Shown here: positions 1 through 64,000 of the stretch, one piece after another
How the letters are laid out: each line of letters begins with the position of its first letter
Position numbering within the stretch: position 1 is the stretch's first letter
NCBI RefSeq assembly: GCF_000023325.1
Contig: NC_012785.1
Span: 434,001-498,000, forward strand
From: Kosmotoga olearia TBF 19.5.1
GTDB taxonomy: Bacteria > Thermotogota > Thermotogae > Petrotogales > Kosmotogaceae
Direction of reading: 5' to 3'
DNA length: 64,000 nucleotides
Translations under genes and position numbers: made by a program
The notes under the pieces: generated by a model
Told to the model about the DNA's origin: nothing
What the model saw: only the letters and a program-made list of their open reading frames with translations
The model's database searches: none

Positions 1-2
1 AC

Positions 3-200
3 AAGTCGCTTAAAGGAGGTGCGAAAGTAATAGGTTACATGTACTGGTCTTTGATGGACAACTTTGAGTGGAGCGAAGGCTACTCCATGAAGTTTGGTCT
101 GTACAAAACAAAAAGAAATCCCCTCGAACTCGTTCCCAGGTCAAGTGCTTCAAAATATGCTGATGTTATTAAAAACAACGCACTTACAGATGATGATTAA
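3..200 (+). CDS. C-terminal end of a family 1 glycoside hydrolase (beta-glucosidase type), partial
   Basis: The window opens inside this gene; 65 codons and a TAA stop remain. The segment contains YWSLMDNFEW, the hallmark C-terminal motif of GH1 enzymes. Its Glu-Trp pair contacts the non-reducing sugar in subsite -1. It is followed by GYSMKFGLY, the usual strand of the last barrel turn. The catalytic acid/base (NEP) and nucleophile (TENG) motifs lie upstream, outside the window. GH1 enzymes hydrolyse beta-linked glucosides or galactosides, usually in the cytoplasm; the substrate cannot be told from this fragment. The next gene is convergent and begins two bases after the stop, with no clear terminator between them. 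Confidence 0.9.
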   Translation, partial: KSLKGGAKVIGYMYWSLMDNFEWSEGYSMKFGLYKTKRNPLELVPRSSASKYADVIKNNALTDDD

Positions 201-202
201 AA

Positions 203-838
203 TTATTTCCTGAGTAGCATATAAAGCTTGTTGTTTTTTGAAACAACTTTCAGAACCTCAAATCCTGCGCCAATAAAAAGCCCTCTCAAAACATTTTCGG
301 GAGGTTTAAAATGATAAACCCCTGCTTCGATAAATTCACCAATAAACGCCGGTATTCCTCGGGATTTCATCGCATTAACTGTTTTAGAGGCCCTTTCCGC
401 TTCACTCGTTTCGGCTACCACGAGACCTTTAGCGCTATGTTTCAATGCTCTGTAAAGCCATCCGATCAGATTCAGAGTGGATTCAGGCGTACATGTGTTC
501 ATAACGTTTATACAAAGGAATCCATTGAACGTTCCTACATAACCCATTGCTGTTTTTTCTAAAAGGACCTTACAAACACCCTTTTTATTACTCTTGACAA
601 CTTCATTTGAATCCTCCAGAAGGAGCCCAACAATTTTTGTATTACTTTCAATCAGTTTTTTCCATAACGCGTACGCACTGCAGTTAACATCCACTATTAT
701 TTCTCCGGGTTTGAAATAACTCATAAATTCAGAAAATATCCCTCTGAAGGCAGTGTCAGACAACAATGAGTTACTTGAATCTTCCGGTGTTGATTCGTTT
801 GGTGCACGATACATATCAAGCCAACGTTTTCGATCCAA
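203..838 (-). CDS. Class I SAM-dependent methyltransferase-like protein
   Basis: 211 residues starting at TTG 838, chosen because GAGGTGAT lies about six bases upstream. The sequence has the order of a small Rossmann methyltransferase. A motif I-like strand PGEIIVDVNCSA (near residue 45) stands where D/E-x-GxGxG is expected but lacks the glycines. A middle strand FNGFLCINVMNTC is followed by a helix and LVVAETSEAE, and the end reads VLRGLFIGAGFEVLKVV, typical of the last helix and strand. The degenerate glycine loop makes SAM binding uncertain, so this could be an inactive or structural member. It is convergent with the GH1 gene and divergent from the phospholipase-like gene. Family assignment is by overall pattern only and no substrate can be named. 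Confidence 0.5.
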   Translation of the reverse strand: MDRKRWLDMYRAPNESTPEDSSNSLLSDTAFRGIFSEFMSYFKPGEIIVDVNCSAYALWKKLIESNTKIVGLLLEDSNEVVKSNKKGVCKVLLEKTAMGYVGTFNGFLCINVMNTCTPESTLNLIGWLYRALKHSAKGLVVAETSEAERASKTVNAMKSRGIPAFIGEFIEAGVYHFKPPENVLRGLFIGAGFEVLKVVSKNNKLYMLLRK

Positions 839-990
839 AACATATCACCTCTATGACTATGTTATTATCTTCGCGAATTAAATCCAACAAAAAAAGAGGG
901 TTGTCTAAAGATCATGGCGATGAATTTCGTAAAGAATTCTTTGTGAAAGTGATAAAATTTAACCAGTTTCTAATAAAAGGAGGGAATTGG

Positions 991-2001
991 ATGAAGAAGT
1001 TTCTGGATGTAATTATCCTCTTACTTCTTGCTGGCACCATATTTGCCTGGTCTGGCCATGACGTTTTAACGTACTATATTCTTAAAAGCTTAAACATGGA
1101 TTTCTCTTTTGAAGTACCGATAACCGTGTATTCCTACGAAAATCTTGAAACAAGGGAATACAACCTTGAGAAAGCTTCCTTTGATGATTTACTCGGTAAA
1201 GATTACATTCCCGGTGAAGACAACAGACTTTTTAAGCCTGTTTTTGAAAACTCAAAGCTTGAAAACGGGAAAGCACCTATCTGGCAAATCCTTTCAGTTT
1301 ATTCATACGAACCCGATCTTGGAATGGATCAGAATCTTGAGCTAAGCAATCTGCAGTGGATGACAGGAGGTAGCCAGGGTTGGAGGCATATGGAATATCA
1401 TCTGTTCTGGCTACGTTTCGGAGAAGTTTCGGAAAGCGTGGCATACTTTACCGAACTTTCAAAAAAAGCGTGGGAAAAAGGAGACCCTTACTGGGCTTTC
1501 AGATTCATGGGGCGGGCGATACATTACTTCGAGGACATAGGACAGCCCTATCATACCTTCCCGGCTCCATTTTGCGAACTTCTAAAACTCATGATCGATA
1601 TGAATAAATGGATGACTGTGTTCACCAACTACCATCTGGTATATGACTATTACTCTGGATATTTACTCTGGAACCAAAATGCAAAAGTTGTAGAAGCAAT
1701 TAAAACAGCAAAACCGATCAAAATAACTGATCCCAGAAAAGATGCCTTAAGGTTAAGAATATATGCAAGAAGAAAACTCCACAAAATTTACTACGAAATG
1801 AAAAAGATCATGAAGGATGACTTGGAGGTTTCTTCTGAATTCATGCCAAGTCCAGCTTACTTTGATCTTCTAACCGTCGAAGGAAAAACCAAAAAACTTG
1901 AGGAATTGACAGCCGATCTCCTTGGAAAAGTTGCTTCTTATATTAAAGGCTACCTCATCTACATGAACGAAGAAATGCGTTGGGAAGATAACCTACACTA
2001 A
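991..2001 (+). CDS. Secreted zinc-dependent phospholipase C / P1 nuclease superfamily protein
   Basis: 336 residues. ATG 991 is preferred over a longer upstream reading because AAAGGAGGG stands just before it and the protein then starts with a signal peptide (MKKFLDV, then a hydrophobic stretch ending in FAWSGHD). If cleavage leaves Trp at the new N-terminus, this matches bacterial phospholipase C, where the terminal Trp binds zinc. Further along (about residues 170-190) comes RAIHYFEDIGQPYHTFP, which has the His-x-x-x-Asp-x-x-x-x-x-His pattern of zinc ligands in the superfamily. A later HLVYDYY may give another ligand. Such enzymes cleave phospholipids or nucleic acids outside the cell; which one applies is not visible. 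It stands alone, convergent with the next gene across a shared hairpin. Confidence 0.65.
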   Translation: MKKFLDVIILLLLAGTIFAWSGHDVLTYYILKSLNMDFSFEVPITVYSYENLETREYNLEKASFDDLLGKDYIPGEDNRLFKPVFENSKLENGKAPIWQILSVYSYEPDLGMDQNLELSNLQWMTGGSQGWRHMEYHLFWLRFGEVSESVAYFTELSKKAWEKGDPYWAFRFMGRAIHYFEDIGQPYHTFPAPFCELLKLMIDMNKWMTVFTNYHLVYDYYSGYLLWNQNAKVVEAIKTAKPIKITDPRKDALRLRIYARRKLHKIYYEMKKIMKDDLEVSSEFMPSPAYFDLLTVEGKTKKLEELTADLLGKVASYIKGYLIYMNEEMRWEDNLH

Positions 2002-2011
2002 TAATATCAAA

Positions 2012-2034
2012 GTCCCGGGAATTATTCCCGGGAC
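2012..2034. terminator. Hairpin between convergent genes (possible bidirectional terminator)
   Basis: GTCCCGGGAAT and ATTCCCGGGAC form an 11-bp perfect stem with almost no loop. It lies 11 bases after the phospholipase-like stop and overlaps the last codons of the minus-strand gene. Neither side has a long T run, so intrinsic termination may be weak. Confidence 0.45.
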
Positions 2035-2660
2035 ATACTTGCTAAAATATAGTAATCGAACCTGTAAAAGAAATCTTCTCCAGCAACAGCTATCGGATAC
2101 GGATAATCCTTGGAATACAGAACGTAAACATCTCCTGCTTTCAAATAAACCTCAATGGGAAGCTCGAATTCAACATCCTTAAGAGTTATTTTGTTAACCG
2201 TTTTCTCTGCGTCCTGATAAAAGCTTTCTACCAAAGTGCTTTCAACGTTGAGAGGAGTATCTACCGGGAAACTGCCTTCACTGATTTTTTCGAGCAATTC
2301 GGTATTTGCAGATACGGTTACGGGTAATATGGATTCATCGTAACCTTCTTTAGTACAGTTCTTCCATATCTTCACAAACCCTTCTCCTACTTCCGAAAGA
2401 CTGAGTTTAAACCATTTTTCGTAAATGCGACTGTCAATTTGATTCCAGGATGTTTCACCCAATACCTGGACATTCTCGAATTCAAAATGATAATCGTCCA
2501 TTGAATCAAGAACACAACGCCAATGCGTTTTTTCCACGCTAACCTTAATGATCACGATATCGCCTACTTTACCAGATACTACCTCTGGTTCAAAGCTGAA
2601 AACACAGGAAAGCGCAAATGTTGACACCAGCAAAATAGTGAACAGGAATACCTTTTTCAT
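2022..2660 (-). CDS. Exported protein of unknown function
   Basis: 212 residues. ATG 2660 is chosen because GGAGGTG lies six bases before it; the longer GTG start at 2669 sits inside that ribosome site. A signal peptide is visible (MKKVFLFTILLVSTFALSCVFS). A Cys near its end resembles a lipobox only loosely. The mature part begins EPEVVSGKVGDIVIIKVS and contains a tryptophan/cysteine-rich stretch (THWRCVL, then WKNCTKEGY), which gives the look of a beta-sandwich domain such as a chagasin-like or cadherin-like fold. No family was recognised. The stop of the upstream polyferredoxin overlaps its ribosome site, so the two are probably co-transcribed. A role near an extracytoplasmic redox complex is only inferred from that. 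Confidence 0.6.
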   Translation of the reverse strand: MKKVFLFTILLVSTFALSCVFSFEPEVVSGKVGDIVIIKVSVEKTHWRCVLDSMDDYHFEFENVQVLGETSWNQIDSRIYEKWFKLSLSEVGEGFVKIWKNCTKEGYDESILPVTVSANTELLEKISEGSFPVDTPLNVESTLVESFYQDAEKTVNKITLKDVEFELPIEVYLKAGDVYVLYSKDYPYPIAVAGEDFFYRFDYYILASMSRE

Positions 2661-2661
2661 A

Positions 2662-3558
2662 TCAATCACCTCCAGATTTAATCTCTAAGGAATTTTTTGG
2701 GCAAGCGCAACAACATTCGCCGCACATTATACATTCATCTGAAACTTCACCAGGTGTTTCCATAGCACCCATAGGGCACTTTTTCAAACACAGATTACAG
2801 TTGACACAACTATCATTTTTCTTCACTTTGAATATACTGAATCTTGAAGCAAAAGCCATCAAAGCTCCGTAAGGGCAAAGATATTTACAGAAAGGCCTGT
2901 AGATGAAAATTGACAGAATAGCAAATACAGTGGTTATAAGAATACCAATTATCGCGAATTCAAAAGTGAACAAACTTTTGAAGGGAGTAAATCCGCTGAA
3001 AACCCTCCCGGCTGAAAGTGCAGCTATTACGACGATAGCAAGAACAATGTATTTCACATACCTCAAAAGTTTATCTGTTTTGTACGGAACTTTCTTGCCA
3101 TATTTTTTCATGTAAAGTAATTCCTGTACTCCTCCAAAAGGACAAACATATCCACAATAAATCCTGCCAAAGATAAAACTTATAATCACTGGTATCAGAA
3201 ACATCAGAAGATAAGCGGTCTCATACTTAAAGAGCACGTTTTGTACTGTCGTGACAGGACAAAGCACACCTCCAAACAAGAACCCCAAAATTGCTATAGA
3301 AACAATCATGAGAACTTTTCTGTACTTGAAGGCTCTTCTCAAAGTTATCCAGATTCCGATCGCTGAAAGGCCACCAACAGCGAGTGTCTTCCACAACAGG
3401 TCATGTTTCCAGTAAGAAGACTGTTGAACCTGATCCTGGATTTGTGTTTGACTTCCAGGAAGATTGAAGTCAAGATCACCTGGGAATGAATCGGCAAAGA
3501 GTATATACGTGAAAAAAATCACTAGCACTACTAAAAAAAATCTCCTTATATTCTTCAT
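2662..3558 (-). CDS. Membrane-bound 4Fe-4S polyferredoxin (NapH/CcoG-like)
   Basis: 298 residues, starting at ATG 3558 behind GGAGGTGAGAATT. The N-terminal half carries about five membrane helices. Two CxxxCP motifs typical of NapH, RdxA and NosR C-terminal domains sit at membrane edges (YCGYVCPFG and FCKYLCPYG). The C-terminal soluble part holds two classical 4Fe-4S motifs, CVNCNLCLKKCP and CIMCGECCCACP. Proteins of this family move electrons between the quinone pool or cytosolic ferredoxin and an extracytoplasmic acceptor. The acceptor is unknown here because no terminal reductase is adjacent. The gene probably forms a two-gene unit with the exported protein downstream. An FMN-binding partner, common with such proteins, is not in the window. 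Confidence 0.8.
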   Translation of the reverse strand: MKNIRRFFLVVLVIFFTYILFADSFPGDLDFNLPGSQTQIQDQVQQSSYWKHDLLWKTLAVGGLSAIGIWITLRRAFKYRKVLMIVSIAILGFLFGGVLCPVTTVQNVLFKYETAYLLMFLIPVIISFIFGRIYCGYVCPFGGVQELLYMKKYGKKVPYKTDKLLRYVKYIVLAIVVIAALSAGRVFSGFTPFKSLFTFEFAIIGILITTVFAILSIFIYRPFCKYLCPYGALMAFASRFSIFKVKKNDSCVNCNLCLKKCPMGAMETPGEVSDECIMCGECCCACPKNSLEIKSGGD

Positions 3559-3657
3559 AATTCTCACCTCCAAAAGCAGTCTAAAACCTTAAACTTAGAA
3601 TTTGCTTAAAACTCCTTTAGAAAACACTTAGAAAAAATGCTTTTTCTTTGTTGCTCC

Positions 3658-3665
3658 TGTATAAT
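3658..3665 (+). promoter_or_regulatory. Extended -10 element upstream of the Nif3-family gene
   Basis: TGTATAAT, an extended -10 box, lies about 35 bases before the start codon in the divergent intergenic region. No good -35 box is seen at the right distance, so this would depend on the TG extension. Confidence 0.35.
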
Positions 3666-3699
3666 TCCTTTGACAACGTTTGTTCAGGAGGGATGGAAC

Positions 3700-4431
3700 A
3701 TGAAAATTTTTGAAATCGAAAATTATCTAAATGAGATTCTGGAACCATGGAATTACACCGATTACTGTTATAACGGAATACAAATCGAAGGAAGGCACGA
3801 GGTAAAAAAGGTAGCTGTTGGCGTTTCCTTTAACAAAGCTTTTATCGACCATGCTCTCGAAGAAAGGGTTGACATGCTCCTTGTACACCATGGGATATTT
3901 GGAAGTGGTTTCTTTTCACTCAAAGGATATATAAAACGCAGGGTTGAGAAGGTCATCAAGAACGATCTAACCCTCATGGGCTATCATCTTCCGTTAGATG
4001 CTCACCGGGAATACGGTAACAATGCAACCATATTGAAACTTCTCGGTCTCGAACCCGGTGAACAGGTTGAAGTCGGATACATTGGTGAGTACGAAGAAGC
4101 AGTCTCATTTGATGATTTTTATAAGAGATTAAAGCAAATTTTCCCGAACCAACCGATATTAAAATACGTGAATTCTGATTTTGTAAAAAAAGTTTGCGTG
4201 ATTTCCGGTGGTGCAGCAGGTGACCTCAGAAAGGTTGAAGGAAAAGTTGATACATTTATTACTGGCGAAGTGAAAGAACAGACAAGAGATGAAGCCAGAG
4301 AAATGGGAATCAATTTTATCAACGCGGGGCATTACGCCACAGAAACCTTCGGCGTTAAAAATCTTGGAAAGCTCCTCGAAGAAAACTTAGGTCTGGAAGT
4401 AGTTTTTATAGATGTTTGGAATGAGGTCTAA
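3700..4431 (+). CDS. Nif3/DUF34-family dinuclear metal protein
   Basis: 243 residues from ATG 3700, preceded by CAGGAGGG; a longer reading upstream has no ribosome site. Motifs of the Nif3 family appear in order: VDMLLVHHGIFG near residue 60, YHLPLDAHREYGNNA near 95, VCVISGGAAGD in the middle, and GHYATETFGVKNL near the end. The His pair, the Asp and the His/Glu of the last motif are the expected metal ligands of the dinuclear site in the toroidal hexamer. Family members are often annotated as GTP cyclohydrolase I type 2, but the in vivo substrate is unsettled. The length suits the short form without the inserted PII-like domain. The gene is monocistronic and ends directly in a hairpin-rich tract. 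Confidence 0.9.
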   Translation: MKIFEIENYLNEILEPWNYTDYCYNGIQIEGRHEVKKVAVGVSFNKAFIDHALEERVDMLLVHHGIFGSGFFSLKGYIKRRVEKVIKNDLTLMGYHLPLDAHREYGNNATILKLLGLEPGEQVEVGYIGEYEEAVSFDDFYKRLKQIFPNQPILKYVNSDFVKKVCVISGGAAGDLRKVEGKVDTFITGEVKEQTRDEAREMGINFINAGHYATETFGVKNLGKLLEENLGLEVVFIDVWNEV

Positions 4432-4733
4432 ACCGAGAATCTGAGAGTTCGAGAAAAAACAAGACGCTTGCAAGGCTGTCAGCTGATGGAGCGACGCTTG
4501 CGAAGGCAGCAAGAACAAAAGGACGGGTATAGGGTCCGGGGTTTGGAAAAAGCTTCGAGAACTGAGATTCGAGATCCGAGAAGGCTGCTTCGCAGCGGAC
4601 ACGAATCCCTTCGGGATTGACACGAACTCCTGCGGAGTTGTTTCGAACCACTTCGTGGTTGTTATAAACTGCTTCGCAGTTGAGAAAATTGACACTTAAA
4701 ACGACAATTGAGACCCGAGATCCGCTATTGTAG
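4432..4733. repeat. Mini-hairpin tract 1, with degenerate CGAGA words
   Basis: No gene. The right half is a tandem series of small perfect hairpins with six-base stems and three-base loops: GCTGC-TTC-GCAGC (4584), AATCCC-TTC-GGGATT (4604), AACTCC-TGC-GGAGTT (4625), AACCAC-TTC-GTGGTT (4646) and AACTGC-TTC-GCAGTT (4667). Stems differ from unit to unit, while arm length, loop size and spacing are kept. The left half holds degenerate words such as GAGATTCGAGATCCGAG, and a segment near 4464-4492 that returns in inverted orientation near 5630-5658. Confidence 0.7.
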
Positions 4734-4753
4734 GGGCACAGCATGCTGTGCCC
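4734..4753. repeat. 20-bp perfect palindrome
   Basis: GGGCACAGCATGCTGTGCCC reads the same on both strands. It sits between two hairpin tracts and is followed by TTGTTTT. Similar GGGGCAC...GTGCCCC palindromes occur as dispersed elements in many bacteria. It could act as a weak terminator. Confidence 0.6.
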
Positions 4754-4799
4754 TTGTTTTATATGTTGGTTAATTCATTTTTCATTTTCAAAAAGACCT

Positions 4800-5133
4800 T
4801 ATCACTGGCGGAGCCAGTCGAGACAACTCCGAAGGAGTTCGCACCCCCAGCGCAGCTGGGCGTACCCCCGGCGTAAGCCGGGCTTACCTGGCCGTAAGGC
4901 CATTCATACCACATTGGTTCTTTCAAGGCGCAAAGAGCGTACGCGCCATGCTGACTACGTCAGGACTAGCACACTTTGTGTGGACTTGCGCTCCTTCGTC
5001 GCGGCTGTGCGGCTCTTCGAGCCGGAATAGAATATGTTTAGGTCCGCCGAAGGCGCAAAGCCGTTCCACAGGAACGCATAGCCACTGCGAAGCAGTGCAC
5101 AGCCTTGGCGTAACCAAGCCTGGCCGGCGCAGC
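4800..5133. repeat. Mini-hairpin tract 2, enclosing a stray degenerate CRISPR repeat
   Basis: Hairpins in order: ACTGGC-GGA-GCCAGT, AACTCC-GAA-GGAGTT, CCCAGC-GCA-GCTGGG, CCCGGC-GTAA-GCCGGG, TGGCC-GTAA-GGCCA, then weaker ones to CTTGG-CGTAA-CCAAG (5103). At 4905-4924 the tract runs straight into CATACCACATTGGTTCTTTC, the CRISPR repeat core without its outer ends. Hairpin sequence then resumes up to the first complete repeat at 5134. Confidence 0.7.
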
Positions 5134-5434
5134 CGCACCATACCACATTGGTTCTTTCCAAACTATAGTTGAACAATATCAGAACAAAGGGGGTTAAAGA
5201 AAGTTTCCATACCACATTGGTTCTTTCCAAGCAACTACATTCAAAGATAGAACACCTTGAGAAAAAAGTGTTTCCATACCACTATGGTTCTTTCCAAACC
5301 CCACCTTACCGCTTCCTTACCGCTTCGCTTGTTTTGTTTCCATACCACTATGGTTCTTTCCAAACCAACGTTAAAGTCAGACGCATCCGCGCATACACAC
5401 GCATGTTTCCATACCACTATGGTTCTTTCCAAAC

Positions 5435-5674
5435 GAAGCGCAAGGATCATGCGCTGAAGTGCGGAACTTCGTTCCGGACGCTCACAAGGTTGACGCTTGC
5501 AGAGGCTGACGCTCGCAAGGCTGATGAAATCTGAGATCGAGGATTCGGTACCTCCTAAGAAGTAAGGCTTCTGTACCAGCTTGCATACCTGGTTTTTACT
5601 TCAACGTTGTGAGCCTCAGTCTTCGAACGTCGCTCCATCAGCTGACAGCGTCCGCAAGCCTCATGGCCGTAAGG
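5435..5674. repeat. Hairpin-rich insertion inside the CRISPR array
   Basis: 240 bp between the repeats at 5405 and 5675, far longer than any spacer. It contains GGAAC-TTC-GTTCC, the words GACGCTTGCAGAGGCTGACGC and CTGAGATCGAGGATTCGG, and ends in TGGCC-GTAA-GGCCA. That hairpin overwrites the first five bases of the next repeat, exactly as tract 2 does near 4900. Confidence 0.8.
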
Positions 5675-5773
5675 CCATTCATACCACTATGGTTCTTTCC
5701 AAACACGTGGAAACCAATGGAAATGGAAACTGTCAAAAGCGATGTTTCCATACCACATTGGTTCTTTCCAAAC

Positions 5774-6187
5774 AATAAAAGGTGTTGATGTTAATTCCGG
5801 TTTTTGGAAAAGTTTCCATACCACATTGGTTCTTTCCAAAACTTCTGATGAATTTGCACGAGTCATCAATAACCTTAAAGTTTCCATACCACATTGGTTC
5901 TTTCCAAACCTGTGATAACGAAGAGTTAAGCGCCTGGTACATTACTCTTAGTTTCCATACCACATTGGTTCTTTCCAAACAATAAAAGGTGTTGATGTTA
6001 ATTCCGGTTTTTGGAAAAGTTTCCATACCACATTGGTTCTTTCCAAAACTTCTGATGAATTTGCACGAGTCATCAATAACCTTAAAGTTTCCATACCACA
6101 TTGGTTCTTTCCAAACCTGTGATAACGAAGAGTTAAGCGCCTGGTACATTACTCTTAGTTTCCATACCACATTGGTTCTTTCCAAAC
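5774..6187. repeat. Tandem duplication of three spacer-repeat units in the CRISPR array
   Basis: 5774-5980 and 5981-6187 are the same 207-bp sequence: three spacers and three repeats, including a shared change of the last repeat base (CCAAAA instead of CCAAAC). A second duplication of a single unit is at 6451-6515 and 6516-6580. Confidence 0.95.
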
Positions 6188-8253
6188 GCTATACTCGAAG
6201 GCATTGCACTCACCATTTTTTAGTTTCCATACCACATTGGTTCTTTCCAAACTTGTTTTGGCACGCATATGCGTGCCATTTTTTTATGGTTTCCATACCA
6301 CATTGGTTCTTTCCAAACAGAGAACTACTTAAATTAGCCCGAAAAGAATTAAAGTTTCCATACCACATTGGTTCTTTCCAAACTAACGTTCAAAGGAAAA
6401 GTAACAACCGAAAAAGTCGGGTTTCCATACCACATTGGTTCTTTCCAAACACCGCATGGCTAAGTTTCTTGGATGGAGAAAACAAGTTTCCATACCACAT
6501 TGGTTCTTTCCAAACACCGCATGGCTAAGTTTCTTGGATGGAGAAAACAAGTTTCCATACCACATTGGTTCTTTCCAAACACCGAAAATATTGTGAAAAG
6601 AATCAGCTTTTCATAGACACGTTTCCATACCACATTGGTTCTTTCCAAACTATATTGGTATACATGACTATATCATTTTGCATACAAAGTTTCCATACCA
6701 CATTGGTTCTTTCCAAACAAGAATATCGAAACTAAATAAGTTGTTGGAAGCACAAAAGTTTCCATACCACATTGGTTCTTTCCAAACGAAATAAAGAAAG
6801 GGAATGTTGACGCCAGATTGTTTCTGTTTCCATACCACATTGGTTCTTTCCAAACTGTGCTGGAGGAAAATGTGGATTATGGTTACCCTGATGTTTCCAT
6901 ACCACATTGGTTCTTTCCAAACGGCGGTGAAGGTTTTAATAGCTTTCGCCTAGCATAAGGTTTCCATACCACATTGGTTCTTTCCAAACGTAGCATTCAT
7001 GCATGCGAAAAACTTTGACAACAAAAAGTTTCCATACCACATTGGTTCTTTCCAAACTGGAACAATCTGACTTGCTACTTGAAGGTAGCGTAGTAAGTTT
7101 CCATACCACATTGGTTCTTTCCAAACTGAGACAGCTGAAGAAGCATGGAACAAGGTTATGTTTCCATACCACATTGGTTCTTTCCAAACCAGTGAAATTA
7201 AAGGCTTTTGCTTTGAAATTTCCTGGAAGTTTCCATACCACATTGGTTCTTTCCAAACTTGAAATTTCCTGGAATGAATCAAAGAACACAAAAAAGTTTC
7301 CATACCACATTGGTTCTTTCCAAACCAAGATGACGACGGCGACCTGATCGCCTGGTATCTGTTTCCATACCACATTGGTTCTTTCCAAACTTGTATAAAA
7401 AAGGAATAGACATCTTTACTATCAAGTTTCCATACCACATTGGTTCTTTCCAAACGATAAATTTTCAATCACTCTCGAATTCCCGACACTCGTTTCCATA
7501 CCACATTGGTTCTTTCCAAACGAGGTGGAAGGCATGAAGGTAAGCATTACAAAAGATAGTTTCCATACCACATTGGTTCTTTCCAAACTACCGGAATTGC
7601 CAGCTGATACCAAAGAGGAAATACTGTTTCCATACCACATTGGTTCTTTCCAAACACTTCAACTGGATGCAAATTTACTGCGTCGAAGTCCGTTTCCATA
7701 CCACATTGGTTCTTTCCAAACAGAACCAAACACTCCCTTAGGCCATGCCTGGTTAATTCCTAGTTTCCATACCACATTGGTTCTTTCCAAACCTTCACTA
7801 TGTGCTAAATGCGTCATAGCCAACAAAGTTTCCATACCACATTGGTTCTTTCCAAACCGGAACCAAAAGGGAAATTAAGAAAAAATTCGTGCGTTTCCAT
7901 ACCACATTGGTTCTTTCCAAACAAAAGAATTTAAGTTTTACGAGCATACCATAGAAACGTTTCCATACCACATTGGTTCTTTCCAAACAAAGAAATAGAA
8001 GAAGAAAAAGTTATAGAATTATTATCGTTTCCATACCACATTGGTTCTTTCCAAACCCCGGGAACATGAGCTGTTCTCCGCCTACATCGTACGTTTCCAT
8101 ACCACATTGGTTCTTTCCAAACAAAACTCTTTTGCCAAAGTCTTCACCTACAGCTAAGTGTTTCCATACCACATTGGTTCTTTCCAAACGGAAGTTTTGT
8201 AGTAAGTAAGCGCCCTTCACGGGGTTTCCATACCACATTGGTTCTTTCCAAAC

Positions 8254-8889
8254 AGTATATATTACAAGTAAATTATAAGGGAAAGCAATGCCTTAAGTCA
8301 AGGGAATTTGGGAATTTTTGGAAGGGATGGGAATAAATGTTTCTGCAAAGTTAATCAGTAAGGGGGTTGCAGTCATAAATGTCTCATCTGGAGAGAAATA
8401 TCGTAAAATCCTGAAATGTAAACGAGTTGACAGTCAAATGACCAAGGATTTGTCGGATCTCTGTTAAGGATTTTAGAGAATTTCTAAATAGCGTGGGTAG
8501 TTAACCAATGATGGGGATTACCTAAAATTTTACCGGTCGGTTGATTCGACGAAGGTCTGTAACGAATATATTAAGCTCTGAAAGCAACTAATAAAAATAG
8601 AAATAGTACGATTTAAAGGTGTATAAAACGAGCGTTTAACATCTGACGGTAACAAATGTAACGTAATTTAACAGAGATCCGACAATACGTAAAGCGAACT
8701 AACGTTTGTGAAGTTGGATAGTAGCAAATCACAGAGAAGTGTTACAAAATGTAGTCAAGTGACTGAATTCGATAAACGAGCGGGATTATGTAAACAAAAA
8801 GTTAAGTCCAATCAAGAGGTTTAACTCGTAAAATAAAGGGTACAGCATATGTGTCTTCCGGCCTTGATTAATGACTAAGAAGCTGTAAA
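8254..8889. other. Leader and AT-rich non-coding region right of the CRISPR array
   Basis: No credible gene. The first 50 bases carry the array promoter. Further right a 17-bp perfect inverted repeat (TGTCGGATCTCTGTTAA at 8451-8467 and its complement at 8668-8684) brackets about 200 bases. AAACGAG recurs near 8420, 8628 and 8774. The boundary of the functional leader cannot be set by eye. Confidence 0.6.
8272..8301 (-). promoter_or_regulatory. CRISPR array promoter (leader side)
   Basis: On the minus strand TTGACT (8301-8296), an 18-base spacer and TATAAT (8277-8272) form a near-consensus sigma-70-type promoter. Transcription would start near 8265, about ten bases before the first repeat, and run leftward through the whole array. 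Confidence 0.7.
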
Positions 8890-9356
8890 CAGTGCTAAGT
8901 GGCGGCGCGAATCCCTTCGGGATTGGAACAACCGACTGCGGCGGTGGGGCGAACTCCTTCGTAGTTGATTCGAACTGCTTCGCAGTTGTAGCTACCGGCT
9001 ACACCGGTGATTTGCGCCTTCGGCGGATTAAAACTCGGGATCCGAGAGTTCGATAAAGCTGCTTCGCAGCGAATACGCGCCTTTGGCGGATAAAAACCTG
9101 GGATTCGAGACCCGAGATTCGAGAAGTTAAGATCCGGAGATCCTGAATCGAGCTCAGGATGAAAAGTTGGCTTTTGTAAAATTTGTTTTATCAGTTTTTT
9201 CAACTGCGAAGCAGTTCGGAACAACCACGTAGTGGTTCGAAACAACTCTGAAAGAGTTCGCAACAACCGCTTGCAGTTCGCATCGTTCACCATCTGACAG
9301 CGTTTCAAGCCTCCGGAGCGCAGCTCCGCACATCATTGCCAAAGGCAATTCCGGTA
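8890..9356. repeat. Mini-hairpin tract 3 between CRISPR leader region and SIR2 gene
   Basis: Hairpins of the same build as left of the array: AATCCC-TTC-GGGATT, AACTGC-TTC-GCAGTT (8968), GCTGC-TTC-GCAGC, AACTGC-GAA-GCAGTT, AACCAC-GTA-GTGGTT. Degenerate GGATTCGAGACCCGAGATTCGAG words lie at 9100-9125. The CATCTGACAGCGTTTCAAGCC segment near 9290 resembles the word found near 4464 and 5630. The last hairpin, TTGCC-AAA-GGCAA, stops just before the end of the SIR2 gene. Confidence 0.7.
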
Positions 9357-10289
9357 TTATTCCTCAAAAAGCTCAATTGCTTTTTTTACTTTTTCTTTCG
9401 TTAGTTCCACAACATCCTCTTTGCTGTTCTCGCTTAAAGGACATGGAGTGAGGTTACTCAGAAGATTTTGCAGATAAGAGAACGGCTGACTGACAAAATC
9501 CGGTGGAAAACAATCGAGTTTCTGTGCTAATTTAACGAAGAAGCTATCAGCATCGTAACCTCTGATGTAGAAAGCGTATTTACCTTCTTGAAGAAGTTTT
9601 TCTTGAACATGTTTGGGAGGTTCGCTATCTTTATATCCCACCCAGTAAAGTCTGTAATCAAAACGCTGGAATTTTGCCAGATGATCAAAAACAGGATCGT
9701 TTCTACCACTGTATCCCACAACGATCCACATTCTTCCCCGTGCCGTATCCATTATGGCCGGTTCTATACGTTTAACATGTTCCTCAAACTCTTTCTCGGT
9801 ATTGATAAGCTCAAATCCGGTCCGCTGCCCGTGAAGATAGAAAACCGCTTTATCCGGGATGAAGTCCGGTTTGAAGTTTGCACTTGTAGTGAGATCATAT
9901 ACGGCAGGAAATTCCCCGAGAAGAGCACAGGCCCGAATTACAAGTGAGTCAAAATTAGTTGTAAGGATTCTGTCAACATAACCTGATTTCATAAGCTGCG
10001 CTATTACAATATGCGCCCAATTTACTTTCGTTTCATCGGTAAAATTGGCTATAAGATCCCTACGCTCGCCAGGAGCTAGCTGGCTCATACATTTGGAATA
10101 CGTTTTTTTCGGGGCCCTTTCGTAGTCCAAAGGCCGGGTCTCCTTTATCATATCTACAACCTTGGCTGCTGTCGGAACACCGGCCTGAGCAGAACACCCT
10201 GTACCTATCAAGAGAGCAGTTTTTCGACCATGTATTTTCGCGTTTCTTAAGGATTCCACTACATCATCTATTTCTCTTTCAAAAATCAT
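9357..10289 (-). CDS. SIR2-like NAD-binding domain protein, probable defence NADase
   Basis: 310 residues from ATG 10289, which has GGAGG 11 bases upstream; ATG 10307 in the same frame is the alternative. SIR2 motifs are clear: ALLIGTGCSAQAGVPTA near residue 30, the nucleotide loop ILTTNFDSL near 120, and YLHG near 160, followed by MWIVVGYSGRNDPVF. The zinc cysteines of true deacetylases are absent, as in the SIR2_2 type found in anti-phage proteins (ThsA, DSR, Avs and pAgo-associated SIR2), which destroy NAD on infection. The protein ends in a single helix (LTKEKVKKAIELFEE) where related proteins often continue into TPR or sensor domains. The stop lies at the edge of a hairpin tract, so truncation is possible. 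The location beside the CRISPR array supports a defence role, by inference. Confidence 0.7.
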   Translation of the reverse strand: MIFEREIDDVVESLRNAKIHGRKTALLIGTGCSAQAGVPTAAKVVDMIKETRPLDYERAPKKTYSKCMSQLAPGERRDLIANFTDETKVNWAHIVIAQLMKSGYVDRILTTNFDSLVIRACALLGEFPAVYDLTTSANFKPDFIPDKAVFYLHGQRTGFELINTEKEFEEHVKRIEPAIMDTARGRMWIVVGYSGRNDPVFDHLAKFQRFDYRLYWVGYKDSEPPKHVQEKLLQEGKYAFYIRGYDADSFFVKLAQKLDCFPPDFVSQPFSYLQNLLSNLTPCPLSENSKEDVVELTKEKVKKAIELFEE

Positions 10290-10381
10290 AAGCTTAAGAG
10301 CCTCCATTTCTTTGACTAACTATCCTATATTCTCTGGATTATATCATGTTCTATTTTTGGTCAGGAAATCCATTTCCGTCC

Positions 10382-11152
10382 TCAATAAGAATAAGTGGTT
10401 ACCGTTGCACCTGAAGAATCGTAGAGATAAGCAGTATCTCCATCGTTGTTCCATACATATTGCCCTGTCCACTTCAAATTATTTTCTCCTTCTGGCATCG
10501 GCGAGCTGGCGGTAACGTGGGAATAGACCCTGACTTCTTCACCCGGCTCAAGCACGAAATTAGGAAATGTGAAAATATGGTTGGCTATATCTTTCAACTT
10601 CCACCCAAGAAGATTCACAGAGAGTGTTCCGAGATTTTTTATATGAACCACTTCAGGATTTGCGGCGTATTCAATGTTTGTGATCTCAACATCTGCTTCT
10701 AGAGTCCCGCCACCTATCGAGATCACGTAGCTATAGTAGATGTTTTCAGGATCTTCTGAGTAAGACGGACTTCCCGACAATACTGTTGGTGAGCTCAACG
10801 GAACGTAGTCCTGGGAAACGTCAGGTAGTATGGTTTTGAGCGTATCGTAGTCAACATCTTTGCCAGTATAATATACAACTACCAACCATGTCCCATTACT
10901 TACTTCATATGCCACTCCATAATTGTCCGGAATATTCCTTCCAATCTCATCAATTGATAATGGGGGAACGTTATCCACCAATATCTTATTTTCAAAACCA
11001 ATGGAAAGATTCTTCAGGTTCCGGGCAACCTGAACAGCCTTTGCTTTTCTTATAGAATTCATCGCTGGTGGAATCAGTGCAGCAACTAAAACAGCAATAA
11101 TAGCAAGAACAATTAACAGCTCAACAAGTGTGAATCCTTTTTTGTACAACAT
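10382..11152 (-). CDS. Type IV pseudopilin fused to a lamin-tail domain
   Basis: 256 residues; ATG 11152 follows AGGAGG. The N-terminus KKGFTLVELLIVLAIIAV is a textbook class III prepilin signal: cleavage is expected after the Gly, and the Glu at position 5 of the mature protein is kept. Residues 30-140 form a short pilin-like globular region. From about residue 155 a lamin-tail (LTD) domain follows, with VEITNIEYAANPEVVHIKNL, then NLLGWKLKD, LEPGEEVRVYS and VWNNDGDTAYLYD, all standard LTD signatures. LTD domains bind DNA or surfaces in other exported bacterial proteins. A role in DNA uptake or adhesion is therefore inferred. No pilus assembly gene is nearby. It probably has its own promoter, since a terminator separates it from the next upstream gene. 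Confidence 0.85.
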   Translation of the reverse strand: MLYKKGFTLVELLIVLAIIAVLVAALIPPAMNSIRKAKAVQVARNLKNLSIGFENKILVDNVPPLSIDEIGRNIPDNYGVAYEVSNGTWLVVVYYTGKDVDYDTLKTILPDVSQDYVPLSSPTVLSGSPSYSEDPENIYYSYVISIGGGTLEADVEITNIEYAANPEVVHIKNLGTLSVNLLGWKLKDIANHIFTFPNFVLEPGEEVRVYSHVTASSPMPEGENNLKWTGQYVWNNDGDTAYLYDSSGATVTTYSY

Positions 11153-11232
11153 AAATAGGCCTCCTAATTTTAATGATGCAAGGCCATGCCATAATGTAGC
11201 GTATTTTGTAACTTTTCTTGATTATATTATAA

Positions 11233-11258
11233 AAAAGCCCGACATCTGTCGGGCTTTT
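11233..11258 (-). terminator. Intrinsic terminator after the VIT/VWA gene
   Basis: AAAAGCCCGACA and TGTCGGGCTTTT form a strong stem around a two-base loop. The minus strand continues with a T run. It ends the transcript of the gene at 11302-13494. Confidence 0.85.
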
Positions 11259-11301
11259 CAGTTAATTTGGCTTGTATTAAGTTTTTCATTAAAATTACTG
11301 T

Positions 11302-13494
11302 TCATCTCAGAACCTCAGGAAGCTCATCAACGGTCTCCATTCCATCATTTCCAGTAATGATTTTGTATCCCTCATAGATGAACCGAACTTTATCTCCAAG
11401 CTTTAGTACATCAGCAATCCAAAAATCCCTGGAAAACAGATGGAAATACGCATCGCTGAAGGATTTGATGTGAACTTCCAGCCCTTTGTACTCTTCAAAC
11501 CCTTCCTGAGTCCAAATGCCATCGTACTTTGCAAATAGTTTATCACCGACATACTGACGATTTTCTTCCCCTGCAATAATGATATCCTCTTTCATTTCAG
11601 ATACAGCTTTCGAAGCGAGAATATCGCCAACTTCAACATAATTAATGACTCCACCCAATGGTGCTACCAGTGTTGGCATAACCGATTTATTTCCGGTACG
11701 AATCGGGACATTGTAATCAGCAGCCATTTCGCTCTCGGGATCTATGAGATAAGAAGTGAATTCATTGATTATGTTGTATTTCTTTGATAAATTGATTATT
11801 TCTTGCCTTATCTCTTCGCGCTGTGCTGGGGTCAGGGTTTCATCATACCTGTAGATATTCGCCAGTTCACTAATGCGCTTTTGTGCCCATAAAGTAGCAA
11901 TGAACGGGAAACTGGAGTTCCTTGTTAAATCAAATTTGTATTTGATCTTATTCTGGACAATGACGCCATTGAGTTTCTCCTCCCATGAAAGGGTTACGTT
12001 TACCACACCTTCATGGTAATACACGCCTGATATCCTCAATGCCGTTCCAGAGAACAGGGTGTAAGGTCCCTTGGGAAGAACATAAGAAATATCTGTACCG
12101 TTTATTTCAAGATGAACATTCGACATGACCGGAGTCTCTATCATTCTATAAAGCTCCAGAACCTTTTCATCAATTTCTTCGTTCTCAACGATGTATTTAA
12201 CCTTTCCCCCTCCTTTTTCTGCTAGTTCATCAAGTAATTCGGCATTTACATCGTATCCTACACCAAAAACAAAAAGATGTACATCTCTTACCTTAGCAAG
12301 TTTTGTGGAATCCCTGATAATTGTTCCAATATCAGTAATACCTTCTGTTGGTGCACCATCGGTGAGAAACAGCACAACTTTATACCTGTCATCCGTACTC
12401 TGCGTACCAAGAACTTCAATACCTTCAAGCAATGCATCATGAATATTTGTCATGCCACCAGCCATTATTTGCTTTACTGCCGGATACCATTCTGTTCTAT
12501 CCGAAAAAGGCAGCAGACGCTCTGTAAGATTGTTTACTTCATTGTTGAAAGTTATGATTGAAAACCTATCACCTTCATGGAGCATTTGCAGAACCTGCAG
12601 CAACGCGAGTTTCGCTTTTTCAATCTTTTGACCGCTCATAGACCCGGAAATGTCCAGAATAAAAACTATATCTTTCGGAATGATTCTTTCAGGCTCTCTT
12701 GGTGGCACAAGGGTGAGAAGAAAGTACCCGCGCCTGTCTGCTTCATCCCAATAATTCATGATCGAGGAAGAAAGCGTCCCCCCTGTTACTGTCAAAGCTA
12801 AAGATACATCAGAACGTGGAACATAATCGGATGCTGAGAATACCCAGGAACTCTCGTCGCCTTTTTTTATGTAATTAAAAGAATGTATCGGGGAAAAGAC
12901 GTCAGAGATTTCGTTCGGATCAGCGACCACTTCAATCCGAACGTTTTCTATGGATCTGGAAAGCATACTTTCGATTTTCAACGGATACGTCATCGTATAC
13001 GATGATCCCCACAGCTCCAAAGGTTGAACATACTCAATAACAAATCGCCTGTGCTCTCCCGGTTCAAATGGGTAAACCTTCATCCTCACCATTCTGCTGT
13101 TGGCATATTCTAAAAGCGCAGGATCTTTCATTCTTCTAACGATATCCTGGTAGATTTTCCGTGCCTCTTCAGCTGGCAAAACCTTTCCTTCATAAACCTG
13201 ATCGCCCACGATCATGGAAAACCTGTCTATAACGGCACCTAATGGAACAGGGAAGATGTACTCAGCTTCGATAGGCATAGAATTCGGATTCACAAACTCC
13301 TCTTCGATTCTTACCTTTGCGATACCATTCTCTACAGTTATAGTCACATAGTGATAAGTCATGTAAAACATTTGTACATCAGGGAGTGGTGGCATAACAT
13401 GCGATTCCCAATTCGGGATAACTATCCCATCCGCAATGGCGATAGAAGAAATCACCAGAAATAAAACAAGCAACGCACCAACCATTTTTTTCAT
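11302..13494 (-). CDS. Secreted VIT and VWA domain protein
   Basis: 730 residues from ATG 13494, behind AAGGGGTG; a longer frame upstream lacks a signal peptide and ribosome site. MKKMVGALLVLFLVISSIAIA is the signal peptide. A VIT domain follows (about 40-170, with VEEEF-like strands, PNSMPIEAEYIFPVPLGAVI and EEARKIYQDI). The VWA domain at about 280-460 has an intact MIDAS: DISGSMS, then the Thr in GGMTNIHDAL and the Asp in FLTDGAPTEG. The order is that of inter-alpha-trypsin inhibitor heavy chains and their bacterial relatives. These bind metal-dependent ligands outside the cell, but the ligand is unknown. The C-terminal 200 residues are unassigned. It sits in a run of exported-protein genes on the same strand. 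Confidence 0.85.
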   Translation of the reverse strand: MKKMVGALLVLFLVISSIAIADGIVIPNWESHVMPPLPDVQMFYMTYHYVTITVENGIAKVRIEEEFVNPNSMPIEAEYIFPVPLGAVIDRFSMIVGDQVYEGKVLPAEEARKIYQDIVRRMKDPALLEYANSRMVRMKVYPFEPGEHRRFVIEYVQPLELWGSSYTMTYPLKIESMLSRSIENVRIEVVADPNEISDVFSPIHSFNYIKKGDESSWVFSASDYVPRSDVSLALTVTGGTLSSSIMNYWDEADRRGYFLLTLVPPREPERIIPKDIVFILDISGSMSGQKIEKAKLALLQVLQMLHEGDRFSIITFNNEVNNLTERLLPFSDRTEWYPAVKQIMAGGMTNIHDALLEGIEVLGTQSTDDRYKVVLFLTDGAPTEGITDIGTIIRDSTKLAKVRDVHLFVFGVGYDVNAELLDELAEKGGGKVKYIVENEEIDEKVLELYRMIETPVMSNVHLEINGTDISYVLPKGPYTLFSGTALRISGVYYHEGVVNVTLSWEEKLNGVIVQNKIKYKFDLTRNSSFPFIATLWAQKRISELANIYRYDETLTPAQREEIRQEIINLSKKYNIINEFTSYLIDPESEMAADYNVPIRTGNKSVMPTLVAPLGGVINYVEVGDILASKAVSEMKEDIIIAGEENRQYVGDKLFAKYDGIWTQEGFEEYKGLEVHIKSFSDAYFHLFSRDFWIADVLKLGDKVRFIYEGYKIITGNDGMETVDELPEVLR

Positions 13495-13587
13495 ACACGA
13501 CACCCCTTCGCTCGTTAGTTTCCCCCGCCGGCAAAGACTTATGCTAACAATTCTTTGACCACCTAAAAAGAATGTTCGTTCAAAACT

Positions 13588-13612
13588 AAAAAAGCCCGCC
13601 AAAAGGCGGGCA
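13588..13612 (-). terminator. Intrinsic terminator after the M6 protease gene
   Basis: GCCCGCC-AAAA-GGCGGGC with TTTTTTAG following on the minus strand. It separates the protease operon from the VIT/VWA gene. Confidence 0.85.
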
Positions 13613-13631
13613 TTTGCTGCTTATTCTGGTT

Positions 13632-15515
13632 TCACTCCTCCAATTGATGACCAAATACTTCGACAGGCAACGAATCTATCCACTTCCAGTAAAGCGGTGC
13701 GTCACCGTTCCAGGTACCGTCAGGCGCCTCATACTCAACCTCATCCCAGTTCAATTCTTTTACAGTGATAAGATGATTTTCAGAGACACCGTCATGAACA
13801 ATTAGATAAATGAAAGGCAAGAACCTCTGGGTCAGGACTTCACTTTCGCCAGTTCCATCCGTCGCTTCAAGCGTCAGCTCAAAGGGATGATCAGGTGACA
13901 GCACCTGGACATCCAAAGAAAGCCTATCGGGGGCAAGTGTGCAATCTATTATAGTTGCATCCTGAGAAATCAGGTTGTAAGACACTATCTCGGAAATGAA
14001 TTCATACACCAGTGTGTTCGATTCTCCATAAATAACATATGGCAGCGGTGCTTTGAGTACCACACCGGTACGAACGTCAAATTCAATATCAAGACCATTT
14101 ACAGTTATATTTTCAACACTGAGTTTTGAGGTTCCATCGTAGAATGTCGAACTTGGCGAAGTGCCGGGACCAAATTCAATATTTGCCGAAGTTCCAGGGA
14201 ACGGATCGCCAGCAGAACCATTATCTCCACCGTAAGTATCAAGGGCATTGTCGTCATCCGCTTCTTCGACATCTACCCTTCTATGCAAATCATTGGTCTG
14301 ATAAGCATCTTCATCGATATGGTAAATCAACAACCCCGCGCCCGGAAGAGCCGCATCGTAGCCAAGCAACTGACGGTTTTCTAAAAGAAAGTACTCTTCT
14401 CCGGCTGGACGGTCTGCATTTTCGAACATCAGGACCTCGAAGTTGGTTTCAACTGGAGATAATAATTCATGGCCGTTGAATCCATTCAAGGAACCAACCG
14501 TTACCCAACCAAGTTCTTTCTTGCTCCAGGCACACATATGGGCAGGGGAATCCGCAGCTCTGTGTATGCCATTCCATGCTCCAGCAGCCATCAGCCCCCA
14601 TAAACCAATTCCATCAGAACTGTAATCAGTGTCATACAGATCTGGCAACCCGAAAACGTGCCCGAGTTCATGACAGGCAACCCCGATTGTCAACAACTTT
14701 CCTCCCACCGTTTCCGGCTGGATCGTGTAATGTTTTATATACACACCGTCTAAATACAAGTACGGCCAGATATCCCCGCTGTGTGACCATATATCATATG
14801 GATCTCCCGATAATTCCTGGCCCTCACCCTGATGAATCACGATGATACTATCAACATAACCATCACCATCGTTATCAAACTGTGAAAAGTCGAAATCATC
14901 GTTGTCCGCAAGTTGCACTGCCTCTCTTACAAGTTCCCAACAATGGGCATCATCCTCTCCGTAATAACCATGTGTTGCGGATACTGTGTACCAACCTACA
15001 ACAACAAACTCAAGCTTAAGAGTATCTTCTCCACCAGAAACCTCAAGATAATAGCTTTTTACCGAATTGGAATCTCCGGTAAAGACCGGTTCAATATCAT
15101 CGGGCGTGTATGTGGGGGTTGTATCAGAAAAGTTCACGAGTATTACCGGAAATTTCAGCACACCGGATGTTGGGGCACAGGCAACATATTGAGGTCTTTC
15201 CACCGCGCTCAGATAATCATAAACCGTTGAAATCTCAAAGAGTTCTGGAAGAGCATCAATACCAGCTTTACTCCCCGAAGGTATCAATTTACCAATTTCA
15301 TCGAAAACTGCGTATTCCCACCAACCGGTGTCAACATTCTTTATTATCGGAAATCCATTATAAAGGGTGACGTGTGCAAATTCATCACCTATAACCCTAA
15401 CCGTTAAAATCGTTCCATCGGGTTGAGAAAGCGCTATCTCTCCCGGATATGCCGGAACAGAAAAGGCTAAAGAAGTTACTATTAAGAGCAAAAAAACAAT
15501 AATAGCTTTCTTCAT
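13632..15515 (-). CDS. Secreted M6-family metalloprotease (immune inhibitor A type)
   Basis: 627 residues, ATG 15515 after AAGGGGGCG. A signal peptide (MKKAIIVFLLLIVTSLAFS) is followed by a propeptide-like region. The catalytic site is HELGHVFGLPDLYD near residue 280, the zinc motif HExxHxxGxxD. GIGLWGLMAAGAW some 20 residues later supplies the Met-turn. The preceding DNDGDGYVDSIIVIHQGEG is the typical M6 run with calcium-type Asp residues. The C-terminal 180 residues look like beta-sandwich domains. Such enzymes degrade extracellular protein. The gene starts one base from the stop of the upstream lipoprotein gene, so the two are almost certainly one operon ending at the terminator at 13588. 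Confidence 0.9.
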   Translation of the reverse strand: MKKAIIVFLLLIVTSLAFSVPAYPGEIALSQPDGTILTVRVIGDEFAHVTLYNGFPIIKNVDTGWWEYAVFDEIGKLIPSGSKAGIDALPELFEISTVYDYLSAVERPQYVACAPTSGVLKFPVILVNFSDTTPTYTPDDIEPVFTGDSNSVKSYYLEVSGGEDTLKLEFVVVGWYTVSATHGYYGEDDAHCWELVREAVQLADNDDFDFSQFDNDGDGYVDSIIVIHQGEGQELSGDPYDIWSHSGDIWPYLYLDGVYIKHYTIQPETVGGKLLTIGVACHELGHVFGLPDLYDTDYSSDGIGLWGLMAAGAWNGIHRAADSPAHMCAWSKKELGWVTVGSLNGFNGHELLSPVETNFEVLMFENADRPAGEEYFLLENRQLLGYDAALPGAGLLIYHIDEDAYQTNDLHRRVDVEEADDDNALDTYGGDNGSAGDPFPGTSANIEFGPGTSPSSTFYDGTSKLSVENITVNGLDIEFDVRTGVVLKAPLPYVIYGESNTLVYEFISEIVSYNLISQDATIIDCTLAPDRLSLDVQVLSPDHPFELTLEATDGTGESEVLTQRFLPFIYLIVHDGVSENHLITVKELNWDEVEYEAPDGTWNGDAPLYWKWIDSLPVEVFGHQLEE

Positions 15516-15516
15516 T

Positions 15517-16089
15517 TTACTCGCCCCCTTTCAGTTGTTCGAGGCGATCAACAAAATCCTGATCCGTAATCATACCTGTATAAGTACTATAAGCCGCATC
15601 ATCATGTGCATGTATCGAGGCAATGGCCAGCAATTTCAGCAGTTCTTCCCTTCCAAGAGGGTCTGGCAGATAGTCAATTTGAAACTCCGTTTCATCAACA
15701 ATAAACTCTCCGTGGCCTAGAGCTTCATCCCAATTCCCTTTTCTGATATTAACCAGAACCAGCCCCGCTTTCACGTTGGCGTTGGAGGGCACCATCTCCA
15801 ACGAAAGGAGAAAATTATTCTCAGAGGTACTTAAGAAGTCTTTCATATAATAGGCCCAACCTATTCCCTCACGAGCAAGAGCTTCTTTCTGTTCATCGTT
15901 TGAGAATAATAAAACCTTGTTAAACTTCGATATCGCACTATTATAATCCCCGAGTTTAAGGTAATCGAAACCGCTTGTGAGAGCCTCGTCTATCTTTACA
16001 CAGGAAGTAACCGCGAGTAGCAACAATAGTAAAGTTACAACACTCAAAACAGTCTTCTTCACGATGAACGCCAGCAGAAGGTTCCTCAT
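15517..16089 (-). CDS. TPR-containing lipoprotein
   Basis: 190 residues. An N-terminal hydrophobic stretch ends in LAVTSC, a lipobox, so the mature protein should be anchored by a lipidated Cys near residue 31. The rest is helical with TPR-like repeats: GFDYLKLGDYNSAISKFNKVL, then AREGIGWAYYMKDF and VRKGNWDEAL-like segments. The start is uncertain: AAAGGAGGG lies about 25 bases upstream of ATG 16089, too far to serve it well, and no better in-frame start was found between. It is the first gene of the operon with the M6 protease and may help its export or maturation; that role is inferred from position only. Confidence 0.7.
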   Translation of the reverse strand: MRNLLLAFIVKKTVLSVVTLLLLLLAVTSCVKIDEALTSGFDYLKLGDYNSAISKFNKVLLFSNDEQKEALAREGIGWAYYMKDFLSTSENNFLLSLEMVPSNANVKAGLVLVNIRKGNWDEALGHGEFIVDETEFQIDYLPDPLGREELLKLLAIASIHAHDDAAYSTYTGMITDQDFVDRLEQLKGGE

Positions 16090-16289
16090 TTCAATACAGA
16101 GTGGTGTGCTGGCTCCCTCCTTTCTTATATTGTTTTTACCTAGTTGAAAAATTTGCTGTTAACGTTGCCATTTGCTTTTTTATTTTAATCCTTTTCTACT
16201 CACCACCCAAGAAAAAACAACAGGCTACCTGTCGCTACATACACTTAAAAGCATTTTGATTAAATTCTCAACGTCGGGTAGATTTGCCG

Positions 16290-16319
16290 TTGAAAAGCAT
16301 GATATAAATATGATATAAG
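16290..16319 (+). promoter_or_regulatory. Promoter of the metallophosphoesterase gene
   Basis: TTGAAA at 16290-16295 and TATAAG at 16314-16319, 18 bases apart, about 30 bases before the start codon. Confidence 0.45.
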
Positions 16320-16349
16320 TAGTATCATGAGAAAAAAGGAGCAAACACT

Positions 16350-17426
16350 ATGAATAATAGAAGAAAATGCCTGATTATCTGGATAATTTCTGTTTTCTTA
16401 ATTGCGATTTCTGCTATAAAGATAACCATGCCGTTCATTCAAAGTGAATCCGTTAAAAACGTGGTTTACAACAGTGTCAACAAGATCAAAACCCATTCGG
16501 GAAACTTTTCCTTTGCTGTCCTGGGGGATAACAAGAATTCAATCTCAACCTTTGGAAAGATAATTGAGCAGATCAACACCAACCCCGAGATCACATTCGT
16601 TGTGAATACTGGAGACATGGTGTTCGATGGAAGTGTAACAAAATACAACTTTTTTTTGAAACAGCTTTCTAAGCTACAAAAGCCATTTATTCCTGTCCCG
16701 GGAAATCACGACATTGCCGATGGTGGTATGAATAATTACGTCGAATTCTTCGGTCCTCTGTATTACGCGTTCGCCGTTGATCAGGTCTATTTCATAGTTC
16801 TTGATAGTTCCAACGAAGAGACCATAGGTGCCTGGCAGATGAAATGGCTGGAAGAACAATTGAAAAACTCACAAAAACACAAATACAGGTTTGTTTTTCT
16901 TCACGTACCTATCTTCGATCCGAGACTTCCAATGGATAAACAACCCGGACATTCATTAAAAAACACAAAAAACGCCATGGAACTACTGAAGCTTCTACAA
17001 AAATATAACGTTACAATGGTTTTTGCCGGCCACATCCACGGATATTTCAGAGGAGAATGGGAAGGTGTTCCGTATATCGTAACCGGTGGTGCTGGAGCGG
17101 AATTGGTTGGTTTGAACAAAGAACATTATTTTTATCACTATTTGATAGTCCGTGTAAAAGATACCGGCATTGATTATGAAGTTGTGAAGGTTAACTCCCC
17201 GGATTTCAACGTAATAGACAGGATAGGTGCCTTCCTGTGGCTTTATCTTTATTCTTTCGTGGTAATAAATTATTGGTGGATAGTCTTCATAATCGGTGTG
17301 TTCATTTTCACAATATTGCTAGTTAGGGGCTTCAAAAAAGAGATAATGAATATCTGGCGTTGGTTAATGAAACGAAGGATAATCAGATTTATCTCGAGGC
17401 TCTTCGTGGAGTCAAAGCCACACTGA
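16350..17426 (+). CDS. Membrane-anchored calcineurin-like metallophosphoesterase
   Basis: 358 residues; ATG 16350 follows AAGGAG. One N-terminal membrane helix (residues 8-28) precedes the phosphoesterase domain. All five family motifs are seen: AVLGDNK, NTGDMVFDG, PGNHD, the His in FLHVPIF and FAGHIHGYF. These build the two-metal site. A second hydrophobic helix lies near 295-320, so the enzyme domain should face the outside between two anchors. Family members cleave phosphomonoesters, phosphodiesters or pyrophosphates, and the substrate here is not visible. The gene is convergent with the radical SAM gene, and the two stops are adjacent. Confidence 0.85.
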   Translation: MNNRRKCLIIWIISVFLIAISAIKITMPFIQSESVKNVVYNSVNKIKTHSGNFSFAVLGDNKNSISTFGKIIEQINTNPEITFVVNTGDMVFDGSVTKYNFFLKQLSKLQKPFIPVPGNHDIADGGMNNYVEFFGPLYYAFAVDQVYFIVLDSSNEETIGAWQMKWLEEQLKNSQKHKYRFVFLHVPIFDPRLPMDKQPGHSLKNTKNAMELLKLLQKYNVTMVFAGHIHGYFRGEWEGVPYIVTGGAGAELVGLNKEHYFYHYLIVRVKDTGIDYEVVKVNSPDFNVIDRIGAFLWLYLYSFVVINYWWIVFIIGVFIFTILLVRGFKKEIMNIWRWLMKRRIIRFISRLFVESKPH

Positions 17427-18989
17427 TTACATCTTAGCGGCAAGATTTCCGGAAGAGAAAGGTTTTTCGAATATCAATGAAACCTTCTTTTTTGAAATTT
17501 TCTCGGCTATTTTCCTGAAATGATAACCTGATATTGCAAGCGCCACGACCAGTGGAAAATGCCTTCTTTTTTTGAAGAGGCTCCATATGAGTAATTTCCA
17601 GTACTCAAACCTTTCTTTACCAAATATCCCTATCACCACAAGCGACCTTAAAAAGGCTTTGATTTCTATGAAAGTTATTTTTTTCAATCTAAAAGTATTG
17701 GGGAATTTATAGACAGACAAGAATTTTCTTAACCGTCTATAGTAATTTACGGGAGAATAAAGTTGTTTCATAAGCCTTTGATAACCGGAGATCAGGGTTT
17801 TTATATTCATTCTGGGAATAAAATTTATGGAAATCTCCACGTTATTTTCAACAAACTCACTGATCAATCTGCCTTCATTACGCATCCGCTCGTAAAGCTT
17901 GCTTCCACGAGGAGCATTCAGCATGCCAACCATGGCCGTTACTATACCCGTTCGTTGAATGAAACTGAATTGACGCTTGAATATAGAAGGCGTATCATGG
18001 TCAAACCCTATGATGAACCCCCCCTGTACTTCAAGACCTGAAGAATGTAATTTCTCTACGGATTTCTCCAGATTATGTTTGATATTCTGATATTTGTTTG
18101 TTTCCTTAAGACTCTCCTTATCCGGAGTTTCTATACCAACAAAAACCCTGTTAAATCCCGCCCGGGTCATCAAGTTTACTAGTTCATCGTCATCCGCAAG
18201 ATCTATGGATACTTCCGTGTAGAATGTGAAAGGGTAGTTATGCGCTTTTTGCCATTCGATAATAGCTGGTAAAACTTTCCGTTTGAGGTCAAATCTTTTC
18301 CCGATGAAGTTATCGTCCACAAAAAAAACAGATCTTCTCCATCCCAAATCATAGAGGGTTTGCAATTCTTGAATAATCTGTTCTGTACTTTTCGATCTTG
18401 GAACATGGCCATTAAGTGCACCTATCTCACAAAACTCACAGTCGAATGGACAGCCCCTGGAATACTGTATCCCCATCGAGTAATACCACTTGAGATGTAA
18501 AAGATCCCATCTGGGAACAGGTGCTTTTGTTATATCAGGAAAATCCGGGCTTGCGTAATATCTCTTCAATTTGCCATTTTCAATATCTTCTACGAGTTCT
18601 GGCATGATCTCTTCAGCTTCTCCTAAAACGAAATGATCTGCATTCGGAAAATGATCGGGTTCCATTGTGAATAGCGGTCCACCTGCAATAACCGGAACAT
18701 TCAATTCGTTGCATCGCCGTATGACATCTTTGACAGATTCACGTTGTACAGCCATAGCGCTTATAAAAACGTAATCACTGTTTCTAACATCCTTTTCTTT
18801 CAACCTCTCACAGTTCATATCGACCAACTTTATATTCCATTCATCTGGAAGATAAGAAGCGATCGTCAGCAATCCCAATGGAGGTAATGCAGCCCTTTTA
18901 GAAGCAAACTTCAGAGCGTGCTTGAATCCCCAGAAGGTGTCCGGATATTCTGGATAGACCATTAGTATGTTTTTCAAAAGCGACACCAC
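17427..18989 (-). CDS. B12-binding radical SAM protein with DUF4070-like tail
   Basis: 520 residues, GTG start at 18989 (the next GTG codon is equally possible). The N-terminal 150 residues form a cobalamin-binding-type Rossmann domain (LLTIASYLPDEWNIKLVDMN, then FISAMAVQ and AGGPLFT), although the His of DxHxxG is not obvious. The radical SAM core begins with YSRGCPFDCEFCEI, the CxxxCxxC cluster motif, followed by VFFVDDNFIG and RVFVGIETPD. The C-terminal region matches the DUF4070 type of hopanoid- or lipid-modifying enzymes. Such proteins methylate or rearrange lipid, peptide or cofactor substrates; the product cannot be stated. The cobamide genes later in the window would supply its cofactor if it binds B12. 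Confidence 0.8.
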   Translation of the reverse strand: MVSLLKNILMVYPEYPDTFWGFKHALKFASKRAALPPLGLLTIASYLPDEWNIKLVDMNCERLKEKDVRNSDYVFISAMAVQRESVKDVIRRCNELNVPVIAGGPLFTMEPDHFPNADHFVLGEAEEIMPELVEDIENGKLKRYYASPDFPDITKAPVPRWDLLHLKWYYSMGIQYSRGCPFDCEFCEIGALNGHVPRSKSTEQIIQELQTLYDLGWRRSVFFVDDNFIGKRFDLKRKVLPAIIEWQKAHNYPFTFYTEVSIDLADDDELVNLMTRAGFNRVFVGIETPDKESLKETNKYQNIKHNLEKSVEKLHSSGLEVQGGFIIGFDHDTPSIFKRQFSFIQRTGIVTAMVGMLNAPRGSKLYERMRNEGRLISEFVENNVEISINFIPRMNIKTLISGYQRLMKQLYSPVNYYRRLRKFLSVYKFPNTFRLKKITFIEIKAFLRSLVVIGIFGKERFEYWKLLIWSLFKKRRHFPLVVALAISGYHFRKIAEKISKKKVSLIFEKPFSSGNLAAKM

Positions 18990-19168
18990 CTTTCCTGAAA
19001 ATTCTTCTCCTGAAACTAGTATCTCATCTTGTATCTTTTAATCCAAACCTTTTAAGAGATTAATTCGCATTATGTTCTTTTTTTGCTTTCGTGCGAAAAG
19101 AAGTATAATAAATTGTTGGGATTTAAATGCACATGACATTCACTAAAAACAAAAAAGGAGGTTCAGGC

Positions 19169-20032
19169 ATGATAGGCATTCTCTGTGACTCTGCAACAGA
19201 TGTCCCCGATGGAATAGCTAAAAGCGGTCACGTTGAGGTTGTCCCGGTACGGGTAGTCATAGATTCTCAAACCTTCAGAGACAATGAGATAAAACGTGAA
19301 GAATTGCTTCGCTTAATGGAAAATGGGACCATTCCAAAAACTTCAATTCCGGCTTACTCCGATGTGGAAAAAGGGTTCTTTCGCCTTATGAGCAAAGGAA
19401 TCAATGAAATCATTTGTATAAACATTGCCGGAAGTCAAAGCGGGACGCTAAACCTTTTTCGGATGACAGCAGAAAGCTTTCAAAAAACATTTTCGCACCT
19501 CAAAATAAAGATCGTTGATTCCAGAAGTGTTTCCATTGGCTCTGCACTTTTGATATTCAAAGCTTTCAAACTCATAGAATCAGGAAACAACATTGACAAA
19601 ATAGTCAGCACCTTAAAAGAGTACGTTGAAAAGAAAATAAAGGTTTTGTTTACACTTCCCACTCTGAAATTTCTCAAAGCAGGCGGTCGAATAGGAAAGA
19701 TAAGTGCTACCATAGCAGAGCTATTGAATATTAAACCGGTTATAGGTCTTGAAAAGGATGGAACCTTTTACAGTGCAGCCAAAGTCAGAGGAATGAATAG
19801 AGCCATCAAAAAAATGGCGGAATTGACGCAAGAATTTATCAACGAAAGGGACGTAGAAGCATTAGCAATTTACAGATCCAGCGATGATGAAGGAACATTG
19901 AACCTTGCCAAAATGCTCCTTCATGAATTTAAAAACGTAAAAATAGAAAAACTCTTCACCGGGATAATCTCTCCAGCCCTACTCGTGCACGGCGGAAGAG
20001 GTCTCGTTGGCATCTCTACAATGGTGAGATAA
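19169..20032 (+). CDS. DegV family fatty-acid-binding protein (first copy)
   Basis: 287 residues from ATG 19169, directly after AAAGGAGGTTCAGGC. DegV motifs: ILCDSATDVPDG at the N-terminus, VVPVRVVIDSQTFRDNE, PKTSIPAYSD, INIAGSQSGTLN, VDSRSVSIGSALL and LPTLKFLKAGGRIGK. Family members bind a fatty acid in a deep cleft. In Firmicutes they act as FakB, presenting the acid to the FakA kinase. No fakA-like gene is in the window. TATAAT at 19104-19109 is a likely -10 box. A second, diverged DegV gene lies at 28739. Confidence 0.92.
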   Translation: MIGILCDSATDVPDGIAKSGHVEVVPVRVVIDSQTFRDNEIKREELLRLMENGTIPKTSIPAYSDVEKGFFRLMSKGINEIICINIAGSQSGTLNLFRMTAESFQKTFSHLKIKIVDSRSVSIGSALLIFKAFKLIESGNNIDKIVSTLKEYVEKKIKVLFTLPTLKFLKAGGRIGKISATIAELLNIKPVIGLEKDGTFYSAAKVRGMNRAIKKMAELTQEFINERDVEALAIYRSSDDEGTLNLAKMLLHEFKNVKIEKLFTGIISPALLVHGGRGLVGISTMVR

Positions 20033-20064
20033 TATCAAAAAGGGATGGAAAGGACTGGATTAAA

Positions 20065-20976
20065 ATGGCATATTCCCATAGAAAAAAACACGGGCATTCA
20101 CATAGTTTTGAGGATACCTCTGAAAGACGATTATTGTTTTCCATTGTACTGAATCTCGGGATAACCCTCGTGGAATTTATTGGTGGAATAGTATCAAACA
20201 GTCTGGCTCTGATTTCAGATTCTCTTCACAATCTCACTGATTCAAGCTCGATGATTGTGAGCTACTCAGCAAAAAGAATTGCGCGAAAAAAACGAACACC
20301 GTTTCATACCTACGGTTTCAAGAGAGCAGAGATCCTGGCAGCTGCACTGAACTCAATTGTTCTTCTTGCCATTGCGCTTTTCCTTTTTGTGGAAGCATTC
20401 AAAAAAGTTTTTACCCCTTCGGAAATAAACGGTACAGTCATGTTGACAGTTGCAGTTATTGGCTTACTCGGCAACCTCTTCACGGCCATTTTACTATTCA
20501 ATGACGCAAAAAAGAGCTTGAACGTGAAATCGACTTTCATACATATCGTAAGTGACACTCTCTCTTCGGTATTCGTAATAATCGCTGCCGTTCTCATAAG
20601 GAATTACGGCTGGATAATTCTTGATCCCCTGTTTACCGGAGTCGTTGGTGTTTTCATACTCTTTCAATCCATTTCCATATTGAAAGAATCCGTTCATATT
20701 CTCATGCAGGGAACTCCAAAGGATATTGAACTAGAAAAGATCTCAAAAGAAATCGAGAAATTTGATTTTGTGAAAAATGTTCATCATCTCCATGTATGGA
20801 CAACAGATGGGCACGACAAATATCTCGAATGTCACGTGGAACTCTTTGACAATAATCTGGAAAAAGCCGATGCCTATTTAGATGAAATAAACGATCTTCT
20901 AGAGAAACAGTTCCATATAGAGCATTCTACAATCCAATTTGAAAGGGATCGTTGTAAGAAGAATGGAAAGCAATAA
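20065..20976 (+). CDS. Cation diffusion facilitator (zinc/cadmium efflux type)
   Basis: 303 residues. A His-rich N-terminus (HRKKHGHSHSFED) precedes six membrane helices. The CDF metal site is present as HNLTDSSSM in helix 2 (after LALISDSLHNLTDS) and IVSDTLSSVFVI in helix 5, and the signature GGIVSNSLALISDSLHNL fits the ZitB/CzcD group. The cytosolic C-terminal domain has HHLHVWTTDGHDKYLECHVEL, typical of the metal-sensing ferredoxin-like fold. The protein exports Zn2+ or similar ions in exchange for protons. It starts 32 bases after the DegV gene and could be co-transcribed with it. Confidence 0.92.
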   Translation: MAYSHRKKHGHSHSFEDTSERRLLFSIVLNLGITLVEFIGGIVSNSLALISDSLHNLTDSSSMIVSYSAKRIARKKRTPFHTYGFKRAEILAAALNSIVLLAIALFLFVEAFKKVFTPSEINGTVMLTVAVIGLLGNLFTAILLFNDAKKSLNVKSTFIHIVSDTLSSVFVIIAAVLIRNYGWIILDPLFTGVVGVFILFQSISILKESVHILMQGTPKDIELEKISKEIEKFDFVKNVHHLHVWTTDGHDKYLECHVELFDNNLEKADAYLDEINDLLEKQFHIEHSTIQFERDRCKKNGKQ

Positions 20977-21080
20977 AAACATTTACTACAGCCCAACCAA
21001 ACAAGGACTTAAGGAAATGGAAGAGAAATTATCAGTATATTTGATAAAACATCTTTTTTGAAATTGACTGTACCGCTTTT

Positions 21081-21110
21081 TTGGTAACAATAAGTACCTT
21101 TTATGATAAA
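21081..21110 (+). promoter_or_regulatory. Probable promoter for the fluoride-riboswitch transcript
   Basis: TTGGTA at 21081-21086 and GATAAA at 21105-21110 are 18 bases apart and would start RNA just before the aptamer. TTGACT at 21064 is an alternative -35 box. Confidence 0.4.
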
Positions 21111-21116
21111 ATTTCT

Positions 21117-21193
21117 TTGGGCGATGGGGTCCGCCCTAATTGCCAAAAGGCTGATGACTCCTATCTCTATGAGGTAGGAGTTTTTATTTTTTT
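21117..21193 (+). ncRNA. Fluoride riboswitch (crcB motif) with terminator expression platform
   Basis: GGGCGATGGGGTCCGCCC (21119-21136) followed by TAATTGCC and GGCTGATGACTCCTAT matches the fluoride aptamer almost base for base with the Thermotoga petrophila example as I remember it. GGGGTC pairs with GACTCC (one G-U), as in the known fold, although the bases differ from T. petrophila (GAGGCC/GGCCTC), so the pairing covaries. The 3' strand overlaps ACTCCTA (21157-21163), which can instead pair with TAGGAGT (21175-21181) to make a terminator followed by TTTTTATTTTTTT. Fluoride binding should free the downstream genes: a genetic ON switch. Confidence 0.92.
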
Positions 21194-21206
21194 GATAGGA
21201 TGGTCG

Positions 21207-21923
21207 ATGCCTATGAAACACAATCAGAAGAAAGAGAATCAGGCGTATTTCACCCTTCTTGACCTAATTGAAAACGAAAAAAACGTATGTCCCATATGTT
21301 TGGCAACGGAAAAAAGCGTTGTCAATTACTTTGATATACTACTCTATGAGCTGGTTAATGACCCAAGAATCATGGGAACAATTGACAATGCAATGGGTTT
21401 TTGCAAAAAGCACACTGCACTCCTTATGTCAATGGGTGATCCCTTTGGACAATCAATAATATACAAAAGTATTCTTGAACAGGCAACTAAAGTTCTACCA
21501 TCTCTACTATTAAAACCAAAGAATAATGTTAAACTCTTTAAGAACAAACGCTCGTTGATCTACGAAACCATTAAAAGTCGTTGCCCCGCTTGCGCCTTAG
21601 AGAAAGAATTCGAAAAATTGTATATCAATGAGTTTATTTCAGCTCTTGAAAAACAGGAATTTAGAGAATATTTTTCACTGTCAAATGGTTTATGTATACC
21701 ACATTTCATCAAAATCATGGAAGCATGCAAGAATCGAAACTCGGCTACTTTTTTGTTTAATACTCAGCTTAAAATAATGAATAACATAATAGCTGAATTG
21801 GGCGAATTTATCAGAAAAAATGATTATAGATTTTCAAAAGAACGCATAAACAACGAGAAAGATGCATGGAAAAGAGCTGCAAGGCTTCTAGGAGGCAAAC
21901 ATATTTTAGATAAATTACACTAA
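21207..21923 (+). CDS. DUF6062-like cysteine-rich protein under fluoride riboswitch control
   Basis: 238 residues. ATG 21207 follows TAGGA six bases upstream and lies just after the riboswitch terminator; in-frame starts further up would fall inside the aptamer. The protein has two similar halves, each opening with a Cys pair: NVCPICLATEKSV with FCKKHTALL, and SRCPACALEKEF with LCIPHFIKI. Each half thus offers CxxC plus Cys/His, a plausible metal or Fe-S site, and the remainder is helical. This pattern is that of DUF6062 proteins, whose function is unknown to me. MoxR starts 28 bases after its stop. Genes behind fluoride riboswitches normally code for fluoride exporters or enzymes harmed by fluoride, so a link to fluoride stress is a reasonable inference. 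Confidence 0.75.
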   Translation: MPMKHNQKKENQAYFTLLDLIENEKNVCPICLATEKSVVNYFDILLYELVNDPRIMGTIDNAMGFCKKHTALLMSMGDPFGQSIIYKSILEQATKVLPSLLLKPKNNVKLFKNKRSLIYETIKSRCPACALEKEFEKLYINEFISALEKQEFREYFSLSNGLCIPHFIKIMEACKNRNSATFLFNTQLKIMNNIIAELGEFIRKNDYRFSKERINNEKDAWKRAARLLGGKHILDKLH

Positions 21924-21951
21924 GGATTGTTGAAAAAAGAGGGGGAGAATA

Positions 21952-22893
21952 ATGCAGGTAAAAAAATTCGGCGAAAAAGTGTTGAAAAATATAGCTAAAG
22001 TAATCATTGGAAAAGACAACGTTATAGAAAAAACACTCGCAGTTATGATAAGCGGTGGTCACGTTCTTTTGAACGATGTTCCAGGTGTTGGAAAAACCAT
22101 GCTGGCAAGGAGTCTTGCGATTTCGCTTGGTCTTGAATTCAAACGAATACAATGTACCCCGGATCTCCTGCCAACCGACATAACCGGATTAAATGTCCTG
22201 GATATGCGAACAAAAGAATTCGTTTTCAGGCCAGGTCCAATTTTCACAGATATTTTGCTGGCCGATGAAGTAAACAGAACCACCCCAAGAACCCAATCGG
22301 CACTCCTTGAAGCAATGGCAGAAAAACAGGTTACCATAGATGGTAAAACCTATCCTTTGAACGATTGTTTTTTTGTTATTGCAACCCAGAACCCGGTAGA
22401 ATTTGAGGGAACATTTTCGCTGCCTGAAGCCCAACTCGATAGATTTTCAATCTGCTTATCCATGGGTTATCCCGATAAAGAACAGGAAATAAAAATGCTT
22501 GAAGGAATGCAAAAAGTACATCCTATTGAATCAATAAAACCAGTCACTGAGGCCTCAGAACTTACAAAAGTTCGAGAACTGGTGAAAAATGTTCGGATCG
22601 ACCCATCGATATTGGAATATATTACAACTGTTGTAGAAAACACTAGAAAACATCCGGATTTACTCTTGGGTTCAAGTCCAAGAGGAAGCATTGCTTTGAT
22701 GAATATTTCTCGAGGATTGGCAGCCCTTTCCGGAAGGAATTTTGTGATTCCTGATGATGTTAAGAAAATAGCTGTAGATGTTCTTTCGCACAGAATAATG
22801 CTGAAACCTGAAGCACGTCTCATGAAACGCACACCCGAAGAAATCATCCATGAGATCCTCAACACGGTTGAGGTGCCGCTGATAAATGACTGA
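21952..22893 (+). CDS. MoxR-family AAA+ ATPase
   Basis: 313 residues, ATG 21952 behind GGGGGAG. The Walker A motif is DVPGVGKTM (about 45-52). Walker B is ILLADEVNRT, with the typical MoxR continuation PRTQSALLEAMAEKQVTIDG. The sensor 1 region is VIATQNPVEFEGTFSLPEAQLDRF, and sensor 2 lies at SPRGSIAL. MoxR ATPases act as chaperones that load or activate VWA/DUF58 partner proteins. The partner is encoded next, overlapping by 8 bases, so translation is coupled. The gene lies 28 bases downstream of the riboswitch-controlled DUF6062-like gene and may share its regulation. Confidence 0.95.
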   Translation: MQVKKFGEKVLKNIAKVIIGKDNVIEKTLAVMISGGHVLLNDVPGVGKTMLARSLAISLGLEFKRIQCTPDLLPTDITGLNVLDMRTKEFVFRPGPIFTDILLADEVNRTTPRTQSALLEAMAEKQVTIDGKTYPLNDCFFVIATQNPVEFEGTFSLPEAQLDRFSICLSMGYPDKEQEIKMLEGMQKVHPIESIKPVTEASELTKVRELVKNVRIDPSILEYITTVVENTRKHPDLLLGSSPRGSIALMNISRGLAALSGRNFVIPDDVKKIAVDVLSHRIMLKPEARLMKRTPEEIIHEILNTVEVPLIND

Positions 22894-24175
22894 ACTGAAA
22901 CCAACGAAGCTAATTTCTTCATCTTCTAACGTTGTTATTATGACCATTATTGCCCTTATATGGTTAACTTTGCAGGTTAATGGTTTTTCTTTGCTATTTG
23001 CGGCTTTCGTAGCAATTCTCTGGGTTGAATTCTTCATGAGCCGATTCCTGCTCAAAAATTTAACGGTCAAAAGAAAAATTCAAAGGAACAGGGCTTTCAT
23101 CGATCAAAAGATAAAAATAGATTATACGATTCACAACAAATCCCCGATAAAACTCATTGTCTGGTTTTTGCCAATGGTTGAATCTGCTTCCAGCGCTTCG
23201 AAAATAAGGAAGAAAAAATTGATCTTGAAGCCTCGCGAAGAGGCAAAAATAAGTTCACACATCTATTTCGGGAAACGGGGAATAAAGGACGTCTCAAAAT
23301 GTTTATTGAGTTATCCTGATCCCCTGGGCTTCTTCAAACACTGGATTACCTATGAAGCTCCGGAAGAGATTCTTGTACTTCCAAGTTTGATGGAATTCGA
23401 GAACTTTCCGCTCAGATTGCGAGAACTTTTGCCGGGTTTGAAGAGTGATTTCAAACTGATGGAAGACATGACCTATATGAAAGGGATCAGAGAATATTCC
23501 GGAGATCCCCTAAACAAAATACACTGGAAAATTTCCGCAAAAATGAACTCACTTTACGTGAAAGAATTCAATTACACTGCAATCAGTAGAACACATTTAT
23601 ATCTCGATCTGAATCTTTCAAAAGAAGTTTTCGCCCGGGACGTATGGAGCAGAATTCGGGAATTTTACGAAGAACAGGCGATCCTGGCAGCCTCATCGTT
23701 GATTCACTGGAGCGCGAAAATCGGACACAAAATAGATTTGACAGTTGTAGGGAAAAAAGTGCTTAGAAGTACCGGAAGTTTCAGCAATGATTGGGTAAAA
23801 ACAGTGGAACTTCTCGCTATTTCTGAAGGGACCAATACCGGCCCAGAATTATCCGATGTACTATCAACGGATGTGGAGAAGTTAACCCCGGCTACTACCG
23901 TTGTGCTCTTCTCTATGTATCTGACTGATTCCATCCTTCCTGTCTTGTTGAAAGCAAGGGCTAGATGTTCCAGAGTTATCGTGATCCTGATGCCTTATGG
24001 ATTCAGGGATCCACGTTACAAGCCAGCACGATCTTACGAACTTCTTCCTATTGACATGAGAGATCTAAAAGAAAAAGCGGCTGCTCTTGAGGAAGAACAG
24101 ATAATCGTGCGAATATTGCGAGACAACCAATCACTCCAAGAGGTGGTAATGGAAATTGAGCAGCAGAGTGTTTAA
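22886..24175 (+). CDS. DUF58 domain membrane protein, MoxR partner
   Basis: 429 residues, start overlapping the moxR stop. Two N-terminal membrane helices (about 10-50) are followed by a beta-rich region and the DUF58 signature YMKGIREYSGDPLNKIHWKIS near residue 195, with LYVKEF after it. A VWA-like domain follows, in which the metal-binding DxSxS is modified (YLDLNLS). DUF58 proteins work with MoxR ATPases and often with a transglutaminase-like membrane protein. Their process is thought to concern the cell envelope. The start is coupled to moxR, and the gene overlaps the next one by 20 bases. Confidence 0.9.
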   Translation: MTELKPTKLISSSSNVVIMTIIALIWLTLQVNGFSLLFAAFVAILWVEFFMSRFLLKNLTVKRKIQRNRAFIDQKIKIDYTIHNKSPIKLIVWFLPMVESASSASKIRKKKLILKPREEAKISSHIYFGKRGIKDVSKCLLSYPDPLGFFKHWITYEAPEEILVLPSLMEFENFPLRLRELLPGLKSDFKLMEDMTYMKGIREYSGDPLNKIHWKISAKMNSLYVKEFNYTAISRTHLYLDLNLSKEVFARDVWSRIREFYEEQAILAASSLIHWSAKIGHKIDLTVVGKKVLRSTGSFSNDWVKTVELLAISEGTNTGPELSDVLSTDVEKLTPATTVVLFSMYLTDSILPVLLKARARCSRVIVILMPYGFRDPRYKPARSYELLPIDMRDLKEKAAALEEEQIIVRILRDNQSLQEVVMEIEQQSV

Positions 24176-25589
24176 AAAAACTATTGTCATGGTGTATGCG
24201 ATATTTCTGAGTATTTATCTCTTCAGTGGAGAGTTCTCATTGACCTCTACAATAACGTTAACAGGGATAATAGTTCTTATTGCTTTGCAATCGCTATCCC
24301 GGATGGGGTGTAGTATTTTCCTCTCGGTTCCCTTTTCCATCATTGCCATGGTCATTTTCACAACAGGGGCAGAAAAACTCCCTGCAAAAGAGTCCTTGGC
24401 TTTTATCATGATGTTCGCTGCCATTGTTCTGATTATTTCTGAAAAACTTATCAGTTCAGGGTTGGGAGTTTTCCTTCTTGGTATAGCCTTGGCGATTAAT
24501 CCCATTTTGGGTGTTCCCATGGACATCGTGGCTTTTTTGTTGGTACTTCTTGGATGGCTTCTGATACATTCTCAAGAAATCCCTTTACGTATTCTAATCC
24601 TTCTAGTACTCGCTTCATCAACAATTATACTGTTTACCGAGAATCTCGAAATCAGCCCAACTGCCAAGCTTTTAGAGGTACTCAATACGACAAACACTGC
24701 CACAGCTGTAGAAGGACACCTTACCAATAACCATCAAATTCCCATTTCAAGCAAAACCGGAAACTCGATCGATATCGAACATCCGGTCAATGCTCCAGAA
24801 ATATTGAATGCACATAAAAGCTTTGAGGATAAACTATCCGATTTCGTGGTATTGCTGCTTTTGATTGTTGGGGCAAGCACAATGCTGGTTCTTTATGCGA
24901 GAGCCACTCGCATCAAAGGCTTCTGGAACTCCTTAATAATTGGTGCCGTCGTATTTGTACTGGTCCTCTCGTTAGCAATCATGGGTTTTATGTATTTAAG
25001 AGAACAACCAGATAAGCCTGTTTTCGGAGCAGCTGTTCCGAACGAACAACCAGGATATACAGGAGCACCATCAGCAAACCTTAATTCACAGCCCATCGAG
25101 AAAGACAATAAAGAAAAGGGAATTGAAGATACCGTACCATTAATCGGAATAACTCTAAGATCTTTCCTCACAATCGGCACCGTTATTGTAGGTGTTGTAT
25201 TTGCAATATTGCTCTTTTCCTTTTTAATCAGAATATTGAAAGAAAAGAAAGAGAAAGAGCAGCCAGAAGAAGCTCCGGAAGAAATCCCTGAAGGAATCAT
25301 ACTATATCCCCTGGATGAAGTTCCGGCTTTCTCGCCAACTGTTAATTACATCCTTGGAGCCTACTGGTGGCTTCGAAGAAAGTACTATTCCGGGTTTCAT
25401 CACCTTACACCTTACGAACTACTCGAAAAAGAAAAAGAAAGCGATTTTGAAAAAAACCTCAAACTGGTCACAGAATTGTACGTTTTGGTTAAATATGCAG
25501 GAAGAAAACCTTTGCACAGAGACCTTGAGAGTTTCCACAAAAACCTCTTAAAGATCGTCAATGCACTTTCAGAGAACAAAGAGATGTAA
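24156..25589 (+). CDS. Membrane protein with DUF4129-like C-terminus, third member of the MoxR-DUF58 operon
   Basis: 477 residues from TTG 24156, preceded by GAGGTGG. Six or more N-terminal membrane helices (to about residue 160) are followed by a soluble loop (170-230), another helix pair (230-290), a linker rich in Pro and Glu, a last helix near 335, and a C-terminal domain with LTPYELLEKEKE and LYVLVKYAGRK, which fits DUF4129. The usual third gene of MoxR-DUF58 operons is a TgpA-type protein: helices, a transglutaminase core with Cys-His-Asp, then DUF4129. The shape is the same here, but the extracytoplasmic part between the helix blocks is far too short and has no catalytic Cys. The transglutaminase core therefore seems to be missing. 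Confidence 0.7.
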   Translation: MSSRVFKKTIVMVYAIFLSIYLFSGEFSLTSTITLTGIIVLIALQSLSRMGCSIFLSVPFSIIAMVIFTTGAEKLPAKESLAFIMMFAAIVLIISEKLISSGLGVFLLGIALAINPILGVPMDIVAFLLVLLGWLLIHSQEIPLRILILLVLASSTIILFTENLEISPTAKLLEVLNTTNTATAVEGHLTNNHQIPISSKTGNSIDIEHPVNAPEILNAHKSFEDKLSDFVVLLLLIVGASTMLVLYARATRIKGFWNSLIIGAVVFVLVLSLAIMGFMYLREQPDKPVFGAAVPNEQPGYTGAPSANLNSQPIEKDNKEKGIEDTVPLIGITLRSFLTIGTVIVGVVFAILLFSFLIRILKEKKEKEQPEEAPEEIPEGIILYPLDEVPAFSPTVNYILGAYWWLRRKYYSGFHHLTPYELLEKEKESDFEKNLKLVTELYVLVKYAGRKPLHRDLESFHKNLLKIVNALSENKEM

Positions 25590-25686
25590 GAAAAAACAGT
25601 TTTCTGAACATTATGATGCCGAAGAATAATTCAATGTTAGAATGATATTGATAAAAAAGTTTCCCATCTCAATAAGGAGGGGTTTG

Positions 25687-26799
25687 GTGACTGAAAAGCT
25701 ACCCGGTGATACATGGCTTTGGCGCCTCGCAAAACGATTTCTCACAAAAAGCTTCATAAAAAAATATAACCTGTGTGTTCAAGGAGTGGATAAAATACCA
25801 AAGCCACCCTTTTTGATCATAGGTAATCACACTCACTTTCTCGACCCGCTTTTTATCAATGCTATTCTTGATTACCCCATCGTTTGGGTAGCTGCAAGGG
25901 GAACTTTTCAAGCCTGGTGGGCAGGCCCAATCCTAAAAGCTTCTGGTGCAATAGCAAAACAAAAAGGCGTCCCGGATATGAATACTATAAGACAAATATA
26001 GGCCACTTTAAGGAAAAGCGGTATAGTCGGTATTTTCCCTGAAGGCTCGGTCACATGGAACGGTAACTTCGGAGAACTACCAAAAGGGACAAATAAACTT
26101 CTTGAAAAGGTAAAGGTCCCTACTCTAGCCACAAAGATCCATGGTGGCTATTTGTCAAAGCCGCGTTGGGCAGATTATGCGAGGAAAGGAAAAATCGAGA
26201 TAGAATTAGCTATCTTTGAAGATGAAAGAGCTATCGACTTCATAAGTGATTCTGAATGGGACTGGCAGGAAAAAAAGAAAATAAAGTTTATTGGCAAAAA
26301 TAAAGCTGAAGGGATTGAAAGGGTCATATGGTTCTGCCCAAAATGTCAAACATTCAAATCAATCAAGGCAAAAGGAGATAAAGCAAAGTGCACCAAATGC
26401 GGATATGAACTGATAGTGGATGAATATGGATATGTAAACAATTCTCGTTTGGATTTTCTTATGGCTGAACAAGAAAGAATCTTGTATGAATACATCAAAG
26501 AAAATGGTGGATTGATAAACCTGGAGTACGGAAAGATAGTGGAAAGAGACAGAAAATCCGCCAGAATCGTAAAAAAAGCTTCAGGTGGGGTTAGTATAAC
26601 GAAAAAAGCTCTTTCCATCGGTAACAATATCTATCCTTTAGAAAAAATCAGAGGACTAACAACATTCCTCAAAAGGGTCAACGAATTCATTTTTGAAGAC
26701 AGCGTCGTACGACTCACCACGAATCATTCATCACTTTTAATATACAAAACTGTAAAATTACTTAAGGAGGGGGATTATGTACTGGTCGATGATAGATAA
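25687..26799 (+). pseudogene. PlsC-like acyltransferase with C-terminal zinc ribbon, interrupted by an in-frame TAG
   Basis: GTG 25687 follows AAGGAGG at the right distance. The reading frame begins with a glycerolipid acyltransferase block: LIIGNHTHFLDPLF (motif NHxxxxD). It meets TAG at 25999-26001, right after NTIRQI. The same frame continues without any shift as ATLRKSGIVGIFPEG (acyltransferase motif FPEG) and GELPKGTNKLL, then a zinc ribbon (FCPKCQTFK, CTKCGYEL) and a basic tail to 26799. Undisturbed, it would give about 370 residues. A single base change (CAG to TAG) explains the break. No other lesion is seen, so it is recent, a sequencing error, or suppressed. The intact enzyme would acylate a lysophospholipid at the membrane. 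The symporter gene overlaps its end by 23 bases. Confidence 0.85.
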
Positions 26800-28111
26800 T
26801 TTCATTTATATCTCTATCTTTTTTGCTATTGCCATAATCTTAAAAAGATTCCTACCGTTTTTAAGAAAGTTCATCATTCCTAACGCTATCCTCGCGGGAT
26901 TTATCGGATTAATCCTTGGGCCAAATCTATTTAAGGTTGTTCCCCTGGATTACGAAAAACTCGGACAGACCATATATCATCTGATGGGTATAGGTTTCAT
27001 AAGTCTTGCACTAAGAAAAACGAAAAGCCGTAAAACCAGGAGCACCATGAATGCCGGATTTATAATTGTTTCCACATATCTTTTTCAAGGGATCATCGGT
27101 ATGATCATGGCATATGGATTCAACCTCTTCAACAAAAATGTATCCCCTATAATTGGTCTTCTATTGCCCCTTGGTTTTGGCCAGGGGCCAGGTCAGGCGT
27201 TCTCAATTGGCTCACAATGGGAAAAGCTTGGATTGTTGAACGGCTCTTCCATTGGACTCGCAGTGGCAGCAGCAGGATTCACGTGGGCGACTATTGGCGG
27301 CATAATATTCTTAAATATATTTGCCCATGGTAACCACAAAAAACCCCGCGTGAAGGTCATCGAGAAAAAGGTTCTTGAAGTTAAAGACTACGAATTTTCC
27401 GATATGGATGGAATGACCATACAACTCGTAATCATAGGCGGTATTTATTTCGCGGTTATGGTTTTTCTGACACTTCTTGAAAAAGTTCTCGCACCGCTCG
27501 GAGCTCTCGGCGAAACCTTCGCAACGGTCATGTGGGGATTTCATTTTGTCTTTGGCGCAATATTTGCCATGTTGTTTAGAAAGATATACGACAAACTTCA
27601 TGAAAAGGGAATTACCAGTGAAAACTATCTCAATAATTTCATTCTGCAGAGGATTGCCGGAGGCGTCTTTGATTTCATGGTTGCCGCATCGATAAGCGCT
27701 GTCGTTTACGCTAAGATAAGTACCGTCTTTTTCCCGCTCTTTGTTATAACCTTCCTTGGCGGTATATTTACCTACATTTACATTTCTTATGTTGTGAAAA
27801 AAACCATGAAAGACTATATTGTCGAGAACACTCTGGCATTTTTTGGTATGCTCACCGGTACGATTTCCACAGGTATGGCGCTTCTCAGAGAGGTCGATCC
27901 TGCCCTTGAAACAGGAACAGCCGAAAATCTCGTCTTCGGGAGTGGATTTTCTATCTTTGTAGGAATACCAATGATCGCGGTGTTAAATGTTCCTGCTTTT
28001 GCGCTTAGAACAGGAAACAGTGTTTACTTTTTGTACACACTTTTGACCATGCTCGCGTATGGATTTTTCCTGTACATAGTGTGGTTTCGAAGATTTTCAA
28101 AAAGCACGTAA
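26777..28111 (+). CDS. Sodium:glutamate symporter-like protein (GltS/ESS family)
   Basis: 444 residues, ATG 26777 after AAGGAGGGGG. Ten to twelve membrane helices are visible in two inverted halves. Each half has a family-type segment: FIIPNAILAGFIGLILGPN near the start, and LLPLGFGQGPGQAFSIGSQWE, the glycine-rich re-entrant loop, near residue 130. A matching segment in the second half includes FFGMLTGTISTGMALLREVDP. ESS carriers take up glutamate with Na+. This member is diverged, so another dicarboxylic or amino acid substrate is possible. Its start lies within the end of the broken acyltransferase gene. Confidence 0.8.
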   Translation: MYWSMIDNFIYISIFFAIAIILKRFLPFLRKFIIPNAILAGFIGLILGPNLFKVVPLDYEKLGQTIYHLMGIGFISLALRKTKSRKTRSTMNAGFIIVSTYLFQGIIGMIMAYGFNLFNKNVSPIIGLLLPLGFGQGPGQAFSIGSQWEKLGLLNGSSIGLAVAAAGFTWATIGGIIFLNIFAHGNHKKPRVKVIEKKVLEVKDYEFSDMDGMTIQLVIIGGIYFAVMVFLTLLEKVLAPLGALGETFATVMWGFHFVFGAIFAMLFRKIYDKLHEKGITSENYLNNFILQRIAGGVFDFMVAASISAVVYAKISTVFFPLFVITFLGGIFTYIYISYVVKKTMKDYIVENTLAFFGMLTGTISTGMALLREVDPALETGTAENLVFGSGFSIFVGIPMIAVLNVPAFALRTGNSVYFLYTLLTMLAYGFFLYIVWFRRFSKST

Positions 28112-28188
28112 TATAGCCATGTTTCTTAGATAATTTCGGGTATTTTTCGGGCAGATATTTCGCGTGAAGGAACTTTTGACAATGCTCA

Positions 28189-28692
28189 TTATTTTCTATG
28201 ATGATGCTCTATGAATGAAGTATCTTCTACCAGAACAGGTGTACCACTCATAGAAACTATCAGGAGTTTCTCGTCATCTATGAAGCTGATAGTATTGTAA
28301 AAAACTTTTACACCAAGTACAACATTTGCACCAACTATTCCAGCCTGGATCTTGAGGTCTTCCATTAGCTGAAGTTTGAAGGTATCTATGTCATAGGTAA
28401 GAGAAACAACTTTTATAGGAGAGTCTTTTTCACCGTACAATCTAAACTTTTCCGGATTTATTGAAACAAGTACTTCAGAGGAGATAGCCTGGAAGTAAGC
28501 AGTGATTTCTACGGGTATTGTCTCAACAGACAGAAGAATTACATCGGGAACTCCAAACTCTGCTGACCAACCTTTGTTTTTTGTTTTATTCCCTAAGTTT
28601 GCAGCACATTCAAGACAGTAAATAGCACCATCTATTTTTATTGCTTCACCCCGAGGAACGATTTTTCCACAGGAAGAACACGTTCGAGCCAT
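28189..28692 (-). CDS. Zinc-ribbon plus YbjQ/UPF0145-like protein
   Basis: 167 residues, ATG 28692 behind AGGAGG. The N-terminus has two CxxC pairs (TCSSCGK and YCLECAAN), a small treble-clef or LIM-like zinc site. The remainder resembles the YbjQ fold: VETIPVEITAYFQAISSEVL, then LMEDLKIQAGIVGANVVLGVKVFYNTI and LIVSMSGTPVLV. YbjQ proteins form pentamers and are listed as putative heavy-metal-binding proteins without a firm function. The zinc-ribbon fusion is the notable part. It is likely transcribed behind the DegV gene, 46 bases away on the same strand. Confidence 0.7.
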   Translation of the reverse strand: MARTCSSCGKIVPRGEAIKIDGAIYCLECAANLGNKTKNKGWSAEFGVPDVILLSVETIPVEITAYFQAISSEVLVSINPEKFRLYGEKDSPIKVVSLTYDIDTFKLQLMEDLKIQAGIVGANVVLGVKVFYNTISFIDDEKLLIVSMSGTPVLVEDTSFIEHHHRK

Positions 28693-28738
28693 ATTTAAAC
28701 CTCCTAAATTATTCTACCATCCAATCCCAAACAAACCA

Positions 28739-29617
28739 TTACTCCGAAAGAGGTTCACCATATGCAGCGCAACCAAAAAGTTCCGGACCACTATGACATG
28801 CAAGAACTGGGGGCAAATAAATATGGATAAATTCTGGAACTTCCTCAAGAAAATCGCTAAGCTTCTTTTCAAGTATTGCTTTTAGCTCCAGCGCATACTC
28901 TTTCATTCGACTATGTCCCCACCCTATTGCGAGTATATTATTCTTTCTCCGATTTCTCAAATGTTCAACAATATCGTCGGTCATTTTCTTCATCACAAGT
29001 TTCGTACTGCGTGCTTTGTGAAATGGAATTATACTGCCTGTTTTATCTATTCCAAGAATAGGCTTTATCTTTAAAAGAGCTCCAATAAGACCTTCAATTT
29101 TAGTGAGTCTTCCCCCTTTTATCAGATATTCAAGATTAAAAACTGTAAAACGAACACACACGTTTTTACTGAAGTCTTTAAGGATATCAATTATTTCCTT
29201 CACAGATTTCCCCTTTTCGAGAAGTTTGATAGCTCTCATTACAGCAAATCCGCCACCAATGGATATTTGCCTCGTGTCAAAGAAATGCACCTTCAGTCCT
29301 TTGATCTGAGACGCTACAAGCTTGATGGCATTGGGCACACTCGTTAATTCAGGAGAAACGTGGAAAAAAAGCAACTCATCATAACCATCGGATTTAATCC
29401 TCTCATAAAACTCTTCAATAACCTTCAATGAAGGTGCCGAGGTTTTCAATACAACTCCAGGATGAAACTTTCTGTAAAACTCTTCAGAGGTTATATCTAC
29501 ACCATCAAGGTACATTTTCCCGTCTATGTAAACAGGAATAGGAAGTATGTAAACTCCCTTTTTCTTCGCGATATTTTCCGGTATATCCAGCACTCTATCT
29601 ATTGCTATAGCAAGCAA
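28739..29617 (-). CDS. DegV family fatty-acid-binding protein (second copy)
   Basis: 292 residues, TTG start at 29617 behind GGGGGATTGAG. DegV motifs: YILPIPVYIDGKMYLDGVD, LKTSAPSLKV, DTRQISIGGGF and FNLEYLIKGGRLTK. The N-terminal DS.TD.P motif is altered to IDRVLDIPE, unlike the first copy at 19169. The two are therefore old paralogues rather than a recent duplicate and may prefer different acyl chains. Its upstream region, 29618-29781, holds a tract of ACTAACAACTATCAACCAGG words shared with other spacers of this genome and no gene. Confidence 0.88.
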   Translation of the reverse strand: MLAIAIDRVLDIPENIAKKKGVYILPIPVYIDGKMYLDGVDITSEEFYRKFHPGVVLKTSAPSLKVIEEFYERIKSDGYDELLFFHVSPELTSVPNAIKLVASQIKGLKVHFFDTRQISIGGGFAVMRAIKLLEKGKSVKEIIDILKDFSKNVCVRFTVFNLEYLIKGGRLTKIEGLIGALLKIKPILGIDKTGSIIPFHKARSTKLVMKKMTDDIVEHLRNRRKNNILAIGWGHSRMKEYALELKAILEKKLSDFLEEVPEFIHIYLPPVLACHSGPELFGCAAYGEPLSE

Positions 29618-29781
29618 CTCAATCCCCCATACAACTTAGAGTGTCAGAATAAGACTTTTCAAAAAGCTTCAGAGAAAAGCAATCAAGAGAACACGTTGTC
29701 ACCTTATTAATCGCGGATAACTAACAACTATCAACCAGGAACTAAAAACTATTATTATTTTATTCTATCAAAAATACCCTG

Positions 29782-30303
29782 TCAGTTTAAAAATTCCAAA
29801 CCAACTCCAATCAACCCGGATATCAAAACAATCCATATGACAGATAATCTGTATCTTACCTTTAGCCATATCACAAAAACCAACAAGCTCAAACTATATA
29901 AATCAGTAATTGAACTCATTCCTATTCTAAAAGTCACCGAGATGATGAGCGCAATTACTGCAAATCGCAAAGCCTCGAGAACCCTTGAAATATCCGACTT
30001 TTTTGCCACAATACCTAAAGCTCCTGTTATAAGAAAAACCCAAAAAAGACTTGGCAAAACAACACCAGCGGTAGCTACAAAAGAACCTGGAAGCCCATAT
30101 AATCTGTATCCTATAAATGTCGCTGTGTTGATCGCTATTGGACCCGGCGTCATCTGAGAAATGGATAGCAAATCCAAAAAAGCATCGTGGTCGATCCAAC
30201 TGTGAACAACAACTACCTCATCCTGAATCAACCCAAGAGCACCGTATCCCCCTCCAAAAGCCAAAAAACCTATCTTGAGAAAAGTAAGAAAGAGCTCGAT
30301 CAT
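29782..30303 (-). CDS. Chromate transporter, C-terminal-type half (ChrA short chain)
   Basis: 173 residues from ATG 30303, preceded by GGAGGAAAAAG; a longer in-frame reading lies inside the partner gene. It has about five membrane helices and the CHR-family motif FGGGYGALGLIQDEVV near the start, then MTPGPIAINTATFIGYRLYG. Short-chain CHR proteins work as pairs of oppositely inserted halves, and the partner is the next gene upstream, overlapping by four bases (ATGA). They export chromate, or import or export sulfate-like anions. The natural substrate in an anaerobe is unclear. Confidence 0.88.
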   Translation of the reverse strand: MIELFLTFLKIGFLAFGGGYGALGLIQDEVVVVHSWIDHDAFLDLLSISQMTPGPIAINTATFIGYRLYGLPGSFVATAGVVLPSLFWVFLITGALGIVAKKSDISRVLEALRFAVIALIISVTFRIGMSSITDLYSLSLLVFVIWLKVRYRLSVIWIVLISGLIGVGLEFLN

Positions 30304-30830
30304 CTTTTTCCTCCATGAAAGATATAAATCAAAGCGCCACATAAAAGGAGTCCCCAAAACGATGGAAGCTGAAAGATGACAATGGCAAATGCAAATACAG
30401 CTATTGTCACAAGGGTTTTAATCTGTTTCGTGCTTTCTTTTATAAGACTAAAAGAAAGTATTATAAGTGCCGCGGTGATTCCAATTCTTACCCCTTTCAA
30501 AAATCCCGAAAACACAGGAGTACTTACGAACTCCGTAAATATCATGGCAATTAGAAGAATAACCAAAAAAGGAGGAACGACAACCCCAAGCAACGATCCA
30601 ATTGAACCCGGGATCCCGGCTATCCTCTTGCCAATTATCAGGGATAGGTTAACCGCTATTGCTCCTGGAACCGATTGAGCACGGACAACAGCGTCAAGAA
30701 ATTCGGAGTCACTTATCAAGCCACGCTTAACCACAAGTTGTTCCCTTATAACGGGAATCATGGCGTAGCCGCCGCCCACCGTTAACAGGCTTATTTTCGA
30801 AAATGTCAGGAACAATCCAAATGCATTCAT
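30300..30830 (-). CDS. Chromate transporter, N-terminal-type half (ChrA short chain)
   Basis: 176 residues, ATG 30830. About five to six membrane helices; the signature TVGGGYAMIPVIREQLV near residue 17 and AQSVPGAIAVNLSLIIG near residue 50 are the counterparts of the motifs in the downstream half. It forms a two-gene operon with that half through an ATGA stop-start overlap. It is divergent from the PRC-barrel gene with only about 80 bases between the start codons, so the two promoters must be very close together. Confidence 0.88.
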   Translation of the reverse strand: MNAFGLFLTFSKISLLTVGGGYAMIPVIREQLVVKRGLISDSEFLDAVVRAQSVPGAIAVNLSLIIGKRIAGIPGSIGSLLGVVVPPFLVILLIAMIFTEFVSTPVFSGFLKGVRIGITAALIILSFSLIKESTKQIKTLVTIAVFAFAIVIFQLPSFWGLLLCGALIYIFHGGKR

Positions 30831-30912
30831 CTTTTCACTCCCTACTGAATATTTTACATGATACGCTTTTAATCGTCTCTTCCATGTTAGAATTTATTAA
30901 GGGGGTGAAAAG

Positions 30913-31527
30913 ATGGAAACCAGATTGCGCTGGGGAGCTAAAGTAATATCTTCCGACGGAAAAAACCTTGGGAGGCTTACAAGGGTTGTAGTCCATCCTG
31001 TTAATAACGAAGTGACCCACATAGTTATTGAAAAAGGCATGTTTAACAGAAAAGCCAAGCTTGTTCCGATAAATTCCATATATTTTGCCGCTCCTGACGA
31101 AATTCGCTTGCGGGTAAAAGCCAGTGAAGTAGAAAAACTTCAAGATTTTGAGGAAATCTATTTCATTACAGGCGAAGGAGCAGAAGGAAGAGTAACACCA
31201 GTTTACTGGTTGAGACCTGTAGGAGATTACGCTGAGTTATATCCCCTGCCATCATTCAGCGTATCAAGCAACATATCCGAGGACTCCACCGCTATTGAAC
31301 CCGGAGCTTTAATTATAACAGCAGAAGACAAAGAAGCCGGGCGGGTCAGAAGCATTCTTTTAGATGAAACGGGACACATAACTCATCTTGTTATTGAAAT
31401 AAGCAGTCAAGGAAAAAAGAAAGAGAAGCTTCTTCCCATAGACTGGGTTACTGAAATCGAACAATCATCCGTAAAAGTATCAGCATCCTACATTATGCTG
31501 GAAAAACTGCCAGATAAGGATGAATAA
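30913..31527 (+). CDS. PRC-barrel protein with two barrel repeats
   Basis: 204 residues, ATG 30913 behind GGGGGTG. Two similar halves are visible. The first runs GAKVISSDGKNLGRLTRVVVHPVNNEVTHIVI, with KLVPINSIYF. The second runs GALIITAEDKEAGRVRSILLDETGHITHLVIE, with KLLPIDWVTE. Both have the PRC-barrel order of strands, as in the H subunit of photosynthetic reaction centres and in RimM, and usually serve in protein or RNA contacts. No further domain is present. The gene overlaps the following membrane protein by eight bases and probably leads an operon with the ABC exporter downstream. Confidence 0.7.
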   Translation: METRLRWGAKVISSDGKNLGRLTRVVVHPVNNEVTHIVIEKGMFNRKAKLVPINSIYFAAPDEIRLRVKASEVEKLQDFEEIYFITGEGAEGRVTPVYWLRPVGDYAELYPLPSFSVSSNISEDSTAIEPGALIITAEDKEAGRVRSILLDETGHITHLVIEISSQGKKKEKLLPIDWVTEIEQSSVKVSASYIMLEKLPDKDE

Positions 31528-32077
31528 ACGGTTTCTTTTTATATATTATCTTGCGTGTATGGCTCTGTTATACGGGCTGAGTGTTTCTTTACATTCGTTA
31601 TTAGTTTCCCTACTCCCGTTAGGTCTGATCTTCGCTTACATATTGATCACAAAAAGAACGAAAAAACTCTCGAGAAGTTTGAAATTCGAAGATTTTTTCA
31701 GTGGAGACATAATTACTCTTTCAACAATTGAAAAAGAGCTTTGCGATATAAAGGAAATTACAGCGCAGACAGAAGAATTTCAGCGATTAAAAAGACATAT
31801 AAATTTACTTCTGAAACAGCTGAAAAACGGTATAAAATTCCAGAGGTGGCTCTATTATGCTTCTGTCTTGATAGCACCTCTGTTTCCTGTTGTAAGCACC
31901 GTTTTCATGTTTTTCTTTAAAAGCCAACGCTGGATTATAACAGTCGTATCTGGGTACATTGCCATGTTTTTGTTGCTAATCATCGTGGTTTCCGGTTCTG
32001 ATAATTTGCTAAAAAACCTCGAAAAAATAGAAAAAGAGCTCAAAGATCTATTGCGTAAATATAAAAATGAAAATTAG
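31520..32077 (+). CDS. Membrane protein with central coiled coil, unknown family
   Basis: 185 residues. Two N-terminal helices (residues 5-45), a charged helical middle likely to form a coiled coil (SRSLKFEDFFSGD to LKQLKNG), two more helices (about 112-160) and a final charged helix (NLLKNLEKIEKELKDLLRK). No family is recognised. It overlaps the PRC-barrel gene upstream, and the ABC ATPase starts 27 bases after its stop, so it is likely part of the same operon and possibly an accessory to the exporter. Confidence 0.6.
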   Translation: MNKRFLFIYYLACMALLYGLSVSLHSLLVSLLPLGLIFAYILITKRTKKLSRSLKFEDFFSGDIITLSTIEKELCDIKEITAQTEEFQRLKRHINLLLKQLKNGIKFQRWLYYASVLIAPLFPVVSTVFMFFFKSQRWIITVVSGYIAMFLLLIIVVSGSDNLLKNLEKIEKELKDLLRKYKNEN

Positions 32078-32103
32078 TGGAACAAGAAATAGAGGTGATC
32101 TTT

Positions 32104-32793
32104 TTGGCATTCGTCAAAGCTCAGGATCTGGTTAAAATATACAAAAACGGGGAAATTGAATATCGAGCACTCAATGGTGTATCTTTCGAAATCAACGAGG
32201 GAGAAATTCTCTCTATTTTAGGTCCTTCGGGCTGTGGTAAAAGTACCCTTTTGAATTGTCTTTCCGGTATAGATGATCCAACCTCAGGAAAAGTTTTCGT
32301 TGATGGTGTCAATTTACATGCCCTGTCCGACAACGAAAAAACACGTTTCAGAGCACTCAAAATGGGGTTTATATTTCAATTCTATAATCTCATTCCTGTT
32401 TTAACAGCACTTGAAAACGTTGAACTTACCATGCTTGCTATCGGCGCTGAAAACAAATCAGCACGAAGAGCCGCTATGGAAGCACTCGAACAGATTGGAA
32501 TGAAAGATAGGGTTGACTATTTACCTTCCCAATTGAGTGGTGGTGAAAGGCAGAGAGTCGCCATTGCCAGAGCCCTCGTTCATAAACCAAAAATAGTGTG
32601 GGCAGATGAACCCACCGGCGCACTCGACAGCAAAACAGGCGCTGAAATAATGGAACTGATTAAACATTTGAATGAAGAATTCAACCAAACCTTCGTCATT
32701 GTAACACACGACGATAGAGTGGCAAGTTACTCAGAAAGGATCCTTCACATGGATAGCGGAAAGATAATCTCAATCGAAAAACGCCAGGGATGA
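32104..32793 (+). CDS. ABC transporter ATP-binding protein (MacB/LolD type)
   Basis: 229 residues. TTG 32104 is chosen because AGAGGTGATC lies directly upstream; a longer frame begins in the preceding gene. Walker A is GPSGCGKST, the Q-loop is FIFQFYNLIPVLTA, the signature is LSGGERQRVAIARAL, Walker B is VWADEPTGALDS, and the H-loop is IVTHD. The sequence is of the MacB/LolD/FtsE class that pairs with FtsX-type permeases. The permease gene follows after six bases. Such complexes do not import substrates; they use ATP for mechanical extraction or export of lipids, peptides or lipoproteins. Confidence 0.93.
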   Translation: MAFVKAQDLVKIYKNGEIEYRALNGVSFEINEGEILSILGPSGCGKSTLLNCLSGIDDPTSGKVFVDGVNLHALSDNEKTRFRALKMGFIFQFYNLIPVLTALENVELTMLAIGAENKSARRAAMEALEQIGMKDRVDYLPSQLSGGERQRVAIARALVHKPKIVWADEPTGALDSKTGAEIMELIKHLNEEFNQTFVIVTHDDRVASYSERILHMDSGKIISIEKRQG

Positions 32794-32799
32794 TGATAG

Positions 32800-35700
32800 A
32801 TGTTGATCAAAACGCTTACCTTTGCCGTTATTTTTGGAAGTAGCTGGGTAATTCTTTCAATGCTCCGCAACAGGATTATTCTGAAAATAAGTTTCAAAAA
32901 TATCTTTAGAAGGAAGGCTGAAGCCCTTCTTATAATCGCTGGTTCACTTATAGGAACGGCTCTTATAGTAGGCTCCATGTCGATGAACGACTCGTTTCAA
33001 AAGTTTCTCTATTCTCGAGTTGAAGAGCAGTTGGGTGAAATCGATGAAGTTATCACTTTGAGACAAATCAATGGAACCGCTCCACCTTTCTTCACTTTGA
33101 ATGACGTTAGCGATCTCATTAAAAGATTAAAGCACTCTGAATACGTTGATGAAGTACTACCCATCCTGAGAAAAGAGGTTAGCTGCGGCTCAATAGGAAC
33201 GGTTCGTTCGTTAGAACCCGGAGCAGCAGCAAACGCCAATCTTATAGGCGTGGACTTCGCTCAATTGTCTCAATTTGGCTATGCTAAAGGAGTTTTCGAT
33301 ACAAATATCCCTGAAGAGCTGGATGGAGACATCCCTGTTGTAATCAATGAAACCTTAGCAGAGAAACTGAATCTCGGAGAAGGAGATGTTTTCGAGATAC
33401 TCCCTGATCCGAGTTATAAACTTCTGGTGTGGTTGAAGTTACCAAAGGTTAGAGTTTATAAGATAGTTGAAGGTAAGGGAATTGTCAACTATTCTGGCAC
33501 AAACCTTTCAAACGATACAGGAAAACTCTTTCTCTCAATAGAAAACGCCAGGAAAATTCTGGGTATAAAAGTTCCAGACAGCTATAACGAAATACTCGTA
33601 TCCAATACAGGAGACTATCTTTCCGGTGAAAAATTCAGCAGCAGAATCGAGGAAATAGTTAGAGTCTGGGACAAAGATAAAAAATTTGAAGTTGCTAAAG
33701 TAAAGAGTGAAGCAATAGAAGCAGCATCAGGAAACAACATAGGATTGGTATTCTTCGCGTTGAGTTTCTTTGCAATCATAGCTGGAATACTGTTATTATC
33801 AAACATCTACATGATGCTTGCCCAGGAAAGAAAAAGCGAACTTGGAACCTTGAGAGCTCTGGGTTATACAAGGTCAAAAACATCGAAGGTTATCGTTTAC
33901 GAAGGTTTTTTGTATTCTTTGCTTTCCTCCATTGTAGGATTACCCGTAGGTGTGGGAATATCATACTTTATTCTTTCTAAATTCGTAAATCTCTTCACGG
34001 ATCTATCCACCATGGTACCAACCGAAAGGGCCGGACAAGCTCTCAATACATTTCAGAGCTCTTTTACTTTTTACGTAAAACCCCAGACGCTCTTCTATGG
34101 CTTTTTCCTTGGCTTGATAATTCCTATGATGGTTGTTCTCTGGACCGGTCGAAGAATCTCTCGAATGAACATAGTAAATGCTATTCGTGGTATTCCAGAA
34201 GAAATAACTCAACGTACGAAATACTTATTCAAGGTTTTTGTTGTATTCTCGCTGTTTGCTGGTGTTGTAATTGTGATGAGTGGCTACCTATCAGGCAGTG
34301 GAACAGCTTTTCTTAGTGGAACAACTCTCTTACTACTTTTGTTTCCTTATGTTTTGAATATAAGAGACAAAAGACTCATAGAAAGCATAACCAGCGTAGC
34401 CGTAATCGTTCTGGTAATGTTTAGCGATTACATTCCTTTCATCACTGAAGAGAGCGCAACCTCCGTCCCGTTGATCATTACCAAAGGATTCTCCATCCTC
34501 TTTTCCGGAATATTGCTTGTTGTTTACAACCTGAAAACCTTCGAAATTGTTCTATCACGATTATTTCACGGTACAGGAAAGAAAGCTGCGGTATTGAAAA
34601 TATCAACAGCTTTCCCGGCAAGGAACAGAACCAGAACGGGGTTGACAATTGCAATGTACGCACTCGTTATTTACATAATAACGCTGGTCTCGATCCTCCC
34701 ATATTCTCAGGAACAGAACTTAAAAAGAAGCAAAGATACCATGTTCATAGGCTTTGACTGCGCTGTTTTTTCTACGATCGGTAACCTGAATTTAAAAGCT
34801 TCCGAACTTTCTGAAATGAAACAGGTAACAACGGCTGTAGAGTTATCCCGTTTGAATATAATTGTCAACAAACAGGCGCAAACAGAAAGCTACAGGGCAG
34901 ATCTTTACATTTTCGACGATGGATTTATAACAAAAGCTGAATTTAAGCTGAATGATATTGAAGTAATTCCGGAACTCAAAAAGAAATTCAATAGTAGCAC
35001 AGATCTATGGAATTATCTTAAAGAACACCCAACCGATATAGTCGTTTCAAAATCCGCACTTCCTGGATTGACCCCCGGCGATATCATTGAGATTTTCACC
35101 GACAGTACTCCCGTGTTCTCAAGACCACCGAGACACTCAGAGATTGGAACAAAAATCACGGAAACCGGTAAAAAAATTCTGGAAGCAAGAGTTGTTGCTA
35201 CCCTTCCTGAGAATGATATTAACTTCTTTAATGGGCTCTTCCTCTATCATGGAAATCTATCGTTATCAGATGAAACCGACGGATCAAAGATCATACTCAT
35301 GAATGTGGCTGGTAGTTCTAAGGAGGAAAAGAAATCAAATTTCTACACATTGAAAAAATTGTTGGGAGCAAACATCTTTATATTTTACGTTGATGATATG
35401 ATAGAACTAATTACCACAGCTATAAGTGGAATAATAGATATTTTAAGGTCGTTCCTCTATTTCGGGATGATTGTTGGAATCGTTGGAGTTTCTATACTCA
35501 TGTTCAAAGCCCTTTACGAGCGAAAGAGGTTGATCGGAATGTTGAAAGCCATAGGCTTTACCAAAAAAATGGTTTTCGATGCCTTCATGATAGAAACAAG
35601 TTTCATTGTTATTCTGGGTATTTTGCTTGGTTTCACGACAGGAACATTGACCAGCATAGAGATCTTTAACTCTGTGTTATCTGGGTCTATGGAGATGTCT

Positions 35701-35826
35701 GTACCGTGGGGATACATGGCCATTTTATCCATCATCTTTTATGTCATATCACTCATCTCTACCATTATTCCTAGCTATCTTGCTTCTAAACTCACTCCAG
35801 CAGAAGCGTTACGCTATTTTGAATGA
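32800..35826 (+). CDS. FtsX-like ABC permease, long form
   Basis: 1008 residues. The N-terminal helix (after FRRKAEALLIIAGSLIGTALIVGSMSM) leads into a MacB-type extracytoplasmic domain. A first FtsX block of three helices follows at about 310-460 (FFALSFFAIIAGILLLSNIYMML, then ERKSELGTLRALGYT). A middle block has four more helices, and there is a second periplasmic domain (about 640-860). A C-terminal FtsX block (FGMIVGIVGVSILMFKALYERKRLIGMLKAIGFTKKM) closes the protein. Two FtsX blocks in one chain mean that a single permease may dimerise internally. It works with the ATPase six bases upstream; the cargo is not visible. Confidence 0.9.
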   Translation: MLIKTLTFAVIFGSSWVILSMLRNRIILKISFKNIFRRKAEALLIIAGSLIGTALIVGSMSMNDSFQKFLYSRVEEQLGEIDEVITLRQINGTAPPFFTLNDVSDLIKRLKHSEYVDEVLPILRKEVSCGSIGTVRSLEPGAAANANLIGVDFAQLSQFGYAKGVFDTNIPEELDGDIPVVINETLAEKLNLGEGDVFEILPDPSYKLLVWLKLPKVRVYKIVEGKGIVNYSGTNLSNDTGKLFLSIENARKILGIKVPDSYNEILVSNTGDYLSGEKFSSRIEEIVRVWDKDKKFEVAKVKSEAIEAASGNNIGLVFFALSFFAIIAGILLLSNIYMMLAQERKSELGTLRALGYTRSKTSKVIVYEGFLYSLLSSIVGLPVGVGISYFILSKFVNLFTDLSTMVPTERAGQALNTFQSSFTFYVKPQTLFYGFFLGLIIPMMVVLWTGRRISRMNIVNAIRGIPEEITQRTKYLFKVFVVFSLFAGVVIVMSGYLSGSGTAFLSGTTLLLLLFPYVLNIRDKRLIESITSVAVIVLVMFSDYIPFITEESATSVPLIITKGFSILFSGILLVVYNLKTFEIVLSRLFHGTGKKAAVLKISTAFPARNRTRTGLTIAMYALVIYIITLVSILPYSQEQNLKRSKDTMFIGFDCAVFSTIGNLNLKASELSEMKQVTTAVELSRLNIIVNKQAQTESYRADLYIFDDGFITKAEFKLNDIEVIPELKKKFNSSTDLWNYLKEHPTDIVVSKSALPGLTPGDIIEIFTDSTPVFSRPPRHSEIGTKITETGKKILEARVVATLPENDINFFNGLFLYHGNLSLSDETDGSKIILMNVAGSSKEEKKSNFYTLKKLLGANIFIFYVDDMIELITTAISGIIDILRSFLYFGMIVGIVGVSILMFKALYERKRLIGMLKAIGFTKKMVFDAFMIETSFIVILGILLGFTTGTLTSIEIFNSVLSGSMEMSVPWGYMAILSIIFYVISLISTIIPSYLASKLTPAEALRYFE

Positions 35827-35862
35827 ACTCACAACTGTTTCGACGCATTTAGGAGGGGGAAA

Positions 35863-37008
35863 ATGAAGAGGGTGCTCGTTATTGACGACGATCGAACAGT
35901 AAGAATGTTGCTCAAAGTGATTCTCAAAAAAGCAGGATATGATGTTGTTGAGTGTGCAAATGGAAAAACCTCTTTAAAAAAGGCTGAAAGTTTCAAACCC
36001 GATTTGATTCTTCTTGACCTGATGTTACCGGATATAAATGGACTTCAGCTCCTTGAAACCTTCACATCCAAAGAGAATCTAAAAGATGTTCCCATAATAG
36101 TACTAACGGGTTCAACAGATGAAGAGAACAAACTAACCGCATTGAGAAGCGGTGCGGTGGATTTTATTACCAAACCTTTTCTTTCGGAAGAGGTTTTGCT
36201 ACGTGTTCGTACACAACTTAGAATCCATAGCCTTATACACTCTTTACAGGAGGCGGTTGAAAAACTACAGGACGACGTCGCTGCAGCTGCGAAGATTCAG
36301 AAAGCATTGGTCCCGGTTTCCACTCCACAGGGGTTTAGAGACAGGGTTAATTGGATATACGAACCTTCGTACAATGTGGGAGGAGACATCTTTGATTTCA
36401 TCAAACTTAATGACGAAAAAGAACTTATATATCTTGCAGATGTTGCTGGACATGGGGTCAAAGCGGCAATGCTCTCGGTAATCTTTCACAGATTTGTTGA
36501 GGATTATGTAGAAAACATAAAAAATCAGGGTGAAAAACTGGAACTTTCTAAGCTCATAAGAGCTCTGGAAGATAATTTCAAATTTGACAAGTTCGATCTG
36601 TTTATCACAACCGTAGCCGTGGTTATTGATAGGAAAAACATGAGGATCGAAATCGGAAATGCTGGTCATCCATCTCCATTCTTTATGAAAAAAAAGGACA
36701 GGAAGACTTTTTTTGTAAACGATCCGGTTGAAAGCATGCTGGGCCTGGGACTCGTCGAAGGTAAAACGAAGGTTTTAGAAATAAACAGAGGCGACAGAAT
36801 ATACCTCTTTACCGATGGTGTCATAGAAGTTGTAAATTCCTCAGGAACACAATTCGGCTTAGAAAATCTTAAAAAAAACCTGGAAAAAAACATTTGGTCC
36901 AAACTTGAAGAAAGCGTTAAAGATCTCTTTAATGAAGTTAAAACCTATAAAAATGGCGAGCATTTCGAGGACGATGTTACTATAATAGGTATAGAATTCA
37001 CCGGCTGA
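35863..37008 (+). CDS. Response regulator with SpoIIE/RsbU-type PP2C phosphatase output
   Basis: 381 residues, ATG 35863 after AGGAGGGGG. The receiver domain (1-120) has the acidic pair in IDDD, phospho-acceptor Asp52 in ILLDLMLPD, the Thr in VLTGS and the Lys in TKPF. A helical linker follows, then the PP2C domain (about 175-380) with GGDIFDF, LADVAGHGVKAAM, GNAGHPSPF and LFTDGVIEV, all metal-site motifs kept. By family analogy it dephosphorylates a STAS anti-anti-sigma protein once its receiver is phosphorylated. Two STAS genes and an RsbW-like kinase gene follow directly. The convergent hybrid kinase at 38079 is a natural candidate for its phosphodonor. Confidence 0.93.
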   Translation: MKRVLVIDDDRTVRMLLKVILKKAGYDVVECANGKTSLKKAESFKPDLILLDLMLPDINGLQLLETFTSKENLKDVPIIVLTGSTDEENKLTALRSGAVDFITKPFLSEEVLLRVRTQLRIHSLIHSLQEAVEKLQDDVAAAAKIQKALVPVSTPQGFRDRVNWIYEPSYNVGGDIFDFIKLNDEKELIYLADVAGHGVKAAMLSVIFHRFVEDYVENIKNQGEKLELSKLIRALEDNFKFDKFDLFITTVAVVIDRKNMRIEIGNAGHPSPFFMKKKDRKTFFVNDPVESMLGLGLVEGKTKVLEINRGDRIYLFTDGVIEVVNSSGTQFGLENLKKNLEKNIWSKLEESVKDLFNEVKTYKNGEHFEDDVTIIGIEFTG

Positions 37009-37041
37009 ATGTTTTCATTAAAAAAAAACAGGGGGGATATC

Positions 37042-37401
37042 GTGTTTTCTTTTAAGGTTGTAGATGAGAAATTCGCCATCATAAGCGTTGAAGAAAGGTC
37101 ACGTATCACCGGCAAGATCCCTGCGGAGTTCAAAAAATGGTTCGAATCCAAAAAACTGGATACCTACAAAGCGGTCATTCTGGATGGTAGAAATATAGAA
37201 TTCGTTGATAGCATGGGCATTGCTTCTTTCATAAGCCTTTACAAGATTCTCAGCCAAAAAAACATTCCTTTTGCTGTTTGCGGATTAAACAGCGAGGTAA
37301 GAAATCTTTTCAAACTTCTCAAACTCGACAAGATATTTGTTATGGATTGCAATTCACCTGAAGACTTTATAAAAAACTTAGGGGATGATTCTCATGATTA
37401 A
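37042..37401 (+). CDS. STAS domain anti-anti-sigma-like protein (first)
   Basis: 119 residues from GTG 37042, placed right after GGGGGGAT; an upstream ATG directly after the previous stop gives 11 extra residues without a ribosome site. The STAS core is ILDGRNIEFVDSMGIASFIS, in which the Ser of DSMG is the usual phosphorylation site. IPFAVCGLNSEVRNLFKLLKLDKIF follows. In partner switching the kinase phosphorylates this Ser and the PP2C enzyme removes it. It overlaps the second STAS gene by 8 bases. Confidence 0.9.
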   Translation: MFSFKVVDEKFAIISVEERSRITGKIPAEFKKWFESKKLDTYKAVILDGRNIEFVDSMGIASFISLYKILSQKNIPFAVCGLNSEVRNLFKLLKLDKIFVMDCNSPEDFIKNLGDDSHD

Positions 37402-37705
37402 AGAGCTGGTTATCGACCAGGATAGATTCACAGCGTCTTCCTGTAGTGAGTTGCTTTCAACCATCGAAAAATTGACAGATTTCGATATTCTCGCCCTGAA
37501 CATGAAAAACGTGCAATTAATAGACTCCTCCGGCGTGGCCACGCTTCTTATTTTGAGGAGAAAGCTCGAATTCAAGGGTAAACGACTTGTGATTCTTTCG
37601 CCCACACCCAACGTTAAAAGGGTATTTATGATAATGGGAATAAACAAGGTTCTGGAAATCGTTGACAATCTCAGTGAAGTGAGCGATAACCGTGAAAAGA
37701 AATAA
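37394..37705 (+). CDS. STAS domain anti-anti-sigma-like protein (second)
   Basis: 103 residues, ATG 37394 behind AGGGGATG. The core LNMKNVQLIDSSGVATLLIL has the phosphorylatable Ser in DSSG, followed by KGKRLVILSPTPNVKRVFMIMGINKVLEIV, typical of SpoIIAA and RsbV. It shares little with the preceding STAS protein beyond the fold, so the two should not be interchangeable. It overlaps the kinase gene by 14 bases. With two antagonists and one kinase, the module has room for a second output. Confidence 0.92.
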   Translation: MIKELVIDQDRFTASSCSELLSTIEKLTDFDILALNMKNVQLIDSSGVATLLILRRKLEFKGKRLVILSPTPNVKRVFMIMGINKVLEIVDNLSEVSDNREKK

Positions 37706-38096
37706 GTGGTCCTTTGAAATAAAGGCTTCTTTGGAAGCAGTCGACGCGCTTGCCTCTCAGATATTCAGGATGGTTGCTTCCGAAAAAAGCAACGAACTAG
37801 GGTTTAAGGTGGGCCTTATAATTATAGAGGTGTGCAGCAACATAGTAAGGCATGGTTACAACAAAAAAAACGACGAAAAGATATACATCGATCTGGAATA
37901 TCTTGATGAAAGTGTTTTATTAACCATAACCGACAATGCTCCTCCTTTTAACCCTCTTATCGCACGCCCCCCTGACCTCAACGATATCAATTCGCTGGAA
38001 AAAGGCGGAATGGGCATATACCTGATCAAACAATTTGCCCAACAAATAAATTATAAATTCAAAGACAATCAAAATATTCTAACTATTCTGGTCTGA
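37692..38096 (+). CDS. RsbW/SpoIIAB-type serine kinase (anti-sigma-like)
   Basis: 134 residues, GTG start at 37692 inside the second STAS gene. GHKL ATPase motifs: EVCSNIVRHGY (N box), ITDNAPPFNP (G1), and KGGMGIYLIKQFAQ (G2). It is the kinase partner of the STAS proteins and, in classical systems, also holds a sigma factor or another target. No sigma factor gene is in the window. Its last 18 bases overlap the end of the convergent hybrid kinase gene. Confidence 0.92.
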   Translation: MKRNKWSFEIKASLEAVDALASQIFRMVASEKSNELGFKVGLIIIEVCSNIVRHGYNKKNDEKIYIDLEYLDESVLLTITDNAPPFNPLIARPPDLNDINSLEKGGMGIYLIKQFAQQINYKFKDNQNILTILV

Positions 38097-40955
38097 ACCC
38101 CAGATTTGATCAATTAGTTTCTCAAGCTCACTTATCAGTTGAAGGATCTTATCTTTTTTCTTTGCTTTGGCGGCATTCTGCAATTTCACACCTATTTCTG
38201 ATACCTCAACCACACTGTACATCTTACCAGAACCTTTTAAACTGTGGCCTTCCCGATCGATAGCCTCGAAATCTTCCTTCAGGCTCAACTCTTTAAGCTG
38301 CATTATACTTTCCCTGAGATAATTTTCATACTCTTCAAACATCTCACGCGCTTCTTCAAGGGTTAATCCCATGTTTGTCGAGAGTTCCTGAATGCGTTTT
38401 TCAATATCATTTCTCGGATTTTTAGGAGGTTCTCCTATCTTCTCCTCTGCTTTCCCAGTCTTTTGATCAGGTGTTTGAACAGGTTCAAATCTGGTTGTTT
38501 CTAATTCTTCTTGAATTCTAAGAAAATATACAATCGCATCTATCAGTTCCTTTTGTTTTACCGGTTTTCCAAGGTAACCATCACAACCGGCTTCAAGTGA
38601 TTTAGCTTCATCTCCTCTCAATGTATGAGCTGTTAAGGCGATCACAGGTACCTTAAGTCCCTTTTCTCGTATCTTCCTGGTAGCGGTATAACCATCCATG
38701 ACAGGCATCTGCATATCCATGATTATCAATGAATAAGTTTTCTCTTTGATTTTTTCAAGGGCTTCTTTGCCATTCCCTGCAACGTCCACTTTGAACCCAA
38801 CTTTTTCAAGCATTTTCTTAATCAGCACCTGATTAGCTTTGTTATCTTCGACAACCAGTATTTCTTTACTAGAAAACTCGTGTACAGGATACAGATCTTC
38901 CTTCAAATATCTTGAAATAATCTCTATCAATTTCTTTTCTGAAATTGGTCTCGTTAATACTTCAAATCCTTCAATATTTTCTCTGGCATCTTTAGCCACC
39001 AACACTACAGGCGTCTCGGATTTTTTTACGGTGTCAAGAATCGATAGATCGTTCTCAGAAATCCTATCTAGATCCACTATAACCAGCATGTATTTTGCTT
39101 CCTTGCATAAAAGTGGGAGCATAGATATATTTAAAGTCGTTCTGTGTTTGATGTTATACCGTGAAAGAAGCGATGCGATGTTTTCAAAAAAGTTTTTATC
39201 TTTGCCTGCAATTAAAACAACCTTGTTGGTGTCTTCCTTTTTGTTTATAACTTTTTCTATTTCCTCTTTCGATGGAAGCTTCGTTGGAAGTGAGACAACG
39301 ACTTTTGTCCCTTTGCCTATATGACTTTCGATATATAATTTACCGTTCATAAGATCAACGAGCTTCTTTGTAATAGCAAGACCGAGTCCCATACCACCAT
39401 ACTTTCTTGACATTGTTCTATCCAGCTGCGTAAACGGTTCAAAAATCTTATCAAGTTTTTCCTCGGGAATCCCTATCCCTGTATCGTTGACAATGTACGT
39501 GATCTTCCCTTCTTTATAATTAGCCTGTATAGTTATATATCCTTGCGAGGTAAACTTGATACCATTTGACACGAGATTTGTCAAAATTTGTTTGATTCTG
39601 AAAGCATCGCCAACAACATATTCAGGAACATTATTATCTAGACTATAAGCAAGATGTAAACCCTTAGAGTAAGCCATAGGAAGATACGTTTCAACAAGCT
39701 CTTTCAACAAATTCCGGGGGCTATATATTTCTTCGTATATCTGCATTTTTCCAGATTCAATCTTCGAAAGATCCAGAACGTCATTTATAAGACTCAGCAG
39801 ATGTTCTCCGCTTCGGTATATTGTTACAAGGTGTTTCCGCTTTTCTTCATTCGTTTCCTCACTAAGAAGAAGTTCTGTAAAGCCGAGGATAGCATTCATC
39901 GGCGTTCGCATTTCATGAGACATATTGGCCAAAAATTCCGATTTCATACGACTTGCTTGCCTGGCTTCTGCCGTTGCTTTTCTCAACAATTCATTTGATT
40001 TCCTGAGCTTTTCAAGAGTCATTTCAATGAATTCCATTGTTTTATTAAGTTCCATAGATATTTTTCCAAGCTCATCATTAGATTTAAACTTCACACGCTC
40101 AAAAGAACCATCACGGATCGATGTAAATCCAGACAGTATTGAGTCCAGAGCCGTAGATATATAACGGTTCAAAGACCACGAAAAAACCAAAGAGAAAAAT
40201 ACGACCCCCACAACGATAAGAAACATTATTGGAATAAGCCTGTTGACAAGTTGAACAAGTAGTGTTTCTGACTGCAGGACAAAGACTTTAACACCAGCAA
40301 TATCTACCGAATCCGTAAGATACACCTGGCCCCATCCAAATATAGATAAGATCCCTCTCGGCTGGCTAACAACAAAAGGACGCGAAGTTGCCTCTTTACT
40401 TTGCTGGATGACCGAACGTACGTAAATACCCGTTTGGATAAACTCCTGAGGGACTATATAATGATCATTATAACTAATAAAAACCGTTGCATCTTCACCA
40501 AGGTATTTGGATAAGCTTCCAATCAATTCTCCGTCAAAAATACTGCCAATTATTGCCTGCTTATTTGGTGTTTCAAATACCATCAAATATACAGGTTCAC
40601 TATTAAGTAAAACAACCTTTGAACCTGATTGAACCAAACTTGCGATTTCATCAAATCCAACTCCAATTAAATTTTTAACTATATTAACCCTTCCGTCCCC
40701 CTCGAGTTCAATAAGCAAATCGATATCATCGTCAACAATACCGGTCTCTATATATACCTCATAAAGCTGCTTATACTCATTTCTCAATTCAGCAAACCAT
40801 TTGTACACATTCTGCTTCTTGATCTCCAAATAACGTGTATATTCATCTCTAGCAGAATGGGAAAGCGAAAGCGAGAAAGCGATGACCACCACAATTAAAA
40901 CTGAAAGAACAAAAATAAAAAATTCCAACGAAACTTTATTGCTGAGCTTTTTCAT
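38079..40955 (-). CDS. Hybrid sensor histidine kinase with two receiver domains and HPt
   Basis: 958 residues from ATG 40955, preceded by AGGAGTGAAGGTG. Domains in order: membrane helix (10-30), extracytoplasmic sensor (to about 235), second helix, HAMP-like segment, HisKA with MSHEMRTPMNAIL (phosphorylatable His), HATPase with a DTGIGIPEEKLDKIFEPF G1 box and GMGLGLAI G2 box, a degenerate receiver (NKVVLIAGKD; no acidic pair, Lys replaced in LTRP), a proper receiver (VVEDNKAN, IIMDMQMPVMDG) and a C-terminal HPt with HSLKGSGKM. This makes a full phosphorelay in one chain. It is convergent with the partner-switching module and may signal to its response regulator-phosphatase; that link is inferred from position. 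Confidence 0.93.
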   Translation of the reverse strand: MKKLSNKVSLEFFIFVLSVLIVVVIAFSLSLSHSARDEYTRYLEIKKQNVYKWFAELRNEYKQLYEVYIETGIVDDDIDLLIELEGDGRVNIVKNLIGVGFDEIASLVQSGSKVVLLNSEPVYLMVFETPNKQAIIGSIFDGELIGSLSKYLGEDATVFISYNDHYIVPQEFIQTGIYVRSVIQQSKEATSRPFVVSQPRGILSIFGWGQVYLTDSVDIAGVKVFVLQSETLLVQLVNRLIPIMFLIVVGVVFFSLVFSWSLNRYISTALDSILSGFTSIRDGSFERVKFKSNDELGKISMELNKTMEFIEMTLEKLRKSNELLRKATAEARQASRMKSEFLANMSHEMRTPMNAILGFTELLLSEETNEEKRKHLVTIYRSGEHLLSLINDVLDLSKIESGKMQIYEEIYSPRNLLKELVETYLPMAYSKGLHLAYSLDNNVPEYVVGDAFRIKQILTNLVSNGIKFTSQGYITIQANYKEGKITYIVNDTGIGIPEEKLDKIFEPFTQLDRTMSRKYGGMGLGLAITKKLVDLMNGKLYIESHIGKGTKVVVSLPTKLPSKEEIEKVINKKEDTNKVVLIAGKDKNFFENIASLLSRYNIKHRTTLNISMLPLLCKEAKYMLVIVDLDRISENDLSILDTVKKSETPVVLVAKDARENIEGFEVLTRPISEKKLIEIISRYLKEDLYPVHEFSSKEILVVEDNKANQVLIKKMLEKVGFKVDVAGNGKEALEKIKEKTYSLIIMDMQMPVMDGYTATRKIREKGLKVPVIALTAHTLRGDEAKSLEAGCDGYLGKPVKQKELIDAIVYFLRIQEELETTRFEPVQTPDQKTGKAEEKIGEPPKNPRNDIEKRIQELSTNMGLTLEEAREMFEEYENYLRESIMQLKELSLKEDFEAIDREGHSLKGSGKMYSVVEVSEIGVKLQNAAKAKKKDKILQLISELEKLIDQIWGSDQNS

Positions 40956-41174
40956 CACCTTCACTCCTAACGAAGACTTTCTATTTTTAAATGTTTGAAA
41001 ACCTCTATATTCTTTCAATCTTCAAAAGCAAAAGGTTTATCCGGATAACATTGAGTATTGCAAAAATCAATCAAACGACACAGTACAATTTTATCATCCC
41101 AAAGGTGTTATCAAAAATCAGATAAATATAAGATTTCAAGAAAATGATAAAATAAACTCAGGGAGGTGCTAAAA

Positions 41175-41378
41175 GTGACGGAATTTCTTGCGATAATTGG
41201 GGCATTATTTCTTTTGTACATTGCTATAAGAGCCTTTCCAGTTTTGATTGGCGTAGTTGTTGGTATCGGTGTGCTTTTATTGGTTGTTTTCTTAATCATC
41301 GGCCTCACTTTCTTACTGCTTCCGCTTTTAGGAATAATCGCCTTGATCGTACTCGTTGCGAAACTGTTTGCTGTATGA
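41175..41378 (+). CDS. Small hydrophobic membrane protein
   Basis: 67 residues, GTG 41175 with GGGAGG ten bases upstream; an earlier GTG at 41166 lies inside the ribosome site. Nearly all residues are hydrophobic and form two or three membrane helices (FLAIIGALFLLYIAIRAF, VLIGVVVGIGVLLLVV, GLTFLLLPLLGIIALIV). There are no charged motifs and no family was recognised. The antisense frame is a mirror of this composition and is not a gene. Confidence 0.65.
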   Translation: MTEFLAIIGALFLLYIAIRAFPVLIGVVVGIGVLLLVVFLIIGLTFLLLPLLGIIALIVLVAKLFAV

Positions 41379-41379
41379 G

Positions 41380-41490
41380 GATTCGAGAAAAAAGCGTTGT
41401 AGGTTGTACGCTTTAAAAAGGCGGGTTTAGGGTATAGAGTTTAAGGTTTAGAAAAGAGACGCACAACCCACAACTCTTTTTCTCGGATTC
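41380..41490. repeat. Imperfect long inverted repeat of CGAGA-type words
   Basis: The arm at 41380-41407 (starting GATTCGAGAAAAAAGCG) pairs imperfectly with 41463-41490 (ending TTTTTCTCGGATTC), about 28 bases each. The loop holds GGGTTTAGGGTATAGAG, a word also seen near 58009. CTCGGCTCTCGGTTCTCGA follows to 41515. It may end the transcript of the small membrane protein. Confidence 0.55.
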
Positions 41491-41542
41491 TCGGCTCTCG
41501 GTTCTCGAACTCTCGATTTTTGGTTCCAAAGGAGGAATACCT

Positions 41543-42067
41543 ATGAGTATATCCACAGGTGGAGGAGATAAAGGTGAAACCAGCCTCTGGTCTGGCGAAA
41601 GGGTATCTAAAGATGATTTACGTGTTGAAGCATACGGAACGATAGATGAATTGAATTCACATATCGGTGAAGCCAGGCATTACTGTAAATCAAAAGAAAC
41701 CAAGGAACTTCTTTTAAGAATTCAAAATGACCTTTTCAAAGTGGCGGGGCAACTGGCTTCTAAAGGTAAATTATTCATCGAACCAATAACTGAAACCGAT
41801 GTTCAATGGCTAACAGAAAAAGTGCACCACTATGAAAAAATCATCAAATTAAAAGGTTTCGTTATCTCGGGAACGACAATTCAATCTGCAAAATTAGATA
41901 TATGCCGAACAGTAGCAAGAAGAGCAGAAAGAAGAATTGTCAGTCTGTGTAAGACTGAAGAGATCGCCAATGAACTTTTGAAATATATGAACAGATTATC
42001 GGATTTCCTATTCATTTTGGCTCGTTTTGAGGAGCACCTTGAAGGAAAACTTACATACAAAAGGTGA
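41543..42067 (+). CDS. PduO-type ATP:cob(I)alamin adenosyltransferase
   Basis: 174 residues, ATG 41543 behind AAAGGAGGAATACCT. The N-terminal TGGGDKGETSLWSGERV is the ATP-binding loop of the PduO family (usually TRTGDxGxT), followed by VEAYGTIDELNSHIG. The helix with TVARRAERRIVSL carries the Arg residues of the active site, and YMNRLSDFLFILARF is the C-terminal signature. The enzyme transfers adenosyl from ATP to reduced corrinoid, making coenzyme B12. It stands alone here, some 7 kb before the cobT-cobU-cobS operon that uses adenosylcobinamide, so the two are functionally linked. No cobalamin riboswitch was seen upstream. Confidence 0.93.
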   Translation: MSISTGGGDKGETSLWSGERVSKDDLRVEAYGTIDELNSHIGEARHYCKSKETKELLLRIQNDLFKVAGQLASKGKLFIEPITETDVQWLTEKVHHYEKIIKLKGFVISGTTIQSAKLDICRTVARRAERRIVSLCKTEEIANELLKYMNRLSDFLFILARFEEHLEGKLTYKR

Positions 42068-42112
42068 AATACATACGTATCGGGTCCCAATATTTTTCAA
42101 ACAGTCAGATTC

Positions 42113-42748
42113 TCATTTCTCTTCAATTTTCAAGGGACTGACTTTATTCTCAAGTGGAACATCTTCCTGGAAGTATATGATTACCTCGTCAAAACCCATT
42201 CCCAACAACAGCCCATGAAAGAAATTCCGGGCACTTTCTTTTGCAATATCAATAATTCCTGTTTTTTCTGACTCTTTTATAGCCTTTTCTCTAATGGCAT
42301 TGGTATTTTCTTTGAGTATTCTCAATTTATCTTTAGGACCAAACATTTTTACCAGCATACCGCTTTCGTTTATCACCTTTATTTCATTCAGCTGGCTTAA
42401 GGTAACCGTAATTTCAAGGTTGGGCAATGGAAGCCTGAGTGTTACCCTCTTGGCATCGCTGGTTTCCAATACTTCAATGTTTTCTTCCTTCAGCGTGGAA
42501 AGGTCAAGAAAACCACGCACCGTTATCGGAACGATGAGAGTGTATTTTCCCGAAAGACCCGGTACGAAACTTCTTTTTTCCATCTCGTAAATCTGTGTTA
42601 TTGTCAATTTTGCCGTGCTGAGTTCAGGAACTTTCTCTATCCTGCTAACAATTGAGGTGCTCTTAAACTCCGTTTTACGTGTTATACGAAACAAGATATA
42701 AAGCAGCAAAGTCACGAGTGCACCTAATATTACGATGGCAAACAGCAT
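42113..42748 (-). CDS. Membrane-anchored DUF4230 protein
   Basis: 211 residues. One N-terminal membrane helix (MLFAIVILGALVTLLLYILF), then a beta-rich soluble part: VSRIEKVPELSTAKLTITQIYEM, KYTLIVPITVRGFLDLS and VTLRLPLPNLEITVT. It ends in a long helix (NAIREKAIKESEKTGI) and GLLLGMGFDEVIIYF. This is the DUF4230 pattern, whose helix-rich end recalls stomatin- or prohibitin-like regions. Its function is unknown. It lies behind hutU on the same strand, separated by a GC-rich hairpin. Confidence 0.8.
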   Translation of the reverse strand: MLFAIVILGALVTLLLYILFRITRKTEFKSTSIVSRIEKVPELSTAKLTITQIYEMEKRSFVPGLSGKYTLIVPITVRGFLDLSTLKEENIEVLETSDAKRVTLRLPLPNLEITVTLSQLNEIKVINESGMLVKMFGPKDKLRILKENTNAIREKAIKESEKTGIIDIAKESARNFFHGLLLGMGFDEVIIYFQEDVPLENKVSPLKIEEK

Positions 42749-42769
42749 TCCATCGCCTCCTTATAGAAA

Positions 42770-42787
42770 CCGGGGCCCAGGCCCCGG
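42770..42787 (-). terminator. GC-rich hairpin after hutU
   Basis: CCGGGGCC-CA-GGCCCCGG, an eight-base all-GC stem. The following T run on the minus strand is short (TTTCTATAA), so it may terminate only partly before the DUF4230 gene. Confidence 0.6.
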
Positions 42788-42795
42788 AATAGAAA

Positions 42796-44820
42796 TTAAG
42801 CTTCCAGATTATCCACAAGCTTATCCACAAGTCCATCATCTACAAGATAGGGAAGAGTTATGTGATCTTCGCCTACGTTTTTCTTATTATACTCTATTGC
42901 AGTTTCAATTGAGTGCTCATTTCTCGCCCAGGCTCTTCTAGACACACCACTCATAACATCCCATGCGATAGCAGTCTTTATTACTTCGTCAACCCTTCTA
43001 CTACCATCAAGCACGAGGCCGAACCCTCCGTTGATAGCCTTTCCAATACCGACTCCACCACCGTTATGAAGTGCTACTAGCGTCATTCCTCTTGCAGCAT
43101 TCCCGGCGAAACAGTGGGTAGCCATGTCCGCCATTATGTTACTTCCATCCTTTATATTCGAGGTTTCTCTAAATGGGGAATCTGTACCACCCGTGTCATG
43201 GTGATCCCTTCCTATCATGATTGGTCCTACTTCTCCGCGTCTTACCATCTCATTGAACTTGAGAGCTATTCGAATTCTCCCTTCAGCATCAGAATAAAGA
43301 ATCCTAGCCTGGATGCCAACTACTAACTTATTTTTCTCAGCATCTCTTATCCAGATGTAATTATCCCTGTCTTGCCCTCGCCTTGTCGGATCTATACACT
43401 CCATAGCAGCTTTATCGGTTTTTACGAGATCCTCATGCTTGCCACTGAGACAGACCCATCTGAAAGGACCGTAACCGTAGTCAAAAAGCATGGGCCCCAT
43501 GATATCCTCTACATAAGAAGGAAAAATAAAGCCTTCGCTAGTATCGACACCATTTTTGGCTATCTCTTTGACCCCGGCGTCGAAAACGGCCTTCATGAAA
43601 CTGTTGCCATAATCGAAGAAATACGTTCCCCGTTCTACCAGAGTCTTAATGAGCTCAAAATGCTTTCTAAGAGATTTGTCGACCAGCTCTCTGAATTTCT
43701 GTTTGTTCGTTCTAAGAAGTTCTGTTCTCTCTTCAAAAGTAATGCCTTGAGGACAGTATCCACCATCGTAAGCAGCATGACAGGAAGTTTGGTCGGACAA
43801 CAGATCGATGTGAATGTTGTTATCCACAGCGTACTGAAGGAGATCAACCACGTTTCCGTAATAAGCAATGGCTATGCTTTTTCCGTTTTTCTTATACTCG
43901 AGAGCAGTCTTAAAGACTTCATTGAGATCATCAAGAACCACATCAATCCATCCCTGTTCAAGTCTCGTCTGTATTCTTGAATAATCAACCTCGGCGATTA
44001 CTCCAACTCCATTGGCAATTCTCACAGCTTTACCCTGAGCACCACTCATTCCACCCAATCCGGAAGAAACAAAAAGATAACCTCTCAAGTCGCCATCTTC
44101 GGGTACACCAAGTTTCTGTCTTCCTGCATTCAAAATAGTATTGAACGTTCCGTGTACGATCCCCTGAGGGCCGATGTACATCCAGCCGCCAGCGGTCATT
44201 TGCCCGTAGTTAGCCACACCAAGTGCTTGCGCTTTTATCCAGTTTTCCTGGTTGTCAAACATCCCTACCATGAGCGCATTGGTAATGATAACCCTTGGCG
44301 CGTTTCTTGAAGATTTGAAAAGCCCCAGAGGATGTCCCGACATTACCACAAGCGTTTGCTCTTCCGTCATAACTTCAAGATATTTCTTCGTAAGCTGGTA
44401 TTGCATCCAGTTTTGAAACACCTGACCTGTCTCACCGTATGTAACCAGTTCATAAGGATAGAGCGCGACATCGAAATCCAGATTGTTGTCGATCATAACC
44501 TGAAGGGCCTTTCCCTCCAGAGTCTTTCCTTTGTACTCATGCACAGGTTTTCCCTTTATAGGGCCTTTAGGTCGGAACCGGTAACCGTAAATTCTTCCTC
44601 TGGTGAGCAGTTCGTTAAGAAATTCGGGTGCCAGCTTCTCATGAAGTTCCTCGGGAATATATCGCAGAGCGTTTTTCAGCGCCAGCTTTATCTCTTTTTT
44701 GTTCAGCGTTAATTCCCTTTTTGGCGCTCTCCTTATCCCTGGTAGGAACTCCGGATCAGGCGGTAGAACCGGATCGAGCTTGATAGTCATAGCTTGTGAA
44801 ATATCAAAATTTGAAATCAT
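42796..44820 (-). CDS. hutU: Urocanate hydratase, long form
   Basis: 674 residues, ATG 44820 behind GGAGGTTTCT. Urocanase motifs: GGWMYIGPQGIVHGTFNT, the NAD-binding SSGLGGMSGAQGKA, DLLSDQTSCHAAYDGG, the catalytic Cys in YGYGPFRWVCLSG, and IGRDHHDTGGTDSPFRET near the end. It uses NAD as an electrophile to hydrate urocanate to imidazolone propionate in histidine breakdown. Typical bacterial enzymes are about 555 residues; this one has the length of the animal-type enzyme (about 675). Histidase, imidazolonepropionase and formiminoglutamate genes are not adjacent. An inverted repeat at 44863-44877 just upstream is a candidate operator. Confidence 0.95.
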   Translation of the reverse strand: MISNFDISQAMTIKLDPVLPPDPEFLPGIRRAPKRELTLNKKEIKLALKNALRYIPEELHEKLAPEFLNELLTRGRIYGYRFRPKGPIKGKPVHEYKGKTLEGKALQVMIDNNLDFDVALYPYELVTYGETGQVFQNWMQYQLTKKYLEVMTEEQTLVVMSGHPLGLFKSSRNAPRVIITNALMVGMFDNQENWIKAQALGVANYGQMTAGGWMYIGPQGIVHGTFNTILNAGRQKLGVPEDGDLRGYLFVSSGLGGMSGAQGKAVRIANGVGVIAEVDYSRIQTRLEQGWIDVVLDDLNEVFKTALEYKKNGKSIAIAYYGNVVDLLQYAVDNNIHIDLLSDQTSCHAAYDGGYCPQGITFEERTELLRTNKQKFRELVDKSLRKHFELIKTLVERGTYFFDYGNSFMKAVFDAGVKEIAKNGVDTSEGFIFPSYVEDIMGPMLFDYGYGPFRWVCLSGKHEDLVKTDKAAMECIDPTRRGQDRDNYIWIRDAEKNKLVVGIQARILYSDAEGRIRIALKFNEMVRRGEVGPIMIGRDHHDTGGTDSPFRETSNIKDGSNIMADMATHCFAGNAARGMTLVALHNGGGVGIGKAINGGFGLVLDGSRRVDEVIKTAIAWDVMSGVSRRAWARNEHSIETAIEYNKKNVGEDHITLPYLVDDGLVDKLVDNLEA

Positions 44821-44862
44821 AGAAACCTCCCCCGATTTGTAAGAATTTTATTATTGAACATT

Positions 44863-44877
44863 TTACATACAATGTAA
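44863..44877 (-). promoter_or_regulatory. Inverted repeat, possible operator of hutU
   Basis: TTACAT-ACA-ATGTAA, a perfect 6-3-6 repeat 43 bases before the hutU start codon, in AT-rich sequence suited to a promoter. The regulator is unknown. Confidence 0.4.
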
Positions 44878-44879
44878 TT

Positions 44880-45180
44880 TTATCACTTCGCGTTATCCCA
44901 AAAAAATGATATTAAAAATCAGCATTACAGATTGATATCGACGTCCTCTATCACTAATTGAACCTGAAAACTACCAACCAGCAACCGAAACAAACGTTTT
45001 TCGTTTTCGTTTTTTAGTCTTAAGATTAAAACTATAATTCCCATTTTTTGATAGCAAACAGTGCATGTTAAAATATAAAAGCATCGTCCGCACCACAATC
45101 CTCTATGAAATGTCCCCTTCAAGACGACTATGCACATAAAAACTTAACAGGTGAAAAATCGGATAGGAGTGTAAATCGGT
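44880..45180. other. Divergent intergenic region between hutU and the split receptor gene
   Basis: No gene. It contains a degenerate tract (GAACCTGAAAACTACCAACC, then AGCAACCGAAAC) that resembles words near 29720, 57925 and 58210 in this window. Promoters must lie here but no box stands out. Confidence 0.5.
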
Positions 45181-45807
45181 GTGGTGTTTCCGAAAAAATG
45201 GATATGTGCGATTATACTGATTCTTCTTTTGCTATCACCCCAAAGTTTTGCTCTGGATGATACTGTTACCAAACAACACTACGTCTTTGGTGGGGATCAT
45301 GATTATCCTCCATACGAATTTATAGATGAAAACGGCAATCCCGCAGGTTTCAATATTGATTTGCTTGGAGCTATTGCTGAAGTTATGGGTATGGATATTG
45401 AGATACGGCTTGGTCCCTGGAACGAAGTAAGAACAGCTCTCGAAAGAGGGGAACTAGACGGCCTTACAGGAATGTATTATTCTGAACAGAGAGACAAGCT
45501 GGTTGATTTCTCTACAGGATTTCTCATTGTTCATACAACGGTATTTGTTCGTAAAGATTATAATGGAATAACCTCAGAGGAAGACCTGGCAGGCAAGGAA
45601 ATAATCGTTCCGTATGGAGATATCATGCATGACTATTTACTCGAAAAAAAGATCACTGACAAAATCATCACTGTCGAATCACCTGCCCAGGCTTTGCGCC
45701 TTCTCGCTTCAGGAAAACACGATTGCGCTCTTTTGGGGAATCTTCAAGGATTTTATCTTGCAAAAAAACTAAAACTAGATAACATAAAGGCGATTAAATC
45801 CGTCTTA
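45181..45807 (+). pseudogene. 5' part of a PBP-PAS-GAF-GGDEF-HD-GYP receptor gene, cut by an insertion sequence
   Basis: GTG 45181 opens a signal peptide (ICAIILILLLLSPQSFA) and a periplasmic amino-acid-binding-type domain: YVFGGDHDYPPYEFIDENG, GFNIDLLGAIAEVMGM and GLTGMYYSEQRDKLVDFS. After AIKSVL the frame runs into the insertion at 45808 and stops three bases later. The downstream piece at 46878 resumes with the same codons (SVLFTQEYCFATKEG), so the two were one gene of about 953 codons. A truncated binding protein could still be exported but would no longer be linked to the output domains. Confidence 0.9.
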
Positions 45808-46877
45808 TAGGGTGTCTCAAAAATCAGTAACAGCCAATAATATCAGCCACCTTTCTGTGAGGACGGCTGTTCAAGATATTGAACATAACACAAAGATTGT
45901 ATGCCAATATGGCCAAACCCAATACCGCATCATAATTCCTGTTTCTCACATACCAAATGTATTCCAGATTGAAATATTCTTGTAGAATGTTAATCGTTCT
46001 CTCTATCTCCCAACGGTTTTTATACTTCTCCGCATATATTTGCCTCAATTGAATGCCCAGCCAACGAGCCTGACACTGTTTTTCCAGTGATACACCTTTC
46101 CTTTTGTTTGTGTCTATTACTGGTATCATGCTACTACAATCGAATATATAACGGTATATCTGTTGCGAATCATATGCGCTGTCTGCGAGGAAATACTTAT
46201 ATCCCTGGCCAGAATCTATTTGTGCCTTTGCCACCGTCGAATCGTGTACAGCTGCTGGCGTTGTCATCCAATCTTGAATCAATAGGTTCTGTGCATCCAA
46301 ACTCATATGTACCTTTCTTCCGTATTCCCAGCCTTTTGTCGTCTTTGTCCAACTGGATTGGGGGTCTTTGTATTTCCCTGTCCTTCTTCGTCTTTGTGCT
46401 GTATGGGTTTTACAAGTCTTGGTCACGAAAGGAATCCACCACCAACTCAATCCTTTCAAGTCCTTCTATATCCAAAAAGAGGTTTACAACATCTTTGTTT
46501 ATCCTGTGAAGAGGCAATTCTCTTACTCTCCTGGATATAGTCTGGAATGGTGGTATGTTTTTCAAGTCCAAGAGTTCCATGTATTTGGGATTCTTTTCTA
46601 AAAAGTTCTTTGCCCCACGATATGAGACATCGCATAGCTTCAATAAAATGGAAAGTTTCAAGATGCTCTTGTCAGAATAAGCCTTTCTTCTACCTCTGCC
46701 TTGTTTGTTAACGAAGTTAGAAGGCAAAAGCTTGTCTAACTGCTCAATAATCTTTACAATATCGCTTTTTGTGAGTTCTTGTGGTACCATTTATTTGGGC
46801 CTCCTTTCTTGTTTTGGGCTATTTCAATGGTACCACCATTGGAACTTGGGAGGCCCGCTTTTTTTCGTGACACCCTA
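45808..46877 (-). mobile_element. Insertion sequence, 1,070 bp, IS4/IS5-type DDE element
   Basis: Both ends carry TAGGGTGTC as inverted repeats, with weaker matching continuing to about 16 bases. The flanks TCCGTCTTA at 45799-45807 and 46878-46886 are a 9-bp target duplication. Removing the element and one copy restores an uninterrupted frame in the host gene, so the boundaries are exact. The element carries one transposase in two overlapping frames on the minus strand. Confidence 0.95.
45824..46790 (-). CDS. IS transposase in two overlapping frames (frameshifted)
   Basis: The first frame (46790-46410) starts with ATG behind AAAGGAGG and holds the helical N-terminal region (KLSILLKLCDVSYRGAKNFL), ending just after the first catalytic Asp in ELVVDSF. 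The second frame (46459-45824) contains the rest: KTHTAQRRRRTGKYKDPQSS, a second Asp in YFLADSAYDSQ, and the Glu in KNRWEIERT with the R-x-x-E-R spacing of IS4/IS5-type enzymes. Joining them needs a +1 (or -2) shift near the TTTC at about 46425. This could be programmed frameshifting, known in several IS families, or an inactivating mutation. Without an intact sister copy I cannot tell which. Confidence 0.85.
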
Positions 46878-49121
46878 TCCGTCTTATTCACTCAAGAATA
46901 TTGTTTTGCTACTAAAGAAGGAAACGATCAGCTTTTAAGTAGCCTCAACGAAGGGCTGGCTATAATCAAAGAGACAGGTAAATACAAAGAGATCTATGAA
47001 AATTGGTTTGGGACGTTGTCAGCACAACATCTTATAATCAAAAATTTAACAAAGTACGGATCGATAATCTTGTTGATTTTAACTGTTGGATTTTTGCTTG
47101 CCTTGAGCTGGTCGAGAGTTTTAAAGATAAGAGTAGAAGAAAAAACAAAAGAATTACGAAAAGAACTGCTCGAAAGAATGATTACTGAAGAAAAACTCCG
47201 CGTTAGTGAAGAGCGATACCGCAAGCTTTTCGAGAGTATGCTCGATGGTTTTATTCTCCTTAAACCCGTGGCAGATAAAGATGGTAATATAAACAATTTC
47301 AAGATCATCGAAGCAAATACCTCTTTTTTGAAAGCAGTAGGCAAGAAGAAAGAAGAAGTTGTGGGGAAAATGCTCTGGGACATATTTCCAACGGTTTACA
47401 AATCCCACATAAAAGTCTATGAAAAAGTTATAGAAACAGGAAGACCAACACATTTTGAAATCCATTCAGATGAAACAAACAAAACATTTGAGATAGTCGG
47501 ATTCACTCCGCAGACTGGTTATTTTGCTGCAATCGTAAGAGATATAACCCAAAGAAAGCAGGCTGAAAAAGCCCTGAAAGATAATCTGGAAAAAATCAGG
47601 AAACTACATGAAATAGCGTTAAAAATGGAAAAGAGTAAATCTGAAGAAGAAGTATATCACTTAATTGTCGAAGCAGCTAAAAAGATACTTGAGTTCGACA
47701 TTTACAGTCTCGACATAGTTGAAGGAAATAAATTCGTGGTTAAAGCAATATCTGAAAAAGTTGCAAGTCCGGAAATCATGGAGGCTCCCCTAAATGAGGG
47801 TATAGCCGGAAAAACTTTCCGTACAGGCAAAACCATCGTGGTAAAAGATATCGCTAATGAACCGGAAGCGAAACCCCGGAGTAAAGAATACCGTTCAGCT
47901 ATAAGCATACCAATAGGCAATATAGGTGTTTTCCAGACAATCTCAACGAAGAGGAACGCTTTCAGCAAAGAAGATGTTGAACTTGCGGAACTACTCATTT
48001 TCCATGCCACAGAAGCAATTGAACGAATTCGCTCAGAGGCAAAGATAAAATATCTCATCTTTCACGATCACCTGACAGGGGTTTACAATCGAGCATTCTT
48101 CGAAGAGGAGTTAAAACGCTTTGACGCTGAATCCCATCTTCCCCTTAGCATAATCATGGGAGATGTAAACGGCCTTAAACTCGTAAACGACGCTTTTGGA
48201 CATACTGAGGGAGATCGTTTGTTAAAAACCGTCGCCACATCAATAATCTCCTCTTGCAGGCCACAAGACATTGTAGCTCGATGGGGCGGAGATGAATTTA
48301 TAATCTTATTGCCGAGGGCCGGTTATATGCTCGCCGAAGGAATATTGAAACGAATCAAGATGAATCTGGAAAAATCTGACGAGGGTTCATATATCCCTAT
48401 TAGCGTAGCTTTTGGAATTGCGACTAAAGAAAATGCCAACCAAAATATTCAAGAAATTCTGAAAAAAGTCGAAGAGCAAATGTATAAAAACAAACTTTTG
48501 AAAAGCATGAGCACCAGAAATTCAATAATAACTTCCCTTGAAAAAATGTTACTCGAAAAGAGCAATGAAACCGAAGAGCACGCAAGGCGCATGAGAAAAA
48601 TAGCCTATGAATTCGGAAAGTATATCAATCTCACGGACAGTGAGATCAACGATTTAGTTTTGCTGGCTGCACTTCACGATATTGGAAAGATATCCGTACC
48701 TGAATCAATACTGAAGAAACCTGGTCCACTGACAGTCGAAGAATGGGAAAAAATAAAAGAGCATCCGGAAACAGGTTATCGTATAGCAATAAACTCGCCA
48801 GACCTTGTTACCATAGCAGATGGTATCCTGTACCACCACGAATGGTGGAATGGGAGCGGTTATCCACGAGGGCTTAAAGAGGAAGAAATACCGTTTATAG
48901 CGAGAGTAATTTCAATAATCGATGCGTACGATGTTATGACTTCTGGACGCCCTTATAAGAAACGGCTGAGCAAAGATAAAGCCCTCGAAGAAATAAAGAA
49001 ATCTTCGGGTATCCAGTTTGATCCCAGGCTTGCAAGGTTATTCATGGAGTTCATGCAAAGTTTGGAAGACTCTGAAAAATCTGATAGAAATTCTGATAAA
49101 GATAAAAGTTATCATGAGTAA
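46878..49121 (+). pseudogene. 3' part of the receptor gene: binding-domain end, PAS, GAF, GGDEF and HD-GYP
   Basis: Continues the 45181 gene after the insertion. Parts in order: the end of the binding domain (YKEIYENWFG), a membrane helix (YGSIILLILTVGFLLALSW), a coiled linker, PAS (YRKLFESMLDGFILLKP), GAF (about IRKLHEIALKMEK to FHATEAIERI), GGDEF with the active-site sequence WGGDEF, and an HD-GYP domain (AALHDIGKISVPE, YHHEWWNGSGYP). Synthesis and breakdown of cyclic di-GMP would both be possible. An open frame reaches upstream into the insertion (TTG 46779), so a fused, still translated product lacking the sensor is conceivable. The cobT gene begins 11 bases after its stop. Confidence 0.9.
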
Positions 49122-49132
49122 GGAGGTAAAAA

Positions 49133-50155
49133 ATGGCAAAAAAAGATCTTGAAAACAAAATAAAAGAAAGACTGAATAGCCTGACAAAACCGAAAGGAAG
49201 CCTTGGCTTCCTCGAGGATATAGCATTAAAGATGGGAAAAATACAGGGAAAAGTCCTTCCAAACCTACCGGAGAAAAAAGCGGTTTTTGTCTTCGCAGGA
49301 GACCACGGTGTTACTGAAGAAGGAGTATCCGCATATCCAAAAGAAGTAACGGCACAGATGGTGTTGAACTTCCTGAATGGTGGAGCAGCGATAAATGTTT
49401 TTTCGCGGCATGTTGGAAGTGAAGTTTATGTTATTGACGCAGGGGTTGATTATGATTTTCCTGCACATGAAAGGCTTTTGAATAAGAAAGTTGGAAAAGG
49501 CACCAAAAATTTTTCTAAAGAACCTGCGATGACCAGGGAAGAAGCAGAAAAATCGATAGAATATGGAAAAGAAATAGCACGCTTCGCAAAAGAGAAAGGA
49601 TTTGAACTCGTTGCAGTGGGAGATATGGGAATAGGAAACACAACAACCGCAACCACTATTGCCATAGCATTGGGACATAACCTTTCAGAACTGATAGACA
49701 TTGGAACGGTTATAACCGGGCAACAATTGGAGAAGAAAGAGGCAGTGGTAAGACAAGCTATTTCAATTCACGAACCATTTATGGATCCCATTGATGTCTT
49801 ATCGAAAGTAGGCAGCTATTGTCTGGGAGAAATGGCGGGATTTATACTCGAGTGCGCACAATTAAATATTCCTGTAGTTATAGATGGGTTCCCAACCACA
49901 GCGGCTGCCCTCATTGCAGCGCAATTGAATCCTGAAGTCCTTGACTGTATGTTTGCCGGGCATTGTTCAAAGGTTAAGGGCCATAGAGTATTGCTCGATG
50001 CTCTCAATCTACGCCCTATCCTGGATCTTGATATGCGTCTCGGTGAAGGAACAGGGGCTGTGCTTTCTTTCTCGATCATAGAAGCAGCCATTAAGATGAT
50101 CAATGAAATGGCAACCTTTGATGATGCGAACGTTTCAAAGGGGAAAGAAAAATGA
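49133..50155 (+). CDS. cobT: Nicotinate-nucleotide--dimethylbenzimidazole phosphoribosyltransferase
   Basis: 340 residues, ATG 49133 after GGAGGTAAAAA. CobT motifs: LTKPKGSLGFLEDIALKMG at the start, VFAGDHGVTEEGVSAYP, VGDMGIGNTTTATTIA, PVVIDGFPTTAAALIA and LGEGTGAVLSFSIIEAA, whose Glu is the catalytic base. The enzyme makes alpha-ribazole phosphate, the activated lower ligand of cobamides, from a base and nicotinate mononucleotide. It opens the four-gene cobamide operon and overlaps cobU by four bases. Confidence 0.96.
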   Translation: MAKKDLENKIKERLNSLTKPKGSLGFLEDIALKMGKIQGKVLPNLPEKKAVFVFAGDHGVTEEGVSAYPKEVTAQMVLNFLNGGAAINVFSRHVGSEVYVIDAGVDYDFPAHERLLNKKVGKGTKNFSKEPAMTREEAEKSIEYGKEIARFAKEKGFELVAVGDMGIGNTTTATTIAIALGHNLSELIDIGTVITGQQLEKKEAVVRQAISIHEPFMDPIDVLSKVGSYCLGEMAGFILECAQLNIPVVIDGFPTTAAALIAAQLNPEVLDCMFAGHCSKVKGHRVLLDALNLRPILDLDMRLGEGTGAVLSFSIIEAAIKMINEMATFDDANVSKGKEK

Positions 50156-50640
50156 TCTTAATTACAGGAGGAGAACGCTCAGGAAAAAGCCGCCTTGCAC
50201 TGGAACTGGCGTTAAAAAAAGGAGAAAAAAGGGCATTTATCGCAACAGCTGAAGCCATAGATGAGGAAATGAGTTCGCGTATAGCAAAACACAAAGAAGA
50301 GCGGGGGAACCTGTTCGTTACATACGAAGAACCGCTGGATATACACGAGATCCTGAAAAAAACAGGGGATTACGACGTTGTTGTGGTGGAATGTATGACA
50401 ACGTGGTTGGGGAATCTTTTTCACTACGGTCGAAATATCGATGAGATGGTTGAAAAGTTTATCGGCAGTATCAATGGAAATGAGATAATCGTAAGCAATG
50501 AAATAGGCATGGGGGTGATACCGGAAAACCCGATCACCCGGACTTTTGTGGAAGCGCTCGGAAGGCTAAACGCAAGAATCGCGCAGATAGCAGATGAGGT
50601 TTACTTTGTAGTTACAGGGATAGGTGTAAAGATAAAATGA
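50152..50640 (+). CDS. cobU: Adenosylcobinamide kinase / guanylyltransferase
   Basis: 162 residues; ATG 50152 overlaps the cobT stop (ATGA). The P-loop is ITGGERSGKSRLALELA, the guanylylated His is in RIAKHKEERG, and VVVVECMTTWLGNL and IVSNEIGMGVIPENPITR are family signatures. The protein phosphorylates adenosylcobinamide and then converts it to the GDP form for CobS. The length is slightly under the usual 180. It overlaps the following gene by four bases, so translation is coupled through the operon. Confidence 0.95.
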   Translation: MILITGGERSGKSRLALELALKKGEKRAFIATAEAIDEEMSSRIAKHKEERGNLFVTYEEPLDIHEILKKTGDYDVVVVECMTTWLGNLFHYGRNIDEMVEKFIGSINGNEIIVSNEIGMGVIPENPITRTFVEALGRLNARIAQIADEVYFVVTGIGVKIK

Positions 50641-51236
50641 TAGGTTCCACATCATGGGTAATTCCCGGAACTTATTACGAAAACGCTTTACTCCTCGAAG
50701 GGCTCGTAGACTTCGTGGAGCTGTTGGTTTATACGTGGGATGAAGACACAAAGACACTTCTTTTTAATGAAATGGATAAACTCTTACAGCTTGATTTGTC
50801 TTATACAGTTCATCTCCCGATGGATCGGCTGGACAACGTGATACGCGCCTACAATTTTTTTGAAGAGGCACGGTTCCCTGTCATAAACTATGTTCTCCAC
50901 CCTATCAAAGGGTGGAGAAGAACATTGGGAGAAAAAGTCGCCCTGGAAAACCTCAAAGAACTCATTGAACCTCATAATAGAATGGTTTTTGATGTCGGGC
51001 ACCATTTTCTTGGGAAAAAATTCCCTGCTCATCTGAAGGAAGCGATTGTAGAAATACACGCAATGGGAGTAATCGATGGAAGAGACCATCTCCCACTCGA
51101 TCGCGAAACGGCAGCGTTCATCAAAGGCTTCATGGGAGATCTTATTACCGAAAATGTTCTTATAAACTTTGAGGTTTTCGATCTTGAAGATTTGAAAAAC
51201 TCTCTCAAAGTATGGAGTGATACCTTTGTGGAATGA
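50637..51236 (+). CDS. TIM-barrel protein resembling cobamide-remodelling phosphodiesterase CbiR
   Basis: 199 residues, start overlapping the cobU stop (ATGA). It is an AP-endonuclease-2/xylose-isomerase-type barrel with STSWVIPGTYYENALLLEG, FVELLVYTW, SYTVHLPMD, NYVLHPI, MVFDVGHHFL and EIHAMGVIDGRDHLPLD. His, Asp and Glu residues at these strand ends fit a metal site. CbiR, described in Akkermansia and Rhodobacter, is a barrel of this type that cleaves the phosphoribosyl link of imported cobamides to give cobinamide phosphate for rebuilding with a new lower ligand. The position between cobU and cobS strongly supports that role; sequence recognition alone would not be enough. Confidence 0.7.
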   Translation: MIGSTSWVIPGTYYENALLLEGLVDFVELLVYTWDEDTKTLLFNEMDKLLQLDLSYTVHLPMDRLDNVIRAYNFFEEARFPVINYVLHPIKGWRRTLGEKVALENLKELIEPHNRMVFDVGHHFLGKKFPAHLKEAIVEIHAMGVIDGRDHLPLDRETAAFIKGFMGDLITENVLINFEVFDLEDLKNSLKVWSDTFVE

Positions 51237-51237
51237 C

Positions 51238-51921
51238 ATGAAACTTGCAATAGCATTCCTGAGCAGAGTACCAGTCCCTCTAAAACAAAATAAAGGGAAC
51301 CTAAAAAAAATCTGTGCGTATTTCACATTCGTAGGATATCTGGCCGGCGTATTCTATTTTTCTATGAAGCTTATAAGCGAAAACTTTTTATGGACGCTGT
51401 TATCAGTTGCACTTGGATTTTACCTTTTTGATCTATTTCACTTTGATGGTCTCTTAGATACGCTAGACGGGTTCTTCTATCAGGGAACGAAGGAGCGGCG
51501 TTTTGAAATAATGTCAAAAGGAGATATCGGCCCCTTCGCTTTTTTCTATGCCGCATTGTATATAGTGGCTTATCTTTACGCTTTTTTGCATGTAGATCCA
51601 ATTGATCTCATTTATGTGGCAGTTCTCGGAAGATTCTCCATGAATATTCTTTTGCACTTCGGAAAACCAGCAAAAAACACGGGGCTTGGAAAGTTATTAC
51701 ATCCCTATGAAAAAAAGCATACCCTTATAAGCCTTGTTTTTACCATTCCTCTTGTATACTTTCCTCTAAACTACATCATTTCGTTATCTATCGCGCTATT
51801 GCTGGGAAGCTCTATGCATTTCATTACAAATAGAAAAATCGAAGGGTATACCGGCGATGTGCTAGGGGCAACTTGCATGTTTTCCCAGCTTTCAATCATG
51901 GTAGCACTTTCGCTAATTTAA
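51238..51921 (+). CDS. cobS: Adenosylcobinamide-GDP ribazoletransferase (cobalamin synthase)
   Basis: 227 residues from ATG 51238. An in-frame TTG at 51226 with GGAG eight bases upstream is the alternative start. Family motifs: IAFLSRVPVP at the N-terminus, FHFDGLLDTLDGFF with the metal-binding Asp residues, MSKGDIGPFAFF and GYTGDVLGATCM. Six or so membrane helices are expected. The enzyme joins alpha-ribazole phosphate (from CobT) to adenosyl-GDP-cobinamide (from CobU) at the membrane. It is the last gene of the operon; a CobC-type phosphatase is not present. Confidence 0.95.
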   Translation: MKLAIAFLSRVPVPLKQNKGNLKKICAYFTFVGYLAGVFYFSMKLISENFLWTLLSVALGFYLFDLFHFDGLLDTLDGFFYQGTKERRFEIMSKGDIGPFAFFYAALYIVAYLYAFLHVDPIDLIYVAVLGRFSMNILLHFGKPAKNTGLGKLLHPYEKKHTLISLVFTIPLVYFPLNYIISLSIALLLGSSMHFITNRKIEGYTGDVLGATCMFSQLSIMVALSLI

Positions 51922-52010
51922 TACGTACTCCCTATAGTCGATAGTTAATCTTCCACAAAAATATTCTCGATTCCATATTTTCGCCTATCCACCTCTGATA
52001 TATAATCAAG

Positions 52011-52069
52011 ATAGGGGGGCAATAATGTTGATGATAGGGGGGGATAATGTTGATCCAAAAGACCGTTAG
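52011..52069 (+). promoter_or_regulatory. Duplicated ribosome-site/start segment with overlapping leader ORF
   Basis: GATAGGGGGG followed by ATAATGTTGAT occurs twice in a row before the Rrf2 gene, the first copy with two extra bases. The first ATG (52025) opens a 14-codon frame ending at TAG 52067-52069, overlapping the Rrf2 start in another frame. This could reduce Rrf2 translation. Confidence 0.5.
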
Positions 52070-52481
52070 GTATGCTCTGAGGATATTGGTTAAGCTGTCC
52101 ATCGAGAATAGAGCCTTGAACTCAAAAGAAATCTCTCTATCCGAAAATCTCGATCACGGTTTTACATTGAAAATTCTCTACTATCTCAAGAAAGCTGGAT
52201 TGGTTCGAGCTATTCGCGGTCGAAAAGGTGGATACGCTCTTGCAAAGAATCCCGAAGATATAACCATAACAAAGATATTCGAGGCTATACCAGACGTTGA
52301 AGAAAGGCTCATCGACTGTGATACCAGCTGCAAATTTCACAAAGAATGCTACGTGAAGGATTTCTGGGAATTGACAAACCATATCATAGGGTACACCTTT
52401 TCAAATGTATCCATCGCCAATATAATCAATAATAATTTCAAGGAAAAGATCAAGTTCCTGGAAGGGGAATTTCATCAATGA
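52047..52481 (+). CDS. Rrf2-family transcriptional regulator, probably Fe-S type
   Basis: 144 residues, ATG 52047 after GGGGGGATA. The winged-helix domain has YALRILVKLSIEN, SLSENLDHGFTLKILYYLKKAGLV and IRGRKGGYALAKNPEDITI, the classic Rrf2 recognition helix and wing. Three cysteines in CDTSCKFHKEC (about residues 91-101) match the cluster ligands of IscR/NsrR-type members that sense iron-sulfur status, nitric oxide or redox. Its own promoter region may be a target. The HhH gene follows with a stop-start overlap. Confidence 0.92.
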   Translation: MLIQKTVRYALRILVKLSIENRALNSKEISLSENLDHGFTLKILYYLKKAGLVRAIRGRKGGYALAKNPEDITITKIFEAIPDVEERLIDCDTSCKFHKECYVKDFWELTNHIIGYTFSNVSIANIINNNFKEKIKFLEGEFHQ

Positions 52482-52939
52482 AGTCTAAGAGTGTGAACAA
52501 ATATCAGCTTGCAAAACAATTTCAGTTGCTGGCAAGGCTTCTAGAAGTCCTTAAGGAGAATCCCTTCAAAATAAGGACCTATCACTTTGCAGCCAACGTA
52601 ATCGGTTCTCTGGATAAGAGAGAGCTTGATTTGAAAGATGTTCAGGAACTCTCAAAAATCAAGGGGATCGGGAAAGCAATTGTGGAAAAATCAAGGGAAT
52701 TCATCGAAACCGGAAAGATCAGGAAGCTGGAAGAAATCAGGGCAAAGATACCGGATACAATAAGAATCCTCGCAGAGCAAACAACTCTATCGTCAAAAAC
52801 CCTTGCAGTTATGTGGAAGGATTACGGTATCGAAAAGAAAGAGGAAATTATCTCTTTTCTTAATGATTACAAAAGATCTCTTAAACTAAGCGATTCAGAC
52901 CTCGAGAAAGTCAAAGAGGTTTTAAACAACGAATCGTAA
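52478..52939 (+). CDS. Stand-alone helix-hairpin-helix protein like the PolX N-terminal domain
   Basis: 153 residues, overlapping the Rrf2 stop (ATGA). The first half matches the 8-kDa-type domain of family X DNA polymerases: LAKQFQLLARLLEVLKENPFKI, then RTYHFAANVIGSL and an HhH hairpin KIKGIGKAIVEKSREFIETG. A second helical part follows (PDTIRILAEQTTLSSKTLAVMWKDYGI) with the look of another HhH. The polymerase and PHP domains are missing. Such a protein should bind gapped or 5'-phosphate DNA. Pairing with an Fe-S-type Rrf2 regulator suggests a repair role under stress, an inference from the overlap only. Confidence 0.75.
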   Translation: MKSKSVNKYQLAKQFQLLARLLEVLKENPFKIRTYHFAANVIGSLDKRELDLKDVQELSKIKGIGKAIVEKSREFIETGKIRKLEEIRAKIPDTIRILAEQTTLSSKTLAVMWKDYGIEKKEEIISFLNDYKRSLKLSDSDLEKVKEVLNNES

Positions 52940-52973
52940 CTGTGTGATCTGAAAGGATAAGGAGGAAACACCA

Positions 52974-54191
52974 TTGGCGTTTACGAAAGATAGGCAGTTT
53001 TACAAGTTTGCAGCTTATGGCTTCTTAAAAAACTTACGGTTTTTCGAACCATTTCTAATTCTCTTCTTTCGTGAAATGGGGCTTTCATTTTTACAGATAG
53101 GAATGCTCTTCTCGATAAGAGAAATTGCTACCAATCTTCTCGAACTACCTACGGGACTCGTTGCGGATATATACGGCAGACGAATCTCCATGCTTTTTTC
53201 TATGACATCTTATATCATTTCTTTCATAATTTTCTATTTCTTCCCGAATTTCTATATTTATGCTCTAGCAATGGTTCTCTTTGCCTTTGGTGAAGCTTTC
53301 AGGACCGGAACACACAAGGCCATGATCCTCGAGTACCTTCGCATGAATAAAATACTCGACAAAAGGGTAGAGTATTATGGTTCAACCCGTGCCGCTTCAC
53401 AACTTGGCTCAGCTATAAACTCACTCATCGCTGCGGCCATAGTCTTTTACAGCGGCAATTACAAGGTAGTCTTTCTCGCTGCAACGTTACCATATATCTT
53501 CAATCTCATAAACCTCGCAACGTATCCGAAGGAACTTGATGGAGAGATCAAAAAGACCGGAAAACAGGAGACCTTCAAAGAGTTTTTTGGTATATTCAAG
53601 AACAAAGATTCTCTAAAAGGTATCATGAACTCTTCTATCTTCGATGCATTTTTCAAAACCGTTAAAGAGTACCTGCAACCGGTTTTAAAATCTCTGGCAC
53701 TTTCCCTGCCTGTAATGCTAGCGTTCAGTAATAATGAAAGAACAGCGGTAGTCGTCGGCATTGTATATTTCTTTATCTATCTGGCAACAAGCTATGCTTC
53801 GAAGAATGCATCGAAAGTAGCTAAAAAGATCGGAAATAAGGAAAAAGCTATCAATATCACTTATCTGTTGGGAGCGGTTTTAATAATACTCTCCGGTGTC
53901 TCTCAGCGCCTCAATTTCCAGATTGGCGCGGTGATCTTTTTCCTGATACTATTTGTTATTGAAAACATACGAAGGCCCCTGAACGTAGCTTATATCAGCG
54001 AAAAGATATCCCATAAAACCATGGCATCGGGATTGTCCGCAGAATCACAGTTGAAAACTCTTTTAACAGCTGTTCTAGCACCAACAATAGGGTTTCTTGC
54101 TGACAAAATTACCATCGGTGGTGCATTGGTTGTCTGTGGGTTCGTGATGTCCATATTCTATTTGCTGATCCGTCTGCGTGAAGAAAAATGA
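52974..54191 (+). CDS. Major facilitator superfamily transporter
   Basis: 405 residues, TTG 52974 behind AAGGAGGAAACACCA. Twelve membrane helices in two halves. The loop after helix 2 carries GLVADIYGRRISML, the MFS motif A (GxxxDxxGRR), and the equivalent in the second half is weaker (NASKVAKKIGNKEKA). The sequence is of the drug/unknown-substrate group without a specific motif. It follows the HhH gene by 34 bases and precedes the nucleotidyltransferase gene by 19, so one transcript is likely, although the functions do not obviously match. Confidence 0.85.
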   Translation: MAFTKDRQFYKFAAYGFLKNLRFFEPFLILFFREMGLSFLQIGMLFSIREIATNLLELPTGLVADIYGRRISMLFSMTSYIISFIIFYFFPNFYIYALAMVLFAFGEAFRTGTHKAMILEYLRMNKILDKRVEYYGSTRAASQLGSAINSLIAAAIVFYSGNYKVVFLAATLPYIFNLINLATYPKELDGEIKKTGKQETFKEFFGIFKNKDSLKGIMNSSIFDAFFKTVKEYLQPVLKSLALSLPVMLAFSNNERTAVVVGIVYFFIYLATSYASKNASKVAKKIGNKEKAINITYLLGAVLIILSGVSQRLNFQIGAVIFFLILFVIENIRRPLNVAYISEKISHKTMASGLSAESQLKTLLTAVLAPTIGFLADKITIGGALVVCGFVMSIFYLLIRLREEK

Positions 54192-54210
54192 CCATCAGGA
54201 GGGATAAAAA

Positions 54211-55335
54211 GTGAAAGCAATGATTCTCGCCGCCGGAAAAGGAACAAGGGTAAGACCTTTAACAAACAAAATTCCAAAGCCCATGATACCAATCGTAACC
54301 AAACCTACAATCGAGTTTCTAATCGAGCTTCTAAAAAACCACGATGTTACAGAGATAATGATAAACATCTCACATCTTGGCTGGCTCATTCAGGACTACC
54401 TTAGAAACGGCTCAAAATACGGGGTAAACATTGGCTACTCCTTCGAGGGAAAGCTTTTGCCAGATGGAACCCTTGAAACTGAACCTATTGGTTCTGCCGG
54501 TGGGATGAAACTTATCCAGGAACGCTATAACTTTTTTGACGAGACTTTTATCGTACTATGCGGCGACGCAATTGTTGATTTGGACATCACCGAGGCCTAT
54601 AATTTCCATAAATCAAAAGGAGCATTAGCTACGATCATAACAAAAGAAGTCAGCAAGGACCAGGTGTCAAATTACGGTATCGTGGTTACAGATGAAAAAG
54701 GGAAAGTGTTGAGTTTTCAGGAAAAACCCTCCCCGGAAGAAGCAAAATCGAACATAGCCAATACCGGCATTTACATTTTCGAGCCTGAAATATTTGAACA
54801 CATACCTTCAGGTGAATTCTACGATATCGGGAGCCAGCTCTTCCCGAAGCTCGTCAGCGAGGGCAAACCCATTTACGCCTATTCTATGGATTTCAATTGG
54901 TTCGACATAGGCCGGAACAAAGATTATCTGGTTATCCTTGAAAAAGCTCTCTCTGGAGAGATTAAAAACTTCTATCCTGGTGGGAAGGAGATTTATCCGG
55001 GTGTCTGGGTTGGTACAGGGGCGGTAATATCTCAAGGGGTTGAAATAAAACCGCCTGTCTATATAGGAAGCAGTACAATATTGGAGAAAGGCGTTACTAT
55101 CACTGGGCCCGCAATCATAGGAGCAAACTGTTATATTAGTAAAGACAGCCACATTGCCAACGCTTTTGTGATGGACTATTGTTATTTGAAACCCGGTACC
55201 TCTCTTTCCAGAATACTGGTTACTCCAGAATATTTTGTCCATTCTGATGGCGAAAGTGGAGAAATCTCCGAAAGCCATCTCAGTAAATCCGTAAAGGACG
55301 TCCGTACGCTCGGAATAGAAATGAAAGAAGCATAA
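54211..55335 (+). CDS. Sugar-phosphate nucleotidyltransferase with left-handed beta-helix tail
   Basis: 374 residues, GTG 54211 after AGGAGGGATAAAAA. The N-terminal Rossmann domain begins MILAAGKGTRVRPLTNKIPKPMIPI, the nucleotidyltransferase signature, with FIVLCGDAIVDLD as the metal-binding GD and GIYIFEPEIFEHIP and WFDIGRNKDYL following. The C-terminal part (from about 255) has hexapeptide repeats (VWVGTGAVISQGVEI, GSSTILEKGVTITGPAIIG). This layout is that of mannose-1-phosphate guanylyltransferase or glucose-1-phosphate (thymidylyl/adenylyl) transferases; which nucleotide is used cannot be read. It ends at a strong shared terminator. Confidence 0.9.
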   Translation: MKAMILAAGKGTRVRPLTNKIPKPMIPIVTKPTIEFLIELLKNHDVTEIMINISHLGWLIQDYLRNGSKYGVNIGYSFEGKLLPDGTLETEPIGSAGGMKLIQERYNFFDETFIVLCGDAIVDLDITEAYNFHKSKGALATIITKEVSKDQVSNYGIVVTDEKGKVLSFQEKPSPEEAKSNIANTGIYIFEPEIFEHIPSGEFYDIGSQLFPKLVSEGKPIYAYSMDFNWFDIGRNKDYLVILEKALSGEIKNFYPGGKEIYPGVWVGTGAVISQGVEIKPPVYIGSSTILEKGVTITGPAIIGANCYISKDSHIANAFVMDYCYLKPGTSLSRILVTPEYFVHSDGESGEISESHLSKSVKDVRTLGIEMKEA

Positions 55336-55364
55336 GAAAACTATTTTACGATACAACAAATAAA

Positions 55365-55390
55365 AGAGGTGGAGCGAACGCTCCACCTTT
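55365..55390. terminator. Bidirectional terminator between convergent genes
   Basis: AGGTGGAGCG-AA-CGCTCCACCT with TTTGTCTTT on the plus side and TCTTTTATTTG on the minus side. It serves the nucleotidyltransferase and the alpha-amylase. Confidence 0.85.
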
Positions 55391-55397
55391 GTCTTTG

Positions 55398-57905
55398 CTA
55401 TTTTCCAAGATCTATCAGCACATCATCCATGATATATGGATCTGTCTTCTCGCCGCCACCAAAATGGAAGGCTTTTGGTTTAGGATACAGATCACGGTAA
55501 CGTGCCTCAATCCCATCAAAATCCCATGTGGTGATATAAAATTTGAATCCATCAAAGCTATCCGGCCTTCCAAGAACCTCACTCGGGATTATCAGCGTTA
55601 CCTCTCTGGTCATCTTGTTTGTTTTAACCTGAGGTGTTGGAGATATAGGAGTACCGAACGCTTGTGATCCGCTTCCTTCTGAAGAATAAGCGACAATCGA
55701 CCAACCGTTGGCAAATATGAAATAATCCCAATCAAGCCCATCTGGCATTTTCGCATTCTGGAACGGCAAATCTTTTGCACCCGTTTTACTTGGGTCATCT
55801 ATGTAGATCTGGAATGTTACATGGTCAAAGCCATTTTGCGGGCTCCAGGACGTTGTCAAATCTTTTATCTTCATGGTTATAACAAGGCTTGCGCCGATCT
55901 GCTTTATCGTAACTCCCAGCAGGTCCATCTGTCTCTTGAACGTAACATCGGTGGGGTAAAGATATTTTCCAAAGGGTCCATGGTCATCGCCTTCAGGATC
56001 TTCCACCTGTGCCAGGAGTTTTTCCGGTATATCTAGGATTACCTGATAATCTTCAGAGTAAGTAGTATCTGTCCGTTTTTGACCGTAAACCTTGAAAACT
56101 ATGGTGTGAATCCCCGGGTCGAATTTAGAGATGTCCCATTCATACGACCATTTTCCGTCGATTACATCAACAGAAACGCTTGCGTCTATTCTGGTATCAA
56201 AGATTATCTTGACGCTCTTTGCATTCTTTGCAGTACCGGTGATTACAAAGTTACCGGTTATTTTCTGTCCCTGTTTGAGATTTGGATAAATTTCTACTGT
56301 TGGCATCTTCACTTTTTTCTTTTGTGTTGTCGCTATACCAACGTAAACGGAGCGCGGATTTAATACGAGATTCAACTCTCCATCTTTGTCGGCACTATAT
56401 TTTTTCTTCAACGTATTGAGGGTGTAAAGCGGTTCTATAACCGTTCCAGGTTCTAACCCCGTTTTCAGGTTGGTTATTATCCTTCTTTCGTTCGAAGTAT
56501 TCAGCATGACAAATGCTGTAACCTCTTCATCGCTTATCTTAAAAGCGAAGATGCCGGGGCCATTTGGATCATCTTTGAGAACCTCTATGTGACCATGACG
56601 AAATACAGGATTACTCTTTCTAAACTCCGTCAATTCACGAATGAACTGGTACATTTCAAAGGAAGTATCGTAATGATCCACACCACCTGAGGCATACCCT
56701 TCCTTGAACATAGCCGCTCTCGTTTCTACAAATCCCTGTTCCGTTCCGTAATAAATCACCGGTATACCCGGAACGGTAAAGAGAAATGCAAGAGCCTGTT
56801 TTACGGTAGCCAATCCTGCACCCTTTAAGAATCGTTCCATATCGTGATTGTCTATGAACGTTACCAGCCTCTCAGGATGTTCGAATTGTTCGCGGCGCTC
56901 TAAACGGTAACGGAGGTTCGCCGTAGCCTTTCCTTCCTTAAAAACGCGCCTTATCTCTATGTTCAACGGGAAGTCGAGCATGGCACTCATACCGTCTTCG
57001 AAATAGCTCTCCAGAATCTTTTCACCTGAATCATCGTATGGATCAGACCTTATCCAGGCCTCGCCAAAAGTTATAAAATCTTCCTTTCCGAGAGCTTTCG
57101 CAGTCTCATAAACACCGTTTTTACCATTCAAAAATTCCTTCCAGAACTCGTGAGGAACGTAAATGACGGTGTCAATTCTAAAACCATCTACTCCCGCTTC
57201 TTTTATCCAGTAAGTATAGCTATCCTTTAAGGCTTCAATAACCACCGGATTTTCCGTGTTGAGATCATCCAGTCCTGCCATCTGATAATTTAGCTTCTGG
57301 TTGGGATCACTGTAATTCGTAATATCCGGTGTCCAGTGATAAATGTTCTTATCCTTATCTTTCAGATAATCGTTTAACGAAAACGGATACTGTTCTGGGG
57401 CAGAAGTGGGAACACTTTCAGTGTTTTTGTAAAACTTTCCACCAACGAACTTGAAATAATCTCCAACATGATTGGCAACAATATCTTGAATCACGTACAA
57501 ACCTCTCTTATGAGCCTCTTCAACAAACTTCTTATAAAGTTCCAGGTCTCCGAAATGCTCATCAATCTTCTTGAAGTCCCTTGCCCAGTAACCGTGATAT
57601 CCACCATAATTTACCCACGGATTCCACCACTGGTTGGCAATGGGAGGTGTGATCCATATGGCAGTTGCACCAAGCTCTTTAATGTAATCGAGCTTTTCGA
57701 TCAACCCGGCAAGATCTCCCCCGTTGTAACGCGCATTGTCCTTTCCATATTCCCCCATGCCAAAATTGTCGTTGGTTGGGTCTCCATTTGCAAAACGATC
57801 AATCATAACGAAATAAATTATCTGGTCTTCCCACTTCGGAGAAGGAACTGCCAGAGCTAAAACACATACCAGCAGCAAAAGAAATAACAAAATTAGCCTT
57901 CTCAC
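55398..57905 (-). CDS. Secreted GH13 alpha-amylase with glucodextranase-type C-terminal domain
   Basis: 835 residues, GTG 57905 behind GGGGTGAT; an upstream in-frame start lacks a ribosome site. The signal peptide (RRLILLFLLLLVCVLALAVP) precedes a GH13 barrel with all four regions: DIVANHVG, GFRIDTVIY (nucleophile Asp), FGEAW (acid Glu) and FIDNHDMERF. An all-beta C domain and an Ig-like or linker domain (about 510-620) follow. The last 220 residues (DPEGDDHGPFGKYLYP, VTFQIYIDD, FKFYITTWDFDG) match the glucodextranase/pullulanase C-terminal surface domain (DUF-type DOMON-like). It degrades starch-like glucans outside the cell, and the tail may bind glycan or the cell surface. Confidence 0.93.
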   Translation of the reverse strand: MRRLILLFLLLLVCVLALAVPSPKWEDQIIYFVMIDRFANGDPTNDNFGMGEYGKDNARYNGGDLAGLIEKLDYIKELGATAIWITPPIANQWWNPWVNYGGYHGYWARDFKKIDEHFGDLELYKKFVEEAHKRGLYVIQDIVANHVGDYFKFVGGKFYKNTESVPTSAPEQYPFSLNDYLKDKDKNIYHWTPDITNYSDPNQKLNYQMAGLDDLNTENPVVIEALKDSYTYWIKEAGVDGFRIDTVIYVPHEFWKEFLNGKNGVYETAKALGKEDFITFGEAWIRSDPYDDSGEKILESYFEDGMSAMLDFPLNIEIRRVFKEGKATANLRYRLERREQFEHPERLVTFIDNHDMERFLKGAGLATVKQALAFLFTVPGIPVIYYGTEQGFVETRAAMFKEGYASGGVDHYDTSFEMYQFIRELTEFRKSNPVFRHGHIEVLKDDPNGPGIFAFKISDEEVTAFVMLNTSNERRIITNLKTGLEPGTVIEPLYTLNTLKKKYSADKDGELNLVLNPRSVYVGIATTQKKKVKMPTVEIYPNLKQGQKITGNFVITGTAKNAKSVKIIFDTRIDASVSVDVIDGKWSYEWDISKFDPGIHTIVFKVYGQKRTDTTYSEDYQVILDIPEKLLAQVEDPEGDDHGPFGKYLYPTDVTFKRQMDLLGVTIKQIGASLVITMKIKDLTTSWSPQNGFDHVTFQIYIDDPSKTGAKDLPFQNAKMPDGLDWDYFIFANGWSIVAYSSEGSGSQAFGTPISPTPQVKTNKMTREVTLIIPSEVLGRPDSFDGFKFYITTWDFDGIEARYRDLYPKPKAFHFGGGEKTDPYIMDDVLIDLGK

Positions 57906-58271
57906 ACTATCACCCCTCTTTAAGAAATCGTTGTTGGTTGTCGGTTGCACGAAAAACATCGAGAATCCGAGAAACCGAGAGCCGAGACTATAGAAAACCG
58001 GTTCTAGGGTTTAGGGTCTATGTGTTAGTTTGTAATCAACTCCGGAGGAGTTCGTGGCAACTCAGAATGAGTTCCCTACACTGGCGTAGCCAATCGCTCA
58101 GGTTCTCGAATTCTCGGATTCTACGTTTTCCCACCACGATTCTAACCCAAAAAATACATTAAAACTACCGCTGCCGGTCTATAACTGTCAAAGATTCTTA
58201 ATTTCCGGTTGTTAGTTGACAGTTGACAGTTGGCAGGAGCTAGTTTTCTAGATAGAATAAATAAGCAACAA
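57906..58271. repeat. Intergenic repeat tract 4 (mini-hairpins and CGAGA/GTTGT words)
   Basis: No gene. GTTGTTGGTTGTCGGTTG and GAGAATCCGAGAAACCGAGA words are followed by GGGTTTAGGGTCTATG. The same type of mini-hairpins as around the CRISPR array comes next: AACTCC-GGA-GGAGTT (58040), AACTCA-GAA-TGAGTT (58060), TGGC-GTA-GCCA. Then come TCTCGAATTCTCGGATTC and GTTAGTTGACAGTTGACAG words. Confidence 0.65.
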
Positions 58272-58301
58272 AAAGTGCAAGCTCTTAAAAGCTTGCACTT
58301 T
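58272..58301 (-). terminator. Terminator of the BMP-type ABC operon
   Basis: AAAGTGCAAGCT and AGCTTGCACTTT form a 12-base stem. The minus strand continues with TTTTTG, 22 bases after the last permease gene. Confidence 0.85.
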
Positions 58302-58323
58302 CTCATTCTTTAAAAATGATAAA

Positions 58324-59262
58324 TCAGCTCTTTTCTTCTCTCGAATATGGAACACCCAGCGCAGCAGGCGCCCCAACTTTGACCTTCATCTTCTCTGTGG
58401 AAGTAAATACAAGCACAGCAACGGTCAAAAGATATGGGAACATCATGAGAATATGGGAAGATATCGTTGTTCCGAGAGCCTGCATCCTCAAGCCAAGCGC
58501 AGTCACTCCACCAAAGAGATAAGCTCCGAGCAAAGCTTTTGCAGGATCCCAGGTTGCAAATAACACGAGCGCTATCGCAATCCATCCACGACCAGCAGTC
58601 ATGTTTTCTATCCACATGGAAGTATATGCAAGAGAAAGATAAGCTCCACCAATTGCTGTTATAGAAGCACCAAAGATAGTGTAAAGATAACGAATAGCGA
58701 AAACGTTTATACCCCTGGCATCAGCGGCATCCGGGGCTTCCCCAACAGCTCTAAGAATCATTCCCGGTTTAGTTTTGTATATATAGAACCACATGATGGG
58801 AACGAGTATATAACTCACATAAACCAGCAGATCATGAGAAAACAATATATCGCCAATATAAGGAATCTTTGAAAGAACAGGAAGCTCGATTACCTGAAAC
58901 TGCTTTGCAACAACACCAATGTAATTCTTTCCCCAGAGACCGCTAATCCCTGTGCCAAGCATCGTTATTGCAAGCCCACTAACAACCTGGTTTATCCTCA
59001 GGGTTATCGTGAAGAAGGCGTGTACTAAACCAAGAACAGCACCAGCGATCATCGCCGCCAAAACGGCGAGAAGCAAATTGTTCGTATGGTATGAAACCAC
59101 AAATCCACTTATTGCTCCTACCAACATCATGCCTTCAAGCCCCAGGTTCATAACCCCGGAACGTTCTGTGAATATATCTCCTAAAACAGCAAATAACAAT
59201 GGTGTTCCGGCTCTTACCGTAGCTTGAAGCGTTGTTATAAAGATCGAATTCATTTCGTTCAT
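58324..59262 (-). CDS. Nucleoside-type ABC transporter permease (second)
   Basis: 312 residues, ATG 59262 overlapping the upstream permease stop (ATGA). Eight or so helices with the BPD_transp_2 family pattern: TPLLFAVLGDIFTERSGVMNLGLEGMMLVGA near the start (the ERxGxxNLGxEGxM motif), AINITLR-type loops and GRGWIAIALVLFATWDPAKALLGAYLFGG near the end. It is the NupQ/YufQ-like member of the importer. It works with the other permease, the double ATPase and the BMP protein encoded upstream, and ends the operon at a strong terminator. Confidence 0.93.
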   Translation of the reverse strand: MNEMNSIFITTLQATVRAGTPLLFAVLGDIFTERSGVMNLGLEGMMLVGAISGFVVSYHTNNLLLAVLAAMIAGAVLGLVHAFFTITLRINQVVSGLAITMLGTGISGLWGKNYIGVVAKQFQVIELPVLSKIPYIGDILFSHDLLVYVSYILVPIMWFYIYKTKPGMILRAVGEAPDAADARGINVFAIRYLYTIFGASITAIGGAYLSLAYTSMWIENMTAGRGWIAIALVLFATWDPAKALLGAYLFGGVTALGLRMQALGTTISSHILMMFPYLLTVAVLVFTSTEKMKVKVGAPAALGVPYSREEKS

Positions 59263-60371
59263 GATCTCACTTCCTCTTCCTTCACAAATCTTATTCGATA
59301 CCGGAATATAGATTCACCGCCAAGCAACGAGAACAGGACAAGACCCTGGAATATATAAACAAGTGATAGGGGTAATCCAAAGAACATCTGAAGCTGCTCA
59401 TTCCCGACCAAAAGCCCACCAAACAAGAATGCCGCTACCAGAACGCCAATCGGGTTGAGTTTGGCAAGCCAGGCAATGATTATCGCTGTGTAACCATATC
59501 CGGGGGAAAAACCGTGCTGAAGCCTATGTTGAATTCCCATCATCTGTACTGCTCCTCCCATACCGGCTATCATCCCGCTGATTATCAGCGAGACAATTGT
59601 GTAAGTTTTAACGTCTATTCCTGAATACTTTGCTGCCATGGGATTATCTCCTACTATCCTTGAATTGAATCCCCACTTGGTTCTGGAGTACACATACTGC
59701 AGGATGAAAGCAAGAATTATAACGAATATGATCCCGATATGTACCTCTCCATTGAAAAGAGCTGGCAACCTTGCAGATTCCGGGAATTCTGCAGTTATAG
59801 GGAAGTTATAACCCTTTGGATCTTTCCACGGGCCATACACAAGATAATCCACCCAGAATATTGCAACATAGTTCAACATCAAAGTTACAACGATTTCATC
59901 TGTTTTGGCAAAGGCTTTCATAAAAGCTGGAATGGCACCCCATAGACCACCAAATATGGCACCCATCACCAACAACAGGAATATCATTAAAGGTTTTGAT
60001 TCAATACCATTAAAAAGGTAAAGCGCTCCCCAGGTTGCTGCAAAAGCTCCCATGTAGAGCTGTCCTTCACCACCTATATTCCAGATCTTCATTCTATAAG
60101 CAAATGAAAGCCCAAGACCTACAAATGCCAATGGAATCATCTTAACCAGTGTCTGATACAGCCCATATATATTCCCGAAGGGCCAGGAGAACATCTCTTT
60201 ATACGCAGACAGGGTCTCTCTGAAAGCTTCGCCCCATGTCTGGCCTCTCCCCTGAAAGAAGATTACGAGAATAATGCCCATTACCAGCAACGAAAAAGCT
60301 ATGGAAACCACGGGAACGAGAAGATTCATGTACGCAGGAATGTTTGCTCTTTTTTCTATCCTAAGCCTCAT
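59259..60371 (-). CDS. Nucleoside-type ABC transporter permease (first)
   Basis: 370 residues, ATG 60371 overlapping the ATPase stop. An N-terminal helix and long loop precede about eight membrane helices with MIPLAFVGLGLSFAYRMKIWNIGGEGQLYMGA (the NIGxEGQ motif of the NupP/YufP group) and GYTAIIIAWLAKLNPIGVLVAAFLFGG. The pair of unlike permeases is typical for BMP-dependent nucleoside or autoinducer-like importers. The neighbouring BMP protein suggests purine nucleosides as substrate. Confidence 0.93.
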   Translation of the reverse strand: MRLRIEKRANIPAYMNLLVPVVSIAFSLLVMGIILVIFFQGRGQTWGEAFRETLSAYKEMFSWPFGNIYGLYQTLVKMIPLAFVGLGLSFAYRMKIWNIGGEGQLYMGAFAATWGALYLFNGIESKPLMIFLLLVMGAIFGGLWGAIPAFMKAFAKTDEIVVTLMLNYVAIFWVDYLVYGPWKDPKGYNFPITAEFPESARLPALFNGEVHIGIIFVIILAFILQYVYSRTKWGFNSRIVGDNPMAAKYSGIDVKTYTIVSLIISGMIAGMGGAVQMMGIQHRLQHGFSPGYGYTAIIIAWLAKLNPIGVLVAAFLFGGLLVGNEQLQMFFGLPLSLVYIFQGLVLFSLLGGESIFRYRIRFVKEEEVRS

Positions 60372-61900
60372 ACTGCATCCCCCATTCTCTTGGTTCCACC
60401 CATCATGAGTCCAATCTCCTCAATATATGCTGGATCAGGAGGTGTATAACCCATGATTTGACCTTCATAGATAACAGCGACTCTATCAGATAACCTGAAG
60501 ATTTCGTACAACTCACCCGCAAGGAGTAGTACTGCTGCTCCCTTTGCTTTTTGCTGGAGCAAAGTCCTGTAAACAAATTCCATAGCTCCAATGTCCAATC
60601 CTCGCGTAGGATGGGCAGCTATTATTACCGATGGAGTTGTTGACAGCTCTCTTGCCAGAACAACTTTCTGGATGTTCCCACCCGATAAAAGTTTTACCGG
60701 GGTTTTTGGGGATGGGGTAGAAATGGAATACTCGTCTATTAGTTTTTCCGCAGTCTGAGTTATTAATCGTTTGTTGAGATAGTAAGGAGACATAGGAACA
60801 TAATGTGTTATATAGTTTTTAAGGAACAAATTCTCAGCAACGGAAAGGTTCGGACAGGTAGCCATTCCTTTCCTATCCTGGGGAACATAAGAAATACCTT
60901 CTTTAATTCTTCTGGAAACGCTGGTGTGAGTAATATCCTTACCTTTGAGAATGATCTTCCCTGATTCTACTTTTCTAAGACCATATAAACTTTCAGCCAA
61001 TTCCCTCTGACCGTTACCAGCAACGCCGGCAATTCCAAGGATTTCACCGGCTTTTAATTCAAGACTCAGATTATTAATGGCAAAGAGATTCTTATCATTG
61101 CGAACCTTGAGGTTCTCTATCTTCAGAACCGTTTCACCAATTTCAACATCCGGTTTCTCTATATCGAGAATCACATCTCTTCCAACCATCATCTTTGCAA
61201 GGCCTTTCTTATCTATATCCTCTTTATTCACTGTCCCAACTACCTTACCTTGCTTCAATACCGTTATACGATCACTTATTTCCATTACCTCATCGAGTTT
61301 ATGGCTGATAAAAATAACTGAAGTGCCCTCCGCCGTCATCTTCCTAACAGCCCTAAAAAGGGCCTCAGCCTCTTGTGGGGTCAGAACAGCGGTAGGTTCA
61401 TCAAGGATCAATATCTTCGCGCCCGTATATAAAAGCTTTAGAATTTCAACTCTCTGCCTTTCGCCAACGGAAAGCGTCCATACTTTTGCTTTTGGATTGA
61501 CCGCAAGCCCGTAGTGTTTTCCCAATTGTTCGATCTTTGCCTCAACATCTCTGGTTTTCACGATAAAACCAAGTTCTTTCAAACCAAGAACGATATTTTC
61601 TGAAGTACTAAAAGAAGGAACCAGTGTAAAATGTTGCTGAACCATACCTATTCCGCTTTTAAGGGCATCGTGTGGTGAAGCGATATGAACCTTCCTGCCG
61701 TTGATAAAAATCTCGCCGTAATCGGCGCGATATATACCAAAAAGAATGTTCATCAACGTTGTTTTCCCGGCTCCATTTTCTCCAAGAAGTGCAAGAACTT
61801 CTCCTTCCTTAAGGTCTATGGATACATTGTCATTGGCCAAAACACCAGGAAAAGATTTGGTAATATGTTTCATTTCCAAAACTGTCCGTTTTTCTTCCAC
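60368..61900 (-). CDS. ABC transporter ATPase with two nucleotide-binding domains (nucleoside importer)
   Basis: 510 residues, GTG 61900 after GGAG. The first domain has Walker A GENGAGKTTLM, LSVGERQRVEILKLL as signature and LILDEPTAVLTPQE as Walker B. The second has a lax Walker A (GVAGNGQRELAES), signature LSGGNIQKVVLARELS and a Walker B in which Glu is replaced (IIAAHPTRGLDIG). Unequal sites of this kind are normal for the RbsA/YufO class. It energises the two permeases encoded after it with overlapping starts. A GC-rich hairpin separates it from the BMP gene upstream. Confidence 0.94.
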   Translation of the reverse strand: MEEKRTVLEMKHITKSFPGVLANDNVSIDLKEGEVLALLGENGAGKTTLMNILFGIYRADYGEIFINGRKVHIASPHDALKSGIGMVQQHFTLVPSFSTSENIVLGLKELGFIVKTRDVEAKIEQLGKHYGLAVNPKAKVWTLSVGERQRVEILKLLYTGAKILILDEPTAVLTPQEAEALFRAVRKMTAEGTSVIFISHKLDEVMEISDRITVLKQGKVVGTVNKEDIDKKGLAKMMVGRDVILDIEKPDVEIGETVLKIENLKVRNDKNLFAINNLSLELKAGEILGIAGVAGNGQRELAESLYGLRKVESGKIILKGKDITHTSVSRRIKEGISYVPQDRKGMATCPNLSVAENLFLKNYITHYVPMSPYYLNKRLITQTAEKLIDEYSISTPSPKTPVKLLSGGNIQKVVLARELSTTPSVIIAAHPTRGLDIGAMEFVYRTLLQQKAKGAAVLLLAGELYEIFRLSDRVAVIYEGQIMGYTPPDPAYIEEIGLMMGGTKRMGDAV

Positions 61901-61945
61901 GTTAGCATCACTCCAGTGTAAAAGATCTTAGAAAGGGTAAATTAA

Positions 61946-61965
61946 TGGGGCCGTGAGGCCCCACT
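61946..61965 (-). terminator. Hairpin between the BMP gene and the ATPase gene
   Basis: TGGGGCC-GTGA-GGCCCCA without a proper T run on the minus strand. It probably acts as a partial terminator or RNA-stabilising stem that gives more binding protein than transporter. Confidence 0.6.
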
Positions 61966-61982
61966 GAAAAGCATAAAAAAGA

Positions 61983-63041
61983 TTATCTTGGAATTGTACC
62001 AACAACATTATCTACAAACCAATCCATTTCAAGAAGTTCTCCATCGCTCAAGACTTCCCCGGCGGGAACCCTGAGGTTTCCTTCTTGATCGTAAATTGGT
62101 CCGGTAAACGGATGGAATTTCCCTTCGATGATTGCCTCCTTGAAAACAGAAACAAGGTTCTTCACGCTCTCCGGAACGAGGTCGCTTACAACAATGTCAA
62201 CTACACCGTCTGCCATACCGCCCCAGTACTGCTCTGATTTCCATGTTCCATTCATAACATCTCTGACAACCTTTTCATAATAAGGACCCCAGTTCCAGAC
62301 GGGTGCACCGAGATACGCTTTTGGAGCAAAAGCTTCCATATCGCTGTTGTAACCAATGGAGTAAGCGCCATAAGACTGTGCTGCCTGTTGAGGAGCAGGA
62401 GAATCCTGATGTTGTGCTATGACATCCGCACCAATGTCAAGCAAGGAAATAGCAGCTTCTTTTTCAGTTGCCGGGTCGTACCATGTATTAGACCATACAA
62501 CATGAACCTTCGCTTCTGGATTGACGTATTTAACACCAAGGGCAAAAGCGTTTATTCCTCTGATGACTTCAGGTATCGGGTGGGCTGCAACATAACCTAT
62601 GATGTTGGACTTTGTCATGATTCCTGCAATCAAACCAGTAAGGAATCTTGGTTCGTACATTCTACCAAAATATGTCGCAACGTTTGGAGCTGTTTTGTAA
62701 CCAGAACAATGCATGAAAACTGTTTTCGGGAACATTTTGCTTATCTTGATAACCGGATCCATGTAACCAAAGCTGGTAGCGAAGATTATATCGTACCCTC
62801 TTGCTGCGAAGTTTCTCAAAACACTTTCTGATTCAGCACCTTCTGGCACACTTTCAATGAAACTCGTAAAAATTTGATTGCCAAATACTTTTTCGATGTA
62901 CTGCCTTCCCTGCTCGTGAGCATAAGTCCAACCTGCATCACCAATAGGCCCAACATAAATAAAAGCAACCTTTAGTTTGGCACTAAAGGCAAGACCAGCA
63001 ATCACGAGTATAAGAAGCGCAAATACAAGAAATTTCTTCAC
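61983..63041 (-). CDS. BMP-family substrate-binding protein of a nucleoside ABC importer
   Basis: 352 residues, ATG 63041 behind GGGGGG. A signal peptide (MKKFLVFALLILVIAGLAFSA) without a lipobox Cys precedes a two-lobed binding fold: KVAFIYVGPIGDAGWTYAHEQG, DIIFATSFGYMDPV, FMHCSGYKTAPNVATYFGRMYEPRFLTGLIAG and GADVIAQHQDSPAPQQAA. This is the PnrA/TmpC (basic membrane protein) family, whose known members bind purine nucleosides. The lack of a lipid anchor is unusual for Gram-positive members but fits a toga-bearing cell with a periplasm. First gene of the importer operon. Confidence 0.93.
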   Translation of the reverse strand: MKKFLVFALLILVIAGLAFSAKLKVAFIYVGPIGDAGWTYAHEQGRQYIEKVFGNQIFTSFIESVPEGAESESVLRNFAARGYDIIFATSFGYMDPVIKISKMFPKTVFMHCSGYKTAPNVATYFGRMYEPRFLTGLIAGIMTKSNIIGYVAAHPIPEVIRGINAFALGVKYVNPEAKVHVVWSNTWYDPATEKEAAISLLDIGADVIAQHQDSPAPQQAAQSYGAYSIGYNSDMEAFAPKAYLGAPVWNWGPYYEKVVRDVMNGTWKSEQYWGGMADGVVDIVVSDLVPESVKNLVSVFKEAIIEGKFHPFTGPIYDQEGNLRVPAGEVLSDGELLEMDWFVDNVVGTIPR

Positions 63042-63087
63042 AAAAATCCCCCCTTCTTAGAAGTATAAAAATACGCGGGTTGTTGAT

Positions 63088-63117
63088 ATTATACCGATTC
63101 ATAGCTGATTCAACCAA
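63088..63117 (-). promoter_or_regulatory. Probable promoter of the BMP importer operon
   Basis: TATAAT on the minus strand at 63093-63088, about 45 bases before the start codon, with TTGGTT 18 bases upstream as a poor -35 box. The -10 is perfect. Confidence 0.5.
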
Positions 63118-63224
63118 ATAAGCAATTCATAGATTTTTTCGTCTAATCGCCACTTTTAATAAGTGAGAGGAATCATCACCTGTTATTTTAAGATATTCTG
63201 GAATATTCACCCTTTATTTTGGCA

Positions 63225-63252
63225 TTGCATCAAACAAGAGATATGCTAGTAT
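63225..63252 (+). promoter_or_regulatory. Probable promoter of the ABC ATPase gene at the window end
   Basis: TTGCAT at 63225-63230, a 16-base spacer, and TAGTAT at 63247-63252 preceded by TGC, about 55 bases before the start codon. Confidence 0.4.
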
Positions 63253-63308
63253 CAAGCTGGTTGTCTTCAAACCATGTAGTCTAAATATGTATGAAGGGCA
63301 GTGAAATC

Positions 63309-64000
63309 ATGATTGAGGTTAAAGGCTTAAAGAAATACTACGGTAAAAACCGTGGCATTGAGAACGTTTCATTTATGATTAACGATGGTGAGACTTATGG
63401 GTTGATCGGCCCAAACGGCGCTGGAAAGTCAACCACAATACGCATCCTCACCGGTCTTCTCAATGAAGACAGTGGCGAAGCGTATATCGGTGGCTTCAGA
63501 ATCCCGAAGCAAATAAACAAAGTGAAAGCAGCGATCGGTTACATACCGGGCGAGGTGAATTTCTACGGTGACATGAGGGTAAAAGATTTCCTGGAACTCA
63601 ACAGAAATTTCTATAAGAACGTGGATATAGATTACGAAAGGTATATTGTGGACCTTCTTGGGATCGATACAAACAAAAGGTTCAAAGAATTATCGTTGGG
63701 AAACAAAAAGAAGGTCGCCATACTTCAGGCATTCGTTCACAAACCACACTATCTCGTACTCGATGAACCAACGAACGGCCTGGATCCGTTAATCCAGCAG
63801 AAATTCTACAGTTTGCTCGAAGACCACAGAAGAACCGGAGCGGTCGTTCTTTTTTCCTCGCACGTGCTTTCAGAGGTTGAAAAAGTATGCCAAAGATTTG
63901 GAATGATAAAAGAAGGCAAAATGATAAAAGAAGGTGACGTGAATACGCTGAAAGAGTTAACATACAAGGTTGTGGAAATTCGCGGATTCTCCGGAACCAT
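63309..64000 (+). CDS. ABC transporter ATP-binding protein, truncated by the window end
   Basis: The frame opens at ATG 63309 (GAAGGGCAG about ten bases upstream) and is still open at 64000, giving 230 residues so far. It starts IEVKGLKKYYGKNRGIENVSF. Walker A is GPNGAGKSTT, followed by IRILTGLLNEDSG. The signature is LSLGNKKKVAIL in place of LSGGQ. Walker B is YLVLDEPTNGLDP and the H-loop is LFSSHVLSEVEKV. The altered signature and the overall shape fit the exporter class (NatA/CcmA/YadG-like ABC-2 ATPases). A membrane partner should follow beyond the window. It is divergent from the BMP operon. Confidence 0.9.
   Translation, partial: MIEVKGLKKYYGKNRGIENVSFMINDGETYGLIGPNGAGKSTTIRILTGLLNEDSGEAYIGGFRIPKQINKVKAAIGYIPGEVNFYGDMRVKDFLELNRNFYKNVDIDYERYIVDLLGIDTNKRFKELSLGNKKKVAILQAFVHKPHYLVLDEPTNGLDPLIQQKFYSLLEDHRRTGAVVLFSSHVLSEVEKVCQRFGMIKEGKMIKEGDVNTLKELTYKVVEIRGFSGT

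Follow-up and report, generated by a model that had tools for sequence, protein, structure and literature searches.

A predicted compact CbiR within a lower-ligand assembly operon of Kosmotoga olearia

Introduction

What does a short barrel protein do among the genes that attach the lower ligand of cobamides in Kosmotoga olearia TBF 19.5.1? The gene in question lies in the 64,000-nucleotide stretch analyzed here (the window; bases 434001-498000 of the single-contig genome of 2,302,126 bases). An earlier note, made from the DNA letters, described a lower-ligand assembly operon without corrin-ring genes, in which a CbiR-like protein of 199 residues would strip imported cobamides of the wrong lower ligand before they are rebuilt. 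The characterized member of this family is CbiR of Akkermansia muciniphila, which is reported to show cleavage of the phosphoribosyl bond of AdoCbl and MeCbl to cobinamide phosphate and alpha-ribazole, a need for anaerobic conditions and DTT, and inhibition by EDTA (PMC7733943). Here, profile searches, a tree, a structure model, gene neighborhoods and a survey of the corrinoid genes in the genome were used to assess whether the short protein belongs to this family and what role it would play.

Organization of the operon

Four genes run head to tail on the forward strand in the order cobT, cobU, cbiR and cobS. The first, cobT (49133-50155), encodes a nicotinate-nucleotide:DMB phosphoribosyltransferase for lower-ligand activation (TIGR03160, 425.5 bits against a cut-off of 319.3; Pfam DBI_PRT, 433.6 bits) and provides the one CobT match found genome-wide. 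It is followed by cobU (50152-50640) for adenosylcobinamide kinase/adenosylcobinamide-phosphate guanylyltransferase (NF004469, 170.4 bits against a cut-off of 161; Pfam CobU, 176.2 bits), by the barrel gene cbiR (50637-51236), and by cobS for adenosylcobinamide-GDP ribazoletransferase, which ends at 51921 and starts at either a GTG (51217) or an ATG (51238). The cobS product was recognized by Pfam CobS (146.1 bits against a cut-off of 23.2) and scored under the cut-off of TIGR00317 (97.2 vs. 110 bits). With cobT, cobU and cobS family matches around cbiR, the description of the locus as a lower-ligand assembly operon is borne out. That all four genes overlap was true of two junctions, cobT/cobU (50152-50155) and cobU/cbiR (ATGA, 50637-50640), which share 4 nt each. 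The third hinges on the start codon chosen, as cobS would overlap cbiR by 20 nt when read from the GTG and lie 1 nt apart from it when read from the ATG.

The ATG of cobT at 49133 is preceded by a Shine-Dalgarno-like aaggaggt and lies 11 nt after the end of a co-directional PAS/GGDEF signaling gene (46779-49121). Near the operon, no Rfam family was matched at its gathering score; the sole Rfam match in the window is a fluoride riboswitch, and the one cobalamin riboswitch detected in the genome sits at btuF. A riboswitch controlling the operon was rejected as a candidate. Scans for promoters and terminators returned sites no more numerous than in shuffled sequence.

Family assignment of the barrel protein

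The 199-residue product of cbiR matched the NCBIfam equivalog model for CbiR (NF041277) over residues 2-194 with 119.5 bits against a curated cut-off of 105, which assigns it to a family of the AP endonuclease 2 superfamily as a predicted cobamide-remodeling phosphodiesterase. Apart from CbiR, no family in NCBIfam or Pfam was matched at E≤1, a search that included the profiles for endonuclease IV, sugar isomerases and epimerases and whose filters drop most matches above E ~0.1. The protein has 50 residues fewer than the model has positions (249) and leaves model positions 110-138 unaligned, so that the activity of this compact form could differ.

The model separated CbiR well from other barrel proteins of the phylum. 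It was exceeded at its cut-off in 27 of 103 Thermotogota genomes, and a protein from one further genome (G056) reached 101.5 bits, just under the cut-off, from within a normal cobT-cobU-cbiR-cobS cluster. This is the lowest whole-protein score of any Thermotogota relative beside cob genes; the phylum's remaining matches, pieces of CbiR and cob-adjacent relatives aside, stayed at or below 68.5 bits. The control genomes gave matches below the cut-off in 11 of 14 and above it in none of the 14, and all ten members of alignment A1 matched the model.

A tree was built from 31 CbiR rows (the barrel protein and 30 relatives) and 11 other Thermotogota barrel proteins, the latter being weak matches of the same profile that were classified no further. 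A branch at 98/99 parted the two sets, with one label change; the tree left out A. muciniphila CbiR and endonuclease IV, and several outgroup branches are long, with long branches meeting among the outgroups. Together, the equivalog score and the CbiR clade uphold the reading of the gene as CbiR-like. Closer kinship to endonuclease IV or to sugar isomerases, which the earlier note had named as grounds for abandoning that reading, was tested in part and was not seen, given the lack of a profile match at E≤1 and the separate clade. The nearest relative in the tree (64% identity) comes from a MAG labeled Thermotoga sp., followed by other Thermotogota, Synergistota and Caldisericota records, a pattern across phyla that suggests exchange between lineages. 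Within its own GTDB family the protein was matched in 1 of 17 genomes, namely the source genome, and the search for plasmid-borne relatives gave no match. The 36 relatives used throughout include three identical pairs (L031/L033, L028/L035 and L018/L039; from two collections) and three more near-copy pairs.

Conserved residues, predicted fold and compact form

Eight residues are invariant in all 37 sequences: H59, H88, E104, D119, H122, H141, H151 and E179. By analogy with the residues described for A. muciniphila CbiR (PMC7733943), rather than by residue-level superposition, these His, Asp and Glu residues are probably of the metal-binding type. An AlphaFold2 model made from 10 sequences (mean pLDDT 94.1, pTM 0.90) predicts a (beta/alpha)8 barrel of the xylose-isomerase-like/AP endonuclease 2 type with strands at residues 2-5, 26-30, 55-59, 82-87, 101-104, 116-119, 137-142 and 175-178. 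In the model, H59, H88, E104, D119, H141 and E179 sit where strands 3 to 8 end or just beyond (H141 inside strand 7), and H122 and H151 fall in the stretches after strands 6 and 7, respectively. All that remains between strands 4 and 5 of the model is a three-residue helical turn, and strands 5 and 6 are joined without a helix (residues 105-115).

The spacing between E104 and D119 amounts to exactly 14 for 32 of the 37 sequences and to 23-25 for the other five (L005, L006, L017, L022 and L024), which the tree likewise sets apart. Judged by this spacing, the 32 sequences form a compact CbiR subfamily with records labeled Thermotogota, Caldisericota and Synergistota, and the five longer proteins probably carry the helix missing in the compact form, a point that is read from residue positions and not from a model. 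The spacing between H88 and E104 (15 in the window protein, between 15 and 26 among the compact sequences and 25 among the longer ones) is no clean marker of the compact group. Eighteen of the 37 sequences have at most 205 residues, L018 and L039 merely through a late choice of start, and 11 relatives out of 36, near-copies among them, fall below the window protein in length with 195-198 residues. Of the suggestion that 199 residues define a minimal form of the family, membership in a compact group was retained and smallest size was not.

A tentative and rather doubtful extension is that compact barrels have lost the helix that follows strand 5, and the branch of the window protein also most of the one that follows strand 4, with changes to the pocket, the ligands accepted or docking. 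If true, helix loss could open the substrate pocket or alter which lower ligands get cut, or the compact enzyme might work docked to CobU or CobS, whose genes usually flank cbiR.

Gene neighborhood

The surroundings of cbiR were compared at 36 further loci that encode a CbiR relative, most of which offer flanks of just ~1.5 kb. In these loci cobU adjoins cbiR in 33 cases and cobS in 35, with at least one of the two beside it in 35, and cobU again shares 4 nt with cbiR in 10 of the 33. The cobT gene is present in 23 loci, and L037 and L038 contain short cobT-like pieces. One locus (L024) has no cob gene within its 3.6 kb, which counts against the salvage and remodeling reading proposed below; taken over all loci, the arrangement of cob genes around cbiR is not chance.

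Among the 103 Thermotogota genomes, CbiR over the cut-off and CobT occurred together in 21, CbiR only in 6, CobT only in 3 and neither in 73. CobT is accompanied by CbiR in 21 of its 24 genomes, and a 22nd is G056, one of the three CobT-only genomes, with its CbiR just under the cut-off. The pattern suggests that lower-ligand assembly in Thermotogota usually goes together with CbiR-type remodeling. The 6 of 27 CbiR genomes without a CobT match count against the salvage and remodeling reading. The corresponding numbers for CbiR and CbiB were 21 with both, 6 with CbiR only (the source genome being one of them), 9 with CbiB only and 67 with neither. In G001 (same family) and G046 (same order), cobT, cobU and cobS are clustered with a gene for a CobC-like phosphatase (under the CobC cut-off in both genomes), cobU stands directly before cobS, and no cbiR over the cut-off was found. 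On the strength of these two clusters, cbiR is an optional add-on to an otherwise working set.

Corrinoid pathway in the genome

Profile searches of the genome gave no matches for CbiC or CbiB and a single match for TP-methylase, which from its sequence we take to be RsmI. De novo corrin synthesis was rejected on these results. The claim that corrin-ring genes are lacking is true of the operon, and it extends to the genome as far as these families were tested. CbiZ was matched in none of the 103 Thermotogota genomes, including the source genome, and CbiZ-type remodeling was rejected for want of a match.

The cobalamin riboswitch mentioned above lies directly before a btuF-btuC-btuD-like set. 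The transporter is presumed to carry corrinoids on account of this riboswitch, because its BtuF, BtuC and BtuD matches all score under the cut-offs curated for the B12-specific models. An importer in this position lends support to the claim that the cell would import corrinoids. Accessory to the pathway is a separate gene in the window (41543-42067, forward strand) for a PduO-type corrinoid adenosyltransferase (PF01923, 187.1 bits; TIGR00636, 185.8 bits against a cut-off of 108.45), and a second adenosyltransferase, of the CobA/BtuR type, is encoded elsewhere in the genome. The AdoCbl-type mutases found are methylmalonyl-CoA mutase (with MeaB), lysine 5,6-aminomutase and ornithine 4,5-aminomutase, and the genome also encodes B12-binding radical SAM proteins, one of them inside the window. 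This gene set is consistent with a cell that depends on imported corrinoids and requires an AdoCbl-type coenzyme.

Proposed salvage and remodeling route

From the genes, their families and context, the presence and absence of partner genes and the predicted fold, all observed here, we consider it likely (probability about 0.84) that the operon serves cobamide salvage and remodeling by import, a cut by CbiR and rebuilding by CobU, CobT and CobS. The reaction of CbiR, its products, its direction and its choice of ligand are taken from the family and from the A. muciniphila enzyme, on which analogy the route would run as follows. The cell, which appears to make no corrin ring, would take up cobinamide and complete cobamides through the BtuFCD-like transporter, and the 199-residue CbiR would hydrolyze the phosphoribosyl bond of those cobamides that carry an unsuitable lower ligand, yielding adenosylcobinamide phosphate and an alpha-riboside. 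CobU would convert adenosylcobinamide phosphate to AdoCbi-GDP, CobT would activate the preferred base and CobS would join the two, and the resulting AdoCbl-type coenzyme would then supply methylmalonyl-CoA mutase, lysine 5,6-aminomutase and ornithine 4,5-aminomutase.

Cobinamide phosphate is the substrate of the guanylyltransferase step of CobU, so a single operon would provide CbiR to cut, CobU to reactivate, CobT to activate the base and CobS to join. CbiZ cuts another bond, after which the linker must be rebuilt and CbiB is required. Since no CbiB was found and the cut by CbiR would leave the aminopropanol phosphate linker in place, a CbiR cut should be repairable in this cell, whereas a CbiZ-type cut should not. 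Like the reaction itself, its ligand preference and the way in which futile cycling would be avoided are inferred.

Two rival explanations concern the identity or integrity of the barrel protein. A sugar isomerase/epimerase or an endonuclease IV-like AP endonuclease that stands among cob genes by accident would have the same fold: the closest solved structures are D-tagatose 3-epimerase-like (best VIA-align match 3wqo, 271 residues, Z 18.4, 2.6 Å, 191 of 199 residues placed), and endonuclease IV chains align as well (Z 15.8 and 15.4). This fold is common to the whole superfamily and so does not separate CbiR from isomerases or endonuclease IV, and that none of the Foldseek and VIA matches listed is named CbiR proves nothing. 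Such an enzyme is extremely improbable in view of the profile results, the clade that excludes the 11 other Thermotogota barrel proteins and the cobU or cobS genes that adjoin in 35 of 36 loci. It is also very unlikely that the protein is a degenerate CbiR whose compact form lost parts of the barrel together with its activity. The 50 residues missing relative to the model and the predicted helix-free stretch at residues 105-115 would agree with decay, but none of the 37 sequences departs from the eight metal-type residues, 32 of them keep the E104-D119 spacing unchanged, and the compact form makes up a widespread clade with records from three phyla.

The third rival accepts an active nucleotide-loop phosphodiesterase and assigns it a task other than remodeling, either to clear or proofread dead-end intermediates, for which cobamide 5'-phosphate and AdoCbi-GDP are candidates, or mainly to release alpha-riboside for reuse. 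The enzymes encoded by the adjoining cobU (33/36) and cobS (35/36) make or use AdoCbi-GDP, and in 4 of 5 longer-type clusters an AIR-synthase-like gene (a weak match) precedes cobU, suggesting recycling of the alpha-riboside; its product could, we assume, be an alpha-ribazole kinase. Against this, complete AdoCbl and MeCbl are reported to be hydrolyzed by the characterized CbiR (PMC7733943), and two Thermotogota genomes have cobT-cobU-cobS clusters without cbiR. A role outside remodeling is thus unlikely, and salvage with remodeling is the reading we prefer.

Relation to known systems

The barrel protein shares with A. muciniphila CbiR (Amuc_1679; NF041277) its equivalog family and the AP endonuclease 2/xylose-isomerase-like barrel and, according to PMC7733943, a conserved His/Asp/Glu set and a gene position beside cobT, cobU and cobS. 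It differs in having 199 residues vs. the 249 positions of the CbiR model, and in giving no match in the Pfam scan to PF01261, the family reported for Amuc_1679. The Amuc locus is reported also to have cobDQ and cbiB (PMC7733943), whereas no CbiB was found in the Kosmotoga genome. The amidohydrolase CbiZ, too, removes unsuitable lower ligands, as described in PMC7733943 and PMC6461909; its biological role is alike, while the bond cut is different.

A cobinamide salvage cluster of Thermotogales was described by Swithers et al. 2012, as cited in PMC5282855 and PMC6211235, and matches the present case in kind of organism and pathway. A table in PMC5282855 gives Kosmotoga olearia one 'No' and one 'Yes' beside the Swithers reference, which we read, from the rows without their column heads, as de novo synthesis no and salvage yes. 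In the main text of PMC7733943, to which this count is confined, 'kosmotoga' occurs 0 times and 'thermotog' once, in a reference. CbiR and its cob-gene context are already published, as is, on the above reading of the table in PMC5282855, the listing of cobinamide salvage for this species. The barrel protein adds a compact member, found in the customary gene context, to a family already described, and the proposed minimal form comes down to membership in a common compact subfamily. A search of PDB sequences with the barrel protein gave no match up to E=10, and further PDB sequence searching brought up no meaningful match either, so a CbiR of this small size could suit structure work. More widely, the joint pattern of CbiR and CobT helps to predict the forms of imported B12 that are usable by such bacteria.

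AIR-synthase-like proteins in longer-type CbiR clusters

In four of the five gene clusters that encode a longer-type CbiR (wider E104-D119 spacing), the position of cobT before cobU is taken by a conserved protein of 220-240 aa (loci L066:1436-2149, L067:1395-2132, L017:2703-3374 on the minus strand and L022:2590-3297, also on the minus strand), and the remaining copy of the five, in L034 (5982-6626), is located downstream of the cluster. Two of these five proteins matched the AIR synthase family (PF00586) weakly, with a best E-value of 0.0019. We take this AIR-synthase-like protein to be a candidate alpha-ribazole kinase, which may resemble CblS. In L066 and L017 the gene is adjoined by that of a small CblT-like membrane protein, for which a profile search returned no match.

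Cluster variation in relatives

Two differing cobT-cobU-cbiR-cobS clusters (L040 and L041) were found in the metagenome-assembled genome of bacterium GBS-1; either the cluster is truly duplicated or the bin is mixed. Three genomes (G078, G079 and G080) each encode two CobT proteins, of which the one adjoining cbiR scores lower, and in the cbiR cluster of locus L013 (G066:C12:31496-32496) cobT is broken across two frames in the assembly. Clusters of cobU, cobS and a CobC-like gene without cbiR occur at L063:102-1955 (minus strand) and L064:3241-5169. No CobC-like gene lies directly 3' of cobS in the window, where the next gene encodes an Rrf2-type regulator (52047-52481).

Other features of the window

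Directly upstream of the window's cobT is a substrate-binding/PAS/GGDEF signalling gene (pieces 45181-45810 and 46779-49121), which appears to be interrupted by an IS5-family element with terminal inverted repeats (45792-46893) carrying two transposase ORFs on the minus strand (45824-46459 and 46410-46790). A B12-binding radical SAM protein is encoded at 17427-18989 (minus strand); its top NCBIfam models (PhpK, lipid-type and MJ_1487-type) each scored far under cut-off. A fluoride riboswitch was identified at 21111-21170 (plus strand; 50.1 bits against a gathering score of 34).
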